DNA of 64,000 nt, from NCBI RefSeq assembly GCF_007991655.1, contig NZ_BJYT01000008.1:124001-188000 (forward strand), in the 5' to 3' direction. This document shows positions 1 to 64,000 of the stretch, piece after piece. A model generated the notes under the pieces. The model worked only from the letters and a program-made list of their open reading frames with translations. It was not told the DNA's origin and did no database searches. The stretch is from Segetibacter aerophilus. Its GTDB lineage: Bacteria; Bacteroidota; Bacteroidia; Chitinophagales; Chitinophagaceae. The translations under genes and the position numbers were made by a program. Every line of letters starts with the position of its first letter. The stretch's first letter is position 1.

Positions 1-97
1 AATCGGTGTGTCAGATGTTACCAGGCTTTCTGGCGATCATCCAACCTTTTTCGCAAGCATAGGAAAAGCGATCTCTTTTCATAGAGGAAGAAGATAG
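1..97 (+). CDS. 3' end of an unidentified gene (partial)
   Basis: A reading frame enters from the left edge (first full codon at base 2) and stops at TAG 95-97. It gives about 31 residues with ordinary composition, ending in the basic tail FHRGRR. I do not recognise the family. Support for it being real comes mainly from the strong rho-independent terminator that begins 29 bases after the stop, on the same strand. The other forward frame also stops nearby (TAG 82-84), so the frame choice is not certain. Confidence 0.35.
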   Translation, partial: IGVSDVTRLSGDHPTFFASIGKAISFHRGRR

Positions 98-125
98 TTT
101 AGATAACCACTTACATAATTCTTAC

Positions 126-156
126 AAAAACCCCGTCAGCTTTTGACGGGGTTTTT
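126..156 (+). terminator. Strong rho-independent terminator
   Basis: A perfect 13-bp inverted repeat (126-138 and 144-156) with a 5-base GCTTT loop. The GC-rich core CCCCGTCA/TGACGGGG is flanked by A5 and T5, and more T-rich sequence follows. The A-tract on the other side means it could also work for minus-strand transcripts. It most likely ends the operon that enters from the left edge. Confidence 0.85.
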
Positions 157-330
157 GGTTTTTGTGCATTTGAGAAGTTACGGTGTTCTTTTTCCTGATT
201 TCCTTATTAACACAAAAGTCAAAACGGAATAATTTAGCGAGGTTTTTCTGATCTTCCGTTAATAATAAGGTGTGAGCAATTGTCTATTTGCTCATCGCCG
301 CTACTACCTTTATTTCAGAAAATCTAAACA

Positions 331-346
331 CGTTGGAAAGCCAACG
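331..346 (-). terminator. Possible weak terminator of the exosortase pair
   Basis: A 6-bp perfect stem with a 4-base loop, about 70 bases beyond the stop of the minus-strand membrane gene. On the minus strand it is followed by a T-rich but interrupted stretch. The short stem makes it a weak candidate. Confidence 0.3.
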
Positions 347-412
347 AGCGTGCCAAACAAAAGTGAGACTAAATACTCCTCCCCAGAATCGTGGTGACTT
401 TACATATTAAAG

Positions 413-814
413 TTACCGGTAAAAAGTTTTACCACCCGTTGACCTTTTTGCTAAATACATAAGTACACCATAGGGAACTGGACTGGTAAAGAAAAGCCTG
501 AGGCTACTCAGCATGCTACGAAAACTACTGTTTTCAAAACGTGCCAACACATCAACGACGCCCAACAAAACTACAAGAATGATGACGCATGAGTAGATAA
601 ACAACCACAAGTTCTTTGTCCACTGCTGATGATGTTTGCTCCATCCATACCAACCTGCAAGCGCAACGGCGAGTAACAAACCGAAGTTAAGTCCGTGCCG
701 TAGTAGGGGGTTTGTTTTGTAGTTCATGTCTGGATTGTCATGATAGCCATGCCAGGTTGCCCAGTACAATAAGCAGATAATAATGGCAACTATCCATACC
801 CTGTGCTTAAACAT
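413..814 (-). CDS. Small membrane protein, presumed exosortase partner
   Basis: A 133-residue protein with about four hydrophobic segments (roughly residues 7-24, 43-59, 68-90 and 108-122) and a basic C-terminus. It is encoded immediately downstream of the exosortase gene on the same strand; its start codon overlaps the exosortase 3' end by 8 bases, so the two are almost certainly co-transcribed and translationally coupled. Bacteroidota exosortases are commonly paired with small polytopic partners (known for the XrtF and XrtX systems). Assigning this protein to that role rests on position and topology, since I see no diagnostic motif. What the partner does chemically is not established. A free-standing hypothetical membrane protein is the alternative. 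Confidence 0.65.
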   Translation of the reverse strand: MFKHRVWIVAIIICLLYWATWHGYHDNPDMNYKTNPLLRHGLNFGLLLAVALAGWYGWSKHHQQWTKNLWLFIYSCVIILVVLLGVVDVLARFENSSFRSMLSSLRLFFTSPVPYGVLMYLAKRSTGGKTFYR

Positions 815-1370
815 GAAGGTGTCGTTTGGAGTACTTTAGCCAGATCGTAAAGACTATTCCATAGATCGCCATCTTAAAAATATATTTATGAAAGAAGTCT
901 GCTAGGGGAAAGTTGTGCATGTACATCCAGGTTAGACCATAACATCTGAAAGCATTTAGTACAACGACAGCAATGGTACCAAACATTATGTAAGGCAATT
1001 GCCGTTTTAAGTTAGGTGGAAAACAGCAAAGAAAACCAATGTAAAGCACGATCAGTTCTAAGCCGTTGCAAGAGTCAGCTATTGCTACCAGCTTTTTTCC
1101 CTCTGCGTGCACTGCTATATAACTCATACCTTGCTTGTTTACCTTCTCTTCCGTGATAATCATTTTTTCATCCATAAGATTAGAATACAAAAAAGCTGCG
1201 GCACTAGCGGTAGCAAACGTTAACTGCTGGTCGGGAATACGTACGGGAAATAAAACAAGGTGATACAGCAGCTTCCAGGCTAAGAAGATGATCAACGCTT
1301 TTACAAGAAAAGCTCGGGTATCTGCAGGCATCTGCTTAATAAAACTGGTCGGTGCTATGTTCTTTATCAT
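807..1370 (-). CDS. Exosortase family protein (XrtX/XrtF-like)
   Basis: A 187-residue polytopic membrane protein with the three hallmark residues of exosortases/archaeosortases in order: Cys101 in DSCNGLEL, Arg142 in NAFRCYG, and His161 in FFHKYIFK. Exosortases are membrane cysteine transpeptidases that recognise a C-terminal tripartite sorting signal on secreted proteins, cut it, and hand the protein to a surface glycan. They are typically encoded beside exopolysaccharide loci, as here, where a Wza/Wzc locus begins 730 bp away in the divergent direction. The short length is typical of the compact Bacteroidota forms rather than the long EpsH type. I cannot choose between XrtX and XrtF subfamilies by eye, and I found no substrate with a sorting signal in the window. 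Confidence 0.85.
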   Translation of the reverse strand: MIKNIAPTSFIKQMPADTRAFLVKALIIFLAWKLLYHLVLFPVRIPDQQLTFATASAAAFLYSNLMDEKMIITEEKVNKQGMSYIAVHAEGKKLVAIADSCNGLELIVLYIGFLCCFPPNLKRQLPYIMFGTIAVVVLNAFRCYGLTWMYMHNFPLADFFHKYIFKMAIYGIVFTIWLKYSKRHLHV

Positions 1371-2098
1371 CCGCTTTTTTGATAATTAAGTTAGGCGAAT
1401 ATAATGTAGTGAGACAGGTGACAGCTTTTTCTAATAATTCTTCAATGCCACCGGCCTCGAAATTCTCTATTTAAGGAGAATGTCAACCGTCAATCGGGCA
1501 ATAGCAACAGTCTCTCTTACTATTGTAATAGAGCCTTGGGATGCAAAAGGCTTTGGATCCCTTATTGTTTAATCCTAGTGCCTCTAGCACCAATAGTGCC
1601 TTAAACAACCTGTAGTTTTGCTATTTTCTGGCATTATAGACTTTCTTGCTACCATAGCCTCCACCTGCAGCCTCTTTTTCTTCCTAAGTATAGGTAGAGT
1701 AAATTGACGGTAATGTTTAGATAGCGATATTTGATCAAGTTATGCTGAAAGGATAACAAACATCTAAAAGTTTTCTCTCTTCATCAGCGCCACTTAGCTT
1801 CAATAACAGTGTTTTCTAATAAATTAATGTCTACAATAGAAGTTAAAACTTTAAGGTTCTAAACTATCAATCTTGCTATTTCAAATCTTAAGCACCTTTT
1901 AATATATATTCGCACCTCGAAAATAAAGACCGCCGATGGGGCTGAGATGGCGAAGCTATGGGTAAAATGCAAAGAGTTGACATCGAAAAAAGCATAAAAA
2001 GAAATAATAGGTCAGAGAAAAGAAATATAGTTGGGAGGTGAAAGTTCTAAAATAGCACATTTTATTCATTAAATAATAGTTCTCGTAAATTCTAAAAA
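1371..2098. other. Intergenic region, 728 bp, no convincing gene
   Basis: It separates the divergent exosortase pair from polysaccharide locus 1 and should carry both promoters, though I cannot place either with confidence. All frames are broken by stops. One imperfect hairpin, GGGATGCAAA with TTTGGATCCC, lies near 1537-1562. An SD-like GGGAGGTG near 2033 heads no ORF. The length and lack of coding suggest a long leader or decayed sequence. Confidence 0.55.
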
Positions 2099-3388
2099 AT
2101 GTATTCTCGGTTAGTAGAAAAACAAGAAAGTTTGGCAGTATTAGGACTGGGATACGTCGGACTGCCTATCGCTTTGGCTTTTGCCAAAAAAATAAAAGTA
2201 ATCGGTTTTGATATTAGCGAAAAAAGAGTTCAAATGATGAGTAATTCAATTGACCCGAGCGGTGAATTGACCAGGGAAGCTTTTGAAGGGACTGATATTA
2301 CATTTACTACTTCTTTAGATCTTTTAAAACAAGCAAAATTTTTTATTGTTGCTGTTCCAACACCTGTTGACGCTCACAATGTGCCCGATCTTAAACCAGT
2401 TAAAAGTGCGTCTGAAACTATTGGCCAAGTGTTAAAGAGAGGAGATTATGTTGTTTTTGAATCGACTGTATACCCGGGCTGTACAGAGGAAGATTGTCTG
2501 CCTATTATTGAAACGTTGAGCGGTTTAAAAATGGGTGAAGATTTTAAACTCGGTTATTCACCAGAGCGTATTAACCCCGGTGATAAACAACATACTCTTG
2601 AAACCGTGGTAAAAGTTGTTTCAGGTTGCGACGCTGAGAGCCTTGAGGAAATTTCGAAAGTATATGAATTAGTAGTTAAACCAGGGGTACACAGGGCATC
2701 TTCTATAAAGGTGGCGGAAGCTTGTAAGATTATTGAGAATGTACAACGCGATGTAAACATCGCGTTAATGAATGAACTTTCGATTATTTTCGACAAAATG
2801 AATATCAATACGTATGAAGTATTGGAAGCTGCAGGAACAAAATGGAATTTTCTTAAGTTTTCACCCGGTCTTGTTGGAGGGCATTGTATTGGAGTAGATC
2901 CTTATTATCTAACGTATAAGGCTGCTGAGTTGGGTTTTAATTCTAGAGTAATTTTGTCTGGCAGGTATATCAATGACAACATGGGCAATTATTTATCAAA
3001 AAAAATTCTTCAACATCTTATTGCCAATACAGAGAACGTTAAACAAGCAAAGGTATTAGTGCTAGGCGCCACATTCAAAGAAAATGTAAGTGATATACGT
3101 AATTCGAAAGTATTGGAGGTCGTTAAAACACTTCGGTCTTATTATATAAATGTATTTATTTCTGACCCATATGCGATGTCGCACGAATTGAATACCGAAT
3201 ATGGATTTGATCTGCTTGACACTCCGGAAAATGATTACAATGCAGTTATTATCACTGTTCCGCATCAAACTTATCTTTCTTATGATGATGCTTATTTTCG
3301 TTCGATTACTGTCGAAAACGCTCTAATTGCCGATTTAAAAGGAACTTTTAAGGACAAAATTAAGAGCAGGAAATACTGGAGTTTTTAA
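2099..3388 (+). CDS. tviB: UDP-N-acetylhexosamine 6-dehydrogenase (TviB/WbpO type)
   Basis: A 429-residue UDP-glucose/GDP-mannose dehydrogenase family enzyme. The N-terminal Rossmann domain has GLGYVG at residues 16-21. The catalytic cysteine is Cys263 in the motif LVGGHCIGVDPYYL, the form typical of TviB/WbpO rather than of WbpA (usually GLGGHCIPIDPFYL). The family oxidises UDP-GlcNAc or UDP-GalNAc twice at C6 with NAD+ to the uronic acid. Here it probably supplies UDP-GlcNAcA to the WbpB/WbpE/WbpD-like enzymes encoded further down the locus. An in-frame stop lies one codon upstream of the ATG (2093-2095), so this start is the earliest possible. It is the first gene of locus 1 and has 728 bp of non-coding DNA upstream. 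GlcNAc versus GalNAc specificity cannot be read from sequence. Confidence 0.9.
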   Translation: MYSRLVEKQESLAVLGLGYVGLPIALAFAKKIKVIGFDISEKRVQMMSNSIDPSGELTREAFEGTDITFTTSLDLLKQAKFFIVAVPTPVDAHNVPDLKPVKSASETIGQVLKRGDYVVFESTVYPGCTEEDCLPIIETLSGLKMGEDFKLGYSPERINPGDKQHTLETVVKVVSGCDAESLEEISKVYELVVKPGVHRASSIKVAEACKIIENVQRDVNIALMNELSIIFDKMNINTYEVLEAAGTKWNFLKFSPGLVGGHCIGVDPYYLTYKAAELGFNSRVILSGRYINDNMGNYLSKKILQHLIANTENVKQAKVLVLGATFKENVSDIRNSKVLEVVKTLRSYYINVFISDPYAMSHELNTEYGFDLLDTPENDYNAVIITVPHQTYLSYDDAYFRSITVENALIADLKGTFKDKIKSRKYWSF

Positions 3389-3417
3389 GCAATACAAAGA
3401 AAAATAAATGATAACCG

Positions 3418-3425
3418 TATTTTTG
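3418..3425 (+). promoter_or_regulatory. Candidate Bacteroidota -7 element
   Basis: TATTTTTG fits the Bacteroidota -7 consensus TAnnTTTG and lies about 80 bases before the Wza gene, in the 118-bp gap after the dehydrogenase. No clear -33 TTG box is seen at the expected spacing, and the motif is common by chance in AT-rich DNA. Confidence 0.22.
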
Positions 3426-3506
3426 TTTGCAAAAAATTTTCATCCTATTTTTTCCAGAAAAGGTCGCCTTTGGGTTGTTAAAGTTGAAGGCTCTTAAACG
3501 TATTCC

Positions 3507-4289
3507 ATGAAAATATTTTTTAGTGCTTTTCTTTTAATCTTGATGTTCTCGTCGTGTTCTAACTCCAGGCAGTTCACCTATTTTAAAGATTTAGCAGATA
3601 CAATAACAAGCTATTCAATTTCTGATACAGGTTATAAATCTCTTACGATCCAAGCCGACGATGTTCTGCAAATAAATGTATCTAGCCCAAATCCTGAGGC
3701 AACTAGTTTTTTCGTAATTCCCGGTACTAACGGAGCAAACACAGCAGGGGGAGTAACAACTAATTCCGCAACACCCAACACTTATCTGGTCGACAAAGAA
3801 GGCGGTATAGACATACCTTTAATTGGCAGAGTAGAGTTAAAAGGACTAACTACGTCGGAGGCGAAAGTTGTTATCAGAGACAAGTTAAGTTTGTATCTAA
3901 AAGAACCTATTGTAACAATTCGCCTGCAAAATTTTAAAGTTACAGTACTAGGTGAAGTAACCAGGCCCGCAAATTATATAGTGCCTAACGAACGTGTGTC
4001 TGTGTTAGATGCGGTCGGGATGGCAGGCGATCTTACAATTTTTGGTCGTAGAGAAAATGTTTTATTGATAAGAGAGCAACAAGGAAAAAAAACACTTACT
4101 AGGCTTAACCTCAATAGTAGTGCCTTGTTCCAATCCCCTTATTATTACTTGCAACAAAACGATATTATTTATGTCGAGCCCAATAAACAACGGGCAGCCA
4201 GCAGCGACATGACGACAATTAGGAATGTATCAATCATTACATCATTGGCTGGTCTTGCTACAATTGTTGTAACTCAATTGTTTAGATAA
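3507..4289 (+). CDS. wza: Wza-type polysaccharide export lipoprotein (locus 1)
   Basis: A 260-residue outer-membrane export protein. It has a lipoprotein signal peptide with lipobox ending FSSC (Cys17), then a polysaccharide-export (Poly_export) domain at about residues 45-145 including the conserved stretch TYLVDKEGGIDIPLIG, then an SLBB domain at about 150-230. A hydrophobic C-terminal helix (about 238-258) takes the place of the longer E. coli Wza C-terminus, as is usual in Bacteroidota. It forms the channel through which the polysaccharide leaves the cell, working with the Wzc-like kinase encoded 77 bases downstream. A paralogue lies at 34374-35192. Confidence 0.9.
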   Translation: MKIFFSAFLLILMFSSCSNSRQFTYFKDLADTITSYSISDTGYKSLTIQADDVLQINVSSPNPEATSFFVIPGTNGANTAGGVTTNSATPNTYLVDKEGGIDIPLIGRVELKGLTTSEAKVVIRDKLSLYLKEPIVTIRLQNFKVTVLGEVTRPANYIVPNERVSVLDAVGMAGDLTIFGRRENVLLIREQQGKKTLTRLNLNSSALFQSPYYYLQQNDIIYVEPNKQRAASSDMTTIRNVSIITSLAGLATIVVTQLFR

Positions 4290-4366
4290 ATTTCTTCCCA
4301 GTTCTAATTATTCTTGTGATACATCTACAAAACCATACTTGACAACTTATAATTCCCTAAAACTTC

Positions 4367-6715
4367 TTGGACACTCTTCAAATAAATAACTCAACCCGAA
4401 AACAAAAGGTTGATGATGATATTAATTTACAAAAAACATTAGGACATGCGTTGCATTTCTGGTGGTTGTTTCTAATATTTTTAGTAATCGCCGTCTTTTT
4501 CGCTTTTCTGTACCTAAGGTATAGTACTGCCCAATACCGAGTAGCGGCTAAAATATTAGTAAAAGACTCTAAAAAAGGCGGCGGCGCACCCGGGATGGCG
4601 ATGTTTGAAGAACTAGGGCTACTTGGCGGAGAAAATTCAGTAGACAATGAAGTAGAGCTTTTAAAAAGTAGAACTTTAATGGAGAATACTGTAAATGCCT
4701 TACAACTAAACGCACGATACTATGTGCAGGGCAACGTAAAACAGTCAGAAGCTTTTGTTAAGCGACTTCCTTTCGCGCTTCGAATTACAGATTTAAAAGA
4801 AGATAGTATTCAAAAACCAATCGACTTACTATTTAGCGGTCTAAATAATAACGAATTTAAACTTGTCTATAATAAAATAGAAAGGAAACACAACTATCAG
4901 GATACCATTGCTTGTTCATTTGGCAATTTATGTTTCTCAAAACTTCCGGAAAAAAGTAGTGGGATTTTAGAAGAATACCATATTGTCATAAACCGTCCTG
5001 ATAATACTGTCGCAGAGTTTCAGCAAAAATTAAGTATCGCACCCACTAGTAAGACAGTAAGTACAATAGACCTTACACTTGAAGACGCGGTTCCTGAAAG
5101 GGCAGAATTACTTCTTAATACACTAATAAGTATTTATAACCAAATGAATACTGAGGATAAAAACAAAGTTGCTGATAGTACAATTAAATTCATTGACAAC
5201 CGGCTGGTTTTTGTGACAAGAGAATTAGGGGATGTAGAGCAAAACATACAACAATTTAAACAGCGTAATCAGTTAACAGATCTTTCAGTTCAAGGAAAGC
5301 TCCTATTAGAAAATTCCAGTGATTATTTTAAAGATTTGTCTAAGATTGAAGTGCAAATATCAATTATCCAGTCCCTACAAAAGTATTTGGAAAATGAACA
5401 AAATACTAGCCGTACGATACCGGCAGGTTTGGTGATCGAAGATCCAACTTTTGCTTCGCTTATTGAAAAGTATAACACTTTACAGTTAGAAAAAGACCGA
5501 CAACTGCAAACGACCACAGAAACTAATCCAGTGGTCCAAAGGTTGGTAGTAGGAATTGCCAACTTGAGGGCTGATATTGTCGCAAATCTGGGTACAGTAA
5601 AAAGGTCTATGGAAATTTCCCGCGCCCAGTTAAAAAACCGAACAAACAGTTTTGAAAGCGAGATACAACAGGTACCACGAAAAGAAAGGGCTTTTTTGGA
5701 AATATCACGTCAGCAAGCTATAAAGCAGGAGCTATACTTGTATTTATTAAAAAAGCGTGAAGAAACGGCCGTAACTAAGGCTGCTAATTTAAATAATGCG
5801 CGAATAGTTGATAGTGCAAAAACTCAACCTGTTCCGTTTTCGCCGAAGCGACAAATGATCTACCTCGCTGCCTTGCTCGTAGGCCTGGTTGTGCCAACCT
5901 GCCTCCTGTATGGCCGAAGCTTGCTAAATAACAAAATAGAAACAAAAAAAGATATTACTGCTGTTAGCTCAATACCTATTCTCGGCGAAATAGGTAGAAG
6001 TCCTTATGCTAATGCACTGGTTGTTAAAGATAATCCTCGAGATCCGGTTGCAGAACAATTTCGTCTGTTACGTACAAATCTTGATTATATTTTACATGCT
6101 AAATCAGGTGGAAGGGTAATTATGGTGACATCAAGTGTAAGTGGTGAAGGGAAGTCGTTCTTATCACTTAACCTTGCTGCTATGCTTAGCCTCGGTGGTA
6201 AAAAAGTGGCCCTACTTGAATTCGACTTGCGGAAACCTAAATTATCTAAATATTTAGGATTGGAAGATAGCTTTGGCTTAAGTAGTTATCTTATAAAGAG
6301 AACCAATGATATAAATACCCTTGCTCAAATTATTCCGGGAATGGAAAGTCTTTATTTATTAGGTTCTGGTGCGATACCTCCTAATCCCGCAGAACTTATA
6401 ACGGGTACCCAAACAGTAGAACTATTTAAACAGTTAAAAGAAAATTTTGACCATATTGTAGTTGATGTGCCGCCCGTTGGAGTTGTAGCAGATGCTTTAT
6501 TGCTTGCAGTATATGCCGACATTTGTCTTTACGTAGTCAGGCAGAATTATACTTTCAAAAACGTACTTGAATTCGTTGATGAATTATACCAGCAAAAGAA
6601 ACTTCCAAATCTTGGTATTATCGTTAACGATATTAAAAAGCAAAAAGGCTATGGTTATGGTTACGGTTATGGCTATGGTTATGGTTACGGGAGTTACGGG
6701 CAGGAAAAGAGTTAA
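4367..6715 (+). CDS. wzc: Wzc-type polysaccharide co-polymerase and tyrosine autokinase (locus 1)
   Basis: A 782-residue inner-membrane BY-kinase. TM1 lies at about residues 28-50, a Wzz-like periplasmic domain with coiled coil at about 60-490, and TM2 at about 495-515. The cytoplasmic kinase domain has Walker A SGEGKS (Lys596), Walker A' with Asp620 in LEFDLRKP, and Walker B with Asp700 in VVDVPP. The C-terminus is a Tyr-Gly repeat with eight tyrosines, the expected autophosphorylation cluster. The family controls chain length and export by cycles of phosphorylation with a cognate phosphatase; no phosphatase gene is seen here. The start is TTG: no ATG precedes TM1 in frame, and the first in-frame ATG is near 4594, inside the periplasmic domain. 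Confidence 0.9.
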   Translation: MDTLQINNSTRKQKVDDDINLQKTLGHALHFWWLFLIFLVIAVFFAFLYLRYSTAQYRVAAKILVKDSKKGGGAPGMAMFEELGLLGGENSVDNEVELLKSRTLMENTVNALQLNARYYVQGNVKQSEAFVKRLPFALRITDLKEDSIQKPIDLLFSGLNNNEFKLVYNKIERKHNYQDTIACSFGNLCFSKLPEKSSGILEEYHIVINRPDNTVAEFQQKLSIAPTSKTVSTIDLTLEDAVPERAELLLNTLISIYNQMNTEDKNKVADSTIKFIDNRLVFVTRELGDVEQNIQQFKQRNQLTDLSVQGKLLLENSSDYFKDLSKIEVQISIIQSLQKYLENEQNTSRTIPAGLVIEDPTFASLIEKYNTLQLEKDRQLQTTTETNPVVQRLVVGIANLRADIVANLGTVKRSMEISRAQLKNRTNSFESEIQQVPRKERAFLEISRQQAIKQELYLYLLKKREETAVTKAANLNNARIVDSAKTQPVPFSPKRQMIYLAALLVGLVVPTCLLYGRSLLNNKIETKKDITAVSSIPILGEIGRSPYANALVVKDNPRDPVAEQFRLLRTNLDYILHAKSGGRVIMVTSSVSGEGKSFLSLNLAAMLSLGGKKVALLEFDLRKPKLSKYLGLEDSFGLSSYLIKRTNDINTLAQIIPGMESLYLLGSGAIPPNPAELITGTQTVELFKQLKENFDHIVVDVPPVGVVADALLLAVYADICLYVVRQNYTFKNVLEFVDELYQQKKLPNLGIIVNDIKKQKGYGYGYGYGYGYGYGSYGQEKS
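6647..6691 (+). repeat. GGYTAY hexanucleotide repeat coding the Tyr-Gly tail
   Basis: Seven consecutive Gly-Tyr codon pairs (GGY/TAY with third-base variation) at the 3' end of the Wzc gene, residues 761-775. The near-perfect 6-bp periodicity could change copy number by slippage without shifting frame, which would alter the number of phosphorylatable tyrosines. Confidence 0.85.
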
Positions 6716-6770
6716 TCTGTAGGATACTGAACTTATATTATTGCAAATTTTATGTTAGAAATATATATAT

Positions 6771-6775
6771 AGGAG
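6771..6775 (+). promoter_or_regulatory. Ribosome binding site that favours the start at 6783
   Basis: AGGAG lies one base before an ATG at 6777 and seven bases before a second in-frame ATG at 6783. The normal spacing points to 6783 as the true start of the aminotransferase. It is one of the few clear SD sequences in the window. Confidence 0.6.
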
Positions 6776-6782
6776 AATGAAC

Positions 6783-7910
6783 ATGGCTAAAGAAAAAATA
6801 GTAATGGTTGACTTAGTTAGGCAATATGAAAAATTAGAAGATGAGATTAATTCTACTGTCATACGTTGCCTAAAAGAATCAGCTTTTATTAATGGACCTG
6901 AAGTAAAAGAGTTTGAAAAAAGTTTAGCTAATTATTTAGATGTCGATCATGTTATCGCTTGCGCAAACGGAACTGATGCTTTACAGATAGCTTTAATGGC
7001 GCTTGATTTAAAACCTGGAGCGGAGATACTTGTTCCTGCTTTTACTTATGTGGCTACTGCTGAAGTAATTGCTTTATTGGGTCTGACACCTGTTTTGGTA
7101 GACGTGAACATTGACGATTTTAATATAGATACGGAAAGTCTTACTAGATACATTACGAAGAAAACAAAAGCAATCGTACCTGTTCATCTTTTTGGCCAAT
7201 CTGCGAACATGGAAAAATTGATGTTGATTGCTAAGGAAAACAATCTTTTTATAATTGAGGACAATGCGCAAGCTATTGGGAGTGATTATACATTTAGCAA
7301 TTGTACAAAGAAAAAGTCGGGAACAATCGGCCATATTGGTTGTACCTCTTTTTTTCCTTCTAAAAATTTAGGCTGCTTTGGTGATGGTGGTGCACTGATG
7401 ACAAACGATGACGCTTTAGCAGCAAAAATCAGGATGATTGCAAATCATGGCCAGAAAAAGAAATACTACCATTCGATTATAGGAGTTAATTCCAGGCTTG
7501 ACACTTTACAGGCAGCGATACTTTCAATAAAACTAAGACACCTCGATGAGTATATAAGGGCACGAAATGATGCAGCTGAGCTATATGATTCATTATTAAA
7601 AGACATCAGCGACGTGGAAATACCTAAAAGACTCCTTTATAGTACTCATGTCTTTCACCAGTATACCTTGAAGATTAAAAAAGGTAAAAGAGATCTTTTG
7701 CAAAAAGTGCTGCAAGAGCAAGATATCCCATCTATGATTTATTATCCTGTTCCCTTATATAAACAACAAGCCTTCAGTAAATATTTTGGGGGTGCAGCGC
7801 TGCCAAATACAGAAACGTTATGTACGGAAGTACTATCATTGCCTATGCATACGGAACTAAAGAAAGAAGCCATTACTCACATTTCTGAAATCATTAAAAG
7901 TAATATTTAG
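6783..7910 (+). CDS. wbpE: DegT/DnrJ/EryC1/StrS sugar aminotransferase (WbpE-like)
   Basis: A 375-residue PLP-dependent nucleotide-sugar aminotransferase. The internal-aldimine lysine is Lys194 in FFPSKNLGCFGDGG; the PLP-phosphate region ANGTDAL and the IEDNAQAIG motif are also present. WbpE-type enzymes convert UDP-2-acetamido-2-deoxy-3-oxo-glucuronate to the 3-amino sugar, using glutamate. The next two genes encode the N-acetyltransferase (WbpD-like) and oxidase (WbpB-like) of the same pathway, packed with overlaps of 1 and 4 bases, which makes the pathway assignment strong even though DegT specificity is hard to call alone. The start at 6783 is chosen from RBS spacing; 6777 would add two residues. 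Confidence 0.87.
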   Translation: MAKEKIVMVDLVRQYEKLEDEINSTVIRCLKESAFINGPEVKEFEKSLANYLDVDHVIACANGTDALQIALMALDLKPGAEILVPAFTYVATAEVIALLGLTPVLVDVNIDDFNIDTESLTRYITKKTKAIVPVHLFGQSANMEKLMLIAKENNLFIIEDNAQAIGSDYTFSNCTKKKSGTIGHIGCTSFFPSKNLGCFGDGGALMTNDDALAAKIRMIANHGQKKKYYHSIIGVNSRLDTLQAAILSIKLRHLDEYIRARNDAAELYDSLLKDISDVEIPKRLLYSTHVFHQYTLKIKKGKRDLLQKVLQEQDIPSMIYYPVPLYKQQAFSKYFGGAALPNTETLCTEVLSLPMHTELKKEAITHISEIIKSNI

Positions 7911-8491
7911 TGGAACCGGCGAAATACTTTGTTCATCCTTCAGCTATAATTGATGAACCTAGCGAAATTGGTGAGAGTACCAAAATTTGGCATTTTAGCC
8001 ACATAATGGCAAACTGTATCATTGGAAGTAATTGCAATATTGGACAAAATGTTGTAGTCTCTCCTGGGGTCGTGCTTGGAAATAATGTGAAAATTCAAAA
8101 TAACGTTTCCATCTACACAGGTGTAACGTGCGATGATGATGTCTTTCTTGGTCCTTCCTGTGTATTTACAAATGTAATTAATCCACGAAGCGCAGTAAAC
8201 CGGCGGAGCCAATACGCGAAGACGCACGTAGGCAAGGGAGCTAGCATTGGGGCAAACGCAACCATAGTTTGTGGTCATAACATCGGTCAATTTGCGTTTA
8301 TTGGCGCTGGGGCTGTTGTAACAAGAAAGGTTAGTGAATATGCACTGGTAGTTGGAAATCCGGCCAGGCAAGTAGGATGGATGAGCGAGTACGGGCATAG
8401 GTTAAATTTCGATCTAAACGGGATAGCGGTTTGTGAAGAAAGTCAGCAACAATACCAGTTAAGAGAATCAACCGTAAAAAGAATAGTATGA
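7910..8491 (+). CDS. wbpD: UDP-3-amino sugar N-acetyltransferase (WbpD-like)
   Basis: A 193-residue left-handed beta-helix acyltransferase with hexapeptide repeats throughout (for example IGSNCNIGQNV, VGKGASIGANATI) and the C-terminal VVGNPARQVGWM signature common to WbpD and similar sugar acetyltransferases. WbpD transfers acetyl from acetyl-CoA to the 3-amino group, giving UDP-2,3-diacetamido-2,3-dideoxy-glucuronate. The start is GTG, overlapping the preceding stop by one base (TAGTG), and the 3' end overlaps the next gene by four bases (ATGA), so it sits inside a tightly coupled trio. Confidence 0.88.
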   Translation: MEPAKYFVHPSAIIDEPSEIGESTKIWHFSHIMANCIIGSNCNIGQNVVVSPGVVLGNNVKIQNNVSIYTGVTCDDDVFLGPSCVFTNVINPRSAVNRRSQYAKTHVGKGASIGANATIVCGHNIGQFAFIGAGAVVTRKVSEYALVVGNPARQVGWMSEYGHRLNFDLNGIAVCEESQQQYQLRESTVKRIV

Positions 8492-9510
8492 CATTAAATA
8501 GCAAAGTTAAGTTTGCAGTTATAGGGTGCGGGCATATTGGAAAGCGGCACGCTGAAATGATTGTAAAAAACCCGGAATCTCAGTTAGTTGCGCTTGTAGA
8601 TGTAAAGAGTGTTGACGAATTAGCAATTGAGCATTTCAATGTGCCTTTTTACACTTCTCTAGAAGAGTTATTAAATTCTGAAAATGGAAAGGATGTTGAT
8701 GTTATAAATATAGCTTCGCCCAATGGCTTCCATACCGCGCAAGCCTCGTTGGCTTTGGATGCTAAGAAGCACGTAGTTATAGAAAAACCTATTGCACTGA
8801 ACAAAGCGGACGCAGAGAAAGTGATTTATAAAGCATTACACGTACATAAACACGTATTTGCAGTGATGCAAAACCGTTACTCACCGCCTTCTGTTTGGAT
8901 AAAAGAATTAATTGAAACAAGAAAGCTAGGAAACATTTATATGGTTCAGCTAAATTGTTATTGGAACAGGGATGATCGTTACTACAAACCCAATAGCTGG
9001 CATGGTAAAAAAGACTTAGATGGAGGTACACTTTTCACTCAGTTTTCCCATTTTATTGACATTATGTACTGGCTATTTGGAGATATTGAAAATATTAAAG
9101 CAAAATTCAAAGATTTTAATCATCAAAATCTCACTGATTTTGAGGATAGCGGGTTTGTAAGTTTTGATTTTGTGAATGGTGGAATGGGTTCGCTAAATTT
9201 CTCAACGGCAGTCTGGAATACAAATCTTGAAAGCTCGATGACAATTATTGCAGAAAATGGCTCTGTAAAGATTGGTGGTCAATATATGGATAAGGTAGAA
9301 GTTTGTAATGTAAAAGACTATCAATTGCCGCAGTTGGCGCCTACAAACCCAGGCAATGATTACGGAGCTTATAAAGGTTCTGCCGCTAATCACCATTACG
9401 TTATTGAAAATGTTGTGGATGTTTTAAACAATAGAGCAGCGATTACAACTAATGTTTTAGAGGGATTAAAAGTTGTAGAAATCATAGAAAGAATTTACAG
9501 CGGTAACTAG
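8488..9510 (+). CDS. wbpB: Gfo/Idh/MocA oxidase (WbpB-like)
   Basis: A 340-residue NAD-dependent oxidoreductase. The N-terminal Rossmann fold has GCGHIGKRH at residues 13-21 and the family motif EKP is at 99-101. WbpB oxidises the C3 hydroxyl of UDP-GlcNAcA to the 3-keto sugar that WbpE then aminates; in the known pathway the two enzymes recycle NAD+ with 2-oxoglutarate. It overlaps the WbpD-like gene by four bases. Together with the dehydrogenase at 2099 it completes a route from UDP-GlcNAc to UDP-GlcNAc(3NAc)A. No WbpI-type 2-epimerase lies in this locus. A second family member at 38267 belongs to locus 2. Confidence 0.87.
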   Translation: MTLNSKVKFAVIGCGHIGKRHAEMIVKNPESQLVALVDVKSVDELAIEHFNVPFYTSLEELLNSENGKDVDVINIASPNGFHTAQASLALDAKKHVVIEKPIALNKADAEKVIYKALHVHKHVFAVMQNRYSPPSVWIKELIETRKLGNIYMVQLNCYWNRDDRYYKPNSWHGKKDLDGGTLFTQFSHFIDIMYWLFGDIENIKAKFKDFNHQNLTDFEDSGFVSFDFVNGGMGSLNFSTAVWNTNLESSMTIIAENGSVKIGGQYMDKVEVCNVKDYQLPQLAPTNPGNDYGAYKGSAANHHYVIENVVDVLNNRAAITTNVLEGLKVVEIIERIYSGN

Positions 9511-9528
9511 AAGTAGGATCACGGTTGC

Positions 9529-10857
9529 ATGATAAACATCGATAATAAGCTGCCACAGCATATAGACCCTCTAGCGGAGAGCAGTCTTATTTATTCGACA
9601 TCGCTTCAAGAAGTAAAGCAACAAACCTTTCTCTCTAAGGTGTTGTTGCTGCTGGTATGTTTTGGTTATCCTATACAAGCTTTTATTATTATTATTAGTG
9701 GAAGTAATTCAAATAATTTAAACATTGGCTTTAGAATTATCTATGTATTGATAAGTGTATTTATAATATTTAGTAGTTTTAAGAGAGGTATTAAGATTTC
9801 AAAACCTGTTTTGGCTTTCCTGTGCTTTTGGATTATATATACTGCGAGATTATTTTACGACTTAAGTATAAGGGAGATAAGATTTTTAGACAAACCTCCA
9901 TTTTATGTTTATTCGTTTGCACTTGGTAACTGCCTACTTCCTGCATTAGCTATTTATTTAAGCAAAGCGGCTTGGAATACGAAAAATCTTAGTATCGGAT
10001 TATATTACATATTACTTCTTAGTAACATTTGTATTATTATAAATTATTTGTTTCTCACACCTGCTTCTCTCACCGATTTGCTGGTGACGCGTGTAGGTTG
10101 GGGTGAGGAACAAATTATTAATCCGATAACGATATCTTTAAGCGGTGCATTATTAAGTATAGCTGCTTTTTCCCTTATTTATTATACTGGCTTAAAACTA
10201 AAGCTTTGGTTTAGAGTTCTGGTAATTTCAAGCATCTTTATTGGATTTTTAAATTTAGTCTTAGGAGCCTCTCGTGGCCCTTTAATAGCCTTTATTTTTA
10301 TATGCTTGATAGTAATCTTATTCTATTGGAAATCCAGAAAGCTTGTTGGTAAAACTTTCATATTTCTCTTATTTTTGTCTTCTTTCATTTGGGTTTCAGG
10401 AATTGCGCTCAATCGTCATAACACTGGAGACATTTACCTAATTGAGCGTTTAAAAACACAAAAGGATAAAACAGAAAAGGAAGATCGTGAGTATGAATGG
10501 GCAAGTGCTTGGGAACAATTTTCAAAAAGCCCTTTTCTAGGTGATAGTTTTGTCAATGATTACGATAAAAGCTACGCTCACAATCTAATTCTTGACTCAT
10601 TAAGAGCTACAGGAGTAATTGGAACGTTCTTTTTACTTTATTTAATCTTCCTTACCATTAAAAAGGTTTTTCACATACTTTCAAACCTTTCCGAGTATAA
10701 AGATAGCGCCGCAATTTGCCTCATATTTTTATGTACTTTTATTGTTGATATGGTGTCTGGGGGAATATTTGTTGCTATCTACTTTTGGAGTTTGTCAGCT
10801 TTTATTTGCACTATTCCGATTTATAAGGAGATCAAGAGTTCGCCGTCTCTGTTCTGA
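9529..10857 (+). CDS. wzy: O-antigen polymerase/ligase-type membrane protein (Wzy)
   Basis: A 442-residue polytopic protein with about a dozen hydrophobic segments and a large loop at about residues 300-355. The motif LGASRGPLIAF followed by the loop motif SYAHNLILDSLRATGVIG is characteristic of the Wzy_C/O-antigen ligase superfamily. In a locus with Wzx, Wza, Wzc and an initiating transferase the likely role is polymerisation of lipid-linked repeat units on the periplasmic face. Ligase and polymerase cannot be told apart by sequence. A weak AGGA lies upstream of the ATG. Confidence 0.85.
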   Translation: MINIDNKLPQHIDPLAESSLIYSTSLQEVKQQTFLSKVLLLLVCFGYPIQAFIIIISGSNSNNLNIGFRIIYVLISVFIIFSSFKRGIKISKPVLAFLCFWIIYTARLFYDLSIREIRFLDKPPFYVYSFALGNCLLPALAIYLSKAAWNTKNLSIGLYYILLLSNICIIINYLFLTPASLTDLLVTRVGWGEEQIINPITISLSGALLSIAAFSLIYYTGLKLKLWFRVLVISSIFIGFLNLVLGASRGPLIAFIFICLIVILFYWKSRKLVGKTFIFLLFLSSFIWVSGIALNRHNTGDIYLIERLKTQKDKTEKEDREYEWASAWEQFSKSPFLGDSFVNDYDKSYAHNLILDSLRATGVIGTFFLLYLIFLTIKKVFHILSNLSEYKDSAAICLIFLCTFIVDMVSGGIFVAIYFWSLSAFICTIPIYKEIKSSPSLF

Positions 10858-10932
10858 CCCACTTATTACATTTCTTTAAGATAAGTTCTGAAAAACGTAT
10901 TAATTTTATCTTTCGGTTCAGCCTTAAGTCAG

Positions 10933-12168
10933 TTGATAATTGTTGCTTGTACCCCATTACTAAGTAGATTATATGGGACGGCTGATTTCGGTAACTTTTA
11001 TCTTTTTGTAAGTATCTCATCAATTCTTACTTGTGTCTCGACCCTTAAATATGAACTGGCGATATTTTTACCTAAAGATGTCGAAGATTCTCTTAAGGTA
11101 GTTAACGTGTCTTTTTTGTTTATTATATTTTTTGCAGTTCTATCTTTTTTATGTTTCTCAATCATATGGCTCGGCAGTTGGTTTGAAAGTGCTTTATTTT
11201 CTTCTTCAATAGTATTTTTAGTTCCATTTACTATTTTAGTAGCTGGAGCTGTCTCTGTTTTTAATCTTTGGTTTAACAGGGAAAAAAAATACAAAACTCT
11301 AATTTTTATTGCTATTCTACAATCTGCCCTTAATGTAGCAATATGTTTAACTTATCCTCATTTCTTTTCTTCAACATTTGTTGGGCTAATATTGGGATAT
11401 GTGGGCTCTCTTATAATTTCTCTTATGATTTATTGTACCTTATTTTTCAATTTCTTGAAAGGGTACTTAATCAGCTATTCTTCTCTTTTTAGAAATTTTT
11501 TTAAGCTATCGGCTCTCAGAGCTACCATTCGTAAATATTCCAGTTTTCCAAAATTTACCTTGTGGAGCGAATTGTTTATGATATTTTCTCAACAATTTCT
11601 ACCATTTTTCTTCTCTCTTTTCTTTTTGCCATCAATTGTTGGTCTTATTTCTATGGCGAATAGACTTCTCAGGTTGCCGGTTATAATGATCTCAAATTCT
11701 TTCTGGAGTATTTTTAGAAATAGCGCTATGGAAAACGTTCACAGCGGACTCGGGCTGGAAATATTTTTCTTAAAAACTTTAAGAAAGTTATGTCTTCTTG
11801 CTTTGTTTGGGTCGATAACCTCAATTTTTTTCTTACCATATCTTTTTCAATTTTTTCTTGGTGAAGAATGGCGAATGGCTGGAAGATTTGCACAGATAAG
11901 TTTGATTGCTGTTGCATTAGAATTCGTTTCATTTCCTTTAACAAATGTCTTTGTGATGACAAAAAAACAGCATTTGTTATTTAAAATTCAATCTGGAGGT
12001 TTTCTGGTTGCTATCGTCGGTATTTTTGCCACCTATCAACTGACCAAAAACCCTTTTTGTTGTCTTGTTTCTTATTCGTCGTGTGTTTCGCTTCAACACT
12101 TGTTTTTAATATTTGCCTCTTACAAGATTGTAAAACGTTCCAACACTTCCGATTTTATTTTCACATAA
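10933..12168 (+). CDS. wzx: Oligosaccharide flippase (Wzx), start uncertain
   Basis: A polytopic MATE/MVF-superfamily protein with the flippase hallmark TPLLSRLYGTADFGNFYLF near the N-terminus and roughly a dozen TM segments. It should flip undecaprenyl-linked repeat units across the inner membrane. The TTG at 10933 gives 411 residues but cuts TM1 short. The open frame continues upstream to a TAA at 10882-10884 and codes VLKNVLILSFGSALSQ, which is exactly the expected missing half of TM1, but it contains no ATG, GTG or TTG. Initiation at a non-standard codon (CTG 10888 or ATT 10903), or a one-base error, would explain this. The 3' end is separated by 14 bases from the next gene. Confidence 0.85.
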   Translation: MIIVACTPLLSRLYGTADFGNFYLFVSISSILTCVSTLKYELAIFLPKDVEDSLKVVNVSFLFIIFFAVLSFLCFSIIWLGSWFESALFSSSIVFLVPFTILVAGAVSVFNLWFNREKKYKTLIFIAILQSALNVAICLTYPHFFSSTFVGLILGYVGSLIISLMIYCTLFFNFLKGYLISYSSLFRNFFKLSALRATIRKYSSFPKFTLWSELFMIFSQQFLPFFFSLFFLPSIVGLISMANRLLRLPVIMISNSFWSIFRNSAMENVHSGLGLEIFFLKTLRKLCLLALFGSITSIFFLPYLFQFFLGEEWRMAGRFAQISLIAVALEFVSFPLTNVFVMTKKQHLLFKIQSGGFLVAIVGIFATYQLTKNPFCCLVSYSSCVSLQHLFLIFASYKIVKRSNTSDFIFT

Positions 12169-12182
12169 ATGAACAAAAAAAC

Positions 12183-13988
12183 ATGTGCGGTATTTCCGGG
12201 ATAATTAATAAGTCAAATAAGGCCGTCGATTATGAGAGAATTAAAAATATCAATGATCTTGTCTCTCATAGGGGACCCAATGGTGAAGGGTTTTTCCTTG
12301 CAGAAAACATTGCTTTTGGGCATCGTCGATTATCTATAATTGATCTCTCCGATGCAGGGAAGCAACCTATGACTTACAATGAGAGGTATACAATAACTTT
12401 TAATGGTGAGATATATAACTACATTGAGATAAGGGAGCAGTTAGAGCTACTCGGTTACATCTTTACCTCTCATACAGATACGGAGGTAATATTGGCTGCA
12501 TGGGATAAATGGAAAGAAGATTGCTTTACAATGTTTAATGGTATGTGGTCTTTTGCTATCTATGATAAAATAGAAAGGACAGTAATATGTTGCAGGGACA
12601 GGTTTGGCGTAAAACCTTTCTATTACGTGAACAATGACGAATACTTTGTATTTGGTTCGGAAATTAAACAGTGTTTGCCTTTTTTGAAAGCTAATGAAGT
12701 TAACCTTCCAATACTGATTGACTACTTGGCTCTTAATATCACCGACCACTCCACTGAAACTTTTTTTAAAAACGTATTAACATTGAAAGGAGGACACTAT
12801 TTAAAATATTCGCTTGTCAACAATGAATATTTGATCAAACAGTTCTATTGCATATCAATTAATAATGATTTAAGTAACATTAAGTATAACGAGGCAAGCG
12901 CTCAGTTTAAAAAGGAATTTGAACGATCGATTAATTGGAGACTTCGTAGTGATGTAACAGTAGGTACATGTTTAAGCGGAGGATTAGATAGCTCTTTTAT
13001 AGCAGCAGTCGCAGCTAAAAAACATTATTCTGTTACTAATACATCTTTTAAAGCCATCACTGCTGAAGCCATAGACGACGAAGTAAATGAAGTAAATTAC
13101 GCTAAGATTGTTTCTACGACCGCTAATCTTGACCTGCATGTAACTAAACCATCTTCCGACGATTTCTGGAGTGAAATTGACAATATTATACGATTACACG
13201 AGGAGCCTTTTGGAGGACCTTCAATCGCCATGCAATATTTCGTAATGAAAGAAGCTAAATACGCCGGAATTACAGTCCTATTAGACGGACAAGGAGGCGA
13301 TGAGACTTTATTAGGTTATCCACGGTATGTTGCAGCTATGATGAAAGGCAAAGGATTATTAGGTAAAATAAAGATTTTAAGAAGTGCCTCATCAAACTAT
13401 AATACTTCTATTAAAGATTTATTTCGCATTTACTTTTATTTTACCAGTTCATTAGTAAGAAAAAGACGAATTAAGTTAAAATACAAGAATATAAAAGCGG
13501 AATATTTGAAATGTGCAAATTGGAGTTTTATTGACCAATTAGCAGCTAAGTTTGCAAACATTAATGATTTACAAAAATTTGAAATAACAGTTTCTCAAAT
13601 TCCCCAATTGCTGAAATGGGAAGATAAGAATTCGATGTATTACTCGATTGAAACACGTTTGCCTTTTTTAGATTGGCAACTTTTGGAATTTAATCTTTCT
13701 TTGCCGCCGCAGCACAAAATAAAAGAGGGGTGGTCAAAATATTTGATAAGAGAAAATATGCAAGGTCTTTTGCCAGAAGAAATTGCATGGCGGAGGAAAA
13801 AATTAGGATTTAATGCCCCTATTCGATCTTGGCTTCAAAAAAAAGAAGAGATGCTAACGTACATTAAAAAATCTGAGATAGCTAACGCTATTATGGATGT
13901 TAATCAATTAAAAATTCAGGATACTAACTATTTATGGAGAACTTATAACCTTGCGAAATGGGGTGAATTCTTCAATGTGAAAATCTAA
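12183..13988 (+). CDS. AsnB-like glutamine amidotransferase (asparagine synthase family), locus 1
   Basis: A 601-residue class II amidotransferase. ATG at 12183 is chosen because it places the catalytic nucleophile at Cys2 (MCGISGI), as the Ntn glutaminase domain requires. A longer frame begins upstream but only overlaps the flippase gene. The glutaminase domain spans about residues 2-190 and includes HRGPNGEG. The ATP-pyrophosphatase domain has SGGLDSS from residue 265. In polysaccharide loci such proteins (WbpS is the model) amidate sugars, giving acetamidino or uronamide groups, rather than making free asparagine. With a diacetamido-uronate pathway beside it, amidation of that uronate is the natural inference. 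Confidence 0.87.
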   Translation: MCGISGIINKSNKAVDYERIKNINDLVSHRGPNGEGFFLAENIAFGHRRLSIIDLSDAGKQPMTYNERYTITFNGEIYNYIEIREQLELLGYIFTSHTDTEVILAAWDKWKEDCFTMFNGMWSFAIYDKIERTVICCRDRFGVKPFYYVNNDEYFVFGSEIKQCLPFLKANEVNLPILIDYLALNITDHSTETFFKNVLTLKGGHYLKYSLVNNEYLIKQFYCISINNDLSNIKYNEASAQFKKEFERSINWRLRSDVTVGTCLSGGLDSSFIAAVAAKKHYSVTNTSFKAITAEAIDDEVNEVNYAKIVSTTANLDLHVTKPSSDDFWSEIDNIIRLHEEPFGGPSIAMQYFVMKEAKYAGITVLLDGQGGDETLLGYPRYVAAMMKGKGLLGKIKILRSASSNYNTSIKDLFRIYFYFTSSLVRKRRIKLKYKNIKAEYLKCANWSFIDQLAAKFANINDLQKFEITVSQIPQLLKWEDKNSMYYSIETRLPFLDWQLLEFNLSLPPQHKIKEGWSKYLIRENMQGLLPEEIAWRRKKLGFNAPIRSWLQKKEEMLTYIKKSEIANAIMDVNQLKIQDTNYLWRTYNLAKWGEFFNVKI

Positions 13989-14058
13989 GATTTTAAGATT
14001 TGCTTATTAATAAAAAGCAGTACGTACTAGCTTTAGCAAAACAAGTTATTATTCAAAA

Positions 14059-15222
14059 ATGAGGATTGTAAGTGTTAACGTGCATTACCAGGATAAGCTA
14101 GGTTACCAGGACTATTATTTAGGTAAGGCGTGGAAAAAAATGGGGCATGAGGTACATTTTATAAGTTCTGATGTTCATTTTGACTTTCCAGATTATGATA
14201 ATACAATTAAACATATAATTGGTGAAAAGTATGTGGGTTTGGGCTTGTATCTAAATGATTATGGTGTACCTGTTCATCGTTTGAAAGGCACTTCAAAAAA
14301 AAGAACAGGGTTTATTTGGTTAAAGGGATTCAAAGAAAAAGTTTTTGAACTGAAACCTGATATCCTTGTGCTCCATGGAATTTTAAGTTATCAAACTATG
14401 AGAGCTACTTTTTGGGCCAGTAAACTGAATTGCAGGATAATAGTAGATGATCATACAACATCTTTTCTTTTAGGAAAAGACATGAAACGACGACTCCTTT
14501 ACTCAGTATTTAGGAGGTTGTTTGCTACTCGTATTGAAAAAATGAGTGAAAAAGTGATCGGGGTGTCAACTACCATTGTAGACGTGATAAAAGATCATTT
14601 TGGTATTCACGGTCCAAAGGTTCAAATGATTCCGTTAGGTGCAGACGTAGATCTTTTTCATAAATCAGCAGAAGTTAGAAATGAGGGTAGAAAGCTCGTA
14701 GAGGCGTTACCTAATGAGTTGGTCGTATTGTATACAGGAAAAATGTACGAGGACAAAAAAGTACATTTAATTATTGATGCCTTAAATGATGATACGATAA
14801 CAATAGACAAAAGTATTGTGATAGTATTAGTAGGAAATGCGAGTGCCTCATACAAATTAATACTTGATAAATCAATCAGTAAATCAAAGTGGAGAGTAGA
14901 ACAAATTTCCACTGTACCTCAGGAAAAGCTTCCCTTATTTTATAATGCAGCAGATATTGCAGTCTGGCCTGGTTCACTAACCACTAGCACAATAGATGCG
15001 TCCGCCTGTGGTTGCCCAATTATAATAAGTAACCAAATGCCTGAAAGAACTAAGTATGAAAACGGCTTCATGATAGAAGATGGAAATTTGGAGCAGTTAA
15101 AAGAAGCATTACTCAAATTATTGCACTCTCCAATTTTAAGAAGAGAAATGGGTGATAACGGAGTGAGGTATGTGGAAAGTGAATTAAGTTGGCATATAAT
15201 TGCAAAAAAGTTTATTGCTTAA
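14059..15222 (+). CDS. Glycosyltransferase family 4
   Basis: A 387-residue GT-B enzyme. The N-terminal acceptor domain is at about residues 1-190. The C-terminal nucleotide-sugar domain includes LGADVDLFH, VLYTGKMYEDKKVHLIIDAL and a donor-binding region with WPGSLTTSTIDASACGCPIII. The last part differs from the usual E-x7-E form (STIDASACG in place of E-G-x-P-x-x-x-x-E), so the retaining mechanism is assumed from the fold. It presumably adds one sugar to the locus 1 repeat unit on the cytoplasmic face. The stop overlaps the next start (TAATG). Confidence 0.83.
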   Translation: MRIVSVNVHYQDKLGYQDYYLGKAWKKMGHEVHFISSDVHFDFPDYDNTIKHIIGEKYVGLGLYLNDYGVPVHRLKGTSKKRTGFIWLKGFKEKVFELKPDILVLHGILSYQTMRATFWASKLNCRIIVDDHTTSFLLGKDMKRRLLYSVFRRLFATRIEKMSEKVIGVSTTIVDVIKDHFGIHGPKVQMIPLGADVDLFHKSAEVRNEGRKLVEALPNELVVLYTGKMYEDKKVHLIIDALNDDTITIDKSIVIVLVGNASASYKLILDKSISKSKWRVEQISTVPQEKLPLFYNAADIAVWPGSLTTSTIDASACGCPIIISNQMPERTKYENGFMIEDGNLEQLKEALLKLLHSPILRREMGDNGVRYVESELSWHIIAKKFIA

Positions 15223-15827
15223 TGATTAATAAGGCGATCAATTTTATTTTAAATAAAATTATAACACCAAGAAAAAGATATTCAGGTTGTTTAGTTTCAG
15301 CCAACTCATCTATTTTCTTAAGTAACTTTTCAATAACTAATTTTAAAAATAATAAGGTTAAAATAGGAGAAGAGTGTGTTTTAGGCGCAAATATAATTTT
15401 TGAAGAAAAAGATGGAATTGTAGAGTTTGGTGATAGGGTTTATGTAGGATCAAGTAAAATTATATGTAAAAATAAAATTGTCTTTGAGAATGACATCTTA
15501 GTAGCATGGGGAGTCACTTTCTATGACCACAATTCTCACTCGCTCGACTATAGAGATCGGCAGAAGGATATTAGACAAGTTTTTGCCGATTTTAAAAGTA
15601 GTGGAGGAAATTATTTGCGAAATAAAAATTGGACAAATGTCGCATCCTCCCCTATAATAATCAAAAGTAACGCTTGGATTGGTATGGATGCATTAATTCT
15701 TAAGGGAGTAACCATTGGTGAAGGAGCAGTTGTAGCGGCGAGAAGTGTCGTTACAAAAGATGTTCTACCTTTTACAGTTGTAGCGGGAAATCCTGCAAAA
15801 GTTATTAAAACATTACGTATTGAGTAA
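15222..15827 (+). CDS. Hexapeptide-repeat acyltransferase
   Basis: A 201-residue left-handed beta-helix acyltransferase related to the maltose/galactoside O-acetyltransferase group. It has the catalytic-region signature YDHNSHSLDY, the late motif SNAWIGMDALILKGVTIGEGAVVAA, and the C-terminal VVAGNPAKVIK. ATG at 15222 is used because it overlaps the preceding TAA by one base; an in-frame TTG at 15189 would extend into the glycosyltransferase gene. It probably O- or N-acetylates a sugar of the locus 1 polysaccharide. Confidence 0.85.
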   Translation: MINKAINFILNKIITPRKRYSGCLVSANSSIFLSNFSITNFKNNKVKIGEECVLGANIIFEEKDGIVEFGDRVYVGSSKIICKNKIVFENDILVAWGVTFYDHNSHSLDYRDRQKDIRQVFADFKSSGGNYLRNKNWTNVASSPIIIKSNAWIGMDALILKGVTIGEGAVVAARSVVTKDVLPFTVVAGNPAKVIKTLRIE

Positions 15828-15828
15828 G

Positions 15829-16650
15829 ATGTCTTGGGAAGAATCGGTGATTAATTTGAGATCACAGCCGCATTTCGCACGGTTAATGGAAGATGCTTAT
15901 TTAACAGAGGATCTTAAAAGCAATGTAGAACGTTTTTTAAGTAGCATTGAGTGGTATACAACGACCCAAATCGTGCGCGAGCAATTTAATAATACTAAGC
16001 TTAAAGTACTTGATGTAGGTGCTGGAAATGGAATAGCTAGTATAGGATTTGCACTACAGGGACATAATGTAACTTCTCTTGAACCAGATACTAGCAAGGT
16101 AGTAGGGTCAGGGGCTATTAGGACTCTTGCAGAAATATATAATTTGCAGAACTTGAGAGTTGTGGAAGGGTTTGGAGAGACATTACCATTCGAAAATAAC
16201 AGTTTTGACATTGTTTACTGCCGCCAGGTTCTTCACCACGCTCTTGATCTTAGCGGTTTTCTTAAAGAGACTTTCCGTGTATCTAAGAATAATGCACTTC
16301 TCTTAACCCTCCGAGATCATGTGATAAAGAACGAAGTAGATAAACAAGCTTTTTTAAAGCGTCACCCCTTGCATAAAATGTATGGGGGAGAAAATGCATT
16401 CACTTTGGAAGAATATAACAATGCGATTTCTTCTTCAGGATTTACTATTAAAAAAGCAATGAATGCTGCTTCATCAGCATTAAATTATTCCCCTTGGACT
16501 AAAGAAAAATTTTTTCAAGAGGTTAAACGTAAGATTCCGTTTTTACCAAATTTAGGGGTGATTAAGACAGCACTATGGAATTGGAACCTTTATCGTTTAA
16601 AAAAGATACCAGGAACACTTTACTCATTCATTGCTATAAAAAATAAATGA
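15829..16650 (+). CDS. Class I SAM-dependent methyltransferase
   Basis: A 273-residue methyltransferase with the SAM-binding motif I LDVGAGNGIASIGFA, an acidic residue at the end of beta 2 (SLEPD), and post-I motif FDIVYCRQVLHHALD, typical of the Methyltransf_11 group. The start is set at ATG 15829, one base after the preceding stop; TTG 15820 in frame would overlap it. It overlaps the following epimerase gene by four bases. In this context it probably methylates a sugar or a sugar-lipid intermediate. No substrate can be read from sequence. Confidence 0.82.
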   Translation: MSWEESVINLRSQPHFARLMEDAYLTEDLKSNVERFLSSIEWYTTTQIVREQFNNTKLKVLDVGAGNGIASIGFALQGHNVTSLEPDTSKVVGSGAIRTLAEIYNLQNLRVVEGFGETLPFENNSFDIVYCRQVLHHALDLSGFLKETFRVSKNNALLLTLRDHVIKNEVDKQAFLKRHPLHKMYGGENAFTLEEYNNAISSSGFTIKKAMNAASSALNYSPWTKEKFFQEVKRKIPFLPNLGVIKTALWNWNLYRLKKIPGTLYSFIAIKNK

Positions 16651-17546
16651 ACATAGCTATTATCGGAGCTGCTGGTTTTATAGGACGGAGTTGTGTAGAA
16701 TATTTTATTTCTCAGGGACATGAAGTAACAGCAGCAGATGTAATACCTGTAGATGAACTTGGAGATTTTTATTTGCTAAGTAGTGCAAATACCTCTTTTA
16801 TTGAGCTTTTCCAACATCGAGTTTTTGATTTTTGTATTAATGCCTCCGGTGCCGCAAGCGTGCCACTGTCGGTTCAGTATCCGCAGCGGGATTTTGAACT
16901 TAACTCGTACAATGTTCTAAAAATGCTTGATGCGATACGCCAGTATAATCCTCGGTGTATTTTTATTAATTTTTCAAGTGCTGCCGTGTATGGTAACCCA
17001 ACAGGATTGCCTATATGCGAAGATGCAGCATTACAACCGCTCTCGCCTTATGGTCATCATAAACTTATCGCGGAGCAGATATGTAAAGAGTATCGCGATT
17101 TTTTTGGGGTAACCAGTCATTCTTTAAGGGTGTTTAGTGCTTACGGTCCAGGTCTTAAAAAACAATTCTTTTGGGATCTTCAAAACAAGATTAAGGAGGG
17201 CGGCTTCGTTGAACTTTTTGGAACGGGAAAGGAAAGCCGCGATTTTATTTTTATAGAAGACATTTTAGAAGCTGTCGATATTGTTATTAAACATTCCTCC
17301 CAACTTCCAAATGCCATTAACATAGCTTCAGGTATAGAGAAAACAATAGAGGAGGCAACATCAATCTTCATTAAATGTTCCGGGTTTAAGGGGGATGTGA
17401 GGTTTGGAGGACAACAAAGAGAGGGGGATCCAATTAATTGGAGAGCTGATATAAGTATACTAAAACAGTTTGGCTTCGAGCCAAAGTACCAGTTGGAAGT
17501 GGGCCTTAAAAAGTATATACAATGGTTAATAGGAGAAAAAGGATAG
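16647..17546 (+). CDS. NAD-dependent epimerase/dehydratase (extended SDR)
   Basis: A 299-residue extended SDR with the N-terminal GAAGFIG cofactor motif (residues 7-13), the catalytic serine region FSSAAVYG and the active-site YGHHK (Y-x3-K). Extended SDRs in such loci modify nucleotide sugars (epimerisation, dehydration or 4-keto reduction); the substrate cannot be assigned by eye. It overlaps the methyltransferase by four bases and the following glycosyltransferase by 25 bases, so it lies well inside the operon. Confidence 0.82.
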   Translation: MNIAIIGAAGFIGRSCVEYFISQGHEVTAADVIPVDELGDFYLLSSANTSFIELFQHRVFDFCINASGAASVPLSVQYPQRDFELNSYNVLKMLDAIRQYNPRCIFINFSSAAVYGNPTGLPICEDAALQPLSPYGHHKLIAEQICKEYRDFFGVTSHSLRVFSAYGPGLKKQFFWDLQNKIKEGGFVELFGTGKESRDFIFIEDILEAVDIVIKHSSQLPNAINIASGIEKTIEEATSIFIKCSGFKGDVRFGGQQREGDPINWRADISILKQFGFEPKYQLEVGLKKYIQWLIGEKG

Positions 17547-18670
17547 GTTTTCTATTTACTTCGATTGGTCGCGAGTCGATGGGAGTTTTGAATTACTTTA
17601 TTAGCATTATAAAAGCAGTGGATTCCCTCCCGGACAACGAAAAGCCTCAGTTTGTTGTGATCTACGATGAACATATAAAAAAATGGGTTGAAGCAATTCA
17701 ATACTCTCACCTAGAGCTTCACCTCGTCAAGAAGCAGAGTTTGATTAAAACTCTCTTGAAATCTTTTATCACCGGTATTAATTTTTTCGTAGGAAATATT
17801 ATCAAGGAATACAGCTTAGACGGCCTGTATCCCATGAACGACTACGTTGGTAAGATTAAATATGCAGCTAGTTGCAAAATAATTTCATGGTACCCTGATT
17901 TTCAACACAAATTTTATCCTCAATATTTTACTAAATCGAATCTTATAATAAAGGAATGGAGATTAAAACAAATCATAAAAAAAGGAAGACACCTCGTATT
18001 GTCAAGCAATCATTCTAAGTCACATTTGATGACGTTTTATAAACCTACGCAGCTTTTGCAAATACATATTTTACCGTTTGTTTCAATACTCAGCCAATAC
18101 CAATTACCGGCTTTTCAGGAAATGAAAATAAAATATGACGTCAACGAACCCTATTTTTTCTTAGCCAATCAATTCTACAAACATAAAAACCATATCCTCG
18201 TTTTTGAGGCTGTAAAGCTCTTACGTGAGAAAGGGATTTTTATAAAATTGGTATGCTCTGGTAAACTCGAGGATTATCGAAATCCTGATTACATAGAACA
18301 AGTGAAAACATATGTAATTGATAATAATCTTCAAAATGATATAAAGATGTTGGGTATTATTCCTCGCGAAGATCAGCTGTGTTTGATGAAGAACTGCTTG
18401 GCCGTCATACAACCAAGCAAGTTTGAAGGTTGGAGTACAGTAATTGAAGATGCTAAAACATTACAGATGCCAATACTTGCATCTACGTTTGGCGTACACA
18501 AAGAACAACTTGAAGACAAAGGACTATATTTTGACGAAGACTCTTCCCAGTCTCTTGCAACACTTTTAGAAGGATATTTAAATGGTTCAGTAAAGAGGCC
18601 TTTGCCTTTTGATAACTATGAGCAAAGGGTGGCGAAATTTGCTCGTTTATTTATTGATTTGTATAAATAG
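17522..18670 (+). CDS. Glycosyltransferase (GT4-like)
   Basis: A 382-residue GT-B glycosyltransferase. The C-terminal half carries the usual markers: ANQFYKHKNHILVFEAVKLL, IIPREDQLCLMKNCLAVIQPSKFEGWSTVIEDAK (here split; the core is SKFEGWSTVIEDA) and a glycine-rich linker. The donor-site acidic pair E...E is present in EGWSTVIEDA. The N-terminal region is divergent. The ATG at 17522 gives a 25-base overlap with the epimerase, but no better start is seen. It probably adds a repeat-unit sugar. Confidence 0.82.
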   Translation: MVNRRKRIGFLFTSIGRESMGVLNYFISIIKAVDSLPDNEKPQFVVIYDEHIKKWVEAIQYSHLELHLVKKQSLIKTLLKSFITGINFFVGNIIKEYSLDGLYPMNDYVGKIKYAASCKIISWYPDFQHKFYPQYFTKSNLIIKEWRLKQIIKKGRHLVLSSNHSKSHLMTFYKPTQLLQIHILPFVSILSQYQLPAFQEMKIKYDVNEPYFFLANQFYKHKNHILVFEAVKLLREKGIFIKLVCSGKLEDYRNPDYIEQVKTYVIDNNLQNDIKMLGIIPREDQLCLMKNCLAVIQPSKFEGWSTVIEDAKTLQMPILASTFGVHKEQLEDKGLYFDEDSSQSLATLLEGYLNGSVKRPLPFDNYEQRVAKFARLFIDLYK

Positions 18671-18718
18671 CATTGTTTTTTATAATACATTTTTGCAAGA
18701 AATTAATGGACAGTAGAG

Positions 18719-18907
18719 GTGAAAAGATACCTTATCGCGTCAATTATATTTCAAGTACCACCTTTTGCAACCTTGAAAATTATCTTCGGATTATTAGCGG
18801 CCTATATAGCTTTTTTTGAGATTTCCTATATATCCAACTCCTCTAGAGGAAAGTTATTAGCAATAAAAACAATTATTGAACCCTTTTGGCCAATAACAGG
18901 GCCTTAG
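18719..18907 (+). CDS. Small hypothetical hydrophobic protein
   Basis: A 62-residue frame starting at GTG, in the 262-bp gap between two glycosyltransferase genes. It holds one or two hydrophobic stretches (residues 4-40) and a C-terminus ending PFWPITGP. I do not recognise it. Base composition matches its neighbours. It could be a real small membrane protein, the 3' remnant of a lost gene, or chance. Confidence 0.3.
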   Translation: MKRYLIASIIFQVPPFATLKIIFGLLAAYIAFFEISYISNSSRGKLLAIKTIIEPFWPITGP

Positions 18908-18932
18908 TTATAATAAAATAATTGTAACCGAT

Positions 18933-19673
18933 TTGAAAGTATCTATTATTACTGTTTGCTACAATAGCGTCAACTCAATTAAAGGAACAATAGAAAGTGT
19001 GCTTAATCAAACGTATGGGGACATAGAATATATAATTATTGATGGAGGGTCATTAGACGGCACCTTGGAAGTTATAAATCAATATAAGGATCAAATATCT
19101 TTAATTATCTCCGAAGCAGATGCAGGCATATATGATGCAATGAATAAGGGAATAGTAAATGCAACGGGTGAAATAGTTGGAATACTAAATTCTGATGATA
19201 TTTATTTTAGTAATAATGTTATTGAAAATCTGGTTAATACTTTCAAAACTCTTGCGGTGGACGCAGTTTATGGTAACGTTATATTGTCAAAACTTGACAA
19301 CCTTGACAACCATGTAAGAAAGTGGGTTGCTGGGAAGAGAAAAACTTTTATTTGGGGATGGCATCCTCCTCATCCAAGCCTCTTCATAAAAAGAGATTGC
19401 TATAGGATGCTTGGTTTATATAAAACTGAATATCAGATTTCTGCTGATTTTGAATTAATGTTACGCTTTTTTGAGGTTCACAAAATAACATCAGCATATT
19501 TAGATGAAGTAATTGTAAATATGAGAATGGGAGGGGCAAGTACAGGGTCAATTAAAAACATGCTGATTGGTAATATTAACATTAGAAGAGCATTTAAAGA
19601 AAACGGGCTTCCTTATTTCTGGATTTACCCGGGAATTCGTATAATAAAAAAAATACTTCAATTCGTTAATTAA
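18933..19673 (+). CDS. Glycosyltransferase family 2
   Basis: A 246-residue GT-A fold enzyme beginning MKVSIITVCYNS. It has the DGGSLDGT loop, the EADAGIYDAMNKG motif and the metal-binding acidic motif LNSDD. This subtype (WcaA-like, DAGIYDAMNKGI) is common in capsule and O-antigen loci. The start is TTG; no in-frame ATG precedes the conserved first strand, so the TTG is well supported. It lies two bases before the next gene. Confidence 0.87.
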   Translation: MKVSIITVCYNSVNSIKGTIESVLNQTYGDIEYIIIDGGSLDGTLEVINQYKDQISLIISEADAGIYDAMNKGIVNATGEIVGILNSDDIYFSNNVIENLVNTFKTLAVDAVYGNVILSKLDNLDNHVRKWVAGKRKTFIWGWHPPHPSLFIKRDCYRMLGLYKTEYQISADFELMLRFFEVHKITSAYLDEVIVNMRMGGASTGSIKNMLIGNINIRRAFKENGLPYFWIYPGIRIIKKILQFVN

Positions 19674-19675
19674 AT

Positions 19676-20659
19676 ATGAATATTAATATAATAGGTGGCA
19701 GTGGTTTTATTGGTAGAAACTTCATGAATTTATATAAAAACTTTAGTTCAATTGTAAATTTGGATAAGAACGAACCAACAGAAGCACTGTGCGAATTTAG
19801 AAAAGTGGATGTAAGAGATAAGGGTCAGTTGAGAAACTTAATGCCAGTAACTGAATGGGTAGTTTTATTAGCCGCGGAACATAGAGACGATGTTAGTCCA
19901 GTTAGTTTATATTACGATGTGAACGTTGAAGGCACAAGCAATGTGTTAGACGTAATGAAAGAAAAGGGAATGAATAAAATAGTTTTCACCAGCTCTGTAG
20001 CAGTCTATGGGCTGAATAGAAGTAATCCGACGGAAAATTCTGACCTCAATCCCTTCAATCACTATGGCAAAAGTAAAGAACAGGCGGAACAACTTCTTCT
20101 AAAATGGTACAAGGAAGACGAAACCAATAGAACACTTGTCATTATTCGACCTACTGTTGTTTTCGGGCCAGGCAACAGAGGAAATGTTTATAATCTCCTT
20201 AAGCAAATAGCATCTGGTAGATTTCTAATGATTGGTAATGGACAAAATATAAAATCCATGGCATATGTAGGCAATATAGTTTCCTTTATTAAGCACTGCA
20301 TTGATAGTAATTTACAGGGATATCACTTGTTCAATTATGTTGATAAGCCTGACCTAACGACTAATCAACTAATTGAAATTTCTGAAACAGCTATCGGCAA
20401 GAAAATTTCTTCTCTTAAAATCCCTTATAGTTTAGGGTTAACTGCCGGATATTTATTCGATATCAGCAGCAAGATAATGAAGAAAAAACTCGAGATAAGC
20501 AGTATAAGAGTAAGGAAGTTTTGTGCGACAACCCAGTTTTCATCAATTAGAGTTCAGGATATGAACTTTGTTCCGCCTTATACTTTAAAAGAAGGGCTAA
20601 ATTTTACTATTAAAGATATTTTAAATGAAGGTGGGAGTATTGAGGACAGTAATTTTTAA
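19676..20659 (+). CDS. NAD-dependent epimerase/reductase (extended SDR, WbpV-like context)
   Basis: A 327-residue extended SDR with GGSGFIG at the N-terminus, the catalytic FTSSVAVYG and Y-x3-K in HYGKSK. It lies immediately upstream of a WecA/WbpL-type transferase. That pairing is frequent in O-antigen loci, where the SDR (WbpV, WbjF or similar) makes the first sugar, often UDP-QuiNAc or UDP-FucNAc, for the initiating transferase. That role is inferred from context; the sequence shows only the fold and active site. Confidence 0.8.
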   Translation: MNINIIGGSGFIGRNFMNLYKNFSSIVNLDKNEPTEALCEFRKVDVRDKGQLRNLMPVTEWVVLLAAEHRDDVSPVSLYYDVNVEGTSNVLDVMKEKGMNKIVFTSSVAVYGLNRSNPTENSDLNPFNHYGKSKEQAEQLLLKWYKEDETNRTLVIIRPTVVFGPGNRGNVYNLLKQIASGRFLMIGNGQNIKSMAYVGNIVSFIKHCIDSNLQGYHLFNYVDKPDLTTNQLIEISETAIGKKISSLKIPYSLGLTAGYLFDISSKIMKKKLEISSIRVRKFCATTQFSSIRVQDMNFVPPYTLKEGLNFTIKDILNEGGSIEDSNF

Positions 20660-20848
20660 TTTAAGGTGTCATTTTAATACCCTGATTATTCCCTTTGGAA
20701 ATTCCTGATTCTTTATAAGTTAATAATAATGCGAAAAACATTATTTATTCTATTAACCTTTATAAAGAATAATTCCTATAACTAATCATAAAGTCTTTTA
20801 TTTGCAAATGTCTCTTTTTTTTGATCGGGATAATTAAATATTTTTTTG

Positions 20849-21961
20849 ATGCTTTACCTGATTTTCGGCGTCACGTTAGCCTTTCTTCTAACTTTCTTTA
20901 GTATTCCTGTTGTTATAAAAATAGCAAAGGCGAAGAATTTGTATGATGAGCCTGATAACGTTCGCAAGCTTCATATTAAACCAATCCCTTCTTTGGGGGG
21001 TCTCGGTATTTTTATTGGGTTTATATTCTGTTTACTTTTTGGAGTTAACTTATCCAATGCCCCCGAATTTCAGTATTATTTTGCTTCTTTTCTTATTCTT
21101 TTTTTTATTGGTTTGAAAGACGATATATTAGTACTATCGGCTACGAAAAAATTTATAGGCCAGATTTTGGTAGCTCTCATCCTTATTTTTAAAAGTAATT
21201 TATTAATAACAAATATTCATGGCTTCCTTGGTTTGTCTGAAATCGATAATACTCTAAGTTTTCTCCTTACCCTTTTTACTATTGTCGTCATTACAAATGC
21301 ATTCAATTTAATTGATGGCATCGATGGGTTGGCGGGAAGTGTAGGGACGGTAAGTTCTTTGATTTTTGGGATATTTTTTATTGTCAATGGAAACTATTCA
21401 TATGCTGTTGTTGGTTTTGGTATGGCGGCTAGCATTTCTGCTTTCCTTTTTTATAATTTTCAGCCTGCTAAAATTTTTATGGGAGATACTGGCTCCCTGT
21501 TAATTGGCTTAGTTAATAGCATTCTGGTCATCAAGTTTATCCAAGCTGCACCTTATTATAAGTTTAGTGCTATATCTGCCTCCCCGGCTGTAGGTTTTTG
21601 TATATTGTTGCTTCCTCTCATGGATACTTTACGTGTTTTTGGTATAAGAATATTAAGAGGCCGTTCTCCTTTCAGCCCCGATAGAAATCATATTCATCAT
21701 CTTTTACTAGACAAGGGTCTAAGTCACAAAAATGTTACCCTAACTTGTACCGCATCTGCTATATTCTTTGCTGTTTCTGGTTTTTTACTTCAACGTGTAG
21801 GAACAACGTGGCTGATACTAGGCTCAAGTTCTGTTTTTTTTGGAGTAATTTATTGCCTTCACAAAACTAGGCGAAGGTCTCCTATCCAAATTGTAAGACG
21901 AGAGGTGGTGCGGAGTCGGGAAACGAAAGAAGAAAAATTAGTAAGAGTTAATTCTTTGTAA
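20849..21961 (+). CDS. WecA/MraY-family undecaprenyl-phosphate HexNAc-1-phosphate transferase
   Basis: A 370-residue polytopic polyprenyl-phosphate glycosyl-1-phosphate transferase (GT4-like PNPT superfamily). Conserved cytoplasmic motifs are all present: LGGLGIF, GLKDD (the Asp pair), NAFNLIDGIDGLAG, FMGDTGSLLIG and NHIHHLLL. It starts lipid-linked repeat-unit assembly for locus 1 and is the only initiating transferase in the window. ATG 20849 is preferred to the in-frame TTG three bases upstream. A 189-bp gap precedes it, so it may have its own promoter. Confidence 0.9.
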   Translation: MLYLIFGVTLAFLLTFFSIPVVIKIAKAKNLYDEPDNVRKLHIKPIPSLGGLGIFIGFIFCLLFGVNLSNAPEFQYYFASFLILFFIGLKDDILVLSATKKFIGQILVALILIFKSNLLITNIHGFLGLSEIDNTLSFLLTLFTIVVITNAFNLIDGIDGLAGSVGTVSSLIFGIFFIVNGNYSYAVVGFGMAASISAFLFYNFQPAKIFMGDTGSLLIGLVNSILVIKFIQAAPYYKFSAISASPAVGFCILLLPLMDTLRVFGIRILRGRSPFSPDRNHIHHLLLDKGLSHKNVTLTCTASAIFFAVSGFLLQRVGTTWLILGSSSVFFGVIYCLHKTRRRSPIQIVRREVVRSRETKEEKLVRVNSL

Positions 21962-22010
21962 GAAAGTTCGAAAGTTAGGCTGGTCCCTAATCATCGTGAA
22001 AATTACTATT

Positions 22011-22031
22011 GCAACCCAGCGTTGCTTTTTT
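22011..22031 (+). terminator. Probable terminator after the WecA-like gene
   Basis: GCAAC (22011-22015), loop CCAGC, GTTGC (22021-22025), then T6. The stem is short, but the U-tract is good and the position, 50 bases past the stop, fits. It would separate the assembly genes from the nucleotide-sugar genes that follow. Confidence 0.5.
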
Positions 22032-22217
22032 CATGTTAAATACAACTTCTCTTGGAGTTAAACTTTGCATCAGTAGCTGGATTTCAACAACATGGCAACG
22101 TTCGAAAGCTAAAAAAAAATAGCGACAGTACAAGTTTTACTATAATATTCTGTTCCTGTTTTCGTTCAATCTAGTTAAATCTATACGATTACAAAAAATT
22201 AAACATTTAATATTTCA

Positions 22218-23327
22218 ATGAAAGTCGCCCTTATTACCGGTATCACCGGCCAGGACGGAGCTTATCTTACTGAGCTTCTTTTACAGAAAGGATATATGGT
22301 TCATGGCATCAAGCGCAGAGCCTCACTCTTCAATACTGATCGTATAGATCACCTTTATCAGGACCCACATACACCGCACAAAAACCTCGTACTTCATTAT
22401 GGAGATTTAACTGACTCTACCAATCTTATAAGAATTATCCAGGAAATACAACCGGACGAGATATATAATCTTGCGGCGATGAGTCATGTGCAGGTTAGCT
22501 TTGAGGCGCCTGAATATACTGCTAATGCGGATGGGATTGGTACGCTTAGAATTCTTGAAGCGGTTAGACTATTAGGCCTTATCAAAAAAACAAAAGTTTA
22601 CCAGGCGTCTACCTCAGAATTATATGGGTTGGTTCAGGCGATTCCTCAAAGCGAAACAACTCCTTTTTATCCTCGTTCACCCTACGCTGTAGCAAAAATG
22701 TACGCGTACTGGATTACGGTGAACTATCGGGAAGCATATAACATGTTCGCTTGTAATGGTATTCTATTCAATCATGAGTCTCCATTAAGAGGTGAAACTT
22801 TTGTTACCCGTAAAATTACCCGGGCAGCAGCAAAGATTGCATTGGGTCTTCAGGACGTTTTATACTTGGGTAACCTAAACTCAAAGCGTGATTGGGGCCA
22901 TGCGAAAGATTATGTTGAAGGCATGTGGCGAATACTGCAACATGATGTTGCCGAAGATTTTGTGTTAGCAACAGGTGTTACCACATCTATTCGTGATTTT
23001 GTGAAAATAGCCTTTAGAAATGTCGGAATTGAACTGGAATTTAGGGGCACCGATGAAGGAGAAACTGCGGTAGTTTCAGCTTGTACAGGTGAATGCCAGA
23101 CAGCCGTTGGAACGACAGTCGTTAAAGTAGATCCAAGATATTATAGACCGACTGAAGTTGAGTTATTAATAGGGGATTCAACAAAGGCAAGAGAGAAGTT
23201 AGGATGGACTCCGACATATACAATGGAAAAACTTGCTGAAGAAATGGTTGCTGCAGACCTAGAGCTGTTTAAAAGAGAGGTGCTGCTAAAGCAAAGCGGT
23301 TATAAGATCATGAACCAGTTTGAGTAG
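22218..23327 (+). CDS. gmd: GDP-mannose 4,6-dehydratase
   Basis: A 369-residue SDR with the N-terminal [19 protein letters not shown], the catalytic STSELYG and Y-x3-K in YAVAK, and the GMD-specific stretch [17 protein letters not shown]. It converts GDP-D-mannose to GDP-4-keto-6-deoxy-D-mannose, the first step to GDP-L-fucose. The next gene encodes the second step. A 256-bp gap with a terminator precedes it, so it probably has its own promoter. Confidence 0.97.
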
Positions 23328-23469
23328 GGAGGTTGTAAGAAATGTAGGTTGAAAGTAATCTAAGTCGCGGATGATCGTAAATCGTTAGTTATCGCAAGCG
23401 CTAAAGCGACGAAGGAATAAACTGGTGATTAACGGCTTTCGATTAATGACTGCCGAAAACAATAAACAA

Positions 23470-24405
23470 ATGGATAAAGAGTCTAAAATATATATAGCAG
23501 GGCATAGGGGCATGGTCGGAAGTGCCATTATGCGAAAATTACGGTCAGAAGGTTACAATAATATTGTTACCAGAATTTCATCTGAGTTAGATTTAAGAAA
23601 CCAGGCTGCTGTAAAAGAATTCTTTGAGCAGGAGCAACCGGAATATATTTTTTTAGCTGCTGCTAAAGTTGGCGGTATTCATGCCAACAATATTTACCGT
23701 GCTGAGTTTTTGTACGACAATTTAATGATCGAGGCGAATGTTATTCATGCTGCTTATGAACATAAGATCAAAAAGTTAATGTTCCTAGGCTCTTCGTGCA
23801 TTTACCCAAAGTTTGCTCCACAACCGTTAAAGGAAGAGTCCCTTCTCACTGGCTTATTGGAAGAAACAAATGAGCCCTATGCTATTGCAAAAATTACTGG
23901 AATTAAGTTATGCGAGGCCTACAGATCTCAATATGGTTGCAACTTCATCTCCGTTATGCCTACAAATTTGTACGGACCTAATGATAATTATGATCTCAAT
24001 GGTAGTCATGTTCTACCGGCCTTAATGCGAAAGATGATTGTTGCAAAAAAAACAAATGCACCTTTTGTAGAAATATGGGGCTCAGGAGCTCCTAAACGAG
24101 AGTTTCTACATGCAGATGATCTTGCAGAGGCTTGCTTCTTCTTGATGCAAAATTACAATGAAGCTGGTTTTGTAAACATTGGTACAGGGGAGGATTTAAC
24201 GATTAAAGAGCTTGTTTTGTTAATTAAGGATGTGGTTGGTTACAATGGTGAAGTGAAGCACGACACTACTAAACCGGACGGCACACCTCGTAAGTTAATG
24301 GACGTCTCCAAGCTGAATGCTTTGGGTTGGAAGGCTTCGATTTCCCTGGAAGAAGGAATTAAAAGGGTATACGATGAGGTAAAAGATAGCAACTGGGATA
24401 AGTAG
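23470..24405 (+). CDS. fcl: GDP-L-fucose synthase
   Basis: A 311-residue SDR with GHRGMVGSAI, the LGSSCIYPK catalytic region, Y-x3-K in EPYAIAK, and the family-typical FVEIWGSGAPKREFLHADD. It catalyses 3,5-epimerisation and 4-reduction to GDP-L-fucose with NADPH. ATG 23470 gives the usual N-terminus and length; ATG 23446 and GTG 23425 lie in frame upstream. The 142 bp after gmd hold no other gene that I can see. Confidence 0.95.
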   Translation: MDKESKIYIAGHRGMVGSAIMRKLRSEGYNNIVTRISSELDLRNQAAVKEFFEQEQPEYIFLAAAKVGGIHANNIYRAEFLYDNLMIEANVIHAAYEHKIKKLMFLGSSCIYPKFAPQPLKEESLLTGLLEETNEPYAIAKITGIKLCEAYRSQYGCNFISVMPTNLYGPNDNYDLNGSHVLPALMRKMIVAKKTNAPFVEIWGSGAPKREFLHADDLAEACFFLMQNYNEAGFVNIGTGEDLTIKELVLLIKDVVGYNGEVKHDTTKPDGTPRKLMDVSKLNALGWKASISLEEGIKRVYDEVKDSNWDK

Positions 24406-24529
24406 TTTAAACAAGAGCTTTTTTCCAATTCAAATACTGTCTCGTTAAATCATCGATGACTATAAAGTATACTGTACCCTCACTCCATTTCGCTCCCCAA
24501 TTTAAAATCAACTAACTGCTACTAACAAA

Positions 24530-25087
24530 ATGAAAATTGAAGAAACGCCGTTAAAAGATTGTGTGCTAATTCACAACACTGTTTTTAATGACGATCGGGG
24601 TTATTTCTTTGAAAGTTTCAATGCAGAGCGTTTTTGTAACCTTACCGGTAAGTTTGTCAATTTCGTGCAGGATAATCAAAGTCATAGTGTAAGAGGTGTT
24701 TTGAGAGGTATTCACTTTCAGAAGGGAGAGCATGCACAATCCAAATTGGTGCGGGTTATAAGGGGGGAAGTGTTAGACGTAGCAGTTGATTTACGGCCTG
24801 CTTCTCCAACTTTTGGTCAATACTTTTCTGTAATTCTTTCAGACACTTCAAATACTCAACTTTTTGTTCCCAGGGGCTTTGGTCATGGTTTTATTGTTTT
24901 AAGCAAGGAAGTTAATTTCTTCTATAAATGCGACAACTTCTACAACAAGGCCTCGGAAGGCGGGTTGATGTACAGTGACCCGGAGCTAAATATCGACTGG
25001 AAAATGGATGCTTCAGAAATCCTGGTTAGTAAGAAGGACGAACAGAACCTTTCTTTTTCTTCGTACAAGGAATCGATGGGGTTATAG
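24530..25087 (+). CDS. rfbC: dTDP-4-dehydrorhamnose 3,5-epimerase
   Basis: A 185-residue cupin-fold epimerase with the conserved GVLRGIHFQ (catalytic His), [15 protein letters not shown] and VPRGFGHGF. It makes dTDP-4-keto-L-rhamnose. It is followed by rfbA, but rfbB and rfbD are absent from the window, so a full dTDP-rhamnose pathway would need genes elsewhere. Confidence 0.95.
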
Positions 25088-25157
25088 CATACAGTATTCT
25101 GCTGCAACCCTCCACAGGTTGCGTAGGGGGCAAATAATAATAACTGAATTAATTATA

Positions 25158-26015
25158 ATGAAAGGAATTATCCTGGCTGGCGGATCTGGTACTCGTTTAT
25201 ATCCTATTACGCAGGCTATCAGCAAACAACTAATGCCGATTTATGATAAGCCAATGATATATTACCCAATATCTGTTTTGCTTTTTGCAGGTATCAGGCA
25301 GATTTTGATTATTACTACTCCTGAAGATAGCACTCAGTTCAAGAGATTGTTGGGAGATGGAAAAGCAATAGGTTGCGCTTTTTCTTACGCAGTGCAGCAC
25401 GAACCGAATGGTTTGGCGCAGGCATTCGTAATAGGCGAAGAATTTATTGGCAATGATAAAGTAGCCCTCATTTTGGGAGATAATATTTTTCATGGAAGTG
25501 GATTTAGTAGGTTAGTTCAATCTTTTTATGATGTGGAAGGGGCTGCTGTTTTTGCTTATGAGGTAGCAGATCCTGAAAGGTATGGGGTGGTGGAATTTGA
25601 CGATAATTTCAATGCGATCAGTATTGAGGAAAAGCCTTCTAATCCAAAATCTAACTACGCAGTGCCAGGATTATATTTTTATGATAACACGGTAGTGGAA
25701 ATTGCTAAAAATATACAGCCGTCACCGAGAGGTGAATATGAAATAACAGATGTTAACCGGGTGTATCTTGAAAACGGTACGCTTAAGGTGGGTGTGATGG
25801 ACAGGGGAACAGCATGGCTTGACACAGGTACTTTTGACTCGCTAAGTGATGCGACAGAATTCGTGAGGGTGATAGAAAAAAGACAGGGCCAAAAAATCGG
25901 TTGTATAGAAGAAGTAGCCTTCCGGATGGGATTTTTAACGCGGGAAGAACTTAATGTTCTTGCTGATAAGTATAAGAAAAGTGGATACGGAGAGTATTTG
26001 AGAAAAGTGAAATAG
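25158..26015 (+). CDS. rfbA: Glucose-1-phosphate thymidylyltransferase
   Basis: A 285-residue nucleotidyltransferase with the N-terminal signature [36 protein letters not shown] and the C-terminal TGTFDSL region. It makes dTDP-glucose from dTTP and glucose-1-phosphate. The start is ATG 25158, where the protein begins directly with MKGIILAGG; the frame is open further upstream but only overlaps rfbC. It is the last gene of locus 1. Confidence 0.96.
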
Positions 26016-26094
26016 AGTCGTCCCACTCCAAAGTAATAACAAGCTTAGAAAGCAGCTTTCGCCATATGTTTTTTGCCGAGAATAATTCCTACAA

Positions 26095-26124
26095 GTACAA
26101 GTGAGTGACACAACGAAGCTCAAC
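26095..26124 (+). repeat. Dispersed intergenic box, copy A
   Basis: The exact 20-base core GTACAAGTGAGTGACACAAC (26095-26114), followed by GAAGCTCAAC. It lies between the convergent rfbA and DUF6569 genes. In this copy the position that is ATG elsewhere reads AAG, but the following CTCAAC matches the copy near 31721, so similarity runs about 10 bases past the core. Confidence 0.85.
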
Positions 26125-26158
26125 GAAGAGCACATGTTAGCACCATGATACCTGCCTG

Positions 26159-27190
26159 CTACTCATCATAAGCGATAAGGTGTATCACTTTTCCTGCGCT
26201 TATTTGCAACTTACCGTGAGAGGTTACATAGGTTTTTTGTTCAGCCTCACTCATAAGTATTTTATCCATAAATGTTGTCACCTTCTGTTTAGTAACTTTA
26301 GGAGGTGCACCGGTAGACCTCGCAGTTTGCACGTGACTGCTCAACATGTTTCTAAAAGATATATCGGTCAATTCTGGTGTAGCAAACAGTTCTGTACTCA
26401 TTATTTTGTTTCCCGTAAGAAAAATGTAGCCGGCATAATTGCTATCCGTGAGGCTATATCTACCTAAAAAATATCGCATGTAGTCGCTGTCATCGGCGGC
26501 AGTATTTTGAGCGAGATCTACATAAGATACAGTTTCACTCTTTTTTGTGCTTAAAGTAAATTGCCTATCAATTTCCTTCCAAACTGCAGATTGCCGACGC
26601 TTTGTATGCATTGTCTTTTGCAATTCACTGTTGGCCACGCCCGCCGATTTAAACTCCTTAGGCTTATTTTCCCACCGCCTTTTTTCTACACAATACACAT
26701 TCACATAATCGGTTGATCCAGGTGTAATTATTTTTGTTTCAGCAACCATCCGGTCTTGCTTACCTCCGTCTAATATTTCCCCGCTCTGTATAACTACATC
26801 TTCCTTCGAATGATTGGTGACCTGGAGCCAGTTCACATCCGCCCCTTTTTCATATTGTATTTCCTGCAATTTTATTTTATGCTTCATTAGTGCCTCTGTC
26901 AGCATCATCGGCCTTGTGTTAGTTGGTAACTCGCCTATTAGCGCACCAACTCCCGCCTTATATCTTACAGGTATGATCTGTAGACTTTTGAATGTCCAGG
27001 CGGAGTCATATTCTACTCTTAATTCTTTGTAAGTAAGTTGAGCTGCTACTGAATTTGCACTAAAAAAAAGGATAATAATTGTGACTGCAAAGCACAGGCA
27101 CCGCCTGCAGCTTTGACTATTTTTAATACCTTTTTGATGGAATCCTAAAGACCTCCATCTTCCTGATATGCACTTTAGACAACCGGACAT
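26159..27190 (-). CDS. Secreted DUF6569 (ARPP-1-like) protein
   Basis: About 343 residues with a signal peptide (hydrophobic FAVTIIILFFSANSVAAQ, basic residues before it), so it is exported. The mature part matches the ARPP-1/DUF6569 domain: GEILDGGKQDRMVAET is its typical core. The function of this domain is not known to me. The start is uncertain: the frame runs to a GTG at 27253, only three bases from the divergent gltX start, whereas ATG 27190 leaves 66 bp for promoters and still gives a long n-region before the hydrophobic core. It is the only minus-strand gene between the two sugar loci. Confidence 0.75.
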   Translation of the reverse strand: MSGCLKCISGRWRSLGFHQKGIKNSQSCRRCLCFAVTIIILFFSANSVAAQLTYKELRVEYDSAWTFKSLQIIPVRYKAGVGALIGELPTNTRPMMLTEALMKHKIKLQEIQYEKGADVNWLQVTNHSKEDVVIQSGEILDGGKQDRMVAETKIITPGSTDYVNVYCVEKRRWENKPKEFKSAGVANSELQKTMHTKRRQSAVWKEIDRQFTLSTKKSETVSYVDLAQNTAADDSDYMRYFLGRYSLTDSNYAGYIFLTGNKIMSTELFATPELTDISFRNMLSSHVQTARSTGAPPKVTKQKVTTFMDKILMSEAEQKTYVTSHGKLQISAGKVIHLIAYDE

Positions 27191-27256
27191 TTCATACGTT
27201 TTTGTATTTAAAATGCTTTCTCGATAAGTATTCTCAAGGTTTATCTTTGCCACATT

Positions 27257-28786
27257 ATGGAAAAGAAAGTAAGGGTTCGTTTTGCTCCATCTCCGACCGG
27301 CGGCTTACACCTTGGTGGAGTAAGAACGGTTTTATATAACTATTTATTTGCCAAGCAACATAACGGAACCTTTGTTCTGCGTATTGAAGATACAGATCAA
27401 ACGAGATTTGTAGAGGGCGCGGAGGAGTATATACAAGAATGCCTGAAATGGTGCGGCCTGGAGCCAGACGAAAGCCCGCTCCACGGAGGGCCGTACGCGC
27501 CTTACCGGCAAAGTGAAAGAAAAGAGATGTACCAGCAATATGCCGAGCAATTAGTCAAACAGGGTCACGCTTACTATGCTTTTGATACGCCCCAAGAACT
27601 TGAGACGATGCGTGAAAAGTTTAAGACTGAAGAAAACACGTCGCCTCAATATGGTCACGGGATGCGTGAGAAAATGCGAAATTCGTTGAGTTTATCTGAA
27701 GGTGAGGTAGCCCAGTTATTAAGTGAAGGAGCACCGCATGTTATCAGGATAAAAATGCCGGAAGACGAAACAATTACTTTCACTGATATGATTCGCGGTG
27801 AGGTTTCCTTTAATTCTTCGCTGACTGATGACAAAGTTTTATTAAAAGCAGATGGAATGCCTACTTATCATTTGGCTGTGGTTGTAGACGATTACTCTAT
27901 GACGATTACGCATGCTTTTCGGGGGGAAGAATGGTTGCCGAGTGCGCCCGTACATATCTTACTTTGGAAGTATTTAGGATGGTTTGACGAAATGCCGGAA
28001 TGGGCTCATTTGCCGCTTATTTTGAAACCGGATGGTCATGGAAAGTTGAGCAAACGTGATGGCGATCGTCTCGGTTTCCCTGTGTTTGCAATGAACTGGA
28101 AGGACCCAAAGAGTCAAGAATTGATGACGGGGTTTCGTGAATTAGGATTTTTGCCCGAAGCTTTTATAAACCTCCTTGCGGTACTAGGATGGAACGACGG
28201 AACAGAACAGGAAGTGTTTACAATTGAAGAGTTGGTTGAAAGATTCTCGTTGCCACATGTACATAAGGGAGGAGCGAAATTCAATTATGAAAAAGCAAAG
28301 TGGTTTAATCATGAATGGATAAAAAGGTATAAGGTTGAAGGCTTGACGCAAAAGGTGAAAGAAGTGTTTGCAGAGAACGGCCTCGAGTCATACAATGATG
28401 AAAAGCTTGATGAAGTGATCGAATTGGTTAAAGATCGTTGTACCCTTTTAACTGATTTCTGGCAACATGCTTCCTTCTTTTTTATAGCACCTGAAACTAT
28501 CGACGTCGCTTCTGTAAAACCAAAGTGGAACGAAGACAAGACAATGTTCTTTGATATTCTTTCTGAAAAAATTACGCTACTTGAGGATTGGAATGCTCAA
28601 AACATTGAAACCTTATTCAAAGAAACTGCAACTGAAAAAGGCATTAAGATGGGTGAACTGCAGCTGCCTTTCCGAATAATGTTAGTAGGTGGAAAGTTTG
28701 GACCGACGGTTTTTGATATTGCAGCTCTGATAGGTAAAAAGGAAACAATTGCGAGGATAAGAAAAGGACTGAGCCTTTTAAGTTAA
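27257..28786 (+). CDS. gltX: Glutamyl-tRNA synthetase
   Basis: A 509-residue class I aminoacyl-tRNA synthetase. It has the HIGH region [13 protein letters not shown] at the N-terminus, the KMSKS-type motif KLSKRDG, and the glutamyl-specific [13 protein letters not shown]. The C-terminal anticodon-binding domain is present at normal length. It charges tRNA-Glu in the cytoplasm. Essential housekeeping gene in the island between the two loci. Confidence 0.97.
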
Positions 28787-28902
28787 GAGCTGAGGCCTTA
28801 GACCTTGCTTCGAGTTGGGTACGCAAATATCTCGTTGCTTTTTTGGCGCAGGTGCTAAAGTTCATTTCCTTCCTACTCACAATTCTAATTATTTGTTACA
28901 TC

Positions 28903-29319
28903 ATGTTTGAAAAGAAAAGACCGCTAAGAATTCTTATCGCGAAAGTGGGACTTGACGGACACGACCGTGGTGCAAAAGTGATTGCAACTGCCCTTCGTGA
29001 TGCAGGTATGGAAGTGATCTATACAGGTCTTCGTCAAACTCCCGACATGGTTGTAAATGCCGCTCTGCAGGAAGACGTTGATGCTATCGGGATAAGCATT
29101 TTAAGCGGCGCTCATATGACAGTCTTTCCCAAAGTCATTCAACTAATGAAAGAAAAAGGAATGGATGACGTGCTGCTCACCGGCGGCGGAATCATACCTG
29201 ATGACGATATGAAAACACTCAATGAGATGGGAGTCGGAAAACTTTTCCCTCCCGGTACAACCACATCTGATATTGCCGCTTATATCAGGGATTGGGTAAA
29301 AGAAAATCGTAGTTTTTAA
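28903..29319 (+). CDS. Stand-alone cobalamin-binding mutase domain
   Basis: A 138-residue B12-binding domain of the methylmalonyl-CoA mutase C-terminal type. The lower-axial-ligand motif D-x-H-x-x-G is present as DGHDRG, and SILSGAHM and GGGIIPDDD are the other conserved loops. Start at ATG 28903. It is not fused to a mutase catalytic domain, which resembles the small subunits of isobutyryl-CoA or 2-hydroxyisobutyryl-CoA mutases (IcmB/HcmB) and the separate alpha C-domains of some Bacteroidota. The large subunit is not in the window. An enoyl-CoA hydratase gene follows 37 bases downstream. Confidence 0.87.
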
Positions 29320-29356
29320 TGCAGATCTCAATAGCTCTTTAGTCTAAAAATATTGT

Positions 29357-30133
29357 ATGTATCAAACCCTTCTTACTTCACTCGAAGATCAAATTCTTAT
29401 CATAACCATCAATCGTCCTGATAAGATGAATGCCATAAACAATATGGTAATGTCAGAATTATCAGCAGTAATTGATGAAGTTTATAACAATTCTGAAATA
29501 AGGTCTGCAGTTATAACCGGTGCCGGTGCCAAAGCTTTCGTAGCCGGTGCCGACATCAGCCAGTTCCAGGGATTAACTATTGAAGAAGGCAAAAGCCTGG
29601 CAAAAAAAGGACAGGATGTATTTCAAAAAATAGAAGACTGTCCAAAACCTGTCGTCGCTGCAGTCAATGGTTTTGCATTAGGTGGAGGACACGAGCTAGC
29701 CATGGCGTGCCATTTTAGAATTGCAAGTGAGAACGCAAAGTTTGGCCAGCCGGAAGTGAACTTGGGCCTTATCCCTGGCTACGGTGGTACGCAAAGACTG
29801 GTTCAATTAGTTGGTAAAGGCCGTGCTATAGAAATGATGATAACCGGAAACATGATAGACGCACAAACGGCTTTGCAATTTGGGCTGGTGAATTATGTCG
29901 TTCCCCAGGAAGAATTACTGAATAAGACAAAGTCAATCTTAGCCATTGCAAACAGCAAAGCTCCATTAGCGATTGCAAAATGCATACAAGCAGCTAACGC
30001 AGTTTTCGACGAAACTAAGAACGGGTACCAAGCAGAGATGACAGGCTTTGGCGAATGTTTTGCCACAGAAGATATGAAGGAGGGAACAGCAGCGTTCCTG
30101 GAAAAGAGAAAAGCAGTTTTTAAGGGAAGGTAG
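29357..30133 (+). CDS. Enoyl-CoA hydratase/isomerase (crotonase family)
   Basis: A 258-residue crotonase. It has the CoA/oxyanion-hole motif AGADISQF, the second oxyanion segment NGFALGGGHELAMACHFRIA, and FGQPEVNLGLIPGYGGTQRL with the two catalytic glutamates of hydratases. It hydrates 2-enoyl-CoA in fatty-acid or branched-chain amino-acid breakdown. Adjacency to the B12-binding mutase subunit suggests a shared acyl-CoA route, but this is inference. Confidence 0.92.
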   Translation: MYQTLLTSLEDQILIITINRPDKMNAINNMVMSELSAVIDEVYNNSEIRSAVITGAGAKAFVAGADISQFQGLTIEEGKSLAKKGQDVFQKIEDCPKPVVAAVNGFALGGGHELAMACHFRIASENAKFGQPEVNLGLIPGYGGTQRLVQLVGKGRAIEMMITGNMIDAQTALQFGLVNYVVPQEELLNKTKSILAIANSKAPLAIAKCIQAANAVFDETKNGYQAEMTGFGECFATEDMKEGTAAFLEKRKAVFKGR

Positions 30134-30214
30134 GAGCGAAAATGGAGTATGAAGTTTTTCTAATCCTTTCAACTGCAATATTATAAAAGTTGCAAATTTG
30201 CACAAAAAACGCTC

Positions 30215-30250
30215 AAAGCTTGAAGCTCATGGCTTACAGCTTTAAGCTTT
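30215..30250. repeat. 13-bp hairpin upstream of fumC
   Basis: AAAGCTTGAAGCT (30215-30227) pairs with AGCTTTAAGCTTT (30238-30250), one G-T wobble, around a 10-base loop. It may terminate the enoyl-CoA hydratase transcript, though no U-tract follows, or act as a 5' structure for fumC, 28 bases ahead of its ATG. A 12-bp palindrome TGCAAATTTGCA at 30191-30202 sits just upstream. Confidence 0.5.
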
Positions 30251-30277
30251 AACATCAACCACAAACACAACCACATT

Positions 30278-31678
30278 ATGGACTACCGGATAGAAAAAGA
30301 CACAATGGGCGAAGTAAAAGTTCCTTCACATGTTTATTGGGGTGCTCAAACCCAAAGAAGTATAGAGAACTTTCAGATCGCGCAGGATATTAATAAAATG
30401 CCGAAGGAAATAATTAAAGCTTTTGCCTACCTAAAAAAAGCTGCGGCTCTTACCAATTGCGATGCTGGTGTGCTTTCAAAAGAAAAGGCAGATTTAATCG
30501 GCCAGGTATGCGATGAAATTTTAGAAGGTAAACTAGATGACCAGTTTCCTTTGGTCGTATGGCAAACCGGTAGCGGAACACAAAGCAATATGAATGCAAA
30601 CGAGGTGATCGCTTACCGCGGCCACGTTATAAAAGGTGGCCAGTTAACAGACAAAGAAAAGTTTCTTCATCCGAATGATGACGTAAATAAATCTCAGTCC
30701 TCAAACGATACTTTTCCCACGGCAATGCACATTGCTGCATACAAAATTTTGGTGGAAGTTACCATTCCGGGCATCGAAAAGCTAAGGAACACGTTGGCAC
30801 AAAAAAGCAAGGATTTTATGCAGGTGGTTAAAATAGGCCGTACCCATTTTATGGACGCCACCCCTTTAACCCTCGGGCAAGAGATCAGCGGCTATGTCAG
30901 CCAGTTGGATCATGGGTTAAGAGCTATTAGAAATACTTTAGCCCACTTAACCGAACTTGCCTTAGGTGGAACTGCCGTTGGTACAGGTATCAACACTCCT
31001 AGTGGGTATTCTGAAAATGTAGCAAAGCACATTGCGAATCTTACCGGCCTTCCTTTTATAACCGCCGAAAATAAATTCGAGGCACTTGCTGCTCACGACG
31101 CAATAGTTGAAGCGCACGGCGCACTTAAAACCGTCGCTGTCAGTCTCATGAAAATAGCAAACGACATTCGTCTATTGTCTTCAGGTCCGCGCAGTGGTAT
31201 TGGCGAAATCTTCATTCCTGATAACGAACCCGGTTCATCCATCATGCCCGGTAAGGTTAATCCTACTCAAAGCGAGGCGCTCACCATGATTGCGGCGCAG
31301 GTTTTAGGCAACGACGTGTCGGTAAACGTTGGTGGAGCAATGGGTCATTTTGAGCTCAACGTTTTTAAACCCGTAATGATATATAACTTCCTGCATAGCG
31401 CGAGGCTCATCGGCGACGGCTGTGTAAGCTTCAACGATAAATGTGCGGTTGGCATACAGGCAATCGAAGCAAACATTAAAAAGCACGTTGACAATAGCCT
31501 GATGCTTGTGACTTCTTTAAACACAAAAATCGGTTATTACAAAGCAGCAGAAATTGCACAAAAAGCCCATAAAGAGGGAACTACTTTAAAAGAAATGGCC
31601 GTAAAGCTTGGCTATGTAACTCCTGAGGAGTTTGATCAGTGGGTTGTTCCTGCGAATATGGTGGGAGAAATAAAATAG
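30278..31678 (+). CDS. fumC: Class II fumarate hydratase
   Basis: A 466-residue fumarase/aspartase superfamily enzyme with the signature [16 protein letters not shown], the [13 protein letters not shown] active-site region and the [16 protein letters not shown] loop. The sequence fits class II fumarase rather than aspartase. It interconverts fumarate and malate in the TCA cycle. Full length. Confidence 0.96.
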
Positions 31679-31709
31679 TAGACATATTATGTTACAAACA
31701 AATATCCCT

Positions 31710-31735
31710 GGTTGAGCATTGTTGCGTCGCAGTAC
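31710..31735 (-). repeat. Dispersed intergenic box, diverged copy F
   Basis: Read on the minus strand it is GTACTGCGACGCAAC followed by AATGCTCAAC. The core is five bases shorter than the 20-base form, but CGACGCAAC matches the variant at 58054 and the ATG-CTC-AAC part matches copy A. A 10-codon frame (MLNQGYLFVT) starts at that ATG and ends at 31687. Confidence 0.6.
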
Positions 31736-31778
31736 GTTCATCAGCAGTAATCTAATTAATCTTCAGTTTCAATGTTTT

Positions 31779-31804
31779 AAAGCCACTTTTTCGAAAGTGG
31801 CTTT
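31779..31804 (+). terminator. Terminator after fumC
   Basis: A perfect 11-bp stem AAAGCCACTTT/AAAGTGGCTTT closed by the stable tetraloop TTCG, followed by ATTGTTT. The symmetrical A/T flanks would also serve minus-strand transcripts. It lies 100 bases after the fumC stop. Confidence 0.75.
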
Positions 31805-31946
31805 ATTGTTTACAGAGGAAGTATGAACTTTCATTTCTTGTATAAAACAGCTTTCATCTTCTTACCGGAATTACAGCAGTTGAAATCTTTCCCTGCATAA
31901 TATACATTTTGGTTGAATTGGAAAAAGCTCCATAGAAAAGCCCAAA

Positions 31947-31976
31947 GTACAAGTGAGTGACACAACAATGTTGAAA
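31947..31976 (+). repeat. Dispersed intergenic box, copy B
   Basis: The exact 20-base core (31947-31966), then A and an ATG at 31968 opening a 15-codon frame, MLKKFVPLVPTIIFQ, stopped at 32013-32015. With copy F it forms an inverted pair about 210 bp apart in the same gap. Confidence 0.85.
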
Positions 31977-32087
31977 AAATTTGTGCCGCTTGTCCCGACA
32001 ATAATCTTTCAATAAAACAGCTTACCAGGAAACACGGTAAGCCTTTCATGTTTCTAAAAATTATGTTATGAGAAGGGTGAATGGTTA

Positions 32088-32095
32088 TACATTTG
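32088..32095 (+). promoter_or_regulatory. Candidate -7 element for kup
   Basis: TACATTTG matches the Bacteroidota -7 consensus TAnnTTTG, 40 bases before the kup ATG. No good -33 TTG box at the usual spacing; weak support. Confidence 0.28.
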
Positions 32096-32135
32096 TTTTT
32101 ACTTTCCTTGTTTTAAGGGGAAAACTTATTTAAAC

Positions 32136-34106
32136 ATGAGTTCTCATTCGAATAGTAAGATCTCTGCTGCCGGAATTTTAATAGCACTTGGAATAATATA
32201 CGGCGACATTGGTACTTCTCCCCTCTACGTTTTAAACGCAATTCTTAAAGATAGGGCAGTAACAGATCTACTGATCCTGGGCTCTTTATCTTGTATCATC
32301 TGGACACTTACACTGCAAACAACCATCAAATATGTGATATTAACCTTGAGGGCAGACAACCGGGGAGAGGGCGGAATATTTTCGCTTTTTGCATTGGTAC
32401 GAAGAAGGCGCAAATGGTTGGTATTTGCCGCAATGATAGGAGGGGCCGCGCTACTAGCCGACGGAATGATTACACCGCCAATCTCGGTAGCATCTGCGAT
32501 AGAAGGGTTAAGAAATATTCCCGCTCTGGCTGCGATAACAGACACCACCATTATTGGGATTGTGCTGGCTATCATTGCTGCGTTATTCTTTGCGCAACAA
32601 TTTGGTACGGCCTCCATAGGAAAACTGTTTGGACCGGTTATGACCTTATGGTTTCTCATGCTTGGTATTTTAGGTGCTAATCACATTGGTGATTACCTGC
32701 ACGTCTTTAAAGCATTTAACCCGTTGTACGCAATTCGACTCCTTACCCGCTACCCCCAAGGGTTTTGGCTACTGGGTGCAGTGTTCCTTTGCACCACAGG
32801 TGCGGAGGCGTTGTATTCTGACTTGGGCCACTGCGGAAAAGGAAATATCAGGGCCTCGTGGGTGTTTGTAAAATCTTGCCTGATCATTAATTATCTAGGG
32901 CAAGGAGCATGGTTGCTTTCCAATTATAAAGGCATGGTGATTTCTGAAGAAATGATCACAAAAGGCTTCAATCCTTTCTATGGGGTAATGCCCGAATGGT
33001 TCGTTATAATTGGGATAGTAATAGCCACTACTGCCGCCATCATTGCCAGCCAGGCTTTAATTAGCGGATCGTTTACCTTGATCAGTGAAGCCATAAGGTT
33101 GAACCTCTGGCCCAAAATGAAAATAAAATATCCTTCGGAGGCGAAGGGCCAGCTCTTTGTTCCAGGCATTAATGCAGTGCTTTTTGTTGGCTGTTGCGGC
33201 ATTGTACTCTATTTTAAAAAGGCAACGAATATGGAGGCCGCTTATGGCCTGGCCATTACCATGTGTATGATTGCGACAACTATTCTATTTGCAAATTTCC
33301 TCGTGCTACACAGAACTTTTAGGGTCTGGATTTATCTTTTCCTTGTTGTATATCTTTCTATTGAAATTTCTTTTTTGGCAGCCAACCTCGACAAGTTTCC
33401 ACACGGCGGTTTTGTAACGCTGATTGTTGGGGGCGGTCTTTTTCTGATCATGTATGTGTGGTATCGCGCACGAAAAATTAAAAACCGGTACGTGGAATTC
33501 GTGCGGGTTGAACACTATATCTCTAACCTGCAGGAGTTAAGCAACGACAAGACAATTCCTAAATATGCAACCCACCTTGTTTACCTGACTAGCGCGGACA
33601 ATCCAAATGAGATAGAACACAAAATCATTTACTCTATTCTCAACCGCAAACCCAAGCGGGCCGATATCTACTGGTTTATTCATGTAGATACTTTAGACGA
33701 TCCCTATACGATGGAGTATAAGGTTGATCACATCATACCGAATGACATTATCCGGGTAGAATTCAGGCTTGGCTTTAGAGTGCAGCCGCGCATCAATCTC
33801 TTGTTCCGCAAAGTGGTCGAGGACCTTGTTGCAAATAAAGAGGTGAATGTTACCAGCCGGTACGAGAGCCTTGAACGTAATAATGTGATTGGAGATTTTC
33901 AGTTCATCAAAATGGAGAAGTACCTAAGCCAGGATAACGAACTTCCGTTTGCGGAAAAACTAATCATGCGATTTTACTTTTGGTTGAAGGAAGTCAGCTT
34001 ATCCGAGGAACGCGGCTTTGGTCTTGATACCAGTAACGTAAATGTTGAAAAATTCCCTCTCATCGTGGCTCCTGTTACAAACGTAAAACTTAGACGACTT
34101 GAATAG
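32136..34106 (+). CDS. kup: KUP-family potassium uptake transporter
   Basis: A 656-residue protein with about 12 TM segments in the first 430 residues and a cytoplasmic C-terminal domain. The family N-terminus GIIYGDIGTSPLYVLNAIL and the RADNRGEGGIFSLFAL motif are clear. It imports K+ driven by the proton gradient. It stands alone with its own terminator-flanked region upstream, and is followed by a 267-bp gap before locus 2 in which I see only a possible hairpin ACTTGC/GCAAGT near 34170-34200. Confidence 0.95.
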   Translation: MSSHSNSKISAAGILIALGIIYGDIGTSPLYVLNAILKDRAVTDLLILGSLSCIIWTLTLQTTIKYVILTLRADNRGEGGIFSLFALVRRRRKWLVFAAMIGGAALLADGMITPPISVASAIEGLRNIPALAAITDTTIIGIVLAIIAALFFAQQFGTASIGKLFGPVMTLWFLMLGILGANHIGDYLHVFKAFNPLYAIRLLTRYPQGFWLLGAVFLCTTGAEALYSDLGHCGKGNIRASWVFVKSCLIINYLGQGAWLLSNYKGMVISEEMITKGFNPFYGVMPEWFVIIGIVIATTAAIIASQALISGSFTLISEAIRLNLWPKMKIKYPSEAKGQLFVPGINAVLFVGCCGIVLYFKKATNMEAAYGLAITMCMIATTILFANFLVLHRTFRVWIYLFLVVYLSIEISFLAANLDKFPHGGFVTLIVGGGLFLIMYVWYRARKIKNRYVEFVRVEHYISNLQELSNDKTIPKYATHLVYLTSADNPNEIEHKIIYSILNRKPKRADIYWFIHVDTLDDPYTMEYKVDHIIPNDIIRVEFRLGFRVQPRINLLFRKVVEDLVANKEVNVTSRYESLERNNVIGDFQFIKMEKYLSQDNELPFAEKLIMRFYFWLKEVSLSEERGFGLDTSNVNVEKFPLIVAPVTNVKLRRLE

Positions 34107-34373
34107 GTAGGTGTCTCGCGCTTAAAAACATAAAAGCAGAAATAGCTACCGCCACTTAAAACATACTTGCTTCTTTGAACCTTTTAAAGGCAAGTTTATC
34201 GAAACCGCCAATTCCAACGATGGGATGATAAACTAGACTTTTTTACTTTACTTTGGTCATTCGTATCCAGAATGTATTGTTGAAATTGTTTCAGCCGATT
34301 TTCTTGTTTTCACAATGTTTGGTATTTAAAAACGTTTGAAACAAATCAACAAATAATATTTATACAGTATTTT

Positions 34374-35192
34374 ATGATTAAAAGTCCAAGAGGAGGGCAG
34401 TTTATTGCTGCAACGAATCTTAAAGGTAAGTTTTCGTGTCTTACTGGCGTTTTGCTTTTTATTTGTCTTTATGGAACTTCCTGCATTCCTTCAAAAAATC
34501 TTAAATACTTCAATAATTTAAGTGACTCCCAGGTAGTACGTCTTCCTAAATTAGAAAAACCGCAGGCCAGAATTATGCCTGAAGATATATTAGACATTAG
34601 AATTGCAGGCGCCAACGAAGCCACCGCCGCTTTATTCAACACTTATTCAAGCACTACCAATGCAGCCTCCTCTTCCACAAATGCAAATACAGGCTACCTT
34701 GTAGATAACCAGGGCGATGTTGAATTTCCAATAATGGGAAAAATTCATGCAGCCGGCTTGTCAAGAGAAGAATTTAGAGACAGGCTAAAAGAACGCGTTT
34801 CAAAGTATTTGAAAGATCCTCTTATTTCCGTAAAATTTACAAATTTTCGATTCTCAGTTTTGGGTGAAGTGAAAGCGCCAGGAAGCTTTTTGGTACAACA
34901 AGAGCGGGTAACTGTTTTAGAGGCGCTGGGTCTTTCGGGAGATATGACTACTTATAGCCGCCGTAACAACGTAAGGATTATAAGAGATAGTAGTGGAAAC
35001 CGTGAAGTGGGTCAACTTGATTTTACTGACAAGGCAATATTTACATCGAAGTATTACTATTTGCAAAGAAACGACATCGTGTATGTGGAAGCCGAGAAGA
35101 GTAAGAGCCAGTTTGAAGATTTCTCCCGCGTATCGTCAATCGTCGCGACCCTTGCAAGTATTATTGCCCTTACAATAACTATCTTAAGATAA
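34374..35192 (+). CDS. wza: Wza-type polysaccharide export lipoprotein (locus 2)
   Basis: A 272-residue paralogue of the protein at 3507. The signal peptide ends in the lipobox YGTSC (Cys37), preceded by an unusually long basic n-region of about 20 residues, so a later start is possible, though the ATG at 34374 is the only one before the hydrophobic core. Poly_export (GYLVDNQGDVEFPIMGKI) and SLBB (FSVLGEVKAPGSF) domains follow, and a C-terminal hydrophobic helix. It opens locus 2 and, with the Wzc at 35234, forms a second export machine. Confidence 0.9.
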   Translation: MIKSPRGGQFIAATNLKGKFSCLTGVLLFICLYGTSCIPSKNLKYFNNLSDSQVVRLPKLEKPQARIMPEDILDIRIAGANEATAALFNTYSSTTNAASSSTNANTGYLVDNQGDVEFPIMGKIHAAGLSREEFRDRLKERVSKYLKDPLISVKFTNFRFSVLGEVKAPGSFLVQQERVTVLEALGLSGDMTTYSRRNNVRIIRDSSGNREVGQLDFTDKAIFTSKYYYLQRNDIVYVEAEKSKSQFEDFSRVSSIVATLASIIALTITILR

Positions 35193-35233
35193 TTAAATTT
35201 GTATATGAAGTTTTACCGCTTTAAATCGAAATA

Positions 35234-37636
35234 ATGAGTTACCCTATAAATCCATCAGAAAACGAATTTGCCATCCCGGCAGGTAGTCAGTTTGATGTAA
35301 AAAAGTTTATCTATAAAATCATTGGTGTATTGCCGTGGTTTATAGTAAGCATTGTGCTTTGTATAATTGCTTCTAAAATTTATTTACGGTACACCATGCC
35401 TGTAAGTAAAATTTCTGCTTTCTTATTAATTAAGAGCCAGGAAGATGGGGGAAACTCTGAGTACAAGACTTTGAAGGAAATGGGACTTGTTACGCAAAAC
35501 AACGACGTTCAGAATGAAATGGACATTATCCGTTCTTATGCGTTGATGAGAAAAGTGGTGGACTCTCTACACCTTAATGTAAATATTTACAAAGAAGGGC
35601 GCGTGACCGCTTCTCCCATTTATGGCGAAAAGTCTCCTTTTTCAATCAAAGTAGTTGAGCCAAATCCAGGGGCAACGCCCAGTGGTTTCAAAATAGCTTT
35701 AAGAGAAAATGATTTTTTAGTAGGGGATAAGGGGTCAGAAAAAAGATATGCATATGGACAGGTTTTTGAAACAGACTTCGGTAAAATTAGCATTGAACGT
35801 AATCCTAATTTAAAACTTGATCCTAATGGTTTTAGGGTCTTTTTTAGTGATAAGGAAGGCGAAACAAAAAAGTATAAAAACGCAATAGATGTAAGGTTGA
35901 CGCATGATATGGGAGGTATCATAGAAATATCGATGGCCGACGAAATCCCGGAGCGCGCAATTATGATTGTGAACAAGTTGATTGATGTTTATAACAATGC
36001 GGGTCTGGATGATAAAAACGTGGCGAGTATCAGAACCATCAAATTTTTGAATGATAGAATTGATACGGTAGCACGGGAGTTAAATGCAGTTGAGTTAAGT
36101 AGCGCGAGGTTTAAATCTTCAAACAAAATCAATTCTATATCTGCTGAAGCCACTTCATACTTAGGCCAGGCCGTAACCGTTGACAACAAGAAGGCCGACC
36201 AGATGGCCCAGATAAGAGTGTTAGAGTCGTTAGAGAACTACATTACCGCCTCCAGAGGAAGTAATGATGCCATCCCTTCAAGCTTAGGCATTGGTGAACC
36301 TACACTCATTTCGTTAATCACTACTCACAATACCCTCACCCAAGAAAGGCAGAGGATGGCTTTAAAGAGTACTGACTCGGACCCACTTGTCGCCAACTTG
36401 AACTCGCAGATAAGAGACATTAGGGAAAATATTATTAGCAACATAAAGGCGCTTAAAGGAGGATACAACAGTAATTTAAACCAGGTACAAAACACTTACG
36501 GAAACATTGAAAGTAAGATTTCGGGTTTGCCGACAAAAGAAAAACAATTGGTTAACCTTTCCCGCCAGGTTAATCTTAAAGAGTCATTGTATTTGTACCT
36601 ACTTCAAAAGAAAGAAGAGTCACAGCTCTCACTTGCATCCAACATAAACAACACCCGTCTGGTGGATAGCGCTTTTAATACCGGTGTCATTAGGCCGGTA
36701 GCTTCACAAATACAGTTGTTTGCATTGCTTATTGGTCTAGCTATTCCAACGTTGATATTGGTCTTGCGTGATTTCTTCAACAATAAAATTAGCGACCGGA
36801 AAGAAATTGAAGAGGGAACTACTGTTCCGATTTTGGGTGAACTTTCGTACGAAAAGAATAAGAAAAACATTGTTATTGATAATAAAAGCCGTACGCCAAT
36901 TTCTGAGCAGTTTAGACTTATTCGCACCAACATCCAGTATATGGGTGCGGAGAAATCGGTCAAGACTATCCTGTTATCTTCCTTTATGAGTGGCGAAGGA
37001 AAGAGTTTTGTATCGCTTAACCTGGCAAGTAGTATGGGTATTACGGGAGCAAAAACTGTCATCCTCGAGTTTGACCTGCGCAAACCAAAGCTGAGTAAAT
37101 ATCTAAATGTGCCCGGCGAATACGGTATTTCAAACTACATTATTAAAGACATACCGGTAGAAGACATTATCAAAAAAGTTCCAGGGCACGAACATATTCA
37201 TGTAATTAGTTCAGGACCTATACCACCAAACCCCGCCGAGTTACTACTTAGTCCAAAGACGGAGTACCTGATGAAATACCTTCGAGAAAATTTCGATGTA
37301 ATCATAATAGACACAGCTCCGGTTGGATTAGTGACGGACGCATTATTGCTAGAAAAATATGCAGACCTCACTATGTTTATCGTCAGGCATAAATATTCAT
37401 CTAAAGCCGTTATTCCGTTTGTAGAAAAGCTGAACAGGGAGAAAAAAATTAAATCGCTTGCCCTTGTGGTAAATGGTATCAAAAATGATACTTCGTTTGG
37501 ATATGGGTATGGAGGATACGGCTACGGCTATGGATATGGCTACGGTTATGGCTACGGTTACGGGTATTACGTGCAGGATAAGAAGAAGGGTTTTCTCGAA
37601 AACCTGCTGGGCGGATTTAGTAAAAAGGACGCTTAG
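35234..37636 (+). CDS. wzc: Wzc-type polysaccharide co-polymerase and tyrosine autokinase (locus 2)
   Basis: An 800-residue BY-kinase, same architecture as the protein at 4367: TM1 at about residues 32-52, a Wzz-like periplasmic domain with coiled coil, TM2 at about 493-515, and a kinase domain with Walker A SGEGKS (Lys590), Walker A' Asp614 in LEFDLRKP and Walker B Asp693 in IIDTAP. The C-terminal cluster has 12 tyrosines and is followed by a further 20 or so residues ending in a basic, hydrophobic stretch that the first paralogue lacks. It should drive polymer-length control and export for locus 2. Confidence 0.92.
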   Translation: MSYPINPSENEFAIPAGSQFDVKKFIYKIIGVLPWFIVSIVLCIIASKIYLRYTMPVSKISAFLLIKSQEDGGNSEYKTLKEMGLVTQNNDVQNEMDIIRSYALMRKVVDSLHLNVNIYKEGRVTASPIYGEKSPFSIKVVEPNPGATPSGFKIALRENDFLVGDKGSEKRYAYGQVFETDFGKISIERNPNLKLDPNGFRVFFSDKEGETKKYKNAIDVRLTHDMGGIIEISMADEIPERAIMIVNKLIDVYNNAGLDDKNVASIRTIKFLNDRIDTVARELNAVELSSARFKSSNKINSISAEATSYLGQAVTVDNKKADQMAQIRVLESLENYITASRGSNDAIPSSLGIGEPTLISLITTHNTLTQERQRMALKSTDSDPLVANLNSQIRDIRENIISNIKALKGGYNSNLNQVQNTYGNIESKISGLPTKEKQLVNLSRQVNLKESLYLYLLQKKEESQLSLASNINNTRLVDSAFNTGVIRPVASQIQLFALLIGLAIPTLILVLRDFFNNKISDRKEIEEGTTVPILGELSYEKNKKNIVIDNKSRTPISEQFRLIRTNIQYMGAEKSVKTILLSSFMSGEGKSFVSLNLASSMGITGAKTVILEFDLRKPKLSKYLNVPGEYGISNYIIKDIPVEDIIKKVPGHEHIHVISSGPIPPNPAELLLSPKTEYLMKYLRENFDVIIIDTAPVGLVTDALLLEKYADLTMFIVRHKYSSKAVIPFVEKLNREKKIKSLALVVNGIKNDTSFGYGYGGYGYGYGYGYGYGYGYGYYVQDKKKGFLENLLGGFSKKDA
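37499..37570 (+). repeat. GGNTAY repeat coding the second Tyr-Gly tail
   Basis: Alternating Gly and Tyr codons (residues 756-779) with 12 tyrosine codons, one Gly-Gly interruption near the start and one Tyr-Tyr at the end. Longer than the equivalent tract at 6647. Confidence 0.85.
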
Positions 37637-37738
37637 AAATACGGGTTGCAATCATATTTTTATTTTACAAGTTACTCCTGTTGTAGAAGTACAATGGGAG
37701 TGAGGAAGCGAAGCTGTAAAGAAGAATGAAAGTTAAAT

Positions 37739-38245
37739 ATGGAAAACGATAAGAAGTGGTTTGCTATTTATACCAAACCAAGATGGGAAAAAAAGGTTAG
37801 CCGGGTTTTAGAACAAAAAGGGATTGTGTGCTGGTGTCCCCTTAGAAAAGTTGAAAAACAATGGAGCGACAGAAAGAAAATTATAGAAGAGCCATTGTTT
37901 ACCTCTTATGTCTTTGTCAACATTGACGAGAAAGAGAAAACCCCGGTGTTGATGACCGACGGGGTTTTAAACTTTGTTTACTATGTGGGTAAACCGGCAG
38001 TAATAAGAGACGAGGAAATTGACATCATCAAAAAATATCTTTCAGAAAAAGATGCCTCAGTTTCTGTCCAGTCGCTTAACTCCCTAGACGAGAATACAAG
38101 AATTAAAGTAAATCATGGTGTCTTTATGGATACCACCGGCACGGTCTTAAAAGGCGGAAAGAAAAAAGTATTTGTAAAGCTTGAAAGCTTAGACCAGGTC
38201 ATGATCGTCGAGTTTCCGATCGAGTACTTGTCGCCGCTTTTTTAA
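37739..38245 (+). CDS. UpxY/NusG-like transcription antiterminator
   Basis: A 168-residue NusG-family protein. The NGN domain at about residues 5-110 begins KWFAIYTKPRWEKKV and contains PLFTSYVFVNID; a KOW-like segment at about 115-165 includes TGTVLKGGKKKVFVKLE. Specialised NusG paralogues of this type (UpxY in Bacteroides, LoaP/RfaH elsewhere) let RNA polymerase read through long polysaccharide operons. Its place after wza-wzc and before the sugar genes suggests it acts on the 25-kb stretch downstream. In Bacteroides capsule loci the gene is normally first. Confidence 0.88.
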   Translation: MENDKKWFAIYTKPRWEKKVSRVLEQKGIVCWCPLRKVEKQWSDRKKIIEEPLFTSYVFVNIDEKEKTPVLMTDGVLNFVYYVGKPAVIRDEEIDIIKKYLSEKDASVSVQSLNSLDENTRIKVNHGVFMDTTGTVLKGGKKKVFVKLESLDQVMIVEFPIEYLSPLF

Positions 38246-38266
38246 TTTTTGTATTAATCCATCTTA

Positions 38267-39265
38267 TTGAAAATCCTTCTCATTGGCCTTGGTTCTATAG
38301 GTCGTAGACATCTACGCAATCTTCTGACCCTTGGATACAACCAGATATCTGTTGTCAGCCGTTCTGCCACACTCCCTGCCGAGTTTGATTTTCTCAGGGT
38401 TTACTCTTCACTACAAGATGCTCTATCGTCTTCGGTTTTCGATACTGCCATCATTTGCACTCCCACATCGCTTCACCTCGCCTCAGCCAGCATCTTGCTA
38501 CACGCGAAAATCCCGAACATATATCTCGAAAAGCCCGTAAGTCATTCTTATAATGGAATAGAGGATCTACTTGCCTTAGCCGCTTCTTACGAAAGTAATA
38601 TTGTGGTTGGTTACGATCTTCATTTCGATCCGGGAATGCAAAAGGTTCACGAACTGCTTGCAGAAAATGTTATTGGTAAAGTAGTTTCTGTCAACGCTTT
38701 TGTGGGCCAGTTCTTACCAGATTGGCGGCCAGCTGAAGATTATACAAAAGGGATGAGTGCTAAGAAGGAAACGGGTGGCGGAGTTATGCTTGATTTAGTA
38801 CATGAGTTTGACTATCTCCTATGGCTGTTAGGGCCAGTGGAAACTGTTGCATCCCAATACTCCAACACTGGTGCTTTGCAAATTGAAACTGAAGATGTAT
38901 GCGACGTGCTACTAAAGTTTGACAATGGGGCTACAGGAACTTTGCATCTTGATTACCTTCAAAAAAAGCTGGTTAGAAATTGTACGATCACTGGCTTCAA
39001 TGGCGCTATAACCTGCAACCTTGCCGAGAACAAGGTAAGTTGGATAAATAAAGACAAGCAGGAAGAAGAATTCGAATACAAAGGATTTGAAAGGAACGGT
39101 AGGTTTATACAAATAATGAAGGCTTTTTTAGAAAATAAGAAAGACGCACGATTAACCAGTTTGCAGCAAGGAATTGAAAGTTTGAAACTTGTGCTTGCAG
39201 CAAAACGCTCCTCTGAAAAAGCCCGATTTGTAACGCTTAACACATTCAATCCTTCAGCCAGCTGA
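38267..39265 (+). CDS. Gfo/Idh/MocA family oxidoreductase
   Basis: A 332-residue NAD(P)-dependent sugar oxidoreductase. It has GLGSIGRRH in the Rossmann motif near the N-terminus, the EKP motif in YLEKPVSH, and GGGVMLDLVHEFDYLLWL in the C-terminal domain. The start is TTG; no ATG precedes the first strand. It overlaps the CMP-sugar synthetase by one base (TGATG), and similar oxidoreductases occur in nonulosonic-acid loci next to a LegF/PtmB-like gene. Its own substrate is unknown. Confidence 0.85.
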   Translation: MKILLIGLGSIGRRHLRNLLTLGYNQISVVSRSATLPAEFDFLRVYSSLQDALSSSVFDTAIICTPTSLHLASASILLHAKIPNIYLEKPVSHSYNGIEDLLALAASYESNIVVGYDLHFDPGMQKVHELLAENVIGKVVSVNAFVGQFLPDWRPAEDYTKGMSAKKETGGGVMLDLVHEFDYLLWLLGPVETVASQYSNTGALQIETEDVCDVLLKFDNGATGTLHLDYLQKKLVRNCTITGFNGAITCNLAENKVSWINKDKQEEEFEYKGFERNGRFIQIMKAFLENKKDARLTSLQQGIESLKLVLAAKRSSEKARFVTLNTFNPSAS

Positions 39266-39960
39266 TGATACTAGCTACTATCTGTTGTCGCGGAGGATCG
39301 AAAGGCGTACCGGGAAAAAATATAAGACTGCTGAAAGACAAACCCCTCATCGCTTATACAATCGAAGCAGCCAGCGGTAGTTTGCACATAAATAACCTTA
39401 TTATTTCAACTGACGATGAAAGCATTGCTTCCATCGCCAAACAATATGGTGCAGCAGTTCCTTTTATGCGTCCTGCTGACCTGGCAACTGATACAGCTTC
39501 TAAGTGGCCCGTATTTATTCACGCAGTGGAAACCTACGAAAAACTTTCAGGTAAATCAGTGGATTACCTGGTAGATCTTGATGTCACGGTACCTCTGAAA
39601 ATAGCAGAAGATATAGATGGGGCAATTGAACTTGCCTTAAGCGATACAACAGCAGACGTTGTTATAACCGGGTACGAACCGGAACGCAATCCCTACTTCA
39701 ACATGATGGAAGTTGATGACAACGGGTATGCACAGATTGTAAAAAAAGGCGACCGGCCAATTGTAAGAAGACAAGATGCTCCCAAGGTTTATAGCTTAAC
39801 TCCGGCTGCTTATGTTGTTAAAAAAAGTGCCTTGTATGAGTACGAGCATTGGAGTAAAGCCAGGTGTAAAATTTACGAGATCCCTCGTGAAAGAGCGGTG
39901 GATATAGATACAGAGATTGACTTTAAAATTGTGGAGTTTTTAATGGATCACTATAAATGA
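39265..39960 (+). CDS. CMP-nonulosonate cytidylyltransferase (NeuA/LegF/PtmB-like)
   Basis: A 231-residue acylneuraminate cytidylyltransferase with the family start CCRGGSKGVPGKNIRLL, STDDESIASIA and YLVDLDVTVPL. It activates a nonulosonic acid with CTP. The three-gene set (oxidoreductase, cytidylyltransferase, SDR) resembles Campylobacter ptmA/ptmB gene neighbourhoods more than a sialic-acid neuA operon. The exact sugar (Neu5Ac, legionaminate or other) cannot be read by eye. It overlaps both neighbours (1 and 4 bases). Confidence 0.88.
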   Translation: MILATICCRGGSKGVPGKNIRLLKDKPLIAYTIEAASGSLHINNLIISTDDESIASIAKQYGAAVPFMRPADLATDTASKWPVFIHAVETYEKLSGKSVDYLVDLDVTVPLKIAEDIDGAIELALSDTTADVVITGYEPERNPYFNMMEVDDNGYAQIVKKGDRPIVRRQDAPKVYSLTPAAYVVKKSALYEYEHWSKARCKIYEIPRERAVDIDTEIDFKIVEFLMDHYK

Positions 39961-40757
39961 ACGAACTGAATTTATTTGACTTATCAGGAAGAGTTACAAT
40001 CATAACAGGGGGCGCGGGACTTCTTGCTTCCGAACATGCCATCGCTTTACATGCGCACGGTGCCAAAGTCATACTCGCCGATTTCAACCAAGAAAAATGC
40101 ACGCTGGCTGTTGAAGCACTTGCAAAAGATGGAGTAATTGCAAGCGCAAAATTTTGCGACGTCACGAAAAAAGAAAGCTGGGAAACACTACTAAAGGAAG
40201 TCTTAGATGAATTTGGGAAAGTTGACATTTTAGTTAATAATGCCGGGTTCACCAACCAAAGCAAATCCGCCAACTTTGATGCTTCCTTTGAAAACTTTCC
40301 TTTGGAAGATTGGAATGCCATCATGAACGTCAACCTCACCGGTTCGTTTTTAGGATGCCAGGTGGTTGGCAAACATTTGCTCGAAAATGGCAAAGGATCC
40401 ATCATAAACATTGCCTCATTATACGGCGTCGTTAGTCCTAATCATAAAATTTATCCCGGTACGGGCATCTCTCAACCTGTTGCTTATAGCGTAAGCAAAC
40501 ATGGTGTTGTTGCCCTCACAAAATACCTTGCTACACTTTGGGCAGAAAAAGGTGTTAGGGTAAATTCTTTAACTCCTGGTGGAATTTTTAATGGCCACGA
40601 AGGGTTGTTCCTCGAGCGTTTCAAACAGCTCAACCCGATAGGGCGAATGAGCGATAAAACAGAACTACGTGGCGGAATTGTTTTTCTTGCAAGCGATGCG
40701 AGTAGTCATGTTGTTGGCCACAATCTCGTAATCGACGGCGGCTGGACGGCCTGGTAA
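39957..40757 (+). CDS. Short-chain dehydrogenase/reductase (PtmA-like)
   Basis: A 266-residue classical SDR with the TGGAGLLASEHA cofactor motif, NNAG, catalytic Ser in IASLYG and Y-x3-K in YSVSK, ending in the tetramer-interface DGGW. It overlaps the cytidylyltransferase by four bases. In Campylobacter the similarly placed PtmA belongs to legionaminic-acid synthesis; that role is suggested here by context only. Confidence 0.87.
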   Translation: MNELNLFDLSGRVTIITGGAGLLASEHAIALHAHGAKVILADFNQEKCTLAVEALAKDGVIASAKFCDVTKKESWETLLKEVLDEFGKVDILVNNAGFTNQSKSANFDASFENFPLEDWNAIMNVNLTGSFLGCQVVGKHLLENGKGSIINIASLYGVVSPNHKIYPGTGISQPVAYSVSKHGVVALTKYLATLWAEKGVRVNSLTPGGIFNGHEGLFLERFKQLNPIGRMSDKTELRGGIVFLASDASSHVVGHNLVIDGGWTAW

Positions 40758-40806
40758 TAAAAGAGCCGGTTTTTTCGTTATTAGGTTTTCACTTTATCCC
40801 CTAATA

Positions 40807-41976
40807 ATGTTAGCTACAGCCAGGCTCAAAGATCAGTTACTGTCGAAAAGTTCAGGTGCTAAAAATTTGTTTTTTTTCGTTCTTTTTGTAGCCGTTGTCG
40901 TTGTTTACATGGTGCATCTCAGCAAGCGTCCGTTGTATAACTCCGACATGTTGCCTTACATGGGAGTTGTTTTGCAATTGAACGGTCTCGATGCAAAACA
41001 GGTTCATCAATCGGTCTATGCGATAACAAAGGAAAGCGTACCCGCAAAAAACTTTGTTGAGTTAACTGCATTAAATAAGGGGCGGGTGGAACGCTACAAT
41101 GACTACGCTTTGTTTTATGATTACCTGAGGTTCTTCCGTCTAAAACCTTTATACGTCTTTGTGATAAAAGCATTTTATAGCGTAGGAATTAACTTAGCTT
41201 TTGCCACAGTTCTTCCTTCCCTGATTTGTGCAGGCGGATTGTTGATTGCTTTTTATTTAGCCATCCAAAAGCTGTTTACTGGCGGTATCATTCCTTTTTT
41301 TCTTAGTACCGTTGTTCTATTGCTTGGTTTCACCAATGAACTAGCTGTCATTTCTACGCCTGATGCAATGTCCTCGTTACTTGTCTTTATCCTATTTCTA
41401 AACCTGTTCTTCAGCGGCAAGTTAGGTGTTTCTTACCTGCTTCTGGCGCTCGCCGTATTCACGCGAATTGACAACCTGACGTTCTTACCATTCATCTTAT
41501 ATTATTACAGAATGAATAATATAAACATCCGTTCTATAATAAAAGGAGTATCAGCACTAGCTGTTCTTAGCATTATAGTTATTGTCGTTCCTTACTTTTT
41601 CGGCAATCACTTAACCTGGTTCAAAGACTTCATTTTTAAACCTTCAGTCTATGCTTCCCTTGTTAGAAAAAGTGCCACATTAATGAGAACAGATTTCAAT
41701 TTATTATTCGCGCTTGTCTTAGTGCTATTGTATTCGAGGCTATCTGTACGCAAAGACTTAAAGACACTTTTTACAGGCATTCTGCTTGCAATGTCGGTGA
41801 GGTTCTTATTATTTCCCTCTTACGAAGAAAGGTTCTATTACATTTTTAAACTCATGCTTCTTTTCATTGCAGTTGCACCTTTTTCTTATAACTTAACCAC
41901 CAGCAAAACGTTGGTAATGGTTCCAAGAGGGCGTCGTATACAAGGTTCTGCACCCGGGTATTCTTTTTCAAACTAA
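40807..41976 (+). CDS. Polytopic membrane protein, possible GT-C glycosyltransferase
   Basis: A 389-residue protein with about 9-10 TM segments. After TM1 the first periplasmic loop has YNSDMLPYMGVV, reminiscent of the acidic loop of GT-C enzymes but with SDM rather than a clear DD/DxD. I do not recognise a named family. It may transfer a sugar from a lipid donor in the periplasm or be another membrane component of the locus. The C-terminus is basic and cytoplasmic in prediction. Confidence 0.72.
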   Translation: MLATARLKDQLLSKSSGAKNLFFFVLFVAVVVVYMVHLSKRPLYNSDMLPYMGVVLQLNGLDAKQVHQSVYAITKESVPAKNFVELTALNKGRVERYNDYALFYDYLRFFRLKPLYVFVIKAFYSVGINLAFATVLPSLICAGGLLIAFYLAIQKLFTGGIIPFFLSTVVLLLGFTNELAVISTPDAMSSLLVFILFLNLFFSGKLGVSYLLLALAVFTRIDNLTFLPFILYYYRMNNINIRSIIKGVSALAVLSIIVIVVPYFFGNHLTWFKDFIFKPSVYASLVRKSATLMRTDFNLLFALVLVLLYSRLSVRKDLKTLFTGILLAMSVRFLLFPSYEERFYYIFKLMLLFIAVAPFSYNLTTSKTLVMVPRGRRIQGSAPGYSFSN

Positions 41977-42041
41977 CAGGTACATACCCGCTCTCGTTGT
42001 AGTAGTATTTTTCAATTTTCTGGTACCGGCTTTTGATCTTT

Positions 42042-42071
42042 AATAAGCATTGTTGTGTCACTCACTTGTAC
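42042..42071 (-). repeat. Dispersed intergenic box, copy C
   Basis: The exact 20-base core on the minus strand (42071 to 42052), then A and an ATG (42050-42048) opening a 12-codon frame MLIKDQKPVPEN, stop at 42012. The gap between two plus-strand genes is 178 bp. Downstream similarity to copy D extends over AAAGAT and AAGCCGGT, suggesting an element of about 45 bp. Confidence 0.85.
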
Positions 42072-42154
42072 AATTATATCTTCCGGCATCGCCACGCAGG
42101 CAAGCCATGAAATTCGAATAGCAGTCTGCATATAGCAGCAGTTTAAAACACCCT

Positions 42155-42904
42155 ATGAACCTTCCCATTCTTGAGCCCATTCTTAAAAGAGTTCTTCATT
42201 CTCAAACAGCTAAAAACATACTGAGGAAACAGGGTAAAAGGATTGTTGATTATCCGACAGGAGAACATAAAAAAATTGTTGACCTTCTCAAGCTAAAAAA
42301 GATTGACCTCGTTTTAGACATTGGCGCAAATGAAGGTCAATATGCTTCATACCTTCGAACAATTGGTTATAAAGGTGCTATTATTTCCTTTGAACCTTTA
42401 AACGGTGTTTTTGAAAAACTGCAAATAAAAGCTTCAAAAGATCCTTTATGGAGTTGTCATCAACTTGCTTTGGGAGATAAAGAAGAGACGACCATTATCA
42501 ACGTCTCAGAAAACTCTCAAAGCAGCTCGCTACTCGAGGTGAAGTCTTTTGACTATGGCGTCAAGAGTGGAATGAACTACGTCAGCGAGCAACAAGTGAC
42601 CGTTAAAACACTTGACAGTTTATTCGCCGAAATAACAAAAGGCTACAATAACATTTATCTAAAACTTGACGTGCAGGGATTTGAAAAAAAGGTATTGGAT
42701 GGTGCACAGGAGTCATTGCAATCTGTCACTGGTGTCCAGTTCGAAATGGCTTTTGAAGAGTTGTACAAAGGCGAATTTTTATTCAATGATGTGATTGATT
42801 ATCTCAAAGAAAGAAGCTTTCACTTGTGCGCTTTAAAGAACGGCTTCCATAACCAGGAGACCGGCAAGTTGTATGAGGCCGACGGGATATTTTATAAAAT
42901 GTGA
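42155..42904 (+). CDS. FkbM-family methyltransferase
   Basis: A 249-residue SAM-dependent methyltransferase with LDIGANEGQYASYLR (motif I), SFEPLNGVF, and the FkbM-typical VKTLDSLFAE...LKLDVQGFEKKVLDGA segment. FkbM enzymes O-methylate sugars and polyketides. In locus 2 it probably methylates a glycan residue. Confidence 0.88.
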   Translation: MNLPILEPILKRVLHSQTAKNILRKQGKRIVDYPTGEHKKIVDLLKLKKIDLVLDIGANEGQYASYLRTIGYKGAIISFEPLNGVFEKLQIKASKDPLWSCHQLALGDKEETTIINVSENSQSSSLLEVKSFDYGVKSGMNYVSEQQVTVKTLDSLFAEITKGYNNIYLKLDVQGFEKKVLDGAQESLQSVTGVQFEMAFEELYKGEFLFNDVIDYLKERSFHLCALKNGFHNQETGKLYEADGIFYKM

Positions 42905-42949
42905 GAAACAGTCGATAAAACATTAAAACAACAGAGCAGTATTAATAGC

Positions 42950-43990
42950 ATGAATAATTACATCGAAATAGCCGGGCGAAAGATTGGAATAGATTTTCCG
43001 CCTTTGGTTATTGCTGAGATTGGAATAAATCACGAAGGCTCTCTTACCGTGGCCAAAGAAATCGTCGATGCTGCCAAGGCTGCCGGTGTAGAAGTAGTAA
43101 AGCACCAAACTCACATTGTAGAAGATGAGATGAGCAGTGCTGCAAAAAATACAATCCCTGGCAATGCTGATGTAAGCATTTACGAGATTATGCGTCGGTG
43201 TTCCCTGAACGAAGAAGACGAACTGCAGTTAAAAAACTATGTAGAAAGTCAGGGGATGATTTTCATAAGTACACCTTTTAGCCGTGCGGCTGCAGACAGG
43301 TTACATAAATGGAATGTTCCTGCTTATAAGATCGGGTCTGGTGAATGCAACAACTATCCTTTGCTTGAGCATATTGCTTCGTTCGGCAAGCCTGTCATCC
43401 TGAGCACCGGAATGAATACTATTGAAAGTGTTTCGAAAGCAGTGGCAATTTTTAAGAAGCAAAACATTCCTTATGCATTGCTACATACTACCAATTTATA
43501 TCCAACCCCAAATCACCTCGTTAGATTAGGGGCAATGGTCGAAGTTCAAAACGCTTTCCCGGATGCTGTAGTGGGCTTGAGCGACCATACACTTACCAAC
43601 CATGCTTGCTTTGGCGCCGTGGCTTTAGGTGCTTCCATTTTAGAAAGACATTTTACTGATAGAATGGATCGTCCCGGTCCTGATATTATTTGCTCTATGG
43701 ATGTAAAAGCTTGTACTGAATTAATAGAAGGTGCTAAAGTTATAGCCCAACAACGTGGCGGCCAAAAAGGGCCTGCCAAGGAAGAGCAGGTAACTATTGA
43801 TTTTGCATTCGCAACGGTTTGCACAATTAAACCGGTCGCAAAAGGAGAAGTATTTACCAAAGAGAACATTTGGGTAAAGCGGCCGGGAAAAGGCGGCATC
43901 ATCGCTGAAGAATATGAAAATGTTTTAGGAAAAACTGCCGCTAAGGATCTAGCGTTTGACATGCAGGTGAATTACGAAGACATTCATTAA
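42950..43990 (+). CDS. neuB: N-acetylneuraminate synthase family protein (NeuB/LegI)
   Basis: A 346-residue nonulosonate synthase. The TIM-barrel NeuB domain starts [20 protein letters not shown] and includes [31 protein letters not shown] and GLSDHT; the C-terminal SAF (antifreeze-like) domain spans about residues 285-345. It condenses an N-acyl mannosamine-type sugar with phosphoenolpyruvate to a nine-carbon acid. With the NeuC-like gene at 46749 and the cytidylyltransferase at 39265 it makes a three-step core, split by other genes. Neu5Ac and legionaminate synthases are not separable here. Confidence 0.92.
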
Positions 43991-44008
43991 TTCAATTTAG
44001 CCTGCACG

Positions 44009-44962
44009 ATGGTCATCTCAAAAATATCAATGGGCCTTGGAAACCAAATGTTCCAGTATGCAGCGGGAAAAGCCCTTTCACTCCACAAAAATGTTCCTTT
44101 TAAATTGGATGTTTCCAGCTATGAGGGTTATCATCTTCGCAAATTTGAATTGGACTCTTTGTTCTCAATTCAAACTGAAAAAGTCACCAAAGAGGAAGCA
44201 GCAAAGTATAGAATATCACAACCTGTGAAAAGCGCGTGGAATAAATTCTTTCCTAACAACAAGATTTTTTTTTATCATTTGCCGTATGAAATGAGTGGTG
44301 TAAAACGAAAAGTTCTTGAGTGTTCTGAACTTGTTTCTCCGGCTCATAAAAAGAGAACTTTTATAGAACCACAATATTATTTCAACCCAAATTTCTTTCA
44401 AGCTCCTGATGACGTATTTCTGATTGGGTACTGGATGAGCTGGCGGTATTTCGAGAAATTTGATCACCAGGTAAGACGAGACTTTACAGTAAGGCCTGAA
44501 CTTGTAAACCACCTCCGGAATATCGAGCAGGAAATTCGTGCGAACAACAGCGTAAGCATTCATATAAGACGAAGCGACTTTACCACGAGCAAGAACGCTT
44601 CACTTCATGGCGTGATTCCGATTACATTTTATCTGAGTGCTATTGAGGAAATGACAAGTAAAAATCCTTCTTCTCATTATTATGTTTTTTCAGATGACAT
44701 AGCTTGGGCAAAGGAAAACTTGACAACAAAATATCCAATCACTTTTGTGAGTAATGAAATCACAAAAACAGCCTTTGAGGATTTTTACCTGATGACGATT
44801 TGCAAACACAATATCATTGCTAACAGTACATTCAGCTGGTGGGCCGCTTACTTAAACAACAATCCAGGCAAAACAGTTATCGCCCCGGAGAAGTGGTACA
44901 ATCAGGCTCCCTACAATTACAAGGACGTCTATCCCTTGTCGTGGAAAATTCTAAGCTCTTGA
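44009..44962 (+). CDS. Alpha-1,2-fucosyltransferase family protein (GT11)
   Basis: A 317-residue GT11 enzyme. The family N-terminus MGLGNQMFQYAAGKALS, the GDP-fucose binding motif HIRRSDF and the late ANSTFSWWAAYL motif are all present. It transfers L-fucose from GDP-fucose in alpha-1,2 linkage. Its donor would be made by gmd and fcl at the far end of locus 1. The gene sits 18 bases after neuB. Confidence 0.93.
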   Translation: MVISKISMGLGNQMFQYAAGKALSLHKNVPFKLDVSSYEGYHLRKFELDSLFSIQTEKVTKEEAAKYRISQPVKSAWNKFFPNNKIFFYHLPYEMSGVKRKVLECSELVSPAHKKRTFIEPQYYFNPNFFQAPDDVFLIGYWMSWRYFEKFDHQVRRDFTVRPELVNHLRNIEQEIRANNSVSIHIRRSDFTTSKNASLHGVIPITFYLSAIEEMTSKNPSSHYYVFSDDIAWAKENLTTKYPITFVSNEITKTAFEDFYLMTICKHNIIANSTFSWWAAYLNNNPGKTVIAPEKWYNQAPYNYKDVYPLSWKILSS

Positions 44963-44990
44963 AAATCATTTTAATAAATAGTAGAGGAGA

Positions 44991-45806
44991 TTGAAGAAGA
45001 TTGTAATTCTAACGGGCAACGAATTAAGGCACCAATTCTTTAGAAAAAAAATTGCGTTAAACAGCGAGATACAAGTGCTAAGCTCATTGTGTGAGTCGGA
45101 AGAGAACCTGGTTGAAAAAGGTGCAGCACAGGTTTCAACAACCAAAAGGCAACAGCATCTATTAGCACGAGAACAAAGTGAAAAAGACTTTTTTGAGTTA
45201 TTTGTAAATACTGCCCGGGATGTTTCAAACCCGATAGTGATCAAGAGGGGCGAGATCAACGATCCTCTTTACTTTGAACAAATAAAGGCACTTAATCCTG
45301 ATCTGGTAATTGTTTATGGAGCTTCCCTTTTAAAAGATCTACTGTTGTCGCATTTTGAAGGAAGAATATTAAATGTTCATCTCGGTTTGTCTCCTTACTA
45401 CCGTGGTGCGGCAACTAACTTCTGGCCGCTTGTAGATCGCAATCCCGCTTGTGTTGGCGCCACCTTTATGTATATCGATGCAGGTATTGATACTGGAGAA
45501 ATAATTCACCAGACAAGGGCTTCTTATAATTTTTTCGATACTCCCTCAACGATTGGCAATCGCTTAATAAAAGACATGACAGAAGTTTTTGCAGACATCA
45601 TTTTAAAATTTGACGGTTTGGAAAAGCCGACAATTTCCAACTATAATGGTTTTAAAAAATTATATAAGAAGAAAGATTTTACCGAGGAAGCAGTTGATCA
45701 GCTATACGTAAATTTTAAAGGAGGAATGGTGGAGGAATATATATCGAACAAGGACAAGTATGATAGCGAGTTTCCTATTGTTCTTAATAAAGCAATTGCC
45801 AATTGA
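44991..45806 (+). CDS. Formyltransferase-family protein, probable sugar N-formyltransferase
   Basis: A 271-residue protein of the methionyl-tRNA/ArnA formyltransferase fold. The catalytic Asn128 and His130 lie in NVHLGLSPYYRG, and Asp163 in YIDAGIDTGEI; the C-terminal OB-like tRNA-binding domain of Fmt is absent. That form is usual for sugar N-formyltransferases using N10-formyl-THF. The start is TTG with AGGAG one base upstream, too close for a good RBS; no better start precedes IVILTGN. The amino sugar it would formylate is not obvious from the locus. The stop overlaps the next start (TGATG). Confidence 0.83.
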   Translation: MKKIVILTGNELRHQFFRKKIALNSEIQVLSSLCESEENLVEKGAAQVSTTKRQQHLLAREQSEKDFFELFVNTARDVSNPIVIKRGEINDPLYFEQIKALNPDLVIVYGASLLKDLLLSHFEGRILNVHLGLSPYYRGAATNFWPLVDRNPACVGATFMYIDAGIDTGEIIHQTRASYNFFDTPSTIGNRLIKDMTEVFADIILKFDGLEKPTISNYNGFKKLYKKKDFTEEAVDQLYVNFKGGMVEEYISNKDKYDSEFPIVLNKAIAN

Positions 45807-46762
45807 TGAAGGCTGTGATGTACCATTATGTAAGAAAGGAAAATGAAGCGTTCCCTTTATTTAAGTTTCTGCATGTGGATGATTTTAAAAAGCAATTGGA
45901 TTACCTCTCTAAAAACTTTGGTATTCTACATCCCAGTGTTTTAAAAGAATCTGTTATCACAGGCAAACCGGCTGATGGAGTTGTACTCACTTTTGATGAC
46001 GGTGTTAAAGATCACTACGAGTTTGTTTTGCCTGAATTATTAGACCGCGGCTTATCTGCTATCTTCTATGTTTCAACAGGTGTTTATGAGAACAACAAAA
46101 TTTTGGGAGTTCACAGGCTTCACCTGCTTCTTGGGAAATTTCCCTCTGAAAAAATTTATCACGCCCTGCTTGATCTGGTCAAAAATGAAATGCTTTCTCA
46201 TGCCCACGTAAAGGAATTTCAAACCATCCCTTATTCGCTTCAAAACAACGATGAATACACCAACCAGGTAAAGCGAATGATGAATTATTTGATTGGTTAT
46301 AAATATAGAGAACAGGTTTTAGACCAATTGATGGAAGATTTTTTTGGTGGTGATAAAAACATCTTTGGTTCTTTTTATCTAAGCATCGGTGAAATTAAAA
46401 AGATGCACGACTTAGGGATGGTGATGGGAAGCCACACCAGAACTCACCCGGTTTTAAGCAAACTTTCGCCTACGGAACAGAAAACTGAAATACAAACCTC
46501 GTTCGATTACCTCGAAAACATTTGCATAAAGTTGCCTTACAAAACGTTCTGTTATCCGTATGGAGGTTTTCATTCTTTTACAGACGAAACTGAAAATATT
46601 TTAAAAGAGGAGGGCTGTCTTTTTTCTTTCAACGTGGAGGAGCGAGATATTTCAGAAAAGGATTTAGTAGGCAGGTCACAAGCGCTGCCGAGGTATGATT
46701 GTAATTATTTCCCTCATGGAAAACTATGGGAGAATAAAAGGATACTGAATGAAGAAAAATAA
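45806..46762 (+). CDS. Polysaccharide deacetylase family protein
   Basis: A 318-residue NodB-fold protein. The metal and catalytic motif TFDDG is clear in VVLTFDDGVKDHYE; the second motif is SHTRTHP (H-x3-H) and the late FCYPYGG is present. There is no signal peptide, so it likely acts in the cytoplasm on a sugar precursor rather than on exported polymer. ATG 45806 is chosen over the in-frame TTG 45803 because it overlaps the preceding stop. It overlaps neuC by 14 bases. Confidence 0.87.
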   Translation: MKAVMYHYVRKENEAFPLFKFLHVDDFKKQLDYLSKNFGILHPSVLKESVITGKPADGVVLTFDDGVKDHYEFVLPELLDRGLSAIFYVSTGVYENNKILGVHRLHLLLGKFPSEKIYHALLDLVKNEMLSHAHVKEFQTIPYSLQNNDEYTNQVKRMMNYLIGYKYREQVLDQLMEDFFGGDKNIFGSFYLSIGEIKKMHDLGMVMGSHTRTHPVLSKLSPTEQKTEIQTSFDYLENICIKLPYKTFCYPYGGFHSFTDETENILKEEGCLFSFNVEERDISEKDLVGRSQALPRYDCNYFPHGKLWENKRILNEEK

Positions 46763-47885
46763 AATTGTTTTCCTTACTGGTACCAGGGCCGATTTCGGTA
46801 AAATCAAATCTTTGATCGAAATCGTTCAAAGTACGGAGATGTTTGAGATACACATTTTTGCGACCGGTATGCACATGGATAACAAGTTTGGATACACGGT
46901 GCGTGAGATTGAGAAGTGCGGTTACCAGAACATTTACAAGTTCATCAATCATGATTCTGGATCGGCTATGGATATTACTCTGTCCCGTACGATTGAAGGA
47001 TTTGCAAATTACATCCGGCTTATTCAGCCGGATCTTATTGTTGTTCATGGAGATCGAACAGAAGCACTAGCCGGTGCAACGGTTGGGGCACTTAATAATA
47101 TTTTGGTAGCCCATATAGAAGGCGGCGAGTTGTCGGGAACCATTGATGAATTAATCCGGCATGCTGTCTCGAAACTCAGTCATACCCATTTTGTGGCCAA
47201 CGATGAAGCTAAAGCCAGGTTGATGCAAATGGGAGAAATCAGTGAAAGTATTTTTGTTATAGGTTCTCCTGATATCGACGCGATGAAGAAAGAGGTGCTT
47301 CCTTCCATCAAGGAAGTGAAGGCGTATTACGAGGTGCCTTTTGACCACTATGCCATTTCCATGTTTCATCCGGTCACAACCGAGTTCAACAACATGGACA
47401 AGTATGCGGAAGAATATGTGAAGGCGCTCGATGAATCCGGTTGCAATTTTATTGTCATTTATCCTAATAATGATAGTGGCTCAGATTTCATTTTAGCACA
47501 AATAAGAAAGCTGGAACGCAATGAAAGGTTCCGCATATTTCCATCAGTTCGTTTTGAAGCATTTCTTTCCATGTTAGAAAATGCCTTGTTTATAGCAGGA
47601 AATTCAAGTGCGGGAATTCGCGAAGCACCTATCTATGGTATTCCTACGGTAAACGTTGGTACAAGGCAAAATGGAAGAACCAAAAACGCCAATATTGTTA
47701 ACACGGGTTATGGTAAAAATGATATTATACAAGGAATAAAGAAAGCCCTTACGCTGGAACTGGAGCCAATAAGCCTCTTCGGCGATGGCAACAGCGACGA
47801 GCTGTTCAGGGAGATAATACTACAGGATAGTTTTTGGGATACGAGTAAGCAAAAAACTTTCGCAAATACAATGAGTGTTTACTAA
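46749..47885 (+). CDS. neuC: UDP-N-acetylglucosamine 2-epimerase, hydrolysing (NeuC/LegG)
   Basis: A 378-residue GT-B fold 2-epimerase. It has GTRADFGK at the N-terminus, VVHGDRTEA, and HIEGGELSGTIDELIRHAVSKLSH, which is the signature of the NeuC/LegG hydrolysing group rather than the non-hydrolysing WecB. It releases ManNAc (or the 2,4-diacetamido analogue) from the UDP-sugar, giving the substrate for NeuB. Full length. Confidence 0.92.
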   Translation: MKKNKIVFLTGTRADFGKIKSLIEIVQSTEMFEIHIFATGMHMDNKFGYTVREIEKCGYQNIYKFINHDSGSAMDITLSRTIEGFANYIRLIQPDLIVVHGDRTEALAGATVGALNNILVAHIEGGELSGTIDELIRHAVSKLSHTHFVANDEAKARLMQMGEISESIFVIGSPDIDAMKKEVLPSIKEVKAYYEVPFDHYAISMFHPVTTEFNNMDKYAEEYVKALDESGCNFIVIYPNNDSGSDFILAQIRKLERNERFRIFPSVRFEAFLSMLENALFIAGNSSAGIREAPIYGIPTVNVGTRQNGRTKNANIVNTGYGKNDIIQGIKKALTLELEPISLFGDGNSDELFREIILQDSFWDTSKQKTFANTMSVY

Positions 47886-47916
47886 GTAAGAGGTTTATAA
47901 AAATTTGTAGGCAGGG

Positions 47917-49701
47917 ATGAAGTTTGAAAACAGTTTCATAGGATATTTTAAGTTTTATTACAGGTTGACAGGAAAAAGACTGCTGATCAATCTTGCTTTA
48001 AGTATCACTGTGAGCTTACTTGACGGCATCAGCCTTGCCATGTTTATGCCTCTACTTCAATCCGCCGGTGGAACCGTTGCAAAAAGTAACGAGACGCTTG
48101 GTAGCCTTCATTATATCACTGACTTTTTAGAAAGCCTTGGGCTTACTTTAAATATTACAACAGTACTTTCTATCCTCGTTGTTCTTTTTATTTTGAAAGG
48201 CAGTTTCAAATTTTTGCAGTTAACCTTCCAGGTTCAGACACGGCATTTATTCATGAAGAAAATCCGGTACTTATTGATCGATAGCTTACAGGATTTGAGC
48301 TATAAAGGTTTCCTAAAACTCGATGCGGGAAGGATACACAACACACTTACCGGGGAAGTTTCAAAGCTGTTCCAAAGTATGAGCTACTATTTTAATGCAG
48401 CTCAAAACACTGTGATGCTTAGCACCTATATACTGCTTGCGTTTCTTGCCAATTTTCAATTTGCAATCCTGGTTGCTTTGGGAGCCGGCCTATCAAATCT
48501 TGTATATCGTAAAATTTATAAAGCCTGTAAAAAGATCGCATTCGAACTATCTCTTAAAGGCAATAGTTTCAACAGCTTCCTGGTGCAGGCTATCCACAAT
48601 TATAAATATTTAAAAAGCACCAATTACCTGCATACTTTTTCTAAAAAGATAAAAGCTGTTATTAATGATACAGAACATCTTAATAGAAAAATTGGAGTAT
48701 ACAATGCTATTACTGCAAGCGTAAAAGAGCCGTTAATTATAATAGTAGTTGCGGCAGTAATTCTAATCCAGCTAAGGTTTTCATCGGGAAATCTTACTTC
48801 TATACTGTTGAGCCTTTTATTGTTTTATCGTTCGCTTAATTTCTTAATGGTCCTGCAAAACGATTGGCAGCAATTTATACAAGTGTCTGCCAGCATTACA
48901 ACAGTTAGTTCTATTGTAAACGAAATGGACACGATGAAAGAAGTAAAAGCGTCTACCCCTTTTCAGACTTTTACAAATCACATCCGGATAAAAAACCTTG
49001 TTTTTGCTTACGGCTCACAAGTGGTTTTAAATAATATAGATGTAGAAATACCAAAGAATAAAACGATCGCACTGGTTGGAGAAAGTGGCTCCGGTAAAAC
49101 GACACTTGCAAACATTGTATCAGGACTTATACAACCGACAACCGGTGAAGTCTTGATAGATAATTATCCTTTAAAGAATATCAGCCTAAATAGTTATCGC
49201 GACCAGATGGGATACATCTCGCAGGAGCCGGTGATCTTCAACGACAACATTTTTAATAACATTACTTTTTGGGCTGAACCCACTGCTAAGAATATTCAAA
49301 AGTTCTGGAACATCGTTGAGCTTGCCTCGCTTACCACATTCATTACCGGCTTGCCACAGAAGGAATTAACTCCTTTGGGTGATAATGGAATGCTCGTTTC
49401 AGGAGGACAAAAGCAAAGAATATCTATTGCGCGTGAATTATACAAGGATGCGCAGATCCTGATCTTGGATGAAGCTACATCTGCATTAGATTCTGAAACA
49501 GAAAGGGTAATACAGGATAACATAGATAAGCTGCACGGCAAGTTCACCATACTAATAATAGCACATCGATTATCCACAATAAAGAACGCCGATATTATTT
49601 ACTTGCTAGATAAGGGCAAGGTGTTGGCTCATGGAGACTTTGATAGTATGCTTTCAGAATCACAAAGATTTAAACGAATGGTCTCTTTACAGGAAATGTA
49701 A
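47917..49701 (+). CDS. ABC transporter, fused permease and ATPase (MsbA/PglK-like)
   Basis: A 594-residue half-transporter. Six TM segments fill about residues 20-320 and the nucleotide-binding domain has Walker A GESGSGKTT (Lys394), signature VSGGQKQR and Walker B ILILDEATSALD. It forms a homodimeric exporter. Located among glycosyltransferases in a locus without a Wzx, the likely cargo is a lipid-linked oligosaccharide, as for PglK of Campylobacter, but lipid A or another substrate cannot be excluded. Its stop overlaps the next start (TAATG). Confidence 0.9.
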   Translation: MKFENSFIGYFKFYYRLTGKRLLINLALSITVSLLDGISLAMFMPLLQSAGGTVAKSNETLGSLHYITDFLESLGLTLNITTVLSILVVLFILKGSFKFLQLTFQVQTRHLFMKKIRYLLIDSLQDLSYKGFLKLDAGRIHNTLTGEVSKLFQSMSYYFNAAQNTVMLSTYILLAFLANFQFAILVALGAGLSNLVYRKIYKACKKIAFELSLKGNSFNSFLVQAIHNYKYLKSTNYLHTFSKKIKAVINDTEHLNRKIGVYNAITASVKEPLIIIVVAAVILIQLRFSSGNLTSILLSLLLFYRSLNFLMVLQNDWQQFIQVSASITTVSSIVNEMDTMKEVKASTPFQTFTNHIRIKNLVFAYGSQVVLNNIDVEIPKNKTIALVGESGSGKTTLANIVSGLIQPTTGEVLIDNYPLKNISLNSYRDQMGYISQEPVIFNDNIFNNITFWAEPTAKNIQKFWNIVELASLTTFITGLPQKELTPLGDNGMLVSGGQKQRISIARELYKDAQILILDEATSALDSETERVIQDNIDKLHGKFTILIIAHRLSTIKNADIIYLLDKGKVLAHGDFDSMLSESQRFKRMVSLQEM

Positions 49702-51140
49702 TGCGACAAACAACAGGCGGAACTGAAATGGAAAATTTAAAGAAAAGAATACTAGTACCTATTGTTGGCCAGGGGTCTATAACCCATGTCATTCGTACCG
49801 GCATGCTTGACAGTATGAGCGAGTTCTGTAAGCCTGTAGTGGCGTTAATATGGAAGGAAGAAGAACTTGTAAAAGAATTAGAGAGTAAGGGTTATGAAGT
49901 CACTTTTTTTCCGCCTTATAAAGTTTCTCCTGAATATGCTTCTTTGCGATACAAAATAAACCTGTGGTATCTGCAGCATAAACTCAAGACGCCTAGTGTA
50001 AATATCCAGCGGCAATACCTGGAACAATTCAGAAAGAATAAGCAGACTGTCAAGCTGAGAAAACAGCTAAGCGAGACTTATTATAAGTGGCGCTTTAAGT
50101 TGCAGAGCGGGTACATCAAAGAGTTGCTTCAGCAGGAGGAAATTCTAATGCAGAAGGAGCAAGTATTGCTTGAATATAAAAGCTGGCTCAAGTTGTTGAA
50201 TATATATGGCCTCTTTACCGTTACACCTTTCCTGCATGAAGTTGATTTGATAGCCCGACTTTTTAAGCAACAAAAAATTCCGGTAATTGCTTCGATACAC
50301 AGCTTTGATAATGTTACAAAGCGAGGGTGGCAATCGGTAGTCTTCGACAAATACATCGTTTGGAATAAATACAATAAAGCCGAGCTGCAACGTATCTACT
50401 CGACCTTACAAAAAGACGAGCTGATTACCATCGCAGGTGCACCTCAATTTGACTTTCATTACAATACCTCATTTGCCTGGGATCGGCAGGAGTGGCTGCA
50501 ACGGAAAGGGCTACCAACCGATAAAAAAGTAATCTTATTTAGCGGTGGACCTGTAGCATTGCTGCCGGATGAGCCGCAGTATTTGAAATTGCTGAAAGAG
50601 GCTTTCGAAAATGGGGAGATATCGAAAGACTATGTAATTCTTTTTCGTTGTCATCCGCTTGATAAAGTGGAAAGATGGAAACAATATGTAGGCGAGAGCA
50701 ATTACATTTTTTACGACAGCGCCCCGAATGGTGTTGAAAAATTAGACCATGCAAATGTGCTGAAAGAAGACATTATGAACCTGATGTCAACGCTAAAACA
50801 TACAGAAATTCATATCAATACTATCTCAACAATGTGCGTCGATGGAAGTGCGTTTAAAAAGCCCCAGATAGGGCCGTATTATGACGAGGTAAACCCTTCA
50901 AATGAGAAGTTGTTCAGGCGCATGTATTTTCAGGAACATTATGTTCCCATCATGAATAGCAAGGTTCTAAATCTGGCATATAACAAAACCCAGTTCATTG
51001 ATTTGGTTAACCGCCTTATCGCCAACCCTTCTGCTTATACCACCAATTGTACAAGATGCGTCGAAGAGATTATTACTTACTCTGACGGTCGGTCAACATC
51101 GCGTGCTGTTTCTGCTATAAAAAATTTCTTTGTAGCGTGA
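49701..51140 (+). CDS. Unassigned GT-B-like protein
   Basis: A 479-residue soluble protein that I do not recognise as a named family. Features: a first strand RILVPIVGQGSITHVIRTGML, a charged helical section (about residues 95-155, rich in Gln, Lys, Glu, coiled-coil-like), VIASIHSFDNVTKRGWQSVVFDKYIVW (start of a second Rossmann-like half), GAPQFDFHYN, KVILFSGGP and a late HINTISTMCVDGSAFKKPQIGP. The last three are placed like the donor-binding region of CDP-glycerol or surface-glycan GT-B transferases. Starts: ATG 49701 overlaps the ABC gene stop; ATG 49728 has an AGGCGG seven bases upstream. Confidence 0.7.
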   Translation: MRQTTGGTEMENLKKRILVPIVGQGSITHVIRTGMLDSMSEFCKPVVALIWKEEELVKELESKGYEVTFFPPYKVSPEYASLRYKINLWYLQHKLKTPSVNIQRQYLEQFRKNKQTVKLRKQLSETYYKWRFKLQSGYIKELLQQEEILMQKEQVLLEYKSWLKLLNIYGLFTVTPFLHEVDLIARLFKQQKIPVIASIHSFDNVTKRGWQSVVFDKYIVWNKYNKAELQRIYSTLQKDELITIAGAPQFDFHYNTSFAWDRQEWLQRKGLPTDKKVILFSGGPVALLPDEPQYLKLLKEAFENGEISKDYVILFRCHPLDKVERWKQYVGESNYIFYDSAPNGVEKLDHANVLKEDIMNLMSTLKHTEIHINTISTMCVDGSAFKKPQIGPYYDEVNPSNEKLFRRMYFQEHYVPIMNSKVLNLAYNKTQFIDLVNRLIANPSAYTTNCTRCVEEIITYSDGRSTSRAVSAIKNFFVA

Positions 51141-52390
51141 AAATTCTTCATGTAGCTCAAAATTATTTTCCTTCTGTAGGCGGTCCCCAGTACACGATGA
51201 AACATCTTTCAGAAAAGCTGGTTTCTTACTACGGCGATGAGGTGAAGGTTTGTACGACTAACTCATTGTATAATCCGGAAGCTAAACTTTTTAAGAAAGT
51301 GGTACCTGCTGTTGAGTCTGTTGGGCAAGTTGAAGTGAACCGGCTTCCCTTTAATCGTTGGCATTATCCATTGATTGAAATAGCAGGCAAAGTTCATGGA
51401 AAAGCAACCGGCAAACCACTACCTCAAACGATTACAAAGTATAGATGGGAGCTGGATAGCCCTGCCATAAGTAGTATGATCGCAAAAAGCAATGCTGACG
51501 TTATCATGGCTACCACAATTATTTACAGTTTTGCTGATTATCCTTTTTGGCGATTTAAAACTGCAAAGCCAAAGCCGTTTGTTTTGTACGGAGCCATTCA
51601 TTTGCACAAAGAGCTTCCTGCAAATTCTACCTTAATAAAAAGAGCTAAAGCTTGTGATTGTTATATAGCAAACACTCTATTTGAAAGAGATGAATTGATT
51701 AGATATGGAGTGGAAGAAGACAAAATAGCTACGATAGGTACAGGTATTGATTTGAATGATTTTAGAACAGATTTGGAAGAATCGGAATTATTCCGGCAAA
51801 GAAATGGAATTAAAGAAACAGATGTTTTAATAGGCTTTATCGGCAGGTTGGTAAAAGGCAAAGGTGTTGCAATATTGATTGACGCGTTTCGTAAACTGTA
51901 TGCAGAGAACACAAATGTAAAACTCTTACTTGCCGGTGGAACGACAGAATACGTACCCGAAATAAAAAGGGTAATAGAAGAAGAAAAGCTACCAATCATA
52001 CTGGTAGAAAATTTTGTTGAAGAGTTAAAGCAGGTTCTTTTCAACGCCCTAGACATTTTCGTACTAGGATCTCAAAGCGAATCATTTGGTGTAGTTTTTT
52101 TGGAAGCCTGGGCTTGCAAAAAACCGGTAGTAGGTTCAAGAATGGGCGCGATACAATCTTTGTTAAGCGATGGTGTAGATAGTCTATTGTTTGAACCAGG
52201 AAATGCAGAAAATCTAAAAGCAGTTATACAATCGTTAGTCAATGATTCGGAGGCAAGAAAATCTTTAGGAGAAAAGGGCTATAACAAAGTAGTCGAAAAC
52301 TATACCTGGGAAAAAGTTGTTGCAAAATACAGGTCAGCTTATGAGTTAGGAATTGAACGGTTTAAAAGCAAAGCGTTGCACAATATCTAA
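51137..52390 (+). CDS. Glycosyltransferase family 4 (first of tandem pair)
   Basis: A 417-residue GT-B enzyme: VAQNYFPSVGGPQYTMKHL N-terminal acceptor loop, FIGRLVKGKGVAILIDAF, and the catalytic SQSESFGVVFLEAWACKKPVVG (E-x7-E). The start is GTG overlapping the preceding stop (GTGA). Closely related to its downstream neighbour (shared SVGG, TTNS, FKK and SESFG-VFLEAW-CKKPV blocks), consistent with a tandem duplication. Confidence 0.88.
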   Translation: MKILHVAQNYFPSVGGPQYTMKHLSEKLVSYYGDEVKVCTTNSLYNPEAKLFKKVVPAVESVGQVEVNRLPFNRWHYPLIEIAGKVHGKATGKPLPQTITKYRWELDSPAISSMIAKSNADVIMATTIIYSFADYPFWRFKTAKPKPFVLYGAIHLHKELPANSTLIKRAKACDCYIANTLFERDELIRYGVEEDKIATIGTGIDLNDFRTDLEESELFRQRNGIKETDVLIGFIGRLVKGKGVAILIDAFRKLYAENTNVKLLLAGGTTEYVPEIKRVIEEEKLPIILVENFVEELKQVLFNALDIFVLGSQSESFGVVFLEAWACKKPVVGSRMGAIQSLLSDGVDSLLFEPGNAENLKAVIQSLVNDSEARKSLGEKGYNKVVENYTWEKVVAKYRSAYELGIERFKSKALHNI

Positions 52391-52403
52391 TTCAATTCCT
52401 TCA

Positions 52404-53636
52404 ATGAAAATTGTTCACATAAGTCATCTTTATCATCCTTCAGTTGGTGGCGTTCAAACCTTTTTTAAAAATATTTCCGAAAGATTGGTAAAGGATTATG
52501 GGGACGATGTTTCAGTCGTTACAACAAATTCCTACTACGGTCCCGAACGTAAAATATTTAAAAAGATTGAGCCTTCAGAGGAAGTTATCAATGGGGTAAA
52601 AGTTATTCGTTTTCCATACCAAAGGGTACATATAAAGCCTTATGGTTTCATGTATAAAGTTTTTGCAAAGCTATCTATCGCAAAGCCGGGCCGGATGGTG
52701 CTACAATCAAATGGCCCGTATTCTCGGCAAATGAAAAAGTACCTGATGCAGGTAGAGGCAGATGCTTTTTGTGCATCAAGCAGTCCTTATTATTACATGC
52801 AACTTCCTCTTTGGCGCAAGTGTAATTTTTTCTATTATGGAAGTATTCACCTCGAAAAGGATGAAAGTAAGACCGTCCTTTATCCTGCCCAATTAGCTTC
52901 TATGAATGCCTCTAAACTCTACCTCGCAAATACTGCCTACGAGAAAAAGCAACTTGAAAAACTTGGAGTAATCGGCAAAAAGATCTTCGTACTGGGGACA
53001 GGTGTAGATATGGAGCCTTTTACGTCCGTTTTAGAAAAAGAGGTAAGAGCTTACCGGCTAAAACTAGGCGTTCCGGAAGATGGGTTATTGCTTGCGTATG
53101 TTGGTCGCGTCGAGCCTACAAAAAATGTCATTACTCTTATAAAAGCATTTGAAGAAATAGCCATAGAATTTCCGGGTACATACTTACTAATTGCAGGATC
53201 AAATAGTGGATATGTTGAAGAGTTAAAAGTGTACTGCGAGCATCTTAAAAGAGAAGTTGCTGAGAGAATTAGGTTCGAGGTAAATTTTCCAATAGAAGAA
53301 AAAGCGCTTGTATTTAATGCGCTTGATATACTTGTTTTACCAAGTCACAATGAGTCTTTCGGACTTGTGTTTCTCGAAGCCTGGAGTTGTAAAAAGCCAG
53401 TCATAGGCACCTCTATCGGGGCTGTGAAAGATGTTATAAGCGATGGAGTTGATGGGCTATTGATGGATGCGGGAAATGAAATCAGCCTTGCAGGAAAGTT
53501 GAAAGAGTTGATTAGCGATAAAGCATTAAGAACAAGCATGGGAGAGAAGGGCTTTGTGAAAGTAAAGGAGAATTATACGTGGGATATTATTACAGCTCGA
53601 TTAAGACAATGTTATGTAGATGCAAGTATTTCATAA
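52404..53636 (+). CDS. Glycosyltransferase family 4 (second of tandem pair)
   Basis: A 410-residue GT-B enzyme with HLYHPSVGGVQTFFKNI, YVGRVEPTKNVITLIKAF and the E-x7-E motif in NESFGLVFLEAWSCKKP. ATG 52404 is chosen because it begins directly at the first strand (MKIVHISHLYHPSVGG), 13 bases after the previous stop; a longer frame overlaps that gene. Probably adds a sugar next to, or different from, that added by its paralogue. Confidence 0.88.
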   Translation: MKIVHISHLYHPSVGGVQTFFKNISERLVKDYGDDVSVVTTNSYYGPERKIFKKIEPSEEVINGVKVIRFPYQRVHIKPYGFMYKVFAKLSIAKPGRMVLQSNGPYSRQMKKYLMQVEADAFCASSSPYYYMQLPLWRKCNFFYYGSIHLEKDESKTVLYPAQLASMNASKLYLANTAYEKKQLEKLGVIGKKIFVLGTGVDMEPFTSVLEKEVRAYRLKLGVPEDGLLLAYVGRVEPTKNVITLIKAFEEIAIEFPGTYLLIAGSNSGYVEELKVYCEHLKREVAERIRFEVNFPIEEKALVFNALDILVLPSHNESFGLVFLEAWSCKKPVIGTSIGAVKDVISDGVDGLLMDAGNEISLAGKLKELISDKALRTSMGEKGFVKVKENYTWDIITARLRQCYVDASIS

Positions 53637-53672
53637 AATCTGCGTTTAATACAAAAAAAGGTATCAACTAAG

Positions 53673-55523
53673 GTGTGCGGAATTGTAGGCATATTTAATT
53701 ATCGCGATAGTATTGAAGGCGAACGCCCATTTATAGAATGGGCGCTAAAAAGCATGCATCATCGTGGGCCTGATTCCAATGGTACCTGGACAAACAATGA
53801 AAATTATATAACAGGCTTTGTGCGATTATCCATTTTGGATTTATCCGAAAACGGCAACCAGCCCATGATTTCCGCTTGCGGTAAATATGCACTTTCTTTC
53901 AACGGCGAGATGTATGATGTCGGCAAGTATAGAAAACGTTTGCAAAATGAAGGGGTGACATTTCGTTCTACAACGGACACCGAAGTGTTGCTATATGCGC
54001 TCATACATTGGGGAGAGGAATATGTGTTGGAGCAGTTTGACGGCTTGTTTGCCTTTGCATTTTATAACGTCGTTGCCAATAGCCTTATTCTTGCACGCGA
54101 CCGTAGTGGAATTAAACCCCTGTATGTCGGGCACTCGTCACAAGGACTTGTATACAGTTCTCAATATGACCACATCATCAATCATCATTCTATTAAGTCA
54201 AACCCGTTACATACGGGCGCTGTAGGTGCCTACCTGTCTCTAGGGTATGTACCTGAAAATTCCGGTGTGGTTACTTCTACTTTCCTCTTGCCTCACGGCT
54301 ATTACTTGCATGTAAACAGTGCAGGATTTACCAGGCACAGGTTCTTCAATTATTCACTTCTGCAAAAAGGAAAAGCTGCAAAGTCACTTGAGCAAGTTCT
54401 GGAAGAAAATGTAAGGGCTCAGTTGGTGAGCGACGTGCCGGTAGGAACTTTTATGTCTGGTGGAGTGGATAGCCCTTTGGTTTCTTATTATGCAAATAAG
54501 CACACAAATATTCAATCGTTTACTATTGGGGTAGATGATAAAAAAATAGATGAAAGTAAGGCCGCTGAAGAGTATGCAAACATCTTCCATACCCAACATT
54601 TCTGCCAGCACATAACTGAAAAAGATCTGCTTGAAACAATTGCAGATAATACAAAAGCTTTCTCGGAACCCTTTGCTGATTTTTCGTCTATACCAACTTT
54701 AGTGTTATCAAAGTTTGCCAGGCAAAAAGTCATCGTTGCTTTAAGTGGCGATGGAGGAGATGAGTTGTTTTGGGGTTATCCAAGAAACCAGCGAATGCTC
54801 CGCGAGGGGATGGCATTTAGGCAAAACAAACTTGAAAGGGTTTTAAGTTTTGGAAGGGAAAAAGTTACAGGAGCAAAAAGAATTATTCGAAGAAGACATC
54901 TGCAAGTAAGGAACTTTCCGGCTTATTACTATCGCTCCCTGTTTATAACTGGCGCAGAGCAATGGCTTCCGGAGTTGTTTGATAATGAAATAGAAGAAGC
55001 TTTTTTTTTAAAGAAATTATATGAGGAGGAGGGAGCGCAGGATGTAACCGAACAGAACATCATGAATGTGCTTCGTAAGCTTGAGTTCGACATTCACCTG
55101 CAAAGAATTCTTCTTAAGGTCGATCGCGCCAGCATGTTTCATAGCCTTGAAGTACGCGTTCCAATACTGAGCAATGAAATGATTGATTACAGCTCGACAA
55201 TGAATTTTGAAAGTTGCATTAAAAACGGCCAGGGAAAATATAATCTCAAACAATTGCTCATTAGTAAGTCAAACGAGCAGTTGGTGTTACAGCCAAAAAA
55301 GGGGTTTGTAATACCTATTGGAAACTGGCTCAGAAAAGAACTTAAGAAAGATGTGGAAGATAAAATAATGAACATGCCTGGAGAATTATCTCATCTCTTT
55401 GAAAGAAGAGAACTCGAAAAAATACTGAACGAGCACAACGAATCAAAGCAGGATTTAGGTTGGTTGATATGGTCTTTATATTCGCTTGTTAACTGGCATC
55501 ATCAACATAGGAAAGCAATTTAG
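53673..55523 (+). CDS. AsnB-like glutamine amidotransferase (asparagine synthase family), locus 2
   Basis: A 616-residue class II amidotransferase starting with GTG directly before Cys2 (MCGIVGIFNY), so the catalytic Cys fixes the start. The glutaminase domain includes HHRGPDSNG and SFNGEMYD; the synthetase domain has SGGVDSPLVS from residue 262 and SGDGGDELFWGYPR. A second such protein at 12183 is in locus 1. In a glycan locus it is more likely to amidate a sugar acid (for example the nonulosonate or a uronate) than to make asparagine. Confidence 0.86.
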   Translation: MCGIVGIFNYRDSIEGERPFIEWALKSMHHRGPDSNGTWTNNENYITGFVRLSILDLSENGNQPMISACGKYALSFNGEMYDVGKYRKRLQNEGVTFRSTTDTEVLLYALIHWGEEYVLEQFDGLFAFAFYNVVANSLILARDRSGIKPLYVGHSSQGLVYSSQYDHIINHHSIKSNPLHTGAVGAYLSLGYVPENSGVVTSTFLLPHGYYLHVNSAGFTRHRFFNYSLLQKGKAAKSLEQVLEENVRAQLVSDVPVGTFMSGGVDSPLVSYYANKHTNIQSFTIGVDDKKIDESKAAEEYANIFHTQHFCQHITEKDLLETIADNTKAFSEPFADFSSIPTLVLSKFARQKVIVALSGDGGDELFWGYPRNQRMLREGMAFRQNKLERVLSFGREKVTGAKRIIRRRHLQVRNFPAYYYRSLFITGAEQWLPELFDNEIEEAFFLKKLYEEEGAQDVTEQNIMNVLRKLEFDIHLQRILLKVDRASMFHSLEVRVPILSNEMIDYSSTMNFESCIKNGQGKYNLKQLLISKSNEQLVLQPKKGFVIPIGNWLRKELKKDVEDKIMNMPGELSHLFERRELEKILNEHNESKQDLGWLIWSLYSLVNWHHQHRKAI

Positions 55524-55527
55524 ACCT

Positions 55528-56706
55528 ATGAAAATTTGCCTCGTTACAAATGAGTTTCCTGCTCTGACCGAAACTTTTATTACTACCAAAGCACTTGAGC
55601 TTTCCCGACGCGGCCATGAGATAACTGTCATCCGCAACCAAGACACGAACGTCATAAATGCGTCTCACGTAGACCAGGTTAAAAAAGCAGGAATTAAGGT
55701 TCTTACCTATAACGGACTACAAACAAAAAAAGGTATAGCAAAAGCTTTTCTATCACATCCTTCGTTAGTGCTAAAATCTTTTTCTCTTTCAGGGACCGCC
55801 TTTAAAACAAAGTTTAAGCAGCAGCTACAAACGATGTTATTGAGGAAAAATGCTTTTGATATTGTTCATGTAGAATTTTCGGGCTTGGGCGTTGCATATG
55901 GAAATACACTTGATAATCTATCAGCAAAGCTTGTGATAAGTTGTCGCGGTACTGCAGAAAAGGTAAAGCCAATTTCAGAACCGAATAGAAAAGCACAATT
56001 ACATAAGCTGTTTACAAGGGTCGACGCGATCCATTGTGTTTCACAAGACATGGCCACAACCATTGCTCCTTACTGCAACGAACCTCAGAAGATTTTTGTT
56101 AATCGGCCTTCAATTGATCCCTTGGTTTTCAAAAGAACGACCCCTTATGCTCCATCTGTTTCCTGTTTACAAATATTTACTATCGGCCGTTTTACTTTTC
56201 AAAAAGGTTATTTAATTGGTTTGATGGCCATGCGAAAATTGAAAAATGAAGGAGTCAAGTTCAACTGGCAAATCGTTGGCGATGGACCGCTCAAGGAAGA
56301 GATGATGTATCATATTCACGCTTTACAGCTCGAGGATTGGGTTGAACTGGTAGGCAAGAAAAACCGTGACGAGATCCTGGAACTATATAACAAGGCAGAT
56401 GTCTTTCTACTGCCGAGTGTATATGAAGGTATCGCCAACGTATGCCTTGAAGCAATGAGTATGGAGTTACCGGTCGTGTCTACAAAAAGTGGTGGTATGG
56501 ACGAAGTTATTGTCGATGGAGAAAATGGACTCTTGTGTGAAGTATATGACGTTGATTCAATAGCTGAAAAAATAAAGTGGCTAGCTCATCATCCCGAAAA
56601 ATTAGCAATGTGGGGTGTTGAGGCTAGAAAAACAATTCTGGAAAGATTTACAATCAGCCGCCAGGTCGATGAATTCGAAGCGCAGTATGCCAACTTAATT
56701 AAATAG
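55528..56706 (+). CDS. Glycosyltransferase family 4
   Basis: A 392-residue GT-B enzyme: NEFPALTETFITTKALELSRRGHEI at the N-terminus, FTIGRFTFQKGYLIGLMAM, and PSVYEGIANVCLEAMSMELPVVSTKSGG with the E-x7-E pair. The motif SETFI-like (here TETFITTKA) is typical of WcaL/AmsK-type colanic-acid transferases. Start at ATG 55528, five bases after the previous stop; a longer frame overlaps it. Confidence 0.88.
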   Translation: MKICLVTNEFPALTETFITTKALELSRRGHEITVIRNQDTNVINASHVDQVKKAGIKVLTYNGLQTKKGIAKAFLSHPSLVLKSFSLSGTAFKTKFKQQLQTMLLRKNAFDIVHVEFSGLGVAYGNTLDNLSAKLVISCRGTAEKVKPISEPNRKAQLHKLFTRVDAIHCVSQDMATTIAPYCNEPQKIFVNRPSIDPLVFKRTTPYAPSVSCLQIFTIGRFTFQKGYLIGLMAMRKLKNEGVKFNWQIVGDGPLKEEMMYHIHALQLEDWVELVGKKNRDEILELYNKADVFLLPSVYEGIANVCLEAMSMELPVVSTKSGGMDEVIVDGENGLLCEVYDVDSIAEKIKWLAHHPEKLAMWGVEARKTILERFTISRQVDEFEAQYANLIK

Positions 56707-56718
56707 ACGACCCGGAGA

Positions 56719-58005
56719 ATGCGCTTTAAACCAACCGACCTTCATTGCTACATTATAATTATTGTTGCTTTCATTTTATATCCTGTTTTCAACGGTATCC
56801 GGGTAATGCCAGCGGGCGATACACACGATTATGTTGAAGCAGCAAAAATTATCTCAAGCGGGTATCATCAAATTGCTTTTCGCGTACCTGTATATCCTTT
56901 GCTCCTTATTGTTACAGGTTCTGTAAATCGCCTAAATACTTCGTTGTTTTTTGCGCAATACCTGTTGTATTTCGTAAGTGTGTTTTTGCTGGTAGCTGCA
57001 ATGATTAGATCAGCTATTGATAAAAGGCTGCTGGTAATTATAACGCTGTTGCTTGTCTCACCTTTGCTTGTTCAAATGGTTTACCAGGTTATGACCGAAG
57101 CGATTTCATTTGCCCTGGCTAACATCATTTTCGCACTTTATATTCTATTAAAAGGAAAGTACAAATTCTTGCTTCTGGGCTTGCTGTCCGCCGTGCTCAC
57201 CCTTACCCGGCCGTCCTTTCAATTGACCGGCTTACTATTAACGATTTTCTTTCTTTTATCCGAAAAACGGAAAGTTTTACCAGTGCTATTTTTTGCTTCA
57301 TTTGCAATACCGCTTTTCATTTTTTCTCTTTTCAATAAGGAGCGATTTAATTTTTTTGGCATTACTCCTGCAACCGGGTGGCACCTTACGACTAAGACTG
57401 CACTGTTTATAGACCAATGGCCTGACACGAGTATGAGGCCTTTAATGATCAGGGAAAGGAACGAAAATTTGGTGACCAAAACGTCTCATACGGGTAGTAT
57501 GTTCGTTTGGTCGCTGCCACAGTTGATACAGGATACACTTCATTTGAACTATGTCGACGCTTCAAAGTATATGATGAAGAATAATACAGCTTTAATTAAG
57601 TCGCACCCACTTGAGTATTTAAGTGCAGTTGGTAGAAGCCTTGTTGATTATACTTTCCCTAATGCTGTCGTTGAGAAAGGCAGCGGACTGAAAAAGGCGC
57701 TGTATGCTATTATCCAATTCTTCTATGTCTATCTGTTTTTAATATTAAGTGCATTGGTACTTGCCTGTACGTGGCTCTTTCGAAGAAAAATTGACGATGC
57801 CTGGCTACACCCGTTTGTACTAGCTGCCATCATTATTTTCAGTAACTATTTTGTTTCTATTGCTGCTGAGGTCGGAAGTTCAAGACATCGTGCACCAACT
57901 GAAGGATTGATATTGGTGGCCATCGCATTTGCGCTGCCAATTGTAGTTGCATCAAGAAGGGCTATCAAACTTCACGACGTTAAGGTGATGAGTGCTTATG
58001 ACTAA
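56719..58005 (+). CDS. Polytopic membrane protein, probable GT-C glycosyltransferase
   Basis: A 428-residue protein with about 10-11 TM segments. Its first periplasmic loop has MPAGDTHDYVEAAKII, matching the acidic motif of GT39/ArnT-like GT-C enzymes, followed by FRVPVYPLLL, also typical of that superfamily. It would transfer a sugar from a polyprenyl-phosphate donor on the periplasmic side. The substrate is unknown. ATG preceded by CGGAGA. Confidence 0.78.
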   Translation: MRFKPTDLHCYIIIIVAFILYPVFNGIRVMPAGDTHDYVEAAKIISSGYHQIAFRVPVYPLLLIVTGSVNRLNTSLFFAQYLLYFVSVFLLVAAMIRSAIDKRLLVIITLLLVSPLLVQMVYQVMTEAISFALANIIFALYILLKGKYKFLLLGLLSAVLTLTRPSFQLTGLLLTIFFLLSEKRKVLPVLFFASFAIPLFIFSLFNKERFNFFGITPATGWHLTTKTALFIDQWPDTSMRPLMIRERNENLVTKTSHTGSMFVWSLPQLIQDTLHLNYVDASKYMMKNNTALIKSHPLEYLSAVGRSLVDYTFPNAVVEKGSGLKKALYAIIQFFYVYLFLILSALVLACTWLFRRKIDDAWLHPFVLAAIIIFSNYFVSIAAEVGSSRHRAPTEGLILVAIAFALPIVVASRRAIKLHDVKVMSAYD

Positions 58006-58045
58006 ATGCTAATAATTTCTATGAACCCAACCACAGGTTTCTATT

Positions 58046-58073
58046 CATCATTCGTTGCGTCGCACTCTTGTAC
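58046..58073 (-). repeat. Dispersed intergenic box, diverged copy E
   Basis: On the minus strand GTACAAGAGTGCGACGCAAC (58073 to 58054), 16 of 20 identical to the core, then GA and ATG-ATG (58051-58046) opening a 10-codon frame MMNRNLWLGS that stops at 58019. It lies in the 157-bp gap between two plus-strand genes. Confidence 0.7.
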
Positions 58074-58162
58074 TTTGAATGTTTCCGCGGCAATTTTAAC
58101 ATAATCAATAATTCAACGTAGAATAGTTCGTTTTAAGAATAGGCTTTCATAAACTACTATTA

Positions 58163-59545
58163 GTGCAGTTTTCCTTTATAAAATATACTCAACCCGGATG
58201 GCTCTTTAACCTTAAGCCTTCGAAGGATATTTCGTTTTCATCCTGCTACTACCATCCCGACTATCTTCCGTTACAAAAAGAAATCAACGTAGAAATAGAC
58301 AGCTCCTTTGAAACCCTTACAGCAAAATATGCTGACCTCGGCTACCAGGCTTGGAACAAAGGATCGTTAACCTGGTGCGATGCAGAAGCCAAAAAGCACA
58401 TTGGGGAAATGCCTAATCCGTCACTAAAAGATGAGTACACCTTTATCTATAAATATTGGGGAAAGCCATGGGCGCTATTTGCTTTGTTGCGAAGGATCGT
58501 GTCATTTCACAATCCTTTAAGCGAGCTCTCTGCGTACTCAAAAGCATCCGCTAAGAAAAAGGTCAACTCTCATACAAATACTATAGATCGTTCAGGTTTC
58601 CATAGTTACCAGTCTCAGCTAATTACATCGGCGCCTCTGATCGCAGTAATTATTCCAACACTTAACCGGTATGTCTATTTAAAAGACGTGCTTGAAGATC
58701 TCGAAAAACAGGACTATCAAAATTTTGAAGTAATCATTGTCGACCAGTCTACACCTTTTAACGAGGAATTTTATAAAACGTTTAATTTAAGATTGAACGT
58801 AATCCATCAAAAGGAGCGGCTTCTATGGACTGCCCGAAATAATGCAGTAAAAGCTACTACTGCCGACTACCTCTTATTTTTTGACGATGACTCACGGGTG
58901 GAAAAAGATTGGATAACCCAACATTTAAAATGTCTTGATTATTTTGATTGTGATATTTCGGCAGGAGTTTCATTAGCCAAAGTTGGAATGAAAATACCTG
59001 CTAATTATAGCTACTTCCGCTGGGCCGACCAGTTCGACAGCGGAAATGCGATGGTTAAAAGAAAACTTTTTTCAACCATTGGTTTGTTTGACGAACAATA
59101 CAACAAACAGCGAATGGGAGATGGCGAGTTTGGAACAAGAGCTTATTTGAATGGCTACCGTTCTATCTCTAATCCGTATGCTGCCCGGGTTCATTTAAAA
59201 GTTTCTGACGGCGGTTTGCGGGAAATGGGAAGTTGGGACGGGTTCAGACCTAAAAAGTGGTTTGCTGCTAAACCTATTCCCAGCGTTGTTTTTTTATATA
59301 AAAAATACTACCCGAAGCAATTGTATAATAGCGTCATTCTTCTGGGGATCATGCTTTCAAATGTTTCTTATCGAAATAAAGGCAGCAATAAGATGCTCGC
59401 ATTAAGTATCGCACTGACCGTGATTAAATCACCGCTTTTACTGATACAGTTTTTAAGGGCTAGAAGTATTGCAAATAAAATGTTGCAGAAAGATAACGGT
59501 ATACAATTACTAGCGGAGCGGGTACCAGAATCAGTAGAGGTTTGA
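58163..59545 (+). CDS. Glycosyltransferase family 2 with N-terminal extension
   Basis: A 460-residue protein. The GT-A domain begins only at about residue 157 (AVIIPTLNRYVYLKDVLEDL), with the DQSTPF loop and metal motif FFDDDSRVEKDWI, and a GNAMVKRKLF acceptor-side segment. The first 150 residues are not recognised; they include several aromatic-rich stretches (KYWGKPWALFAL). The start is GTG. It sits after the second GT-C-like gene, with the box copy E in the gap before it. Confidence 0.85.
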   Translation: MQFSFIKYTQPGWLFNLKPSKDISFSSCYYHPDYLPLQKEINVEIDSSFETLTAKYADLGYQAWNKGSLTWCDAEAKKHIGEMPNPSLKDEYTFIYKYWGKPWALFALLRRIVSFHNPLSELSAYSKASAKKKVNSHTNTIDRSGFHSYQSQLITSAPLIAVIIPTLNRYVYLKDVLEDLEKQDYQNFEVIIVDQSTPFNEEFYKTFNLRLNVIHQKERLLWTARNNAVKATTADYLLFFDDDSRVEKDWITQHLKCLDYFDCDISAGVSLAKVGMKIPANYSYFRWADQFDSGNAMVKRKLFSTIGLFDEQYNKQRMGDGEFGTRAYLNGYRSISNPYAARVHLKVSDGGLREMGSWDGFRPKKWFAAKPIPSVVFLYKKYYPKQLYNSVILLGIMLSNVSYRNKGSNKMLALSIALTVIKSPLLLIQFLRARSIANKMLQKDNGIQLLAERVPESVEV

Positions 59546-59678
59546 AGCTTAATCGGAGATATTTTAAAATTGGTAATGAGCAAAGCATAAAAAAGCTCAT
59601 TAGAAATATTACAGATAAACGGAGCGTCGCAACAATGATAAATAGAATTCCTGCGGTTGGAACAAAAAAAAATCTGTA

Positions 59679-60815
59679 ATGCCCTGCAATAATTCTTCCA
59701 TAGCTCCCTCTAGCGGGGCGAGCTTTTTAATCATCAGTTCCGAGTTTCCACCTAATGTTGGAGGGATTGGAAATCATGCTTACAATCTTGCTAAAGCGCT
59801 AAGTGAGGAAGGCTTTCAAGTAGAAGTGCTGGCTGACATAATTAATGTTCCTGATAAAGATCTTGCGGATTTCGCCGCCAAAGAAACGTTTACAATACAT
59901 TGGGTCAGTAGACAAGGATTTGTTGCACAGACTTATTTTGAGCGCATTGCAAGAGCGTTTTCACTGGCAGCAAAATCAGAGAAAGTAATTTGTTCGGGTA
60001 AGTTTTCTTTGTGGACAGCGGCACTTTTAAAAGCCAGGTATCCAAAGAAAGAATTCATAGCCGTTGTACATGGAACCGAACTCGACCTGAAAGCGAAAGC
60101 TGCAAAAAAGCTTACTTCTTATTCCCTTGGCAGGTTCAATAAAATTATTTCGGTCTCGAATTATACGAGACAATTTTTGCCGGCGTCGCTGCCCTCGCAC
60201 ATTTTACAATCTGTTATTCACAACGGGATAAACGAAGCCGAATTTGAAATGCAAACTGTTCCAGGCCTTCCCGGTAATCCTGCTTTGATCACCATTGGAA
60301 ATGTTACTGACAGGAAAGGGCAGGAAAATGTAATTGCCGCTTTGCCTCAAATATTAGGCAGCAATCCCTCTGCCCGTTACCACATTGTAGGAAAGCCAAC
60401 AAAAAAGGAAACGATCGAAACAAAGTCGAAGAAGTTGGGAGTTCAAGATGCCATCGAGTTTTACGGGGCAGTTAGTCGTGTTGAATTACTGCAGAAATTA
60501 AAGGGAGCTACTATCAAACTAATGCTAAGTAACCATACGGCAGACGGAGATTTTGAAGGATTCGGTATTGCCGTTCTGGAAGCTAATGCTTTTGGAGTTC
60601 CCGCTATCGGAAGCAAAGATTGTGGAATAGCCGACGCGATCAAGCATGGTGAGACAGGATTACTGGTAGATCAATACAAACCAAAAGAAGTGGCCGATGC
60701 AGTGTCTACTATTTTGAAGGATTATCAAAGGTTTTCTGAAAATGCAAAAAATTGGGCGAGGCAACATGATTGGAAGATTATCGTTAAGAAATATGTCGAA
60801 GCATTCAACGCATGA
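59679..60815 (+). CDS. Glycosyltransferase family 4
   Basis: A 378-residue GT-B enzyme with SSEFPPNVGGIGNHAYNLAKAL (acceptor glycine loop), ITIGNVTDRKGQENVIAALPQI, and EGFGIAVLEANAFGVPAIGS carrying the E-x7-E pair. It begins 133 bases after the previous gene, a gap with nothing I can identify. It probably adds a sugar of the locus 2 repeat unit. Confidence 0.88.
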   Translation: MPCNNSSIAPSSGASFLIISSEFPPNVGGIGNHAYNLAKALSEEGFQVEVLADIINVPDKDLADFAAKETFTIHWVSRQGFVAQTYFERIARAFSLAAKSEKVICSGKFSLWTAALLKARYPKKEFIAVVHGTELDLKAKAAKKLTSYSLGRFNKIISVSNYTRQFLPASLPSHILQSVIHNGINEAEFEMQTVPGLPGNPALITIGNVTDRKGQENVIAALPQILGSNPSARYHIVGKPTKKETIETKSKKLGVQDAIEFYGAVSRVELLQKLKGATIKLMLSNHTADGDFEGFGIAVLEANAFGVPAIGSKDCGIADAIKHGETGLLVDQYKPKEVADAVSTILKDYQRFSENAKNWARQHDWKIIVKKYVEAFNA

Positions 60816-60822
60816 CATTTAA

Positions 60823-61983
60823 ATGAAACTTGGGATTATTTCAGATTGTATACACTATAAAACCCCCGACGGAAGGATCGGAACAGAGAACCATATTTTG
60901 CTTCGGCAATTGCAGGCGCTCTCTTTGTTTTATAGTAATACGATGATCTGTTGTCCGTTTGAAACCTACAATACATCGAAGGTTATATCAACTTATTCCA
61001 GCCAAAACATTCAATTTATTTCTGTGCCTGCAGTTGGGGGCAATACGATTAAAGCCAAGCTTCGATTGGCGGCCACAATTAGAAAGTGGTGGCAGGCCTA
61101 TAAAAAAATAGACAAGTTCAGCGATGTCGTTTACCAGCGTTTTCCTAATAATTTGAATATCCCGGCTTTTTTCTATTTCAACTTAAAAAGGAAAAATCTT
61201 TTTGCAACGTACACGGGAACTTGGAATGCCTACCCATCAGAACCTTCCACTTATCGTTTTCAAAGGTGGTTGCTCAACAAATATTTTAAAGGACCGGTGT
61301 GGGTGTATTCGAATCAAATAAAAAGCGGTGATAGAATTCGTGCCGGTTTTAGTCCATCGTACAGTGCTGCGGAATGGGAAGAAGAAACATTGCAGGTTGA
61401 AAAAAGAATAGCACGAATAGAAAAAGAAGGTTTGAAGGTTTTTAAGCTGATAACTGTAGGAACGCTAATCAGCTATAAAAACCAGGCAGGAATTATAAGA
61501 TCTTGCGCGTTGCTAAAAATCAAAGGCGTTTTATTTTCGCTTACCATCGTCGGAGATGGGCCGATGCGATTGGAACTGGAAAGCCTGGTGAAAGAACTAG
61601 GGCTTCAACAAGAAGTAAGTTTGGTAGGTAAACAAAATAGCCTGGCACTAAGAGAACTTTACCGGCAACATGATTTTGTTGTGCAGGCACCCTTTTCAGA
61701 AGGGTTTGGAAAAGTTCCGATGGAAGGTTTTTTTCATGGAGCGATACCGGTGATTAATAATATCAGTATGGCCAGTTTCATGACTGGAAATGAAGAGCGC
61801 GGTTTTCTGTTCGATGCATCTGATGAAAAAAACCTGGCGGATACGCTTGTAAAAATTAAGAGTAGAATTGAGCAATTACCGCAGACGATCAGGAAGGGGC
61901 GCGCCTTTGCCAAAGAGCAAACGTTGGAACAATGGGCGAAAGAATATTATGAAACTGTAACAGACTATTTTGGCAAATCTTAA
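60823..61983 (+). CDS. Glycosyltransferase family 4
   Basis: A 386-residue GT-B enzyme. The N-terminal domain is divergent (ISDCIHYKTPDGRIGTENHIL); the C-terminal one is standard: LITVGTLISYKNQAGIIRSCALL, TIVGDGPMRLELE, and APFSEGFGKVPMEGFFHGAIPVI (E-x7-E). Seven bases separate it from the preceding glycosyltransferase, and it overlaps the next gene by 14 bases. Confidence 0.87.
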   Translation: MKLGIISDCIHYKTPDGRIGTENHILLRQLQALSLFYSNTMICCPFETYNTSKVISTYSSQNIQFISVPAVGGNTIKAKLRLAATIRKWWQAYKKIDKFSDVVYQRFPNNLNIPAFFYFNLKRKNLFATYTGTWNAYPSEPSTYRFQRWLLNKYFKGPVWVYSNQIKSGDRIRAGFSPSYSAAEWEEETLQVEKRIARIEKEGLKVFKLITVGTLISYKNQAGIIRSCALLKIKGVLFSLTIVGDGPMRLELESLVKELGLQQEVSLVGKQNSLALRELYRQHDFVVQAPFSEGFGKVPMEGFFHGAIPVINNISMASFMTGNEERGFLFDASDEKNLADTLVKIKSRIEQLPQTIRKGRAFAKEQTLEQWAKEYYETVTDYFGKS

Positions 61984-63313
61984 ATATATAATCAACACCG
62001 AAAGCCTCATTGCAAAGTACATCGTCGCTTTTGCCCTGGGTGTAATCATAGGTTTAAAATTATTGCCTGTTCCTGTTGTTGTAGGTCTCCAGGTTATCCT
62101 CGCTATCGTTTGTGTACTCCATTGTTTAAAGGGCAATATAACCGGCTTTTTTATCTGGCTTCCTTATGCTGTATATAACGAAGTATATGTACGAGGCTTT
62201 GCGAGGTGGTTTCCTTACCTGGCTATGCAATACTTATATATCATCTGCTTCGCAATATTATTTTTTACCATACCCAGGTTGAAGAAACCGCATTCTAATG
62301 CGTGGATCTTCCTGGCAATATTCAGTTTTGTTGAAATTGCCAATAATGTTTATCCTGATAAAGCCGCGATCGGCAGACAAATTCTAACGCAATCATTTGC
62401 TTTATTGGCAACAGTAGTTTGGGCTTCTTACAATGTATTGAAGCCTGCCTTAATTAATAAGCTTTTAGACAACGCAAAAGTAGCATGCGTTGTACTTGCA
62501 GGAATTGTGTTTGTGGCGCATATAACCGGTAAGATAAATTACGGTTTGTACTCTAATTCTGAGTCAAGTAATGGACTGGCGCCGGTACAGCTCAGCGGCT
62601 ATCTGGGCTTCGGATGTATCCTGTTTTTCCTGTCAATTATGAATCCGCAGGATTTAAAGAACCGTACGATTAATATAGTTGTATTGGCCGTTGTCGCAAC
62701 TGTAATGGTGCTTACGTTTTCGCGCGGAGGATTGTATTTCCTGGGTGCAGTGGTCTGCCTTTTCTTTTTCTACAACCGCGATAAGCTTGCGAGCTATGCG
62801 CGGGTTCTCATTTTTATACCTATTGCAGCTTTCATCTATTTCTACGTCGTAAATCAAACGGGGGGAAAAATTGTTGCACGTTACGAGCAGGAGGGTACAA
62901 GTAACCGCGACGTACTAATTAATATTGGCTTTACCATTTTTGCTGATCACATGATTTTTGGCGTAGGAACAGGGAATTTTAATACTACCATTGTTAGGGA
63001 AAAATTATATTCTGAAGAGTCCGGCGCGCACAACGAATACGTTCGCGCGGCTGCCGAACACGGAGTAATCGGAATATTTTTCTACTGGGGATTCTACCTG
63101 TTTTTACTTTTTGAAATATTGAAACGGCAACGGCTTCAGAAGCAATATGCCATCTACTTTTTTGCCTTGTTCTGTTTGATCATCATTCACAACGGTTTGA
63201 AAATCGCGATACAACCTTTGGTAATTATGCTGGTAGTCGCAACTCCTACCTTAATCTATCAGCCGAAAAAACATGTTTACAATAGAGAATACTCAGACCA
63301 GGAATTTGCCTGA
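61970..63313 (+). CDS. O-antigen ligase/polymerase family protein (second Wzy)
   Basis: A 447-residue polytopic protein with about 11-12 TM segments. The motif LTFSRGGLYFLGAVV and the periplasmic loop ending GAHNEYVRAAAEHGVIGI define the Wzy_C/O-antigen ligase superfamily. In locus 2 it should polymerise or ligate the second glycan. The start is TTG, overlapping the preceding gene by 14 bases. Little sequence resemblance to the Wzy at 9529 beyond the motifs. Confidence 0.87.
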   Translation: MANLKYIINTESLIAKYIVAFALGVIIGLKLLPVPVVVGLQVILAIVCVLHCLKGNITGFFIWLPYAVYNEVYVRGFARWFPYLAMQYLYIICFAILFFTIPRLKKPHSNAWIFLAIFSFVEIANNVYPDKAAIGRQILTQSFALLATVVWASYNVLKPALINKLLDNAKVACVVLAGIVFVAHITGKINYGLYSNSESSNGLAPVQLSGYLGFGCILFFLSIMNPQDLKNRTINIVVLAVVATVMVLTFSRGGLYFLGAVVCLFFFYNRDKLASYARVLIFIPIAAFIYFYVVNQTGGKIVARYEQEGTSNRDVLINIGFTIFADHMIFGVGTGNFNTTIVREKLYSEESGAHNEYVRAAAEHGVIGIFFYWGFYLFLLFEILKRQRLQKQYAIYFFALFCLIIIHNGLKIAIQPLVIMLVVATPTLIYQPKKHVYNREYSDQEFA

Positions 63314-63908
63314 CCTGGCTACCTGTCATATGGCTTGTTTCAAAAATTCGCTTGCCACTAGATTAGGTAGATCTTATGTTGAAAAAACGTTAGAATGGTT
63401 TTTGGTCAATCCCAATCGATTTCTTTTCCATTGTATAAAAGACGAAAAAGTGGTTGGTTACTGCGGAGGGTTTATGCCCATAAAACCGGGCGACGGCAGC
63501 AGCAGCGGGATGCTTCAATTTGCTTTTTCAGAGGCAATTAAGGGAATTCTCAAAAACCCGTTTTTATTGTTTCATCCTGAAGTGGCTCAAAACTATCCTT
63601 TTCTCTGGATGAATATTAAGCGAAGAATTACGGGCAAAGCGAAACCTTTCAAGCCTGTTTCTGCTACCAAACCTTTCCGTCAGTACGTAGGGCTTGTGGT
63701 CATCGGTGTTCATCCCGATTTTCGCGGCAACGGCTTAGCGCAACAGCTAATGACAGAGTTTGAAAACCGCACAAAAGACTTCCATCAAAAAGAAATGGTA
63801 TTGTCTGTAAAAAAGGACAACCAAAGGGCAATCAAAGCTTACGCAAACTTCGGGTGGACTACAAAGGAGGAACATGTGAAAACATTCGTGATGCACAAGT
63901 TTATCTAA
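63273..63908 (+). CDS. GNAT family N-acetyltransferase
   Basis: A 211-residue GNAT protein. The acetyl-CoA loop is VHPDFRGNGLAQQLM (R-G-x-G-x-A) and the C-terminal NQRAIKAYANFGW is the usual last motif. It overlaps the Wzy-like gene by 41 bases, so it is probably the last gene of the locus 2 operon and may acetylate an amino sugar, though general GNATs are promiscuous. Confidence 0.85.
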   Translation: MFTIENTQTRNLPDLATCHMACFKNSLATRLGRSYVEKTLEWFLVNPNRFLFHCIKDEKVVGYCGGFMPIKPGDGSSSGMLQFAFSEAIKGILKNPFLLFHPEVAQNYPFLWMNIKRRITGKAKPFKPVSATKPFRQYVGLVVIGVHPDFRGNGLAQQLMTEFENRTKDFHQKEMVLSVKKDNQRAIKAYANFGWTTKEEHVKTFVMHKFI

Positions 63909-63934
63909 TGTTTGTCACCGGCTTCAAAACATCT

Positions 63935-63964
63935 TTCGACATTGTTGTGTCACTCACTTGTACC
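63935..63964 (-). repeat. Dispersed intergenic box, copy D
   Basis: The exact 20-base core on the minus strand (63964 to 63945), then A and an ATG (63943-63941) opening a 13-codon frame MSKDVLKPVTNIR, whose stop lies at 63902-63904, just inside the end of the GNAT gene. Similar to copy C beyond the core (KD..KPV in both frames). Confidence 0.85.
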
Positions 63965-64000
63965 ATTTTTTATTCTTAGTTCTTCTAAGGAAACATAGTC

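Follow-up and report, generated by a model that had tools for sequence, protein, structure and literature searches.

The stretch of DNA analysed here, a window of 64 kb at positions 124001-188000 of contig C8 of genome G000, contains seven copies of a directional, non-palindromic, intergenic repeat that is about 76 bp long and consists of four boxes (Table 1). Two of them, copies B and F, sit between fumC, which encodes a class II fumarate hydratase, and a gene for a Kup-like potassium transporter, copy F lying directly past the fumC stop codon as the head-to-head partner of copy B. An orthologue of copy B occurs at the matching place in a second genome, G006, and by-eye reading places a box-like sequence 3' of fumC in G006, G009 and G001. 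An earlier note on this DNA had drawn attention to a start codon next to the box: an ATG one base past CAAC in copies B, C, D and F, opening the frames MLKKFVPLVPTIIFQ, MLIKDQKPVPEN, MSKDVLKPVTNIR and MLNQGYLFVT, an ATG two bases past CAAC in copy E (MMNRNLWLGS), and GAAGCTCAAC in copy A where the other copies have ATG. All of these coordinates and peptides were correct on re-check. The seventh copy, which the note had missed, also carries CAAC-A-ATG and opens a 14-codon frame, MINRIPAVGTKKNL. The ATG therefore stands one base past CAAC in five of the seven window copies and two bases past it in one, and is absent from one. A separate 12-bp repeat of the GGYTAYGGNTAY type was seen at window positions 6635-6699 and 37514-37578; its translation would be Gly-Tyr.

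Table 1. Repeat copies, the boxes of copy B and the neighbouring genes in the window.
Feature	Position	Strand	Basis and remarks
Copy A, subfamily I, without ATG	26081..26145	+	nhmmer E 1.5e-8
fumC, class II fumarate hydratase	30278-31678		score exceeds the fumC_II cut-off
Copy F, subfamily IV, core GTACTGCGACGCAAC	31686..31731	-	nhmmer E 6.6e-4
Copy B, whole element, subfamily I	31927..32003	+	nhmmer match 31941-31996, E 8.2e-10, lengthened by eye to take in units 1 and 4
Copy B unit 1, GCTCCATAGAA	31927..31937	+	by eye from the 363-copy alignment; consensus GYTGAATARAG
Copy B core 20-mer (unit 2), GTACAAGTGAGTGACACAAC	31947..31966	+	with paired heptamer GTGACAC
Mini-ORF of copy B, including stop	31968..32015	+	peptide MLKKFVPLVPTIIFQ; not supported as a gene
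Copy B unit 3, GTTGAAAAAAT	31970..31980	+	its opening G completes the ATG
Copy B unit 4, GCTTGTCCCGACAATA	31988..32003	+	by eye; consensus GCYGGTAACAAAAA
Kup-like potassium transporter gene	32136-34106		top match kup, score under the kup cut-off
Copy C, subfamily I	42017..42080	-	nhmmer E 1.5e-12
Copy E, subfamily II, GTGCGACGCAAC	58020..58084	-	nhmmer E 1.5e-9
Seventh copy, subfamily III (GGAGCGTCGCAAC), core AACGGAGCGTCGCAAC	59618..59669	+	nhmmer E 4.5e-5
Copy D, subfamily I	63911..63973	-	nhmmer E 3.3e-10

Read in its own direction, the element begins with unit 1 (GYTGAATARAG), followed by a 20-bp core (GTACAAGNGNGYGACRCAAC), by unit 3, which is GYTGAATARAG again, and by unit 4 (GCYGGTAACAAAAA). 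With the core numbered 0-19, 334 of 363 aligned copies had the start of unit 1 between -20 and -18, and 348 had that of unit 3 at +23 or +24. Unit 4 began at +41 to +43 in 346 copies, 301 of which had it at +41 or +42. Units 1 and 3 are thus direct copies of one another placed about 42 bp, or about four helical turns, apart, and the spacer between units 3 and 4 has highly variable bases. In the core-anchored alignment, conservation extended from about -19 to +57. The earlier note had allowed that the codon-like pattern might only reflect a longer DNA repeat, and this reading was supported, although the length it proposed, about 45 bp, was too short. The KPV that it had seen in the peptides of copies C and D is present in both, but its source is a DNA box, GCYGG..ACAAAAA, that is conserved regardless of frame. 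The cores fall into subfamilies I (AGTGACACAAC), II (GTGCGACGCAAC), III (GGAGCGTCGCAAC) and IV, the last with a shorter left part (...TGCGACGCAAC); GAGCGTGGCAA occurs in a few copies.

Core positions 11 and 15 were coupled. In a set of 209 copies, T-A was found 100 times and C-G 100 times, with 7 copies listed for other combinations; in an 84-copy subset the counts were 48, 35 and 1, and the signal was lost when the partner position was slid along the core. If the two half-sites were read independently, then mixed T..G and C..A cores should be common. The fact that they are rare points to base pairing or to a requirement for strict symmetry, and descent relationships among the subfamilies could also contribute to the coupling. 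The covariation of this pair argues for an RNA element, a small RNA or UTR element working in transcripts. The remaining evidence runs against it. No RNA folding signal was found on either strand (mean z -0.20 to 0.17, 60 copies sampled per folded window). In the 64-kb window nothing reached the Rfam gathering score, and a pair of weak matches close to copy B (E 0.11 and 0.57) missed the box. In gaps between genes of the same direction, moreover, 19 copies were sense and 25 antisense relative to the genes. We therefore regard a function in RNA as very unlikely.

The anatomy of the element accounts for the ATG. Subfamily I has RAT after CAAC and unit 3 opens with G, so that an ATG arises where the two meet; in subfamily II, unit 3 often begins one base later and the ATG is lost. 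In the genome from which the window was taken (hereafter the source genome), ATG was present at +21 in 59 of 81 T-A copies versus 24 of 61 C-G copies, and unit 3 started at +23 in 63 of 84 copies with ATG and at +24 in 39 of 59 copies without it. We used source-genome counts for these frequencies because the 363-copy alignment includes loci L143-L248, which were fetched by a pattern containing GATGTTGA and bias the frequency of ATG. Among 143 source-genome copies picked by the core alone, 84 had ATG at the exact place, where random bases would give it in about 1 in 64.

This frequency favours the proposal of the earlier note that the box is a ribosome-entry or leader sequence, each copy of which starts a functional, very short peptide. 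In-frame stops between +24 and +57 also point in that direction, amounting to 30 of 1008 codons in ATG copies and so lying below the 6.5% of the flanks, and in the spacer from +33 to +41 they were fewest in frame 0 (7/252 codons, versus 12/252 and 13/168 in frames 1 and 2). Set against column shuffles, however, the three frames showed a like deficit (30 vs 38.7, 69 vs 84.5 and 58 vs 68.0 stops), and the depletion is thus not specific to the frame of the mini-ORF. An ATG was absent from 59 of the 143 source-genome copies, and where one was present the frame varied in length between 1 codon and 36 codons or more. Divided by three, the number of bases separating ATG and unit 4 left remainders of 2, 0 and 1 in 50, 29 and 5 of the 84 ATG copies, which shows that the KPV box is not kept in frame. 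Codon positions 1, 2 and 3 had mean entropies of 1.559, 1.585 and 1.582, the third position being no more variable than the second. Neither of the two signs of coding that the note had proposed to look for, third-position bias and frame-preserving indels, was therefore seen, and no frame-specific depletion of stops was found either. The element also lies in both orientations relative to genes, which argues against this proposal. We note that pooled in-frame stops were raised at codon +30 (24 of 143 source-genome copies, p 1.8e-5); this excess is not evidence against an ORF, since it comes from copies without ATG and only 5 of the 84 ATG copies have that stop. Coding descent of the whole element, with a frame running through the core, was dropped on the frame tests.

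Orthologous sites bear on the same question. We compared 28 source-genome copies from five stretches with G006 and G009, and both flanks could be aligned in 37 comparisons. A copy was present in 32 of these (17/19 and 15/18 in the two genomes). Over 31 anchored pairs, which share source-genome loci and are non-independent, core identity was 0.91, a value somewhat inflated because the core had helped to identify the orthologous copies, while the flanks stood at 0.31 and 0.38, near saturation. Identity was 0.66 over the three bases past the core and 0.43-0.54 over the other boxes and the spacer, where gapless anchoring lowers the values. The ATG was shared by both members in 15 of the 31 pairs, absent from both in 9 and present in one only in 7, that is, gained or lost. 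Of the 15 pairs that share it, 12 had frames of unequal length, for example 16 to 6 codons, or 5 to 26, where 26 was the reading limit. The best case for a peptide is copy F, whose 10-codon frame is kept in G006; at its place in G009 and G001 the sequence continues, by eye, beyond the 10-codon point. On this evidence the mini-ORF is most likely not translated, and we consider it extremely improbable that the copies start functional peptides. The core itself can change type at a fixed site: at L069:5699, the G009 orthologue has a T-A core versus C-G in the source genome and G006. Among the aligned absences there were no clean empty sites. These absences look like longer deletions or rearranged gaps, as at L063:18794, where G009 has shortened or rearranged gaps. 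There was likewise no signal of target-site duplication, same-locus and cross-locus matches being similar.

The element is abundant. The pattern GTACRAGNGNGYGACRCAAC, with at most one mismatch, matched 536 times in the 5.89-Mb, 79-contig source genome (265 forward, 271 reverse), and the reversed pattern, used as a control, matched 0 times. A whole-element profile, built iteratively starting with 80 aligned copies, gave 209 matches at E<0.001 in 1.246 Mb of source-genome sequence; when that sequence was reversed, no match reached E<1. The resulting density of about one copy per 6 kb is an upper estimate, since these stretches were partly picked for known core matches; the window has 7 in 64 kb. 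In G001 we counted 172 copies in 375 kb, about one per 2.2 kb, on contigs picked because they contained matches. Exact cores were found in all nine other genomes of the genus that were compared, in numbers from 2 to 888, the highest count coming from a 4.1-Mb relative, and in 11 of 26 sampled genomes from other genera of the family Chitinophagaceae. They were found in 0 of 23 sampled genomes from other families of the order. A shorter half-pattern occurred in 34 of 147 sampled family genomes, the source genome included (27 of 100 genera), with a control count of 0. The cultured relative Segetibacter koreensis DSM 18137 also has the element, at L169 and L204. On the question of whether the element is phage-borne, 29 stretches of a viral sequence collection matched. 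In the literature searched, 12-base strings of the core occurred only in papers on other organisms, judged by title and abstract, and no paper there combined Segetibacter with intergenic repeats; such repeats could be in print under another name.

Copies of the element avoid genes and favour some kinds of gap. Although ORFs cover 86-93% of the three stretches examined for context, with genes taken as mechanical ORFs of at least 80 codons, 58 of 64 copies were intergenic. Of the 57 that could be placed between two genes, 44 lay in same-direction gaps, 8 in convergent gaps and 5 in divergent gaps, the last being under-used (5/57 copies versus 23% of gap bases, p 0.007). In 10 of the 25 antisense copies in same-direction gaps, a gene stop lay within 50 bases of the core end, at about the end of unit 4. 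The copies were also ordered with respect to one another. Close pairs were arranged head-to-head, with unit 4 outward, in 15 of 17 cases at E<=1 in the source genome, and at E<=0.01 in 12 of 14 there and 33 of 37 in G001. Compact inverted pairs recur in G172, which belongs to another genus (L372-L378), for example with cores 64 bp apart. Adjacent copies no more than 3 kb apart pointed in the same direction in only 4 of 66 cases in the source genome and 11 of 119 in G001; beyond 3 kb the proportions were 35/88 and 13/33. In a contiguous 360-kb run, 41 of 64 steps alternated, versus 32.3 in shuffles (p 0.02). Opposed neighbours could result from deletion between direct repeats or from a functional need for opposition. 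We observe that the scarcity of same-direction neighbours reaches about 3 kb, far exceeding the size of a single element. Typed head-to-head pairs less than 300 bp apart mixed T-A and C-G cores in 10 of 11 cases in the source genome and 16 of 28 in G001. When neighbours were compared by core type, only this source-genome group stood out. Paired cores are thus often of differing type and no long perfect hairpin is kept, which could mean that perfect palindromes are avoided or that the pair has distinct left and right ends. On contig C1 of G172, the first 100 of 170 listed core matches comprised, by eye, 34 plus and 29 minus below 1.9 Mb and 10 plus and 27 minus beyond, so that strand use may be regionally biased in that genus.

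If the element were a landmark of the host chromosome, a site for a dedicated protein of the nucleoid, of supercoiling or of transcription-unit boundaries, then selection would hold it at hundreds of loci and its orientation would be informative. The core retained at orthologous sites between saturated flanks fits this explanation, as do the rarity, in two species, of neighbours less than 3 kb apart that share a direction, the gene stops close to the core end of antisense copies and the helical spacing of the two direct GYTGAATARAG boxes. The spread of exact-core counts within the genus, on the other hand, would be odd for an essential site, as would the small number in G008, where the profile gave 5 matches, a figure that is not a copy number, as at most 150 candidates per genome were scored in the genus search. 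Neither a candidate binding protein nor a candidate mobilising enzyme was found. We regard such a landmark as possible but doubtful.

The element might alternatively be an atypical REP mobilised by a cognate RAYT, namely a TnpA-Y1 transposase of Bacteroidetes subclass 2.6. The source genome has three Y1 matches, and both Y1 loci of G001 (L298 and L299) have an outward-pointing copy on each side. Such flanking is expected in G001, however, because copies are so dense there. At 15 of 20 Y1 loci, including all 10 from G006, G009, G003, G004 and G013, no element copy at E<0.01 was found in the stretch of 3-5.5 kb taken at each locus; the loci with a copy were the two in G001, one in G005, one in G022 and, weakly (E 0.001), the one on C4 of the source genome. 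Nor do Y1 genes track the element across genomes: G007 has 81 cores and 0 Y1 matches, and G008 has 2 cores and 7 Y1 matches. A RAYT link was thus not supported, and we think it unlikely that the element is the cognate of such an enzyme. At L307 (G000:C4:1-4500), several ORFs around the Y1 transposase ORF (1105-1683, minus strand) share, in translation, a motif resembling F[ST].F[DN]KT. This suggests a different local repeat, and that repeat could be the transposase's actual partner.

Taken together, these results lead us to consider it probable that the ATG and the short frame it opens are incidental to an interspersed DNA repeat that is itself non-coding. A putative protein would recognise the boxes in DNA form, or in DNA that is transiently single-stranded and bears a small hairpin. 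Past spread may have been REPIN-like, as inverted pairs, and selection would now keep the element in place at many loci. We hold with more doubt than confidence a further possibility, that the repeat represents a new class of interspersed element in Chitinophagaceae: a directional four-box site, under selection at hundreds of loci between genes in each genome, its neighbours mostly opposed, and read by a putative protein that organises the chromosome or marks the borders of transcription units. As a peptide gene the locus is ordinary, and that reading dissolves into a DNA repeat. The repeat is what deserves notice, being abundant, kept at orthologous sites amid surroundings that have turned over, and non-random in orientation. 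Identifying its putative protein reader would reveal how a genome-wide repeat is maintained in genomes with no evident RAYT partner.

The closest parallels are found among the REP and REPIN families. The portions of two studies that deal with them describe many short intergenic copies arranged as head-to-head inverted doublets and singlets, mostly between same-direction or convergent genes, with a family size that varies widely across species (PMC3116915, PMC3733652), and a portion of a third describes BIMEs as REPs in alternating orientation (PMC2817692). Our element resembles these families in its high copy number, its mainly extragenic position, its inverted close doublets and its patchy distribution. 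It differs from them in structure: it lacks a 5-13 bp stem with a GTAG/GTGG or CGTC foot, has only a GYG-W-CRC heptamer of 2-3 pairs with no GTRG at the hairpin foot, measures 76 bp and contains direct 11-mer repeats. Unlike REPINs, its doublets are no better conserved than its singlets, the median bits being 38.0 vs 35.7 (p 0.39) in the source genome and 37.2 vs 35.6 (p 0.71) in G001; these are model scores, whereas the measure in PMC3116915 is pairwise identity. A further difference is that no linked RAYT (Y1 transposase) gene was found for the element. CGTC-tagged REPs, according to the relevant part of PMC3733652, occur in Bacteroidetes among other phyla, mostly as head-to-head dimers and without transposase association. 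Head-to-head pairs are shared with our element, the reverse strand of whose subfamily II includes CGTC, but the 8-9 bp stem and 4-5 base loop of those REPs are not. Part of PMC6006769 describes TnpA-Y1 subclass 2.6 genes of Bacteroidetes as flanked by atypical repeats that lack GTRG, have weak secondary structure and occur in further copies across the genome. By that description, the element is similar in its occurrence in Bacteroidetes, its lack of GTRG, its weak structure and its many copies, and it differs in having no consistent link to a Y1 gene. The element is thus REP-like in its distribution, and we do not class it as a REP family.
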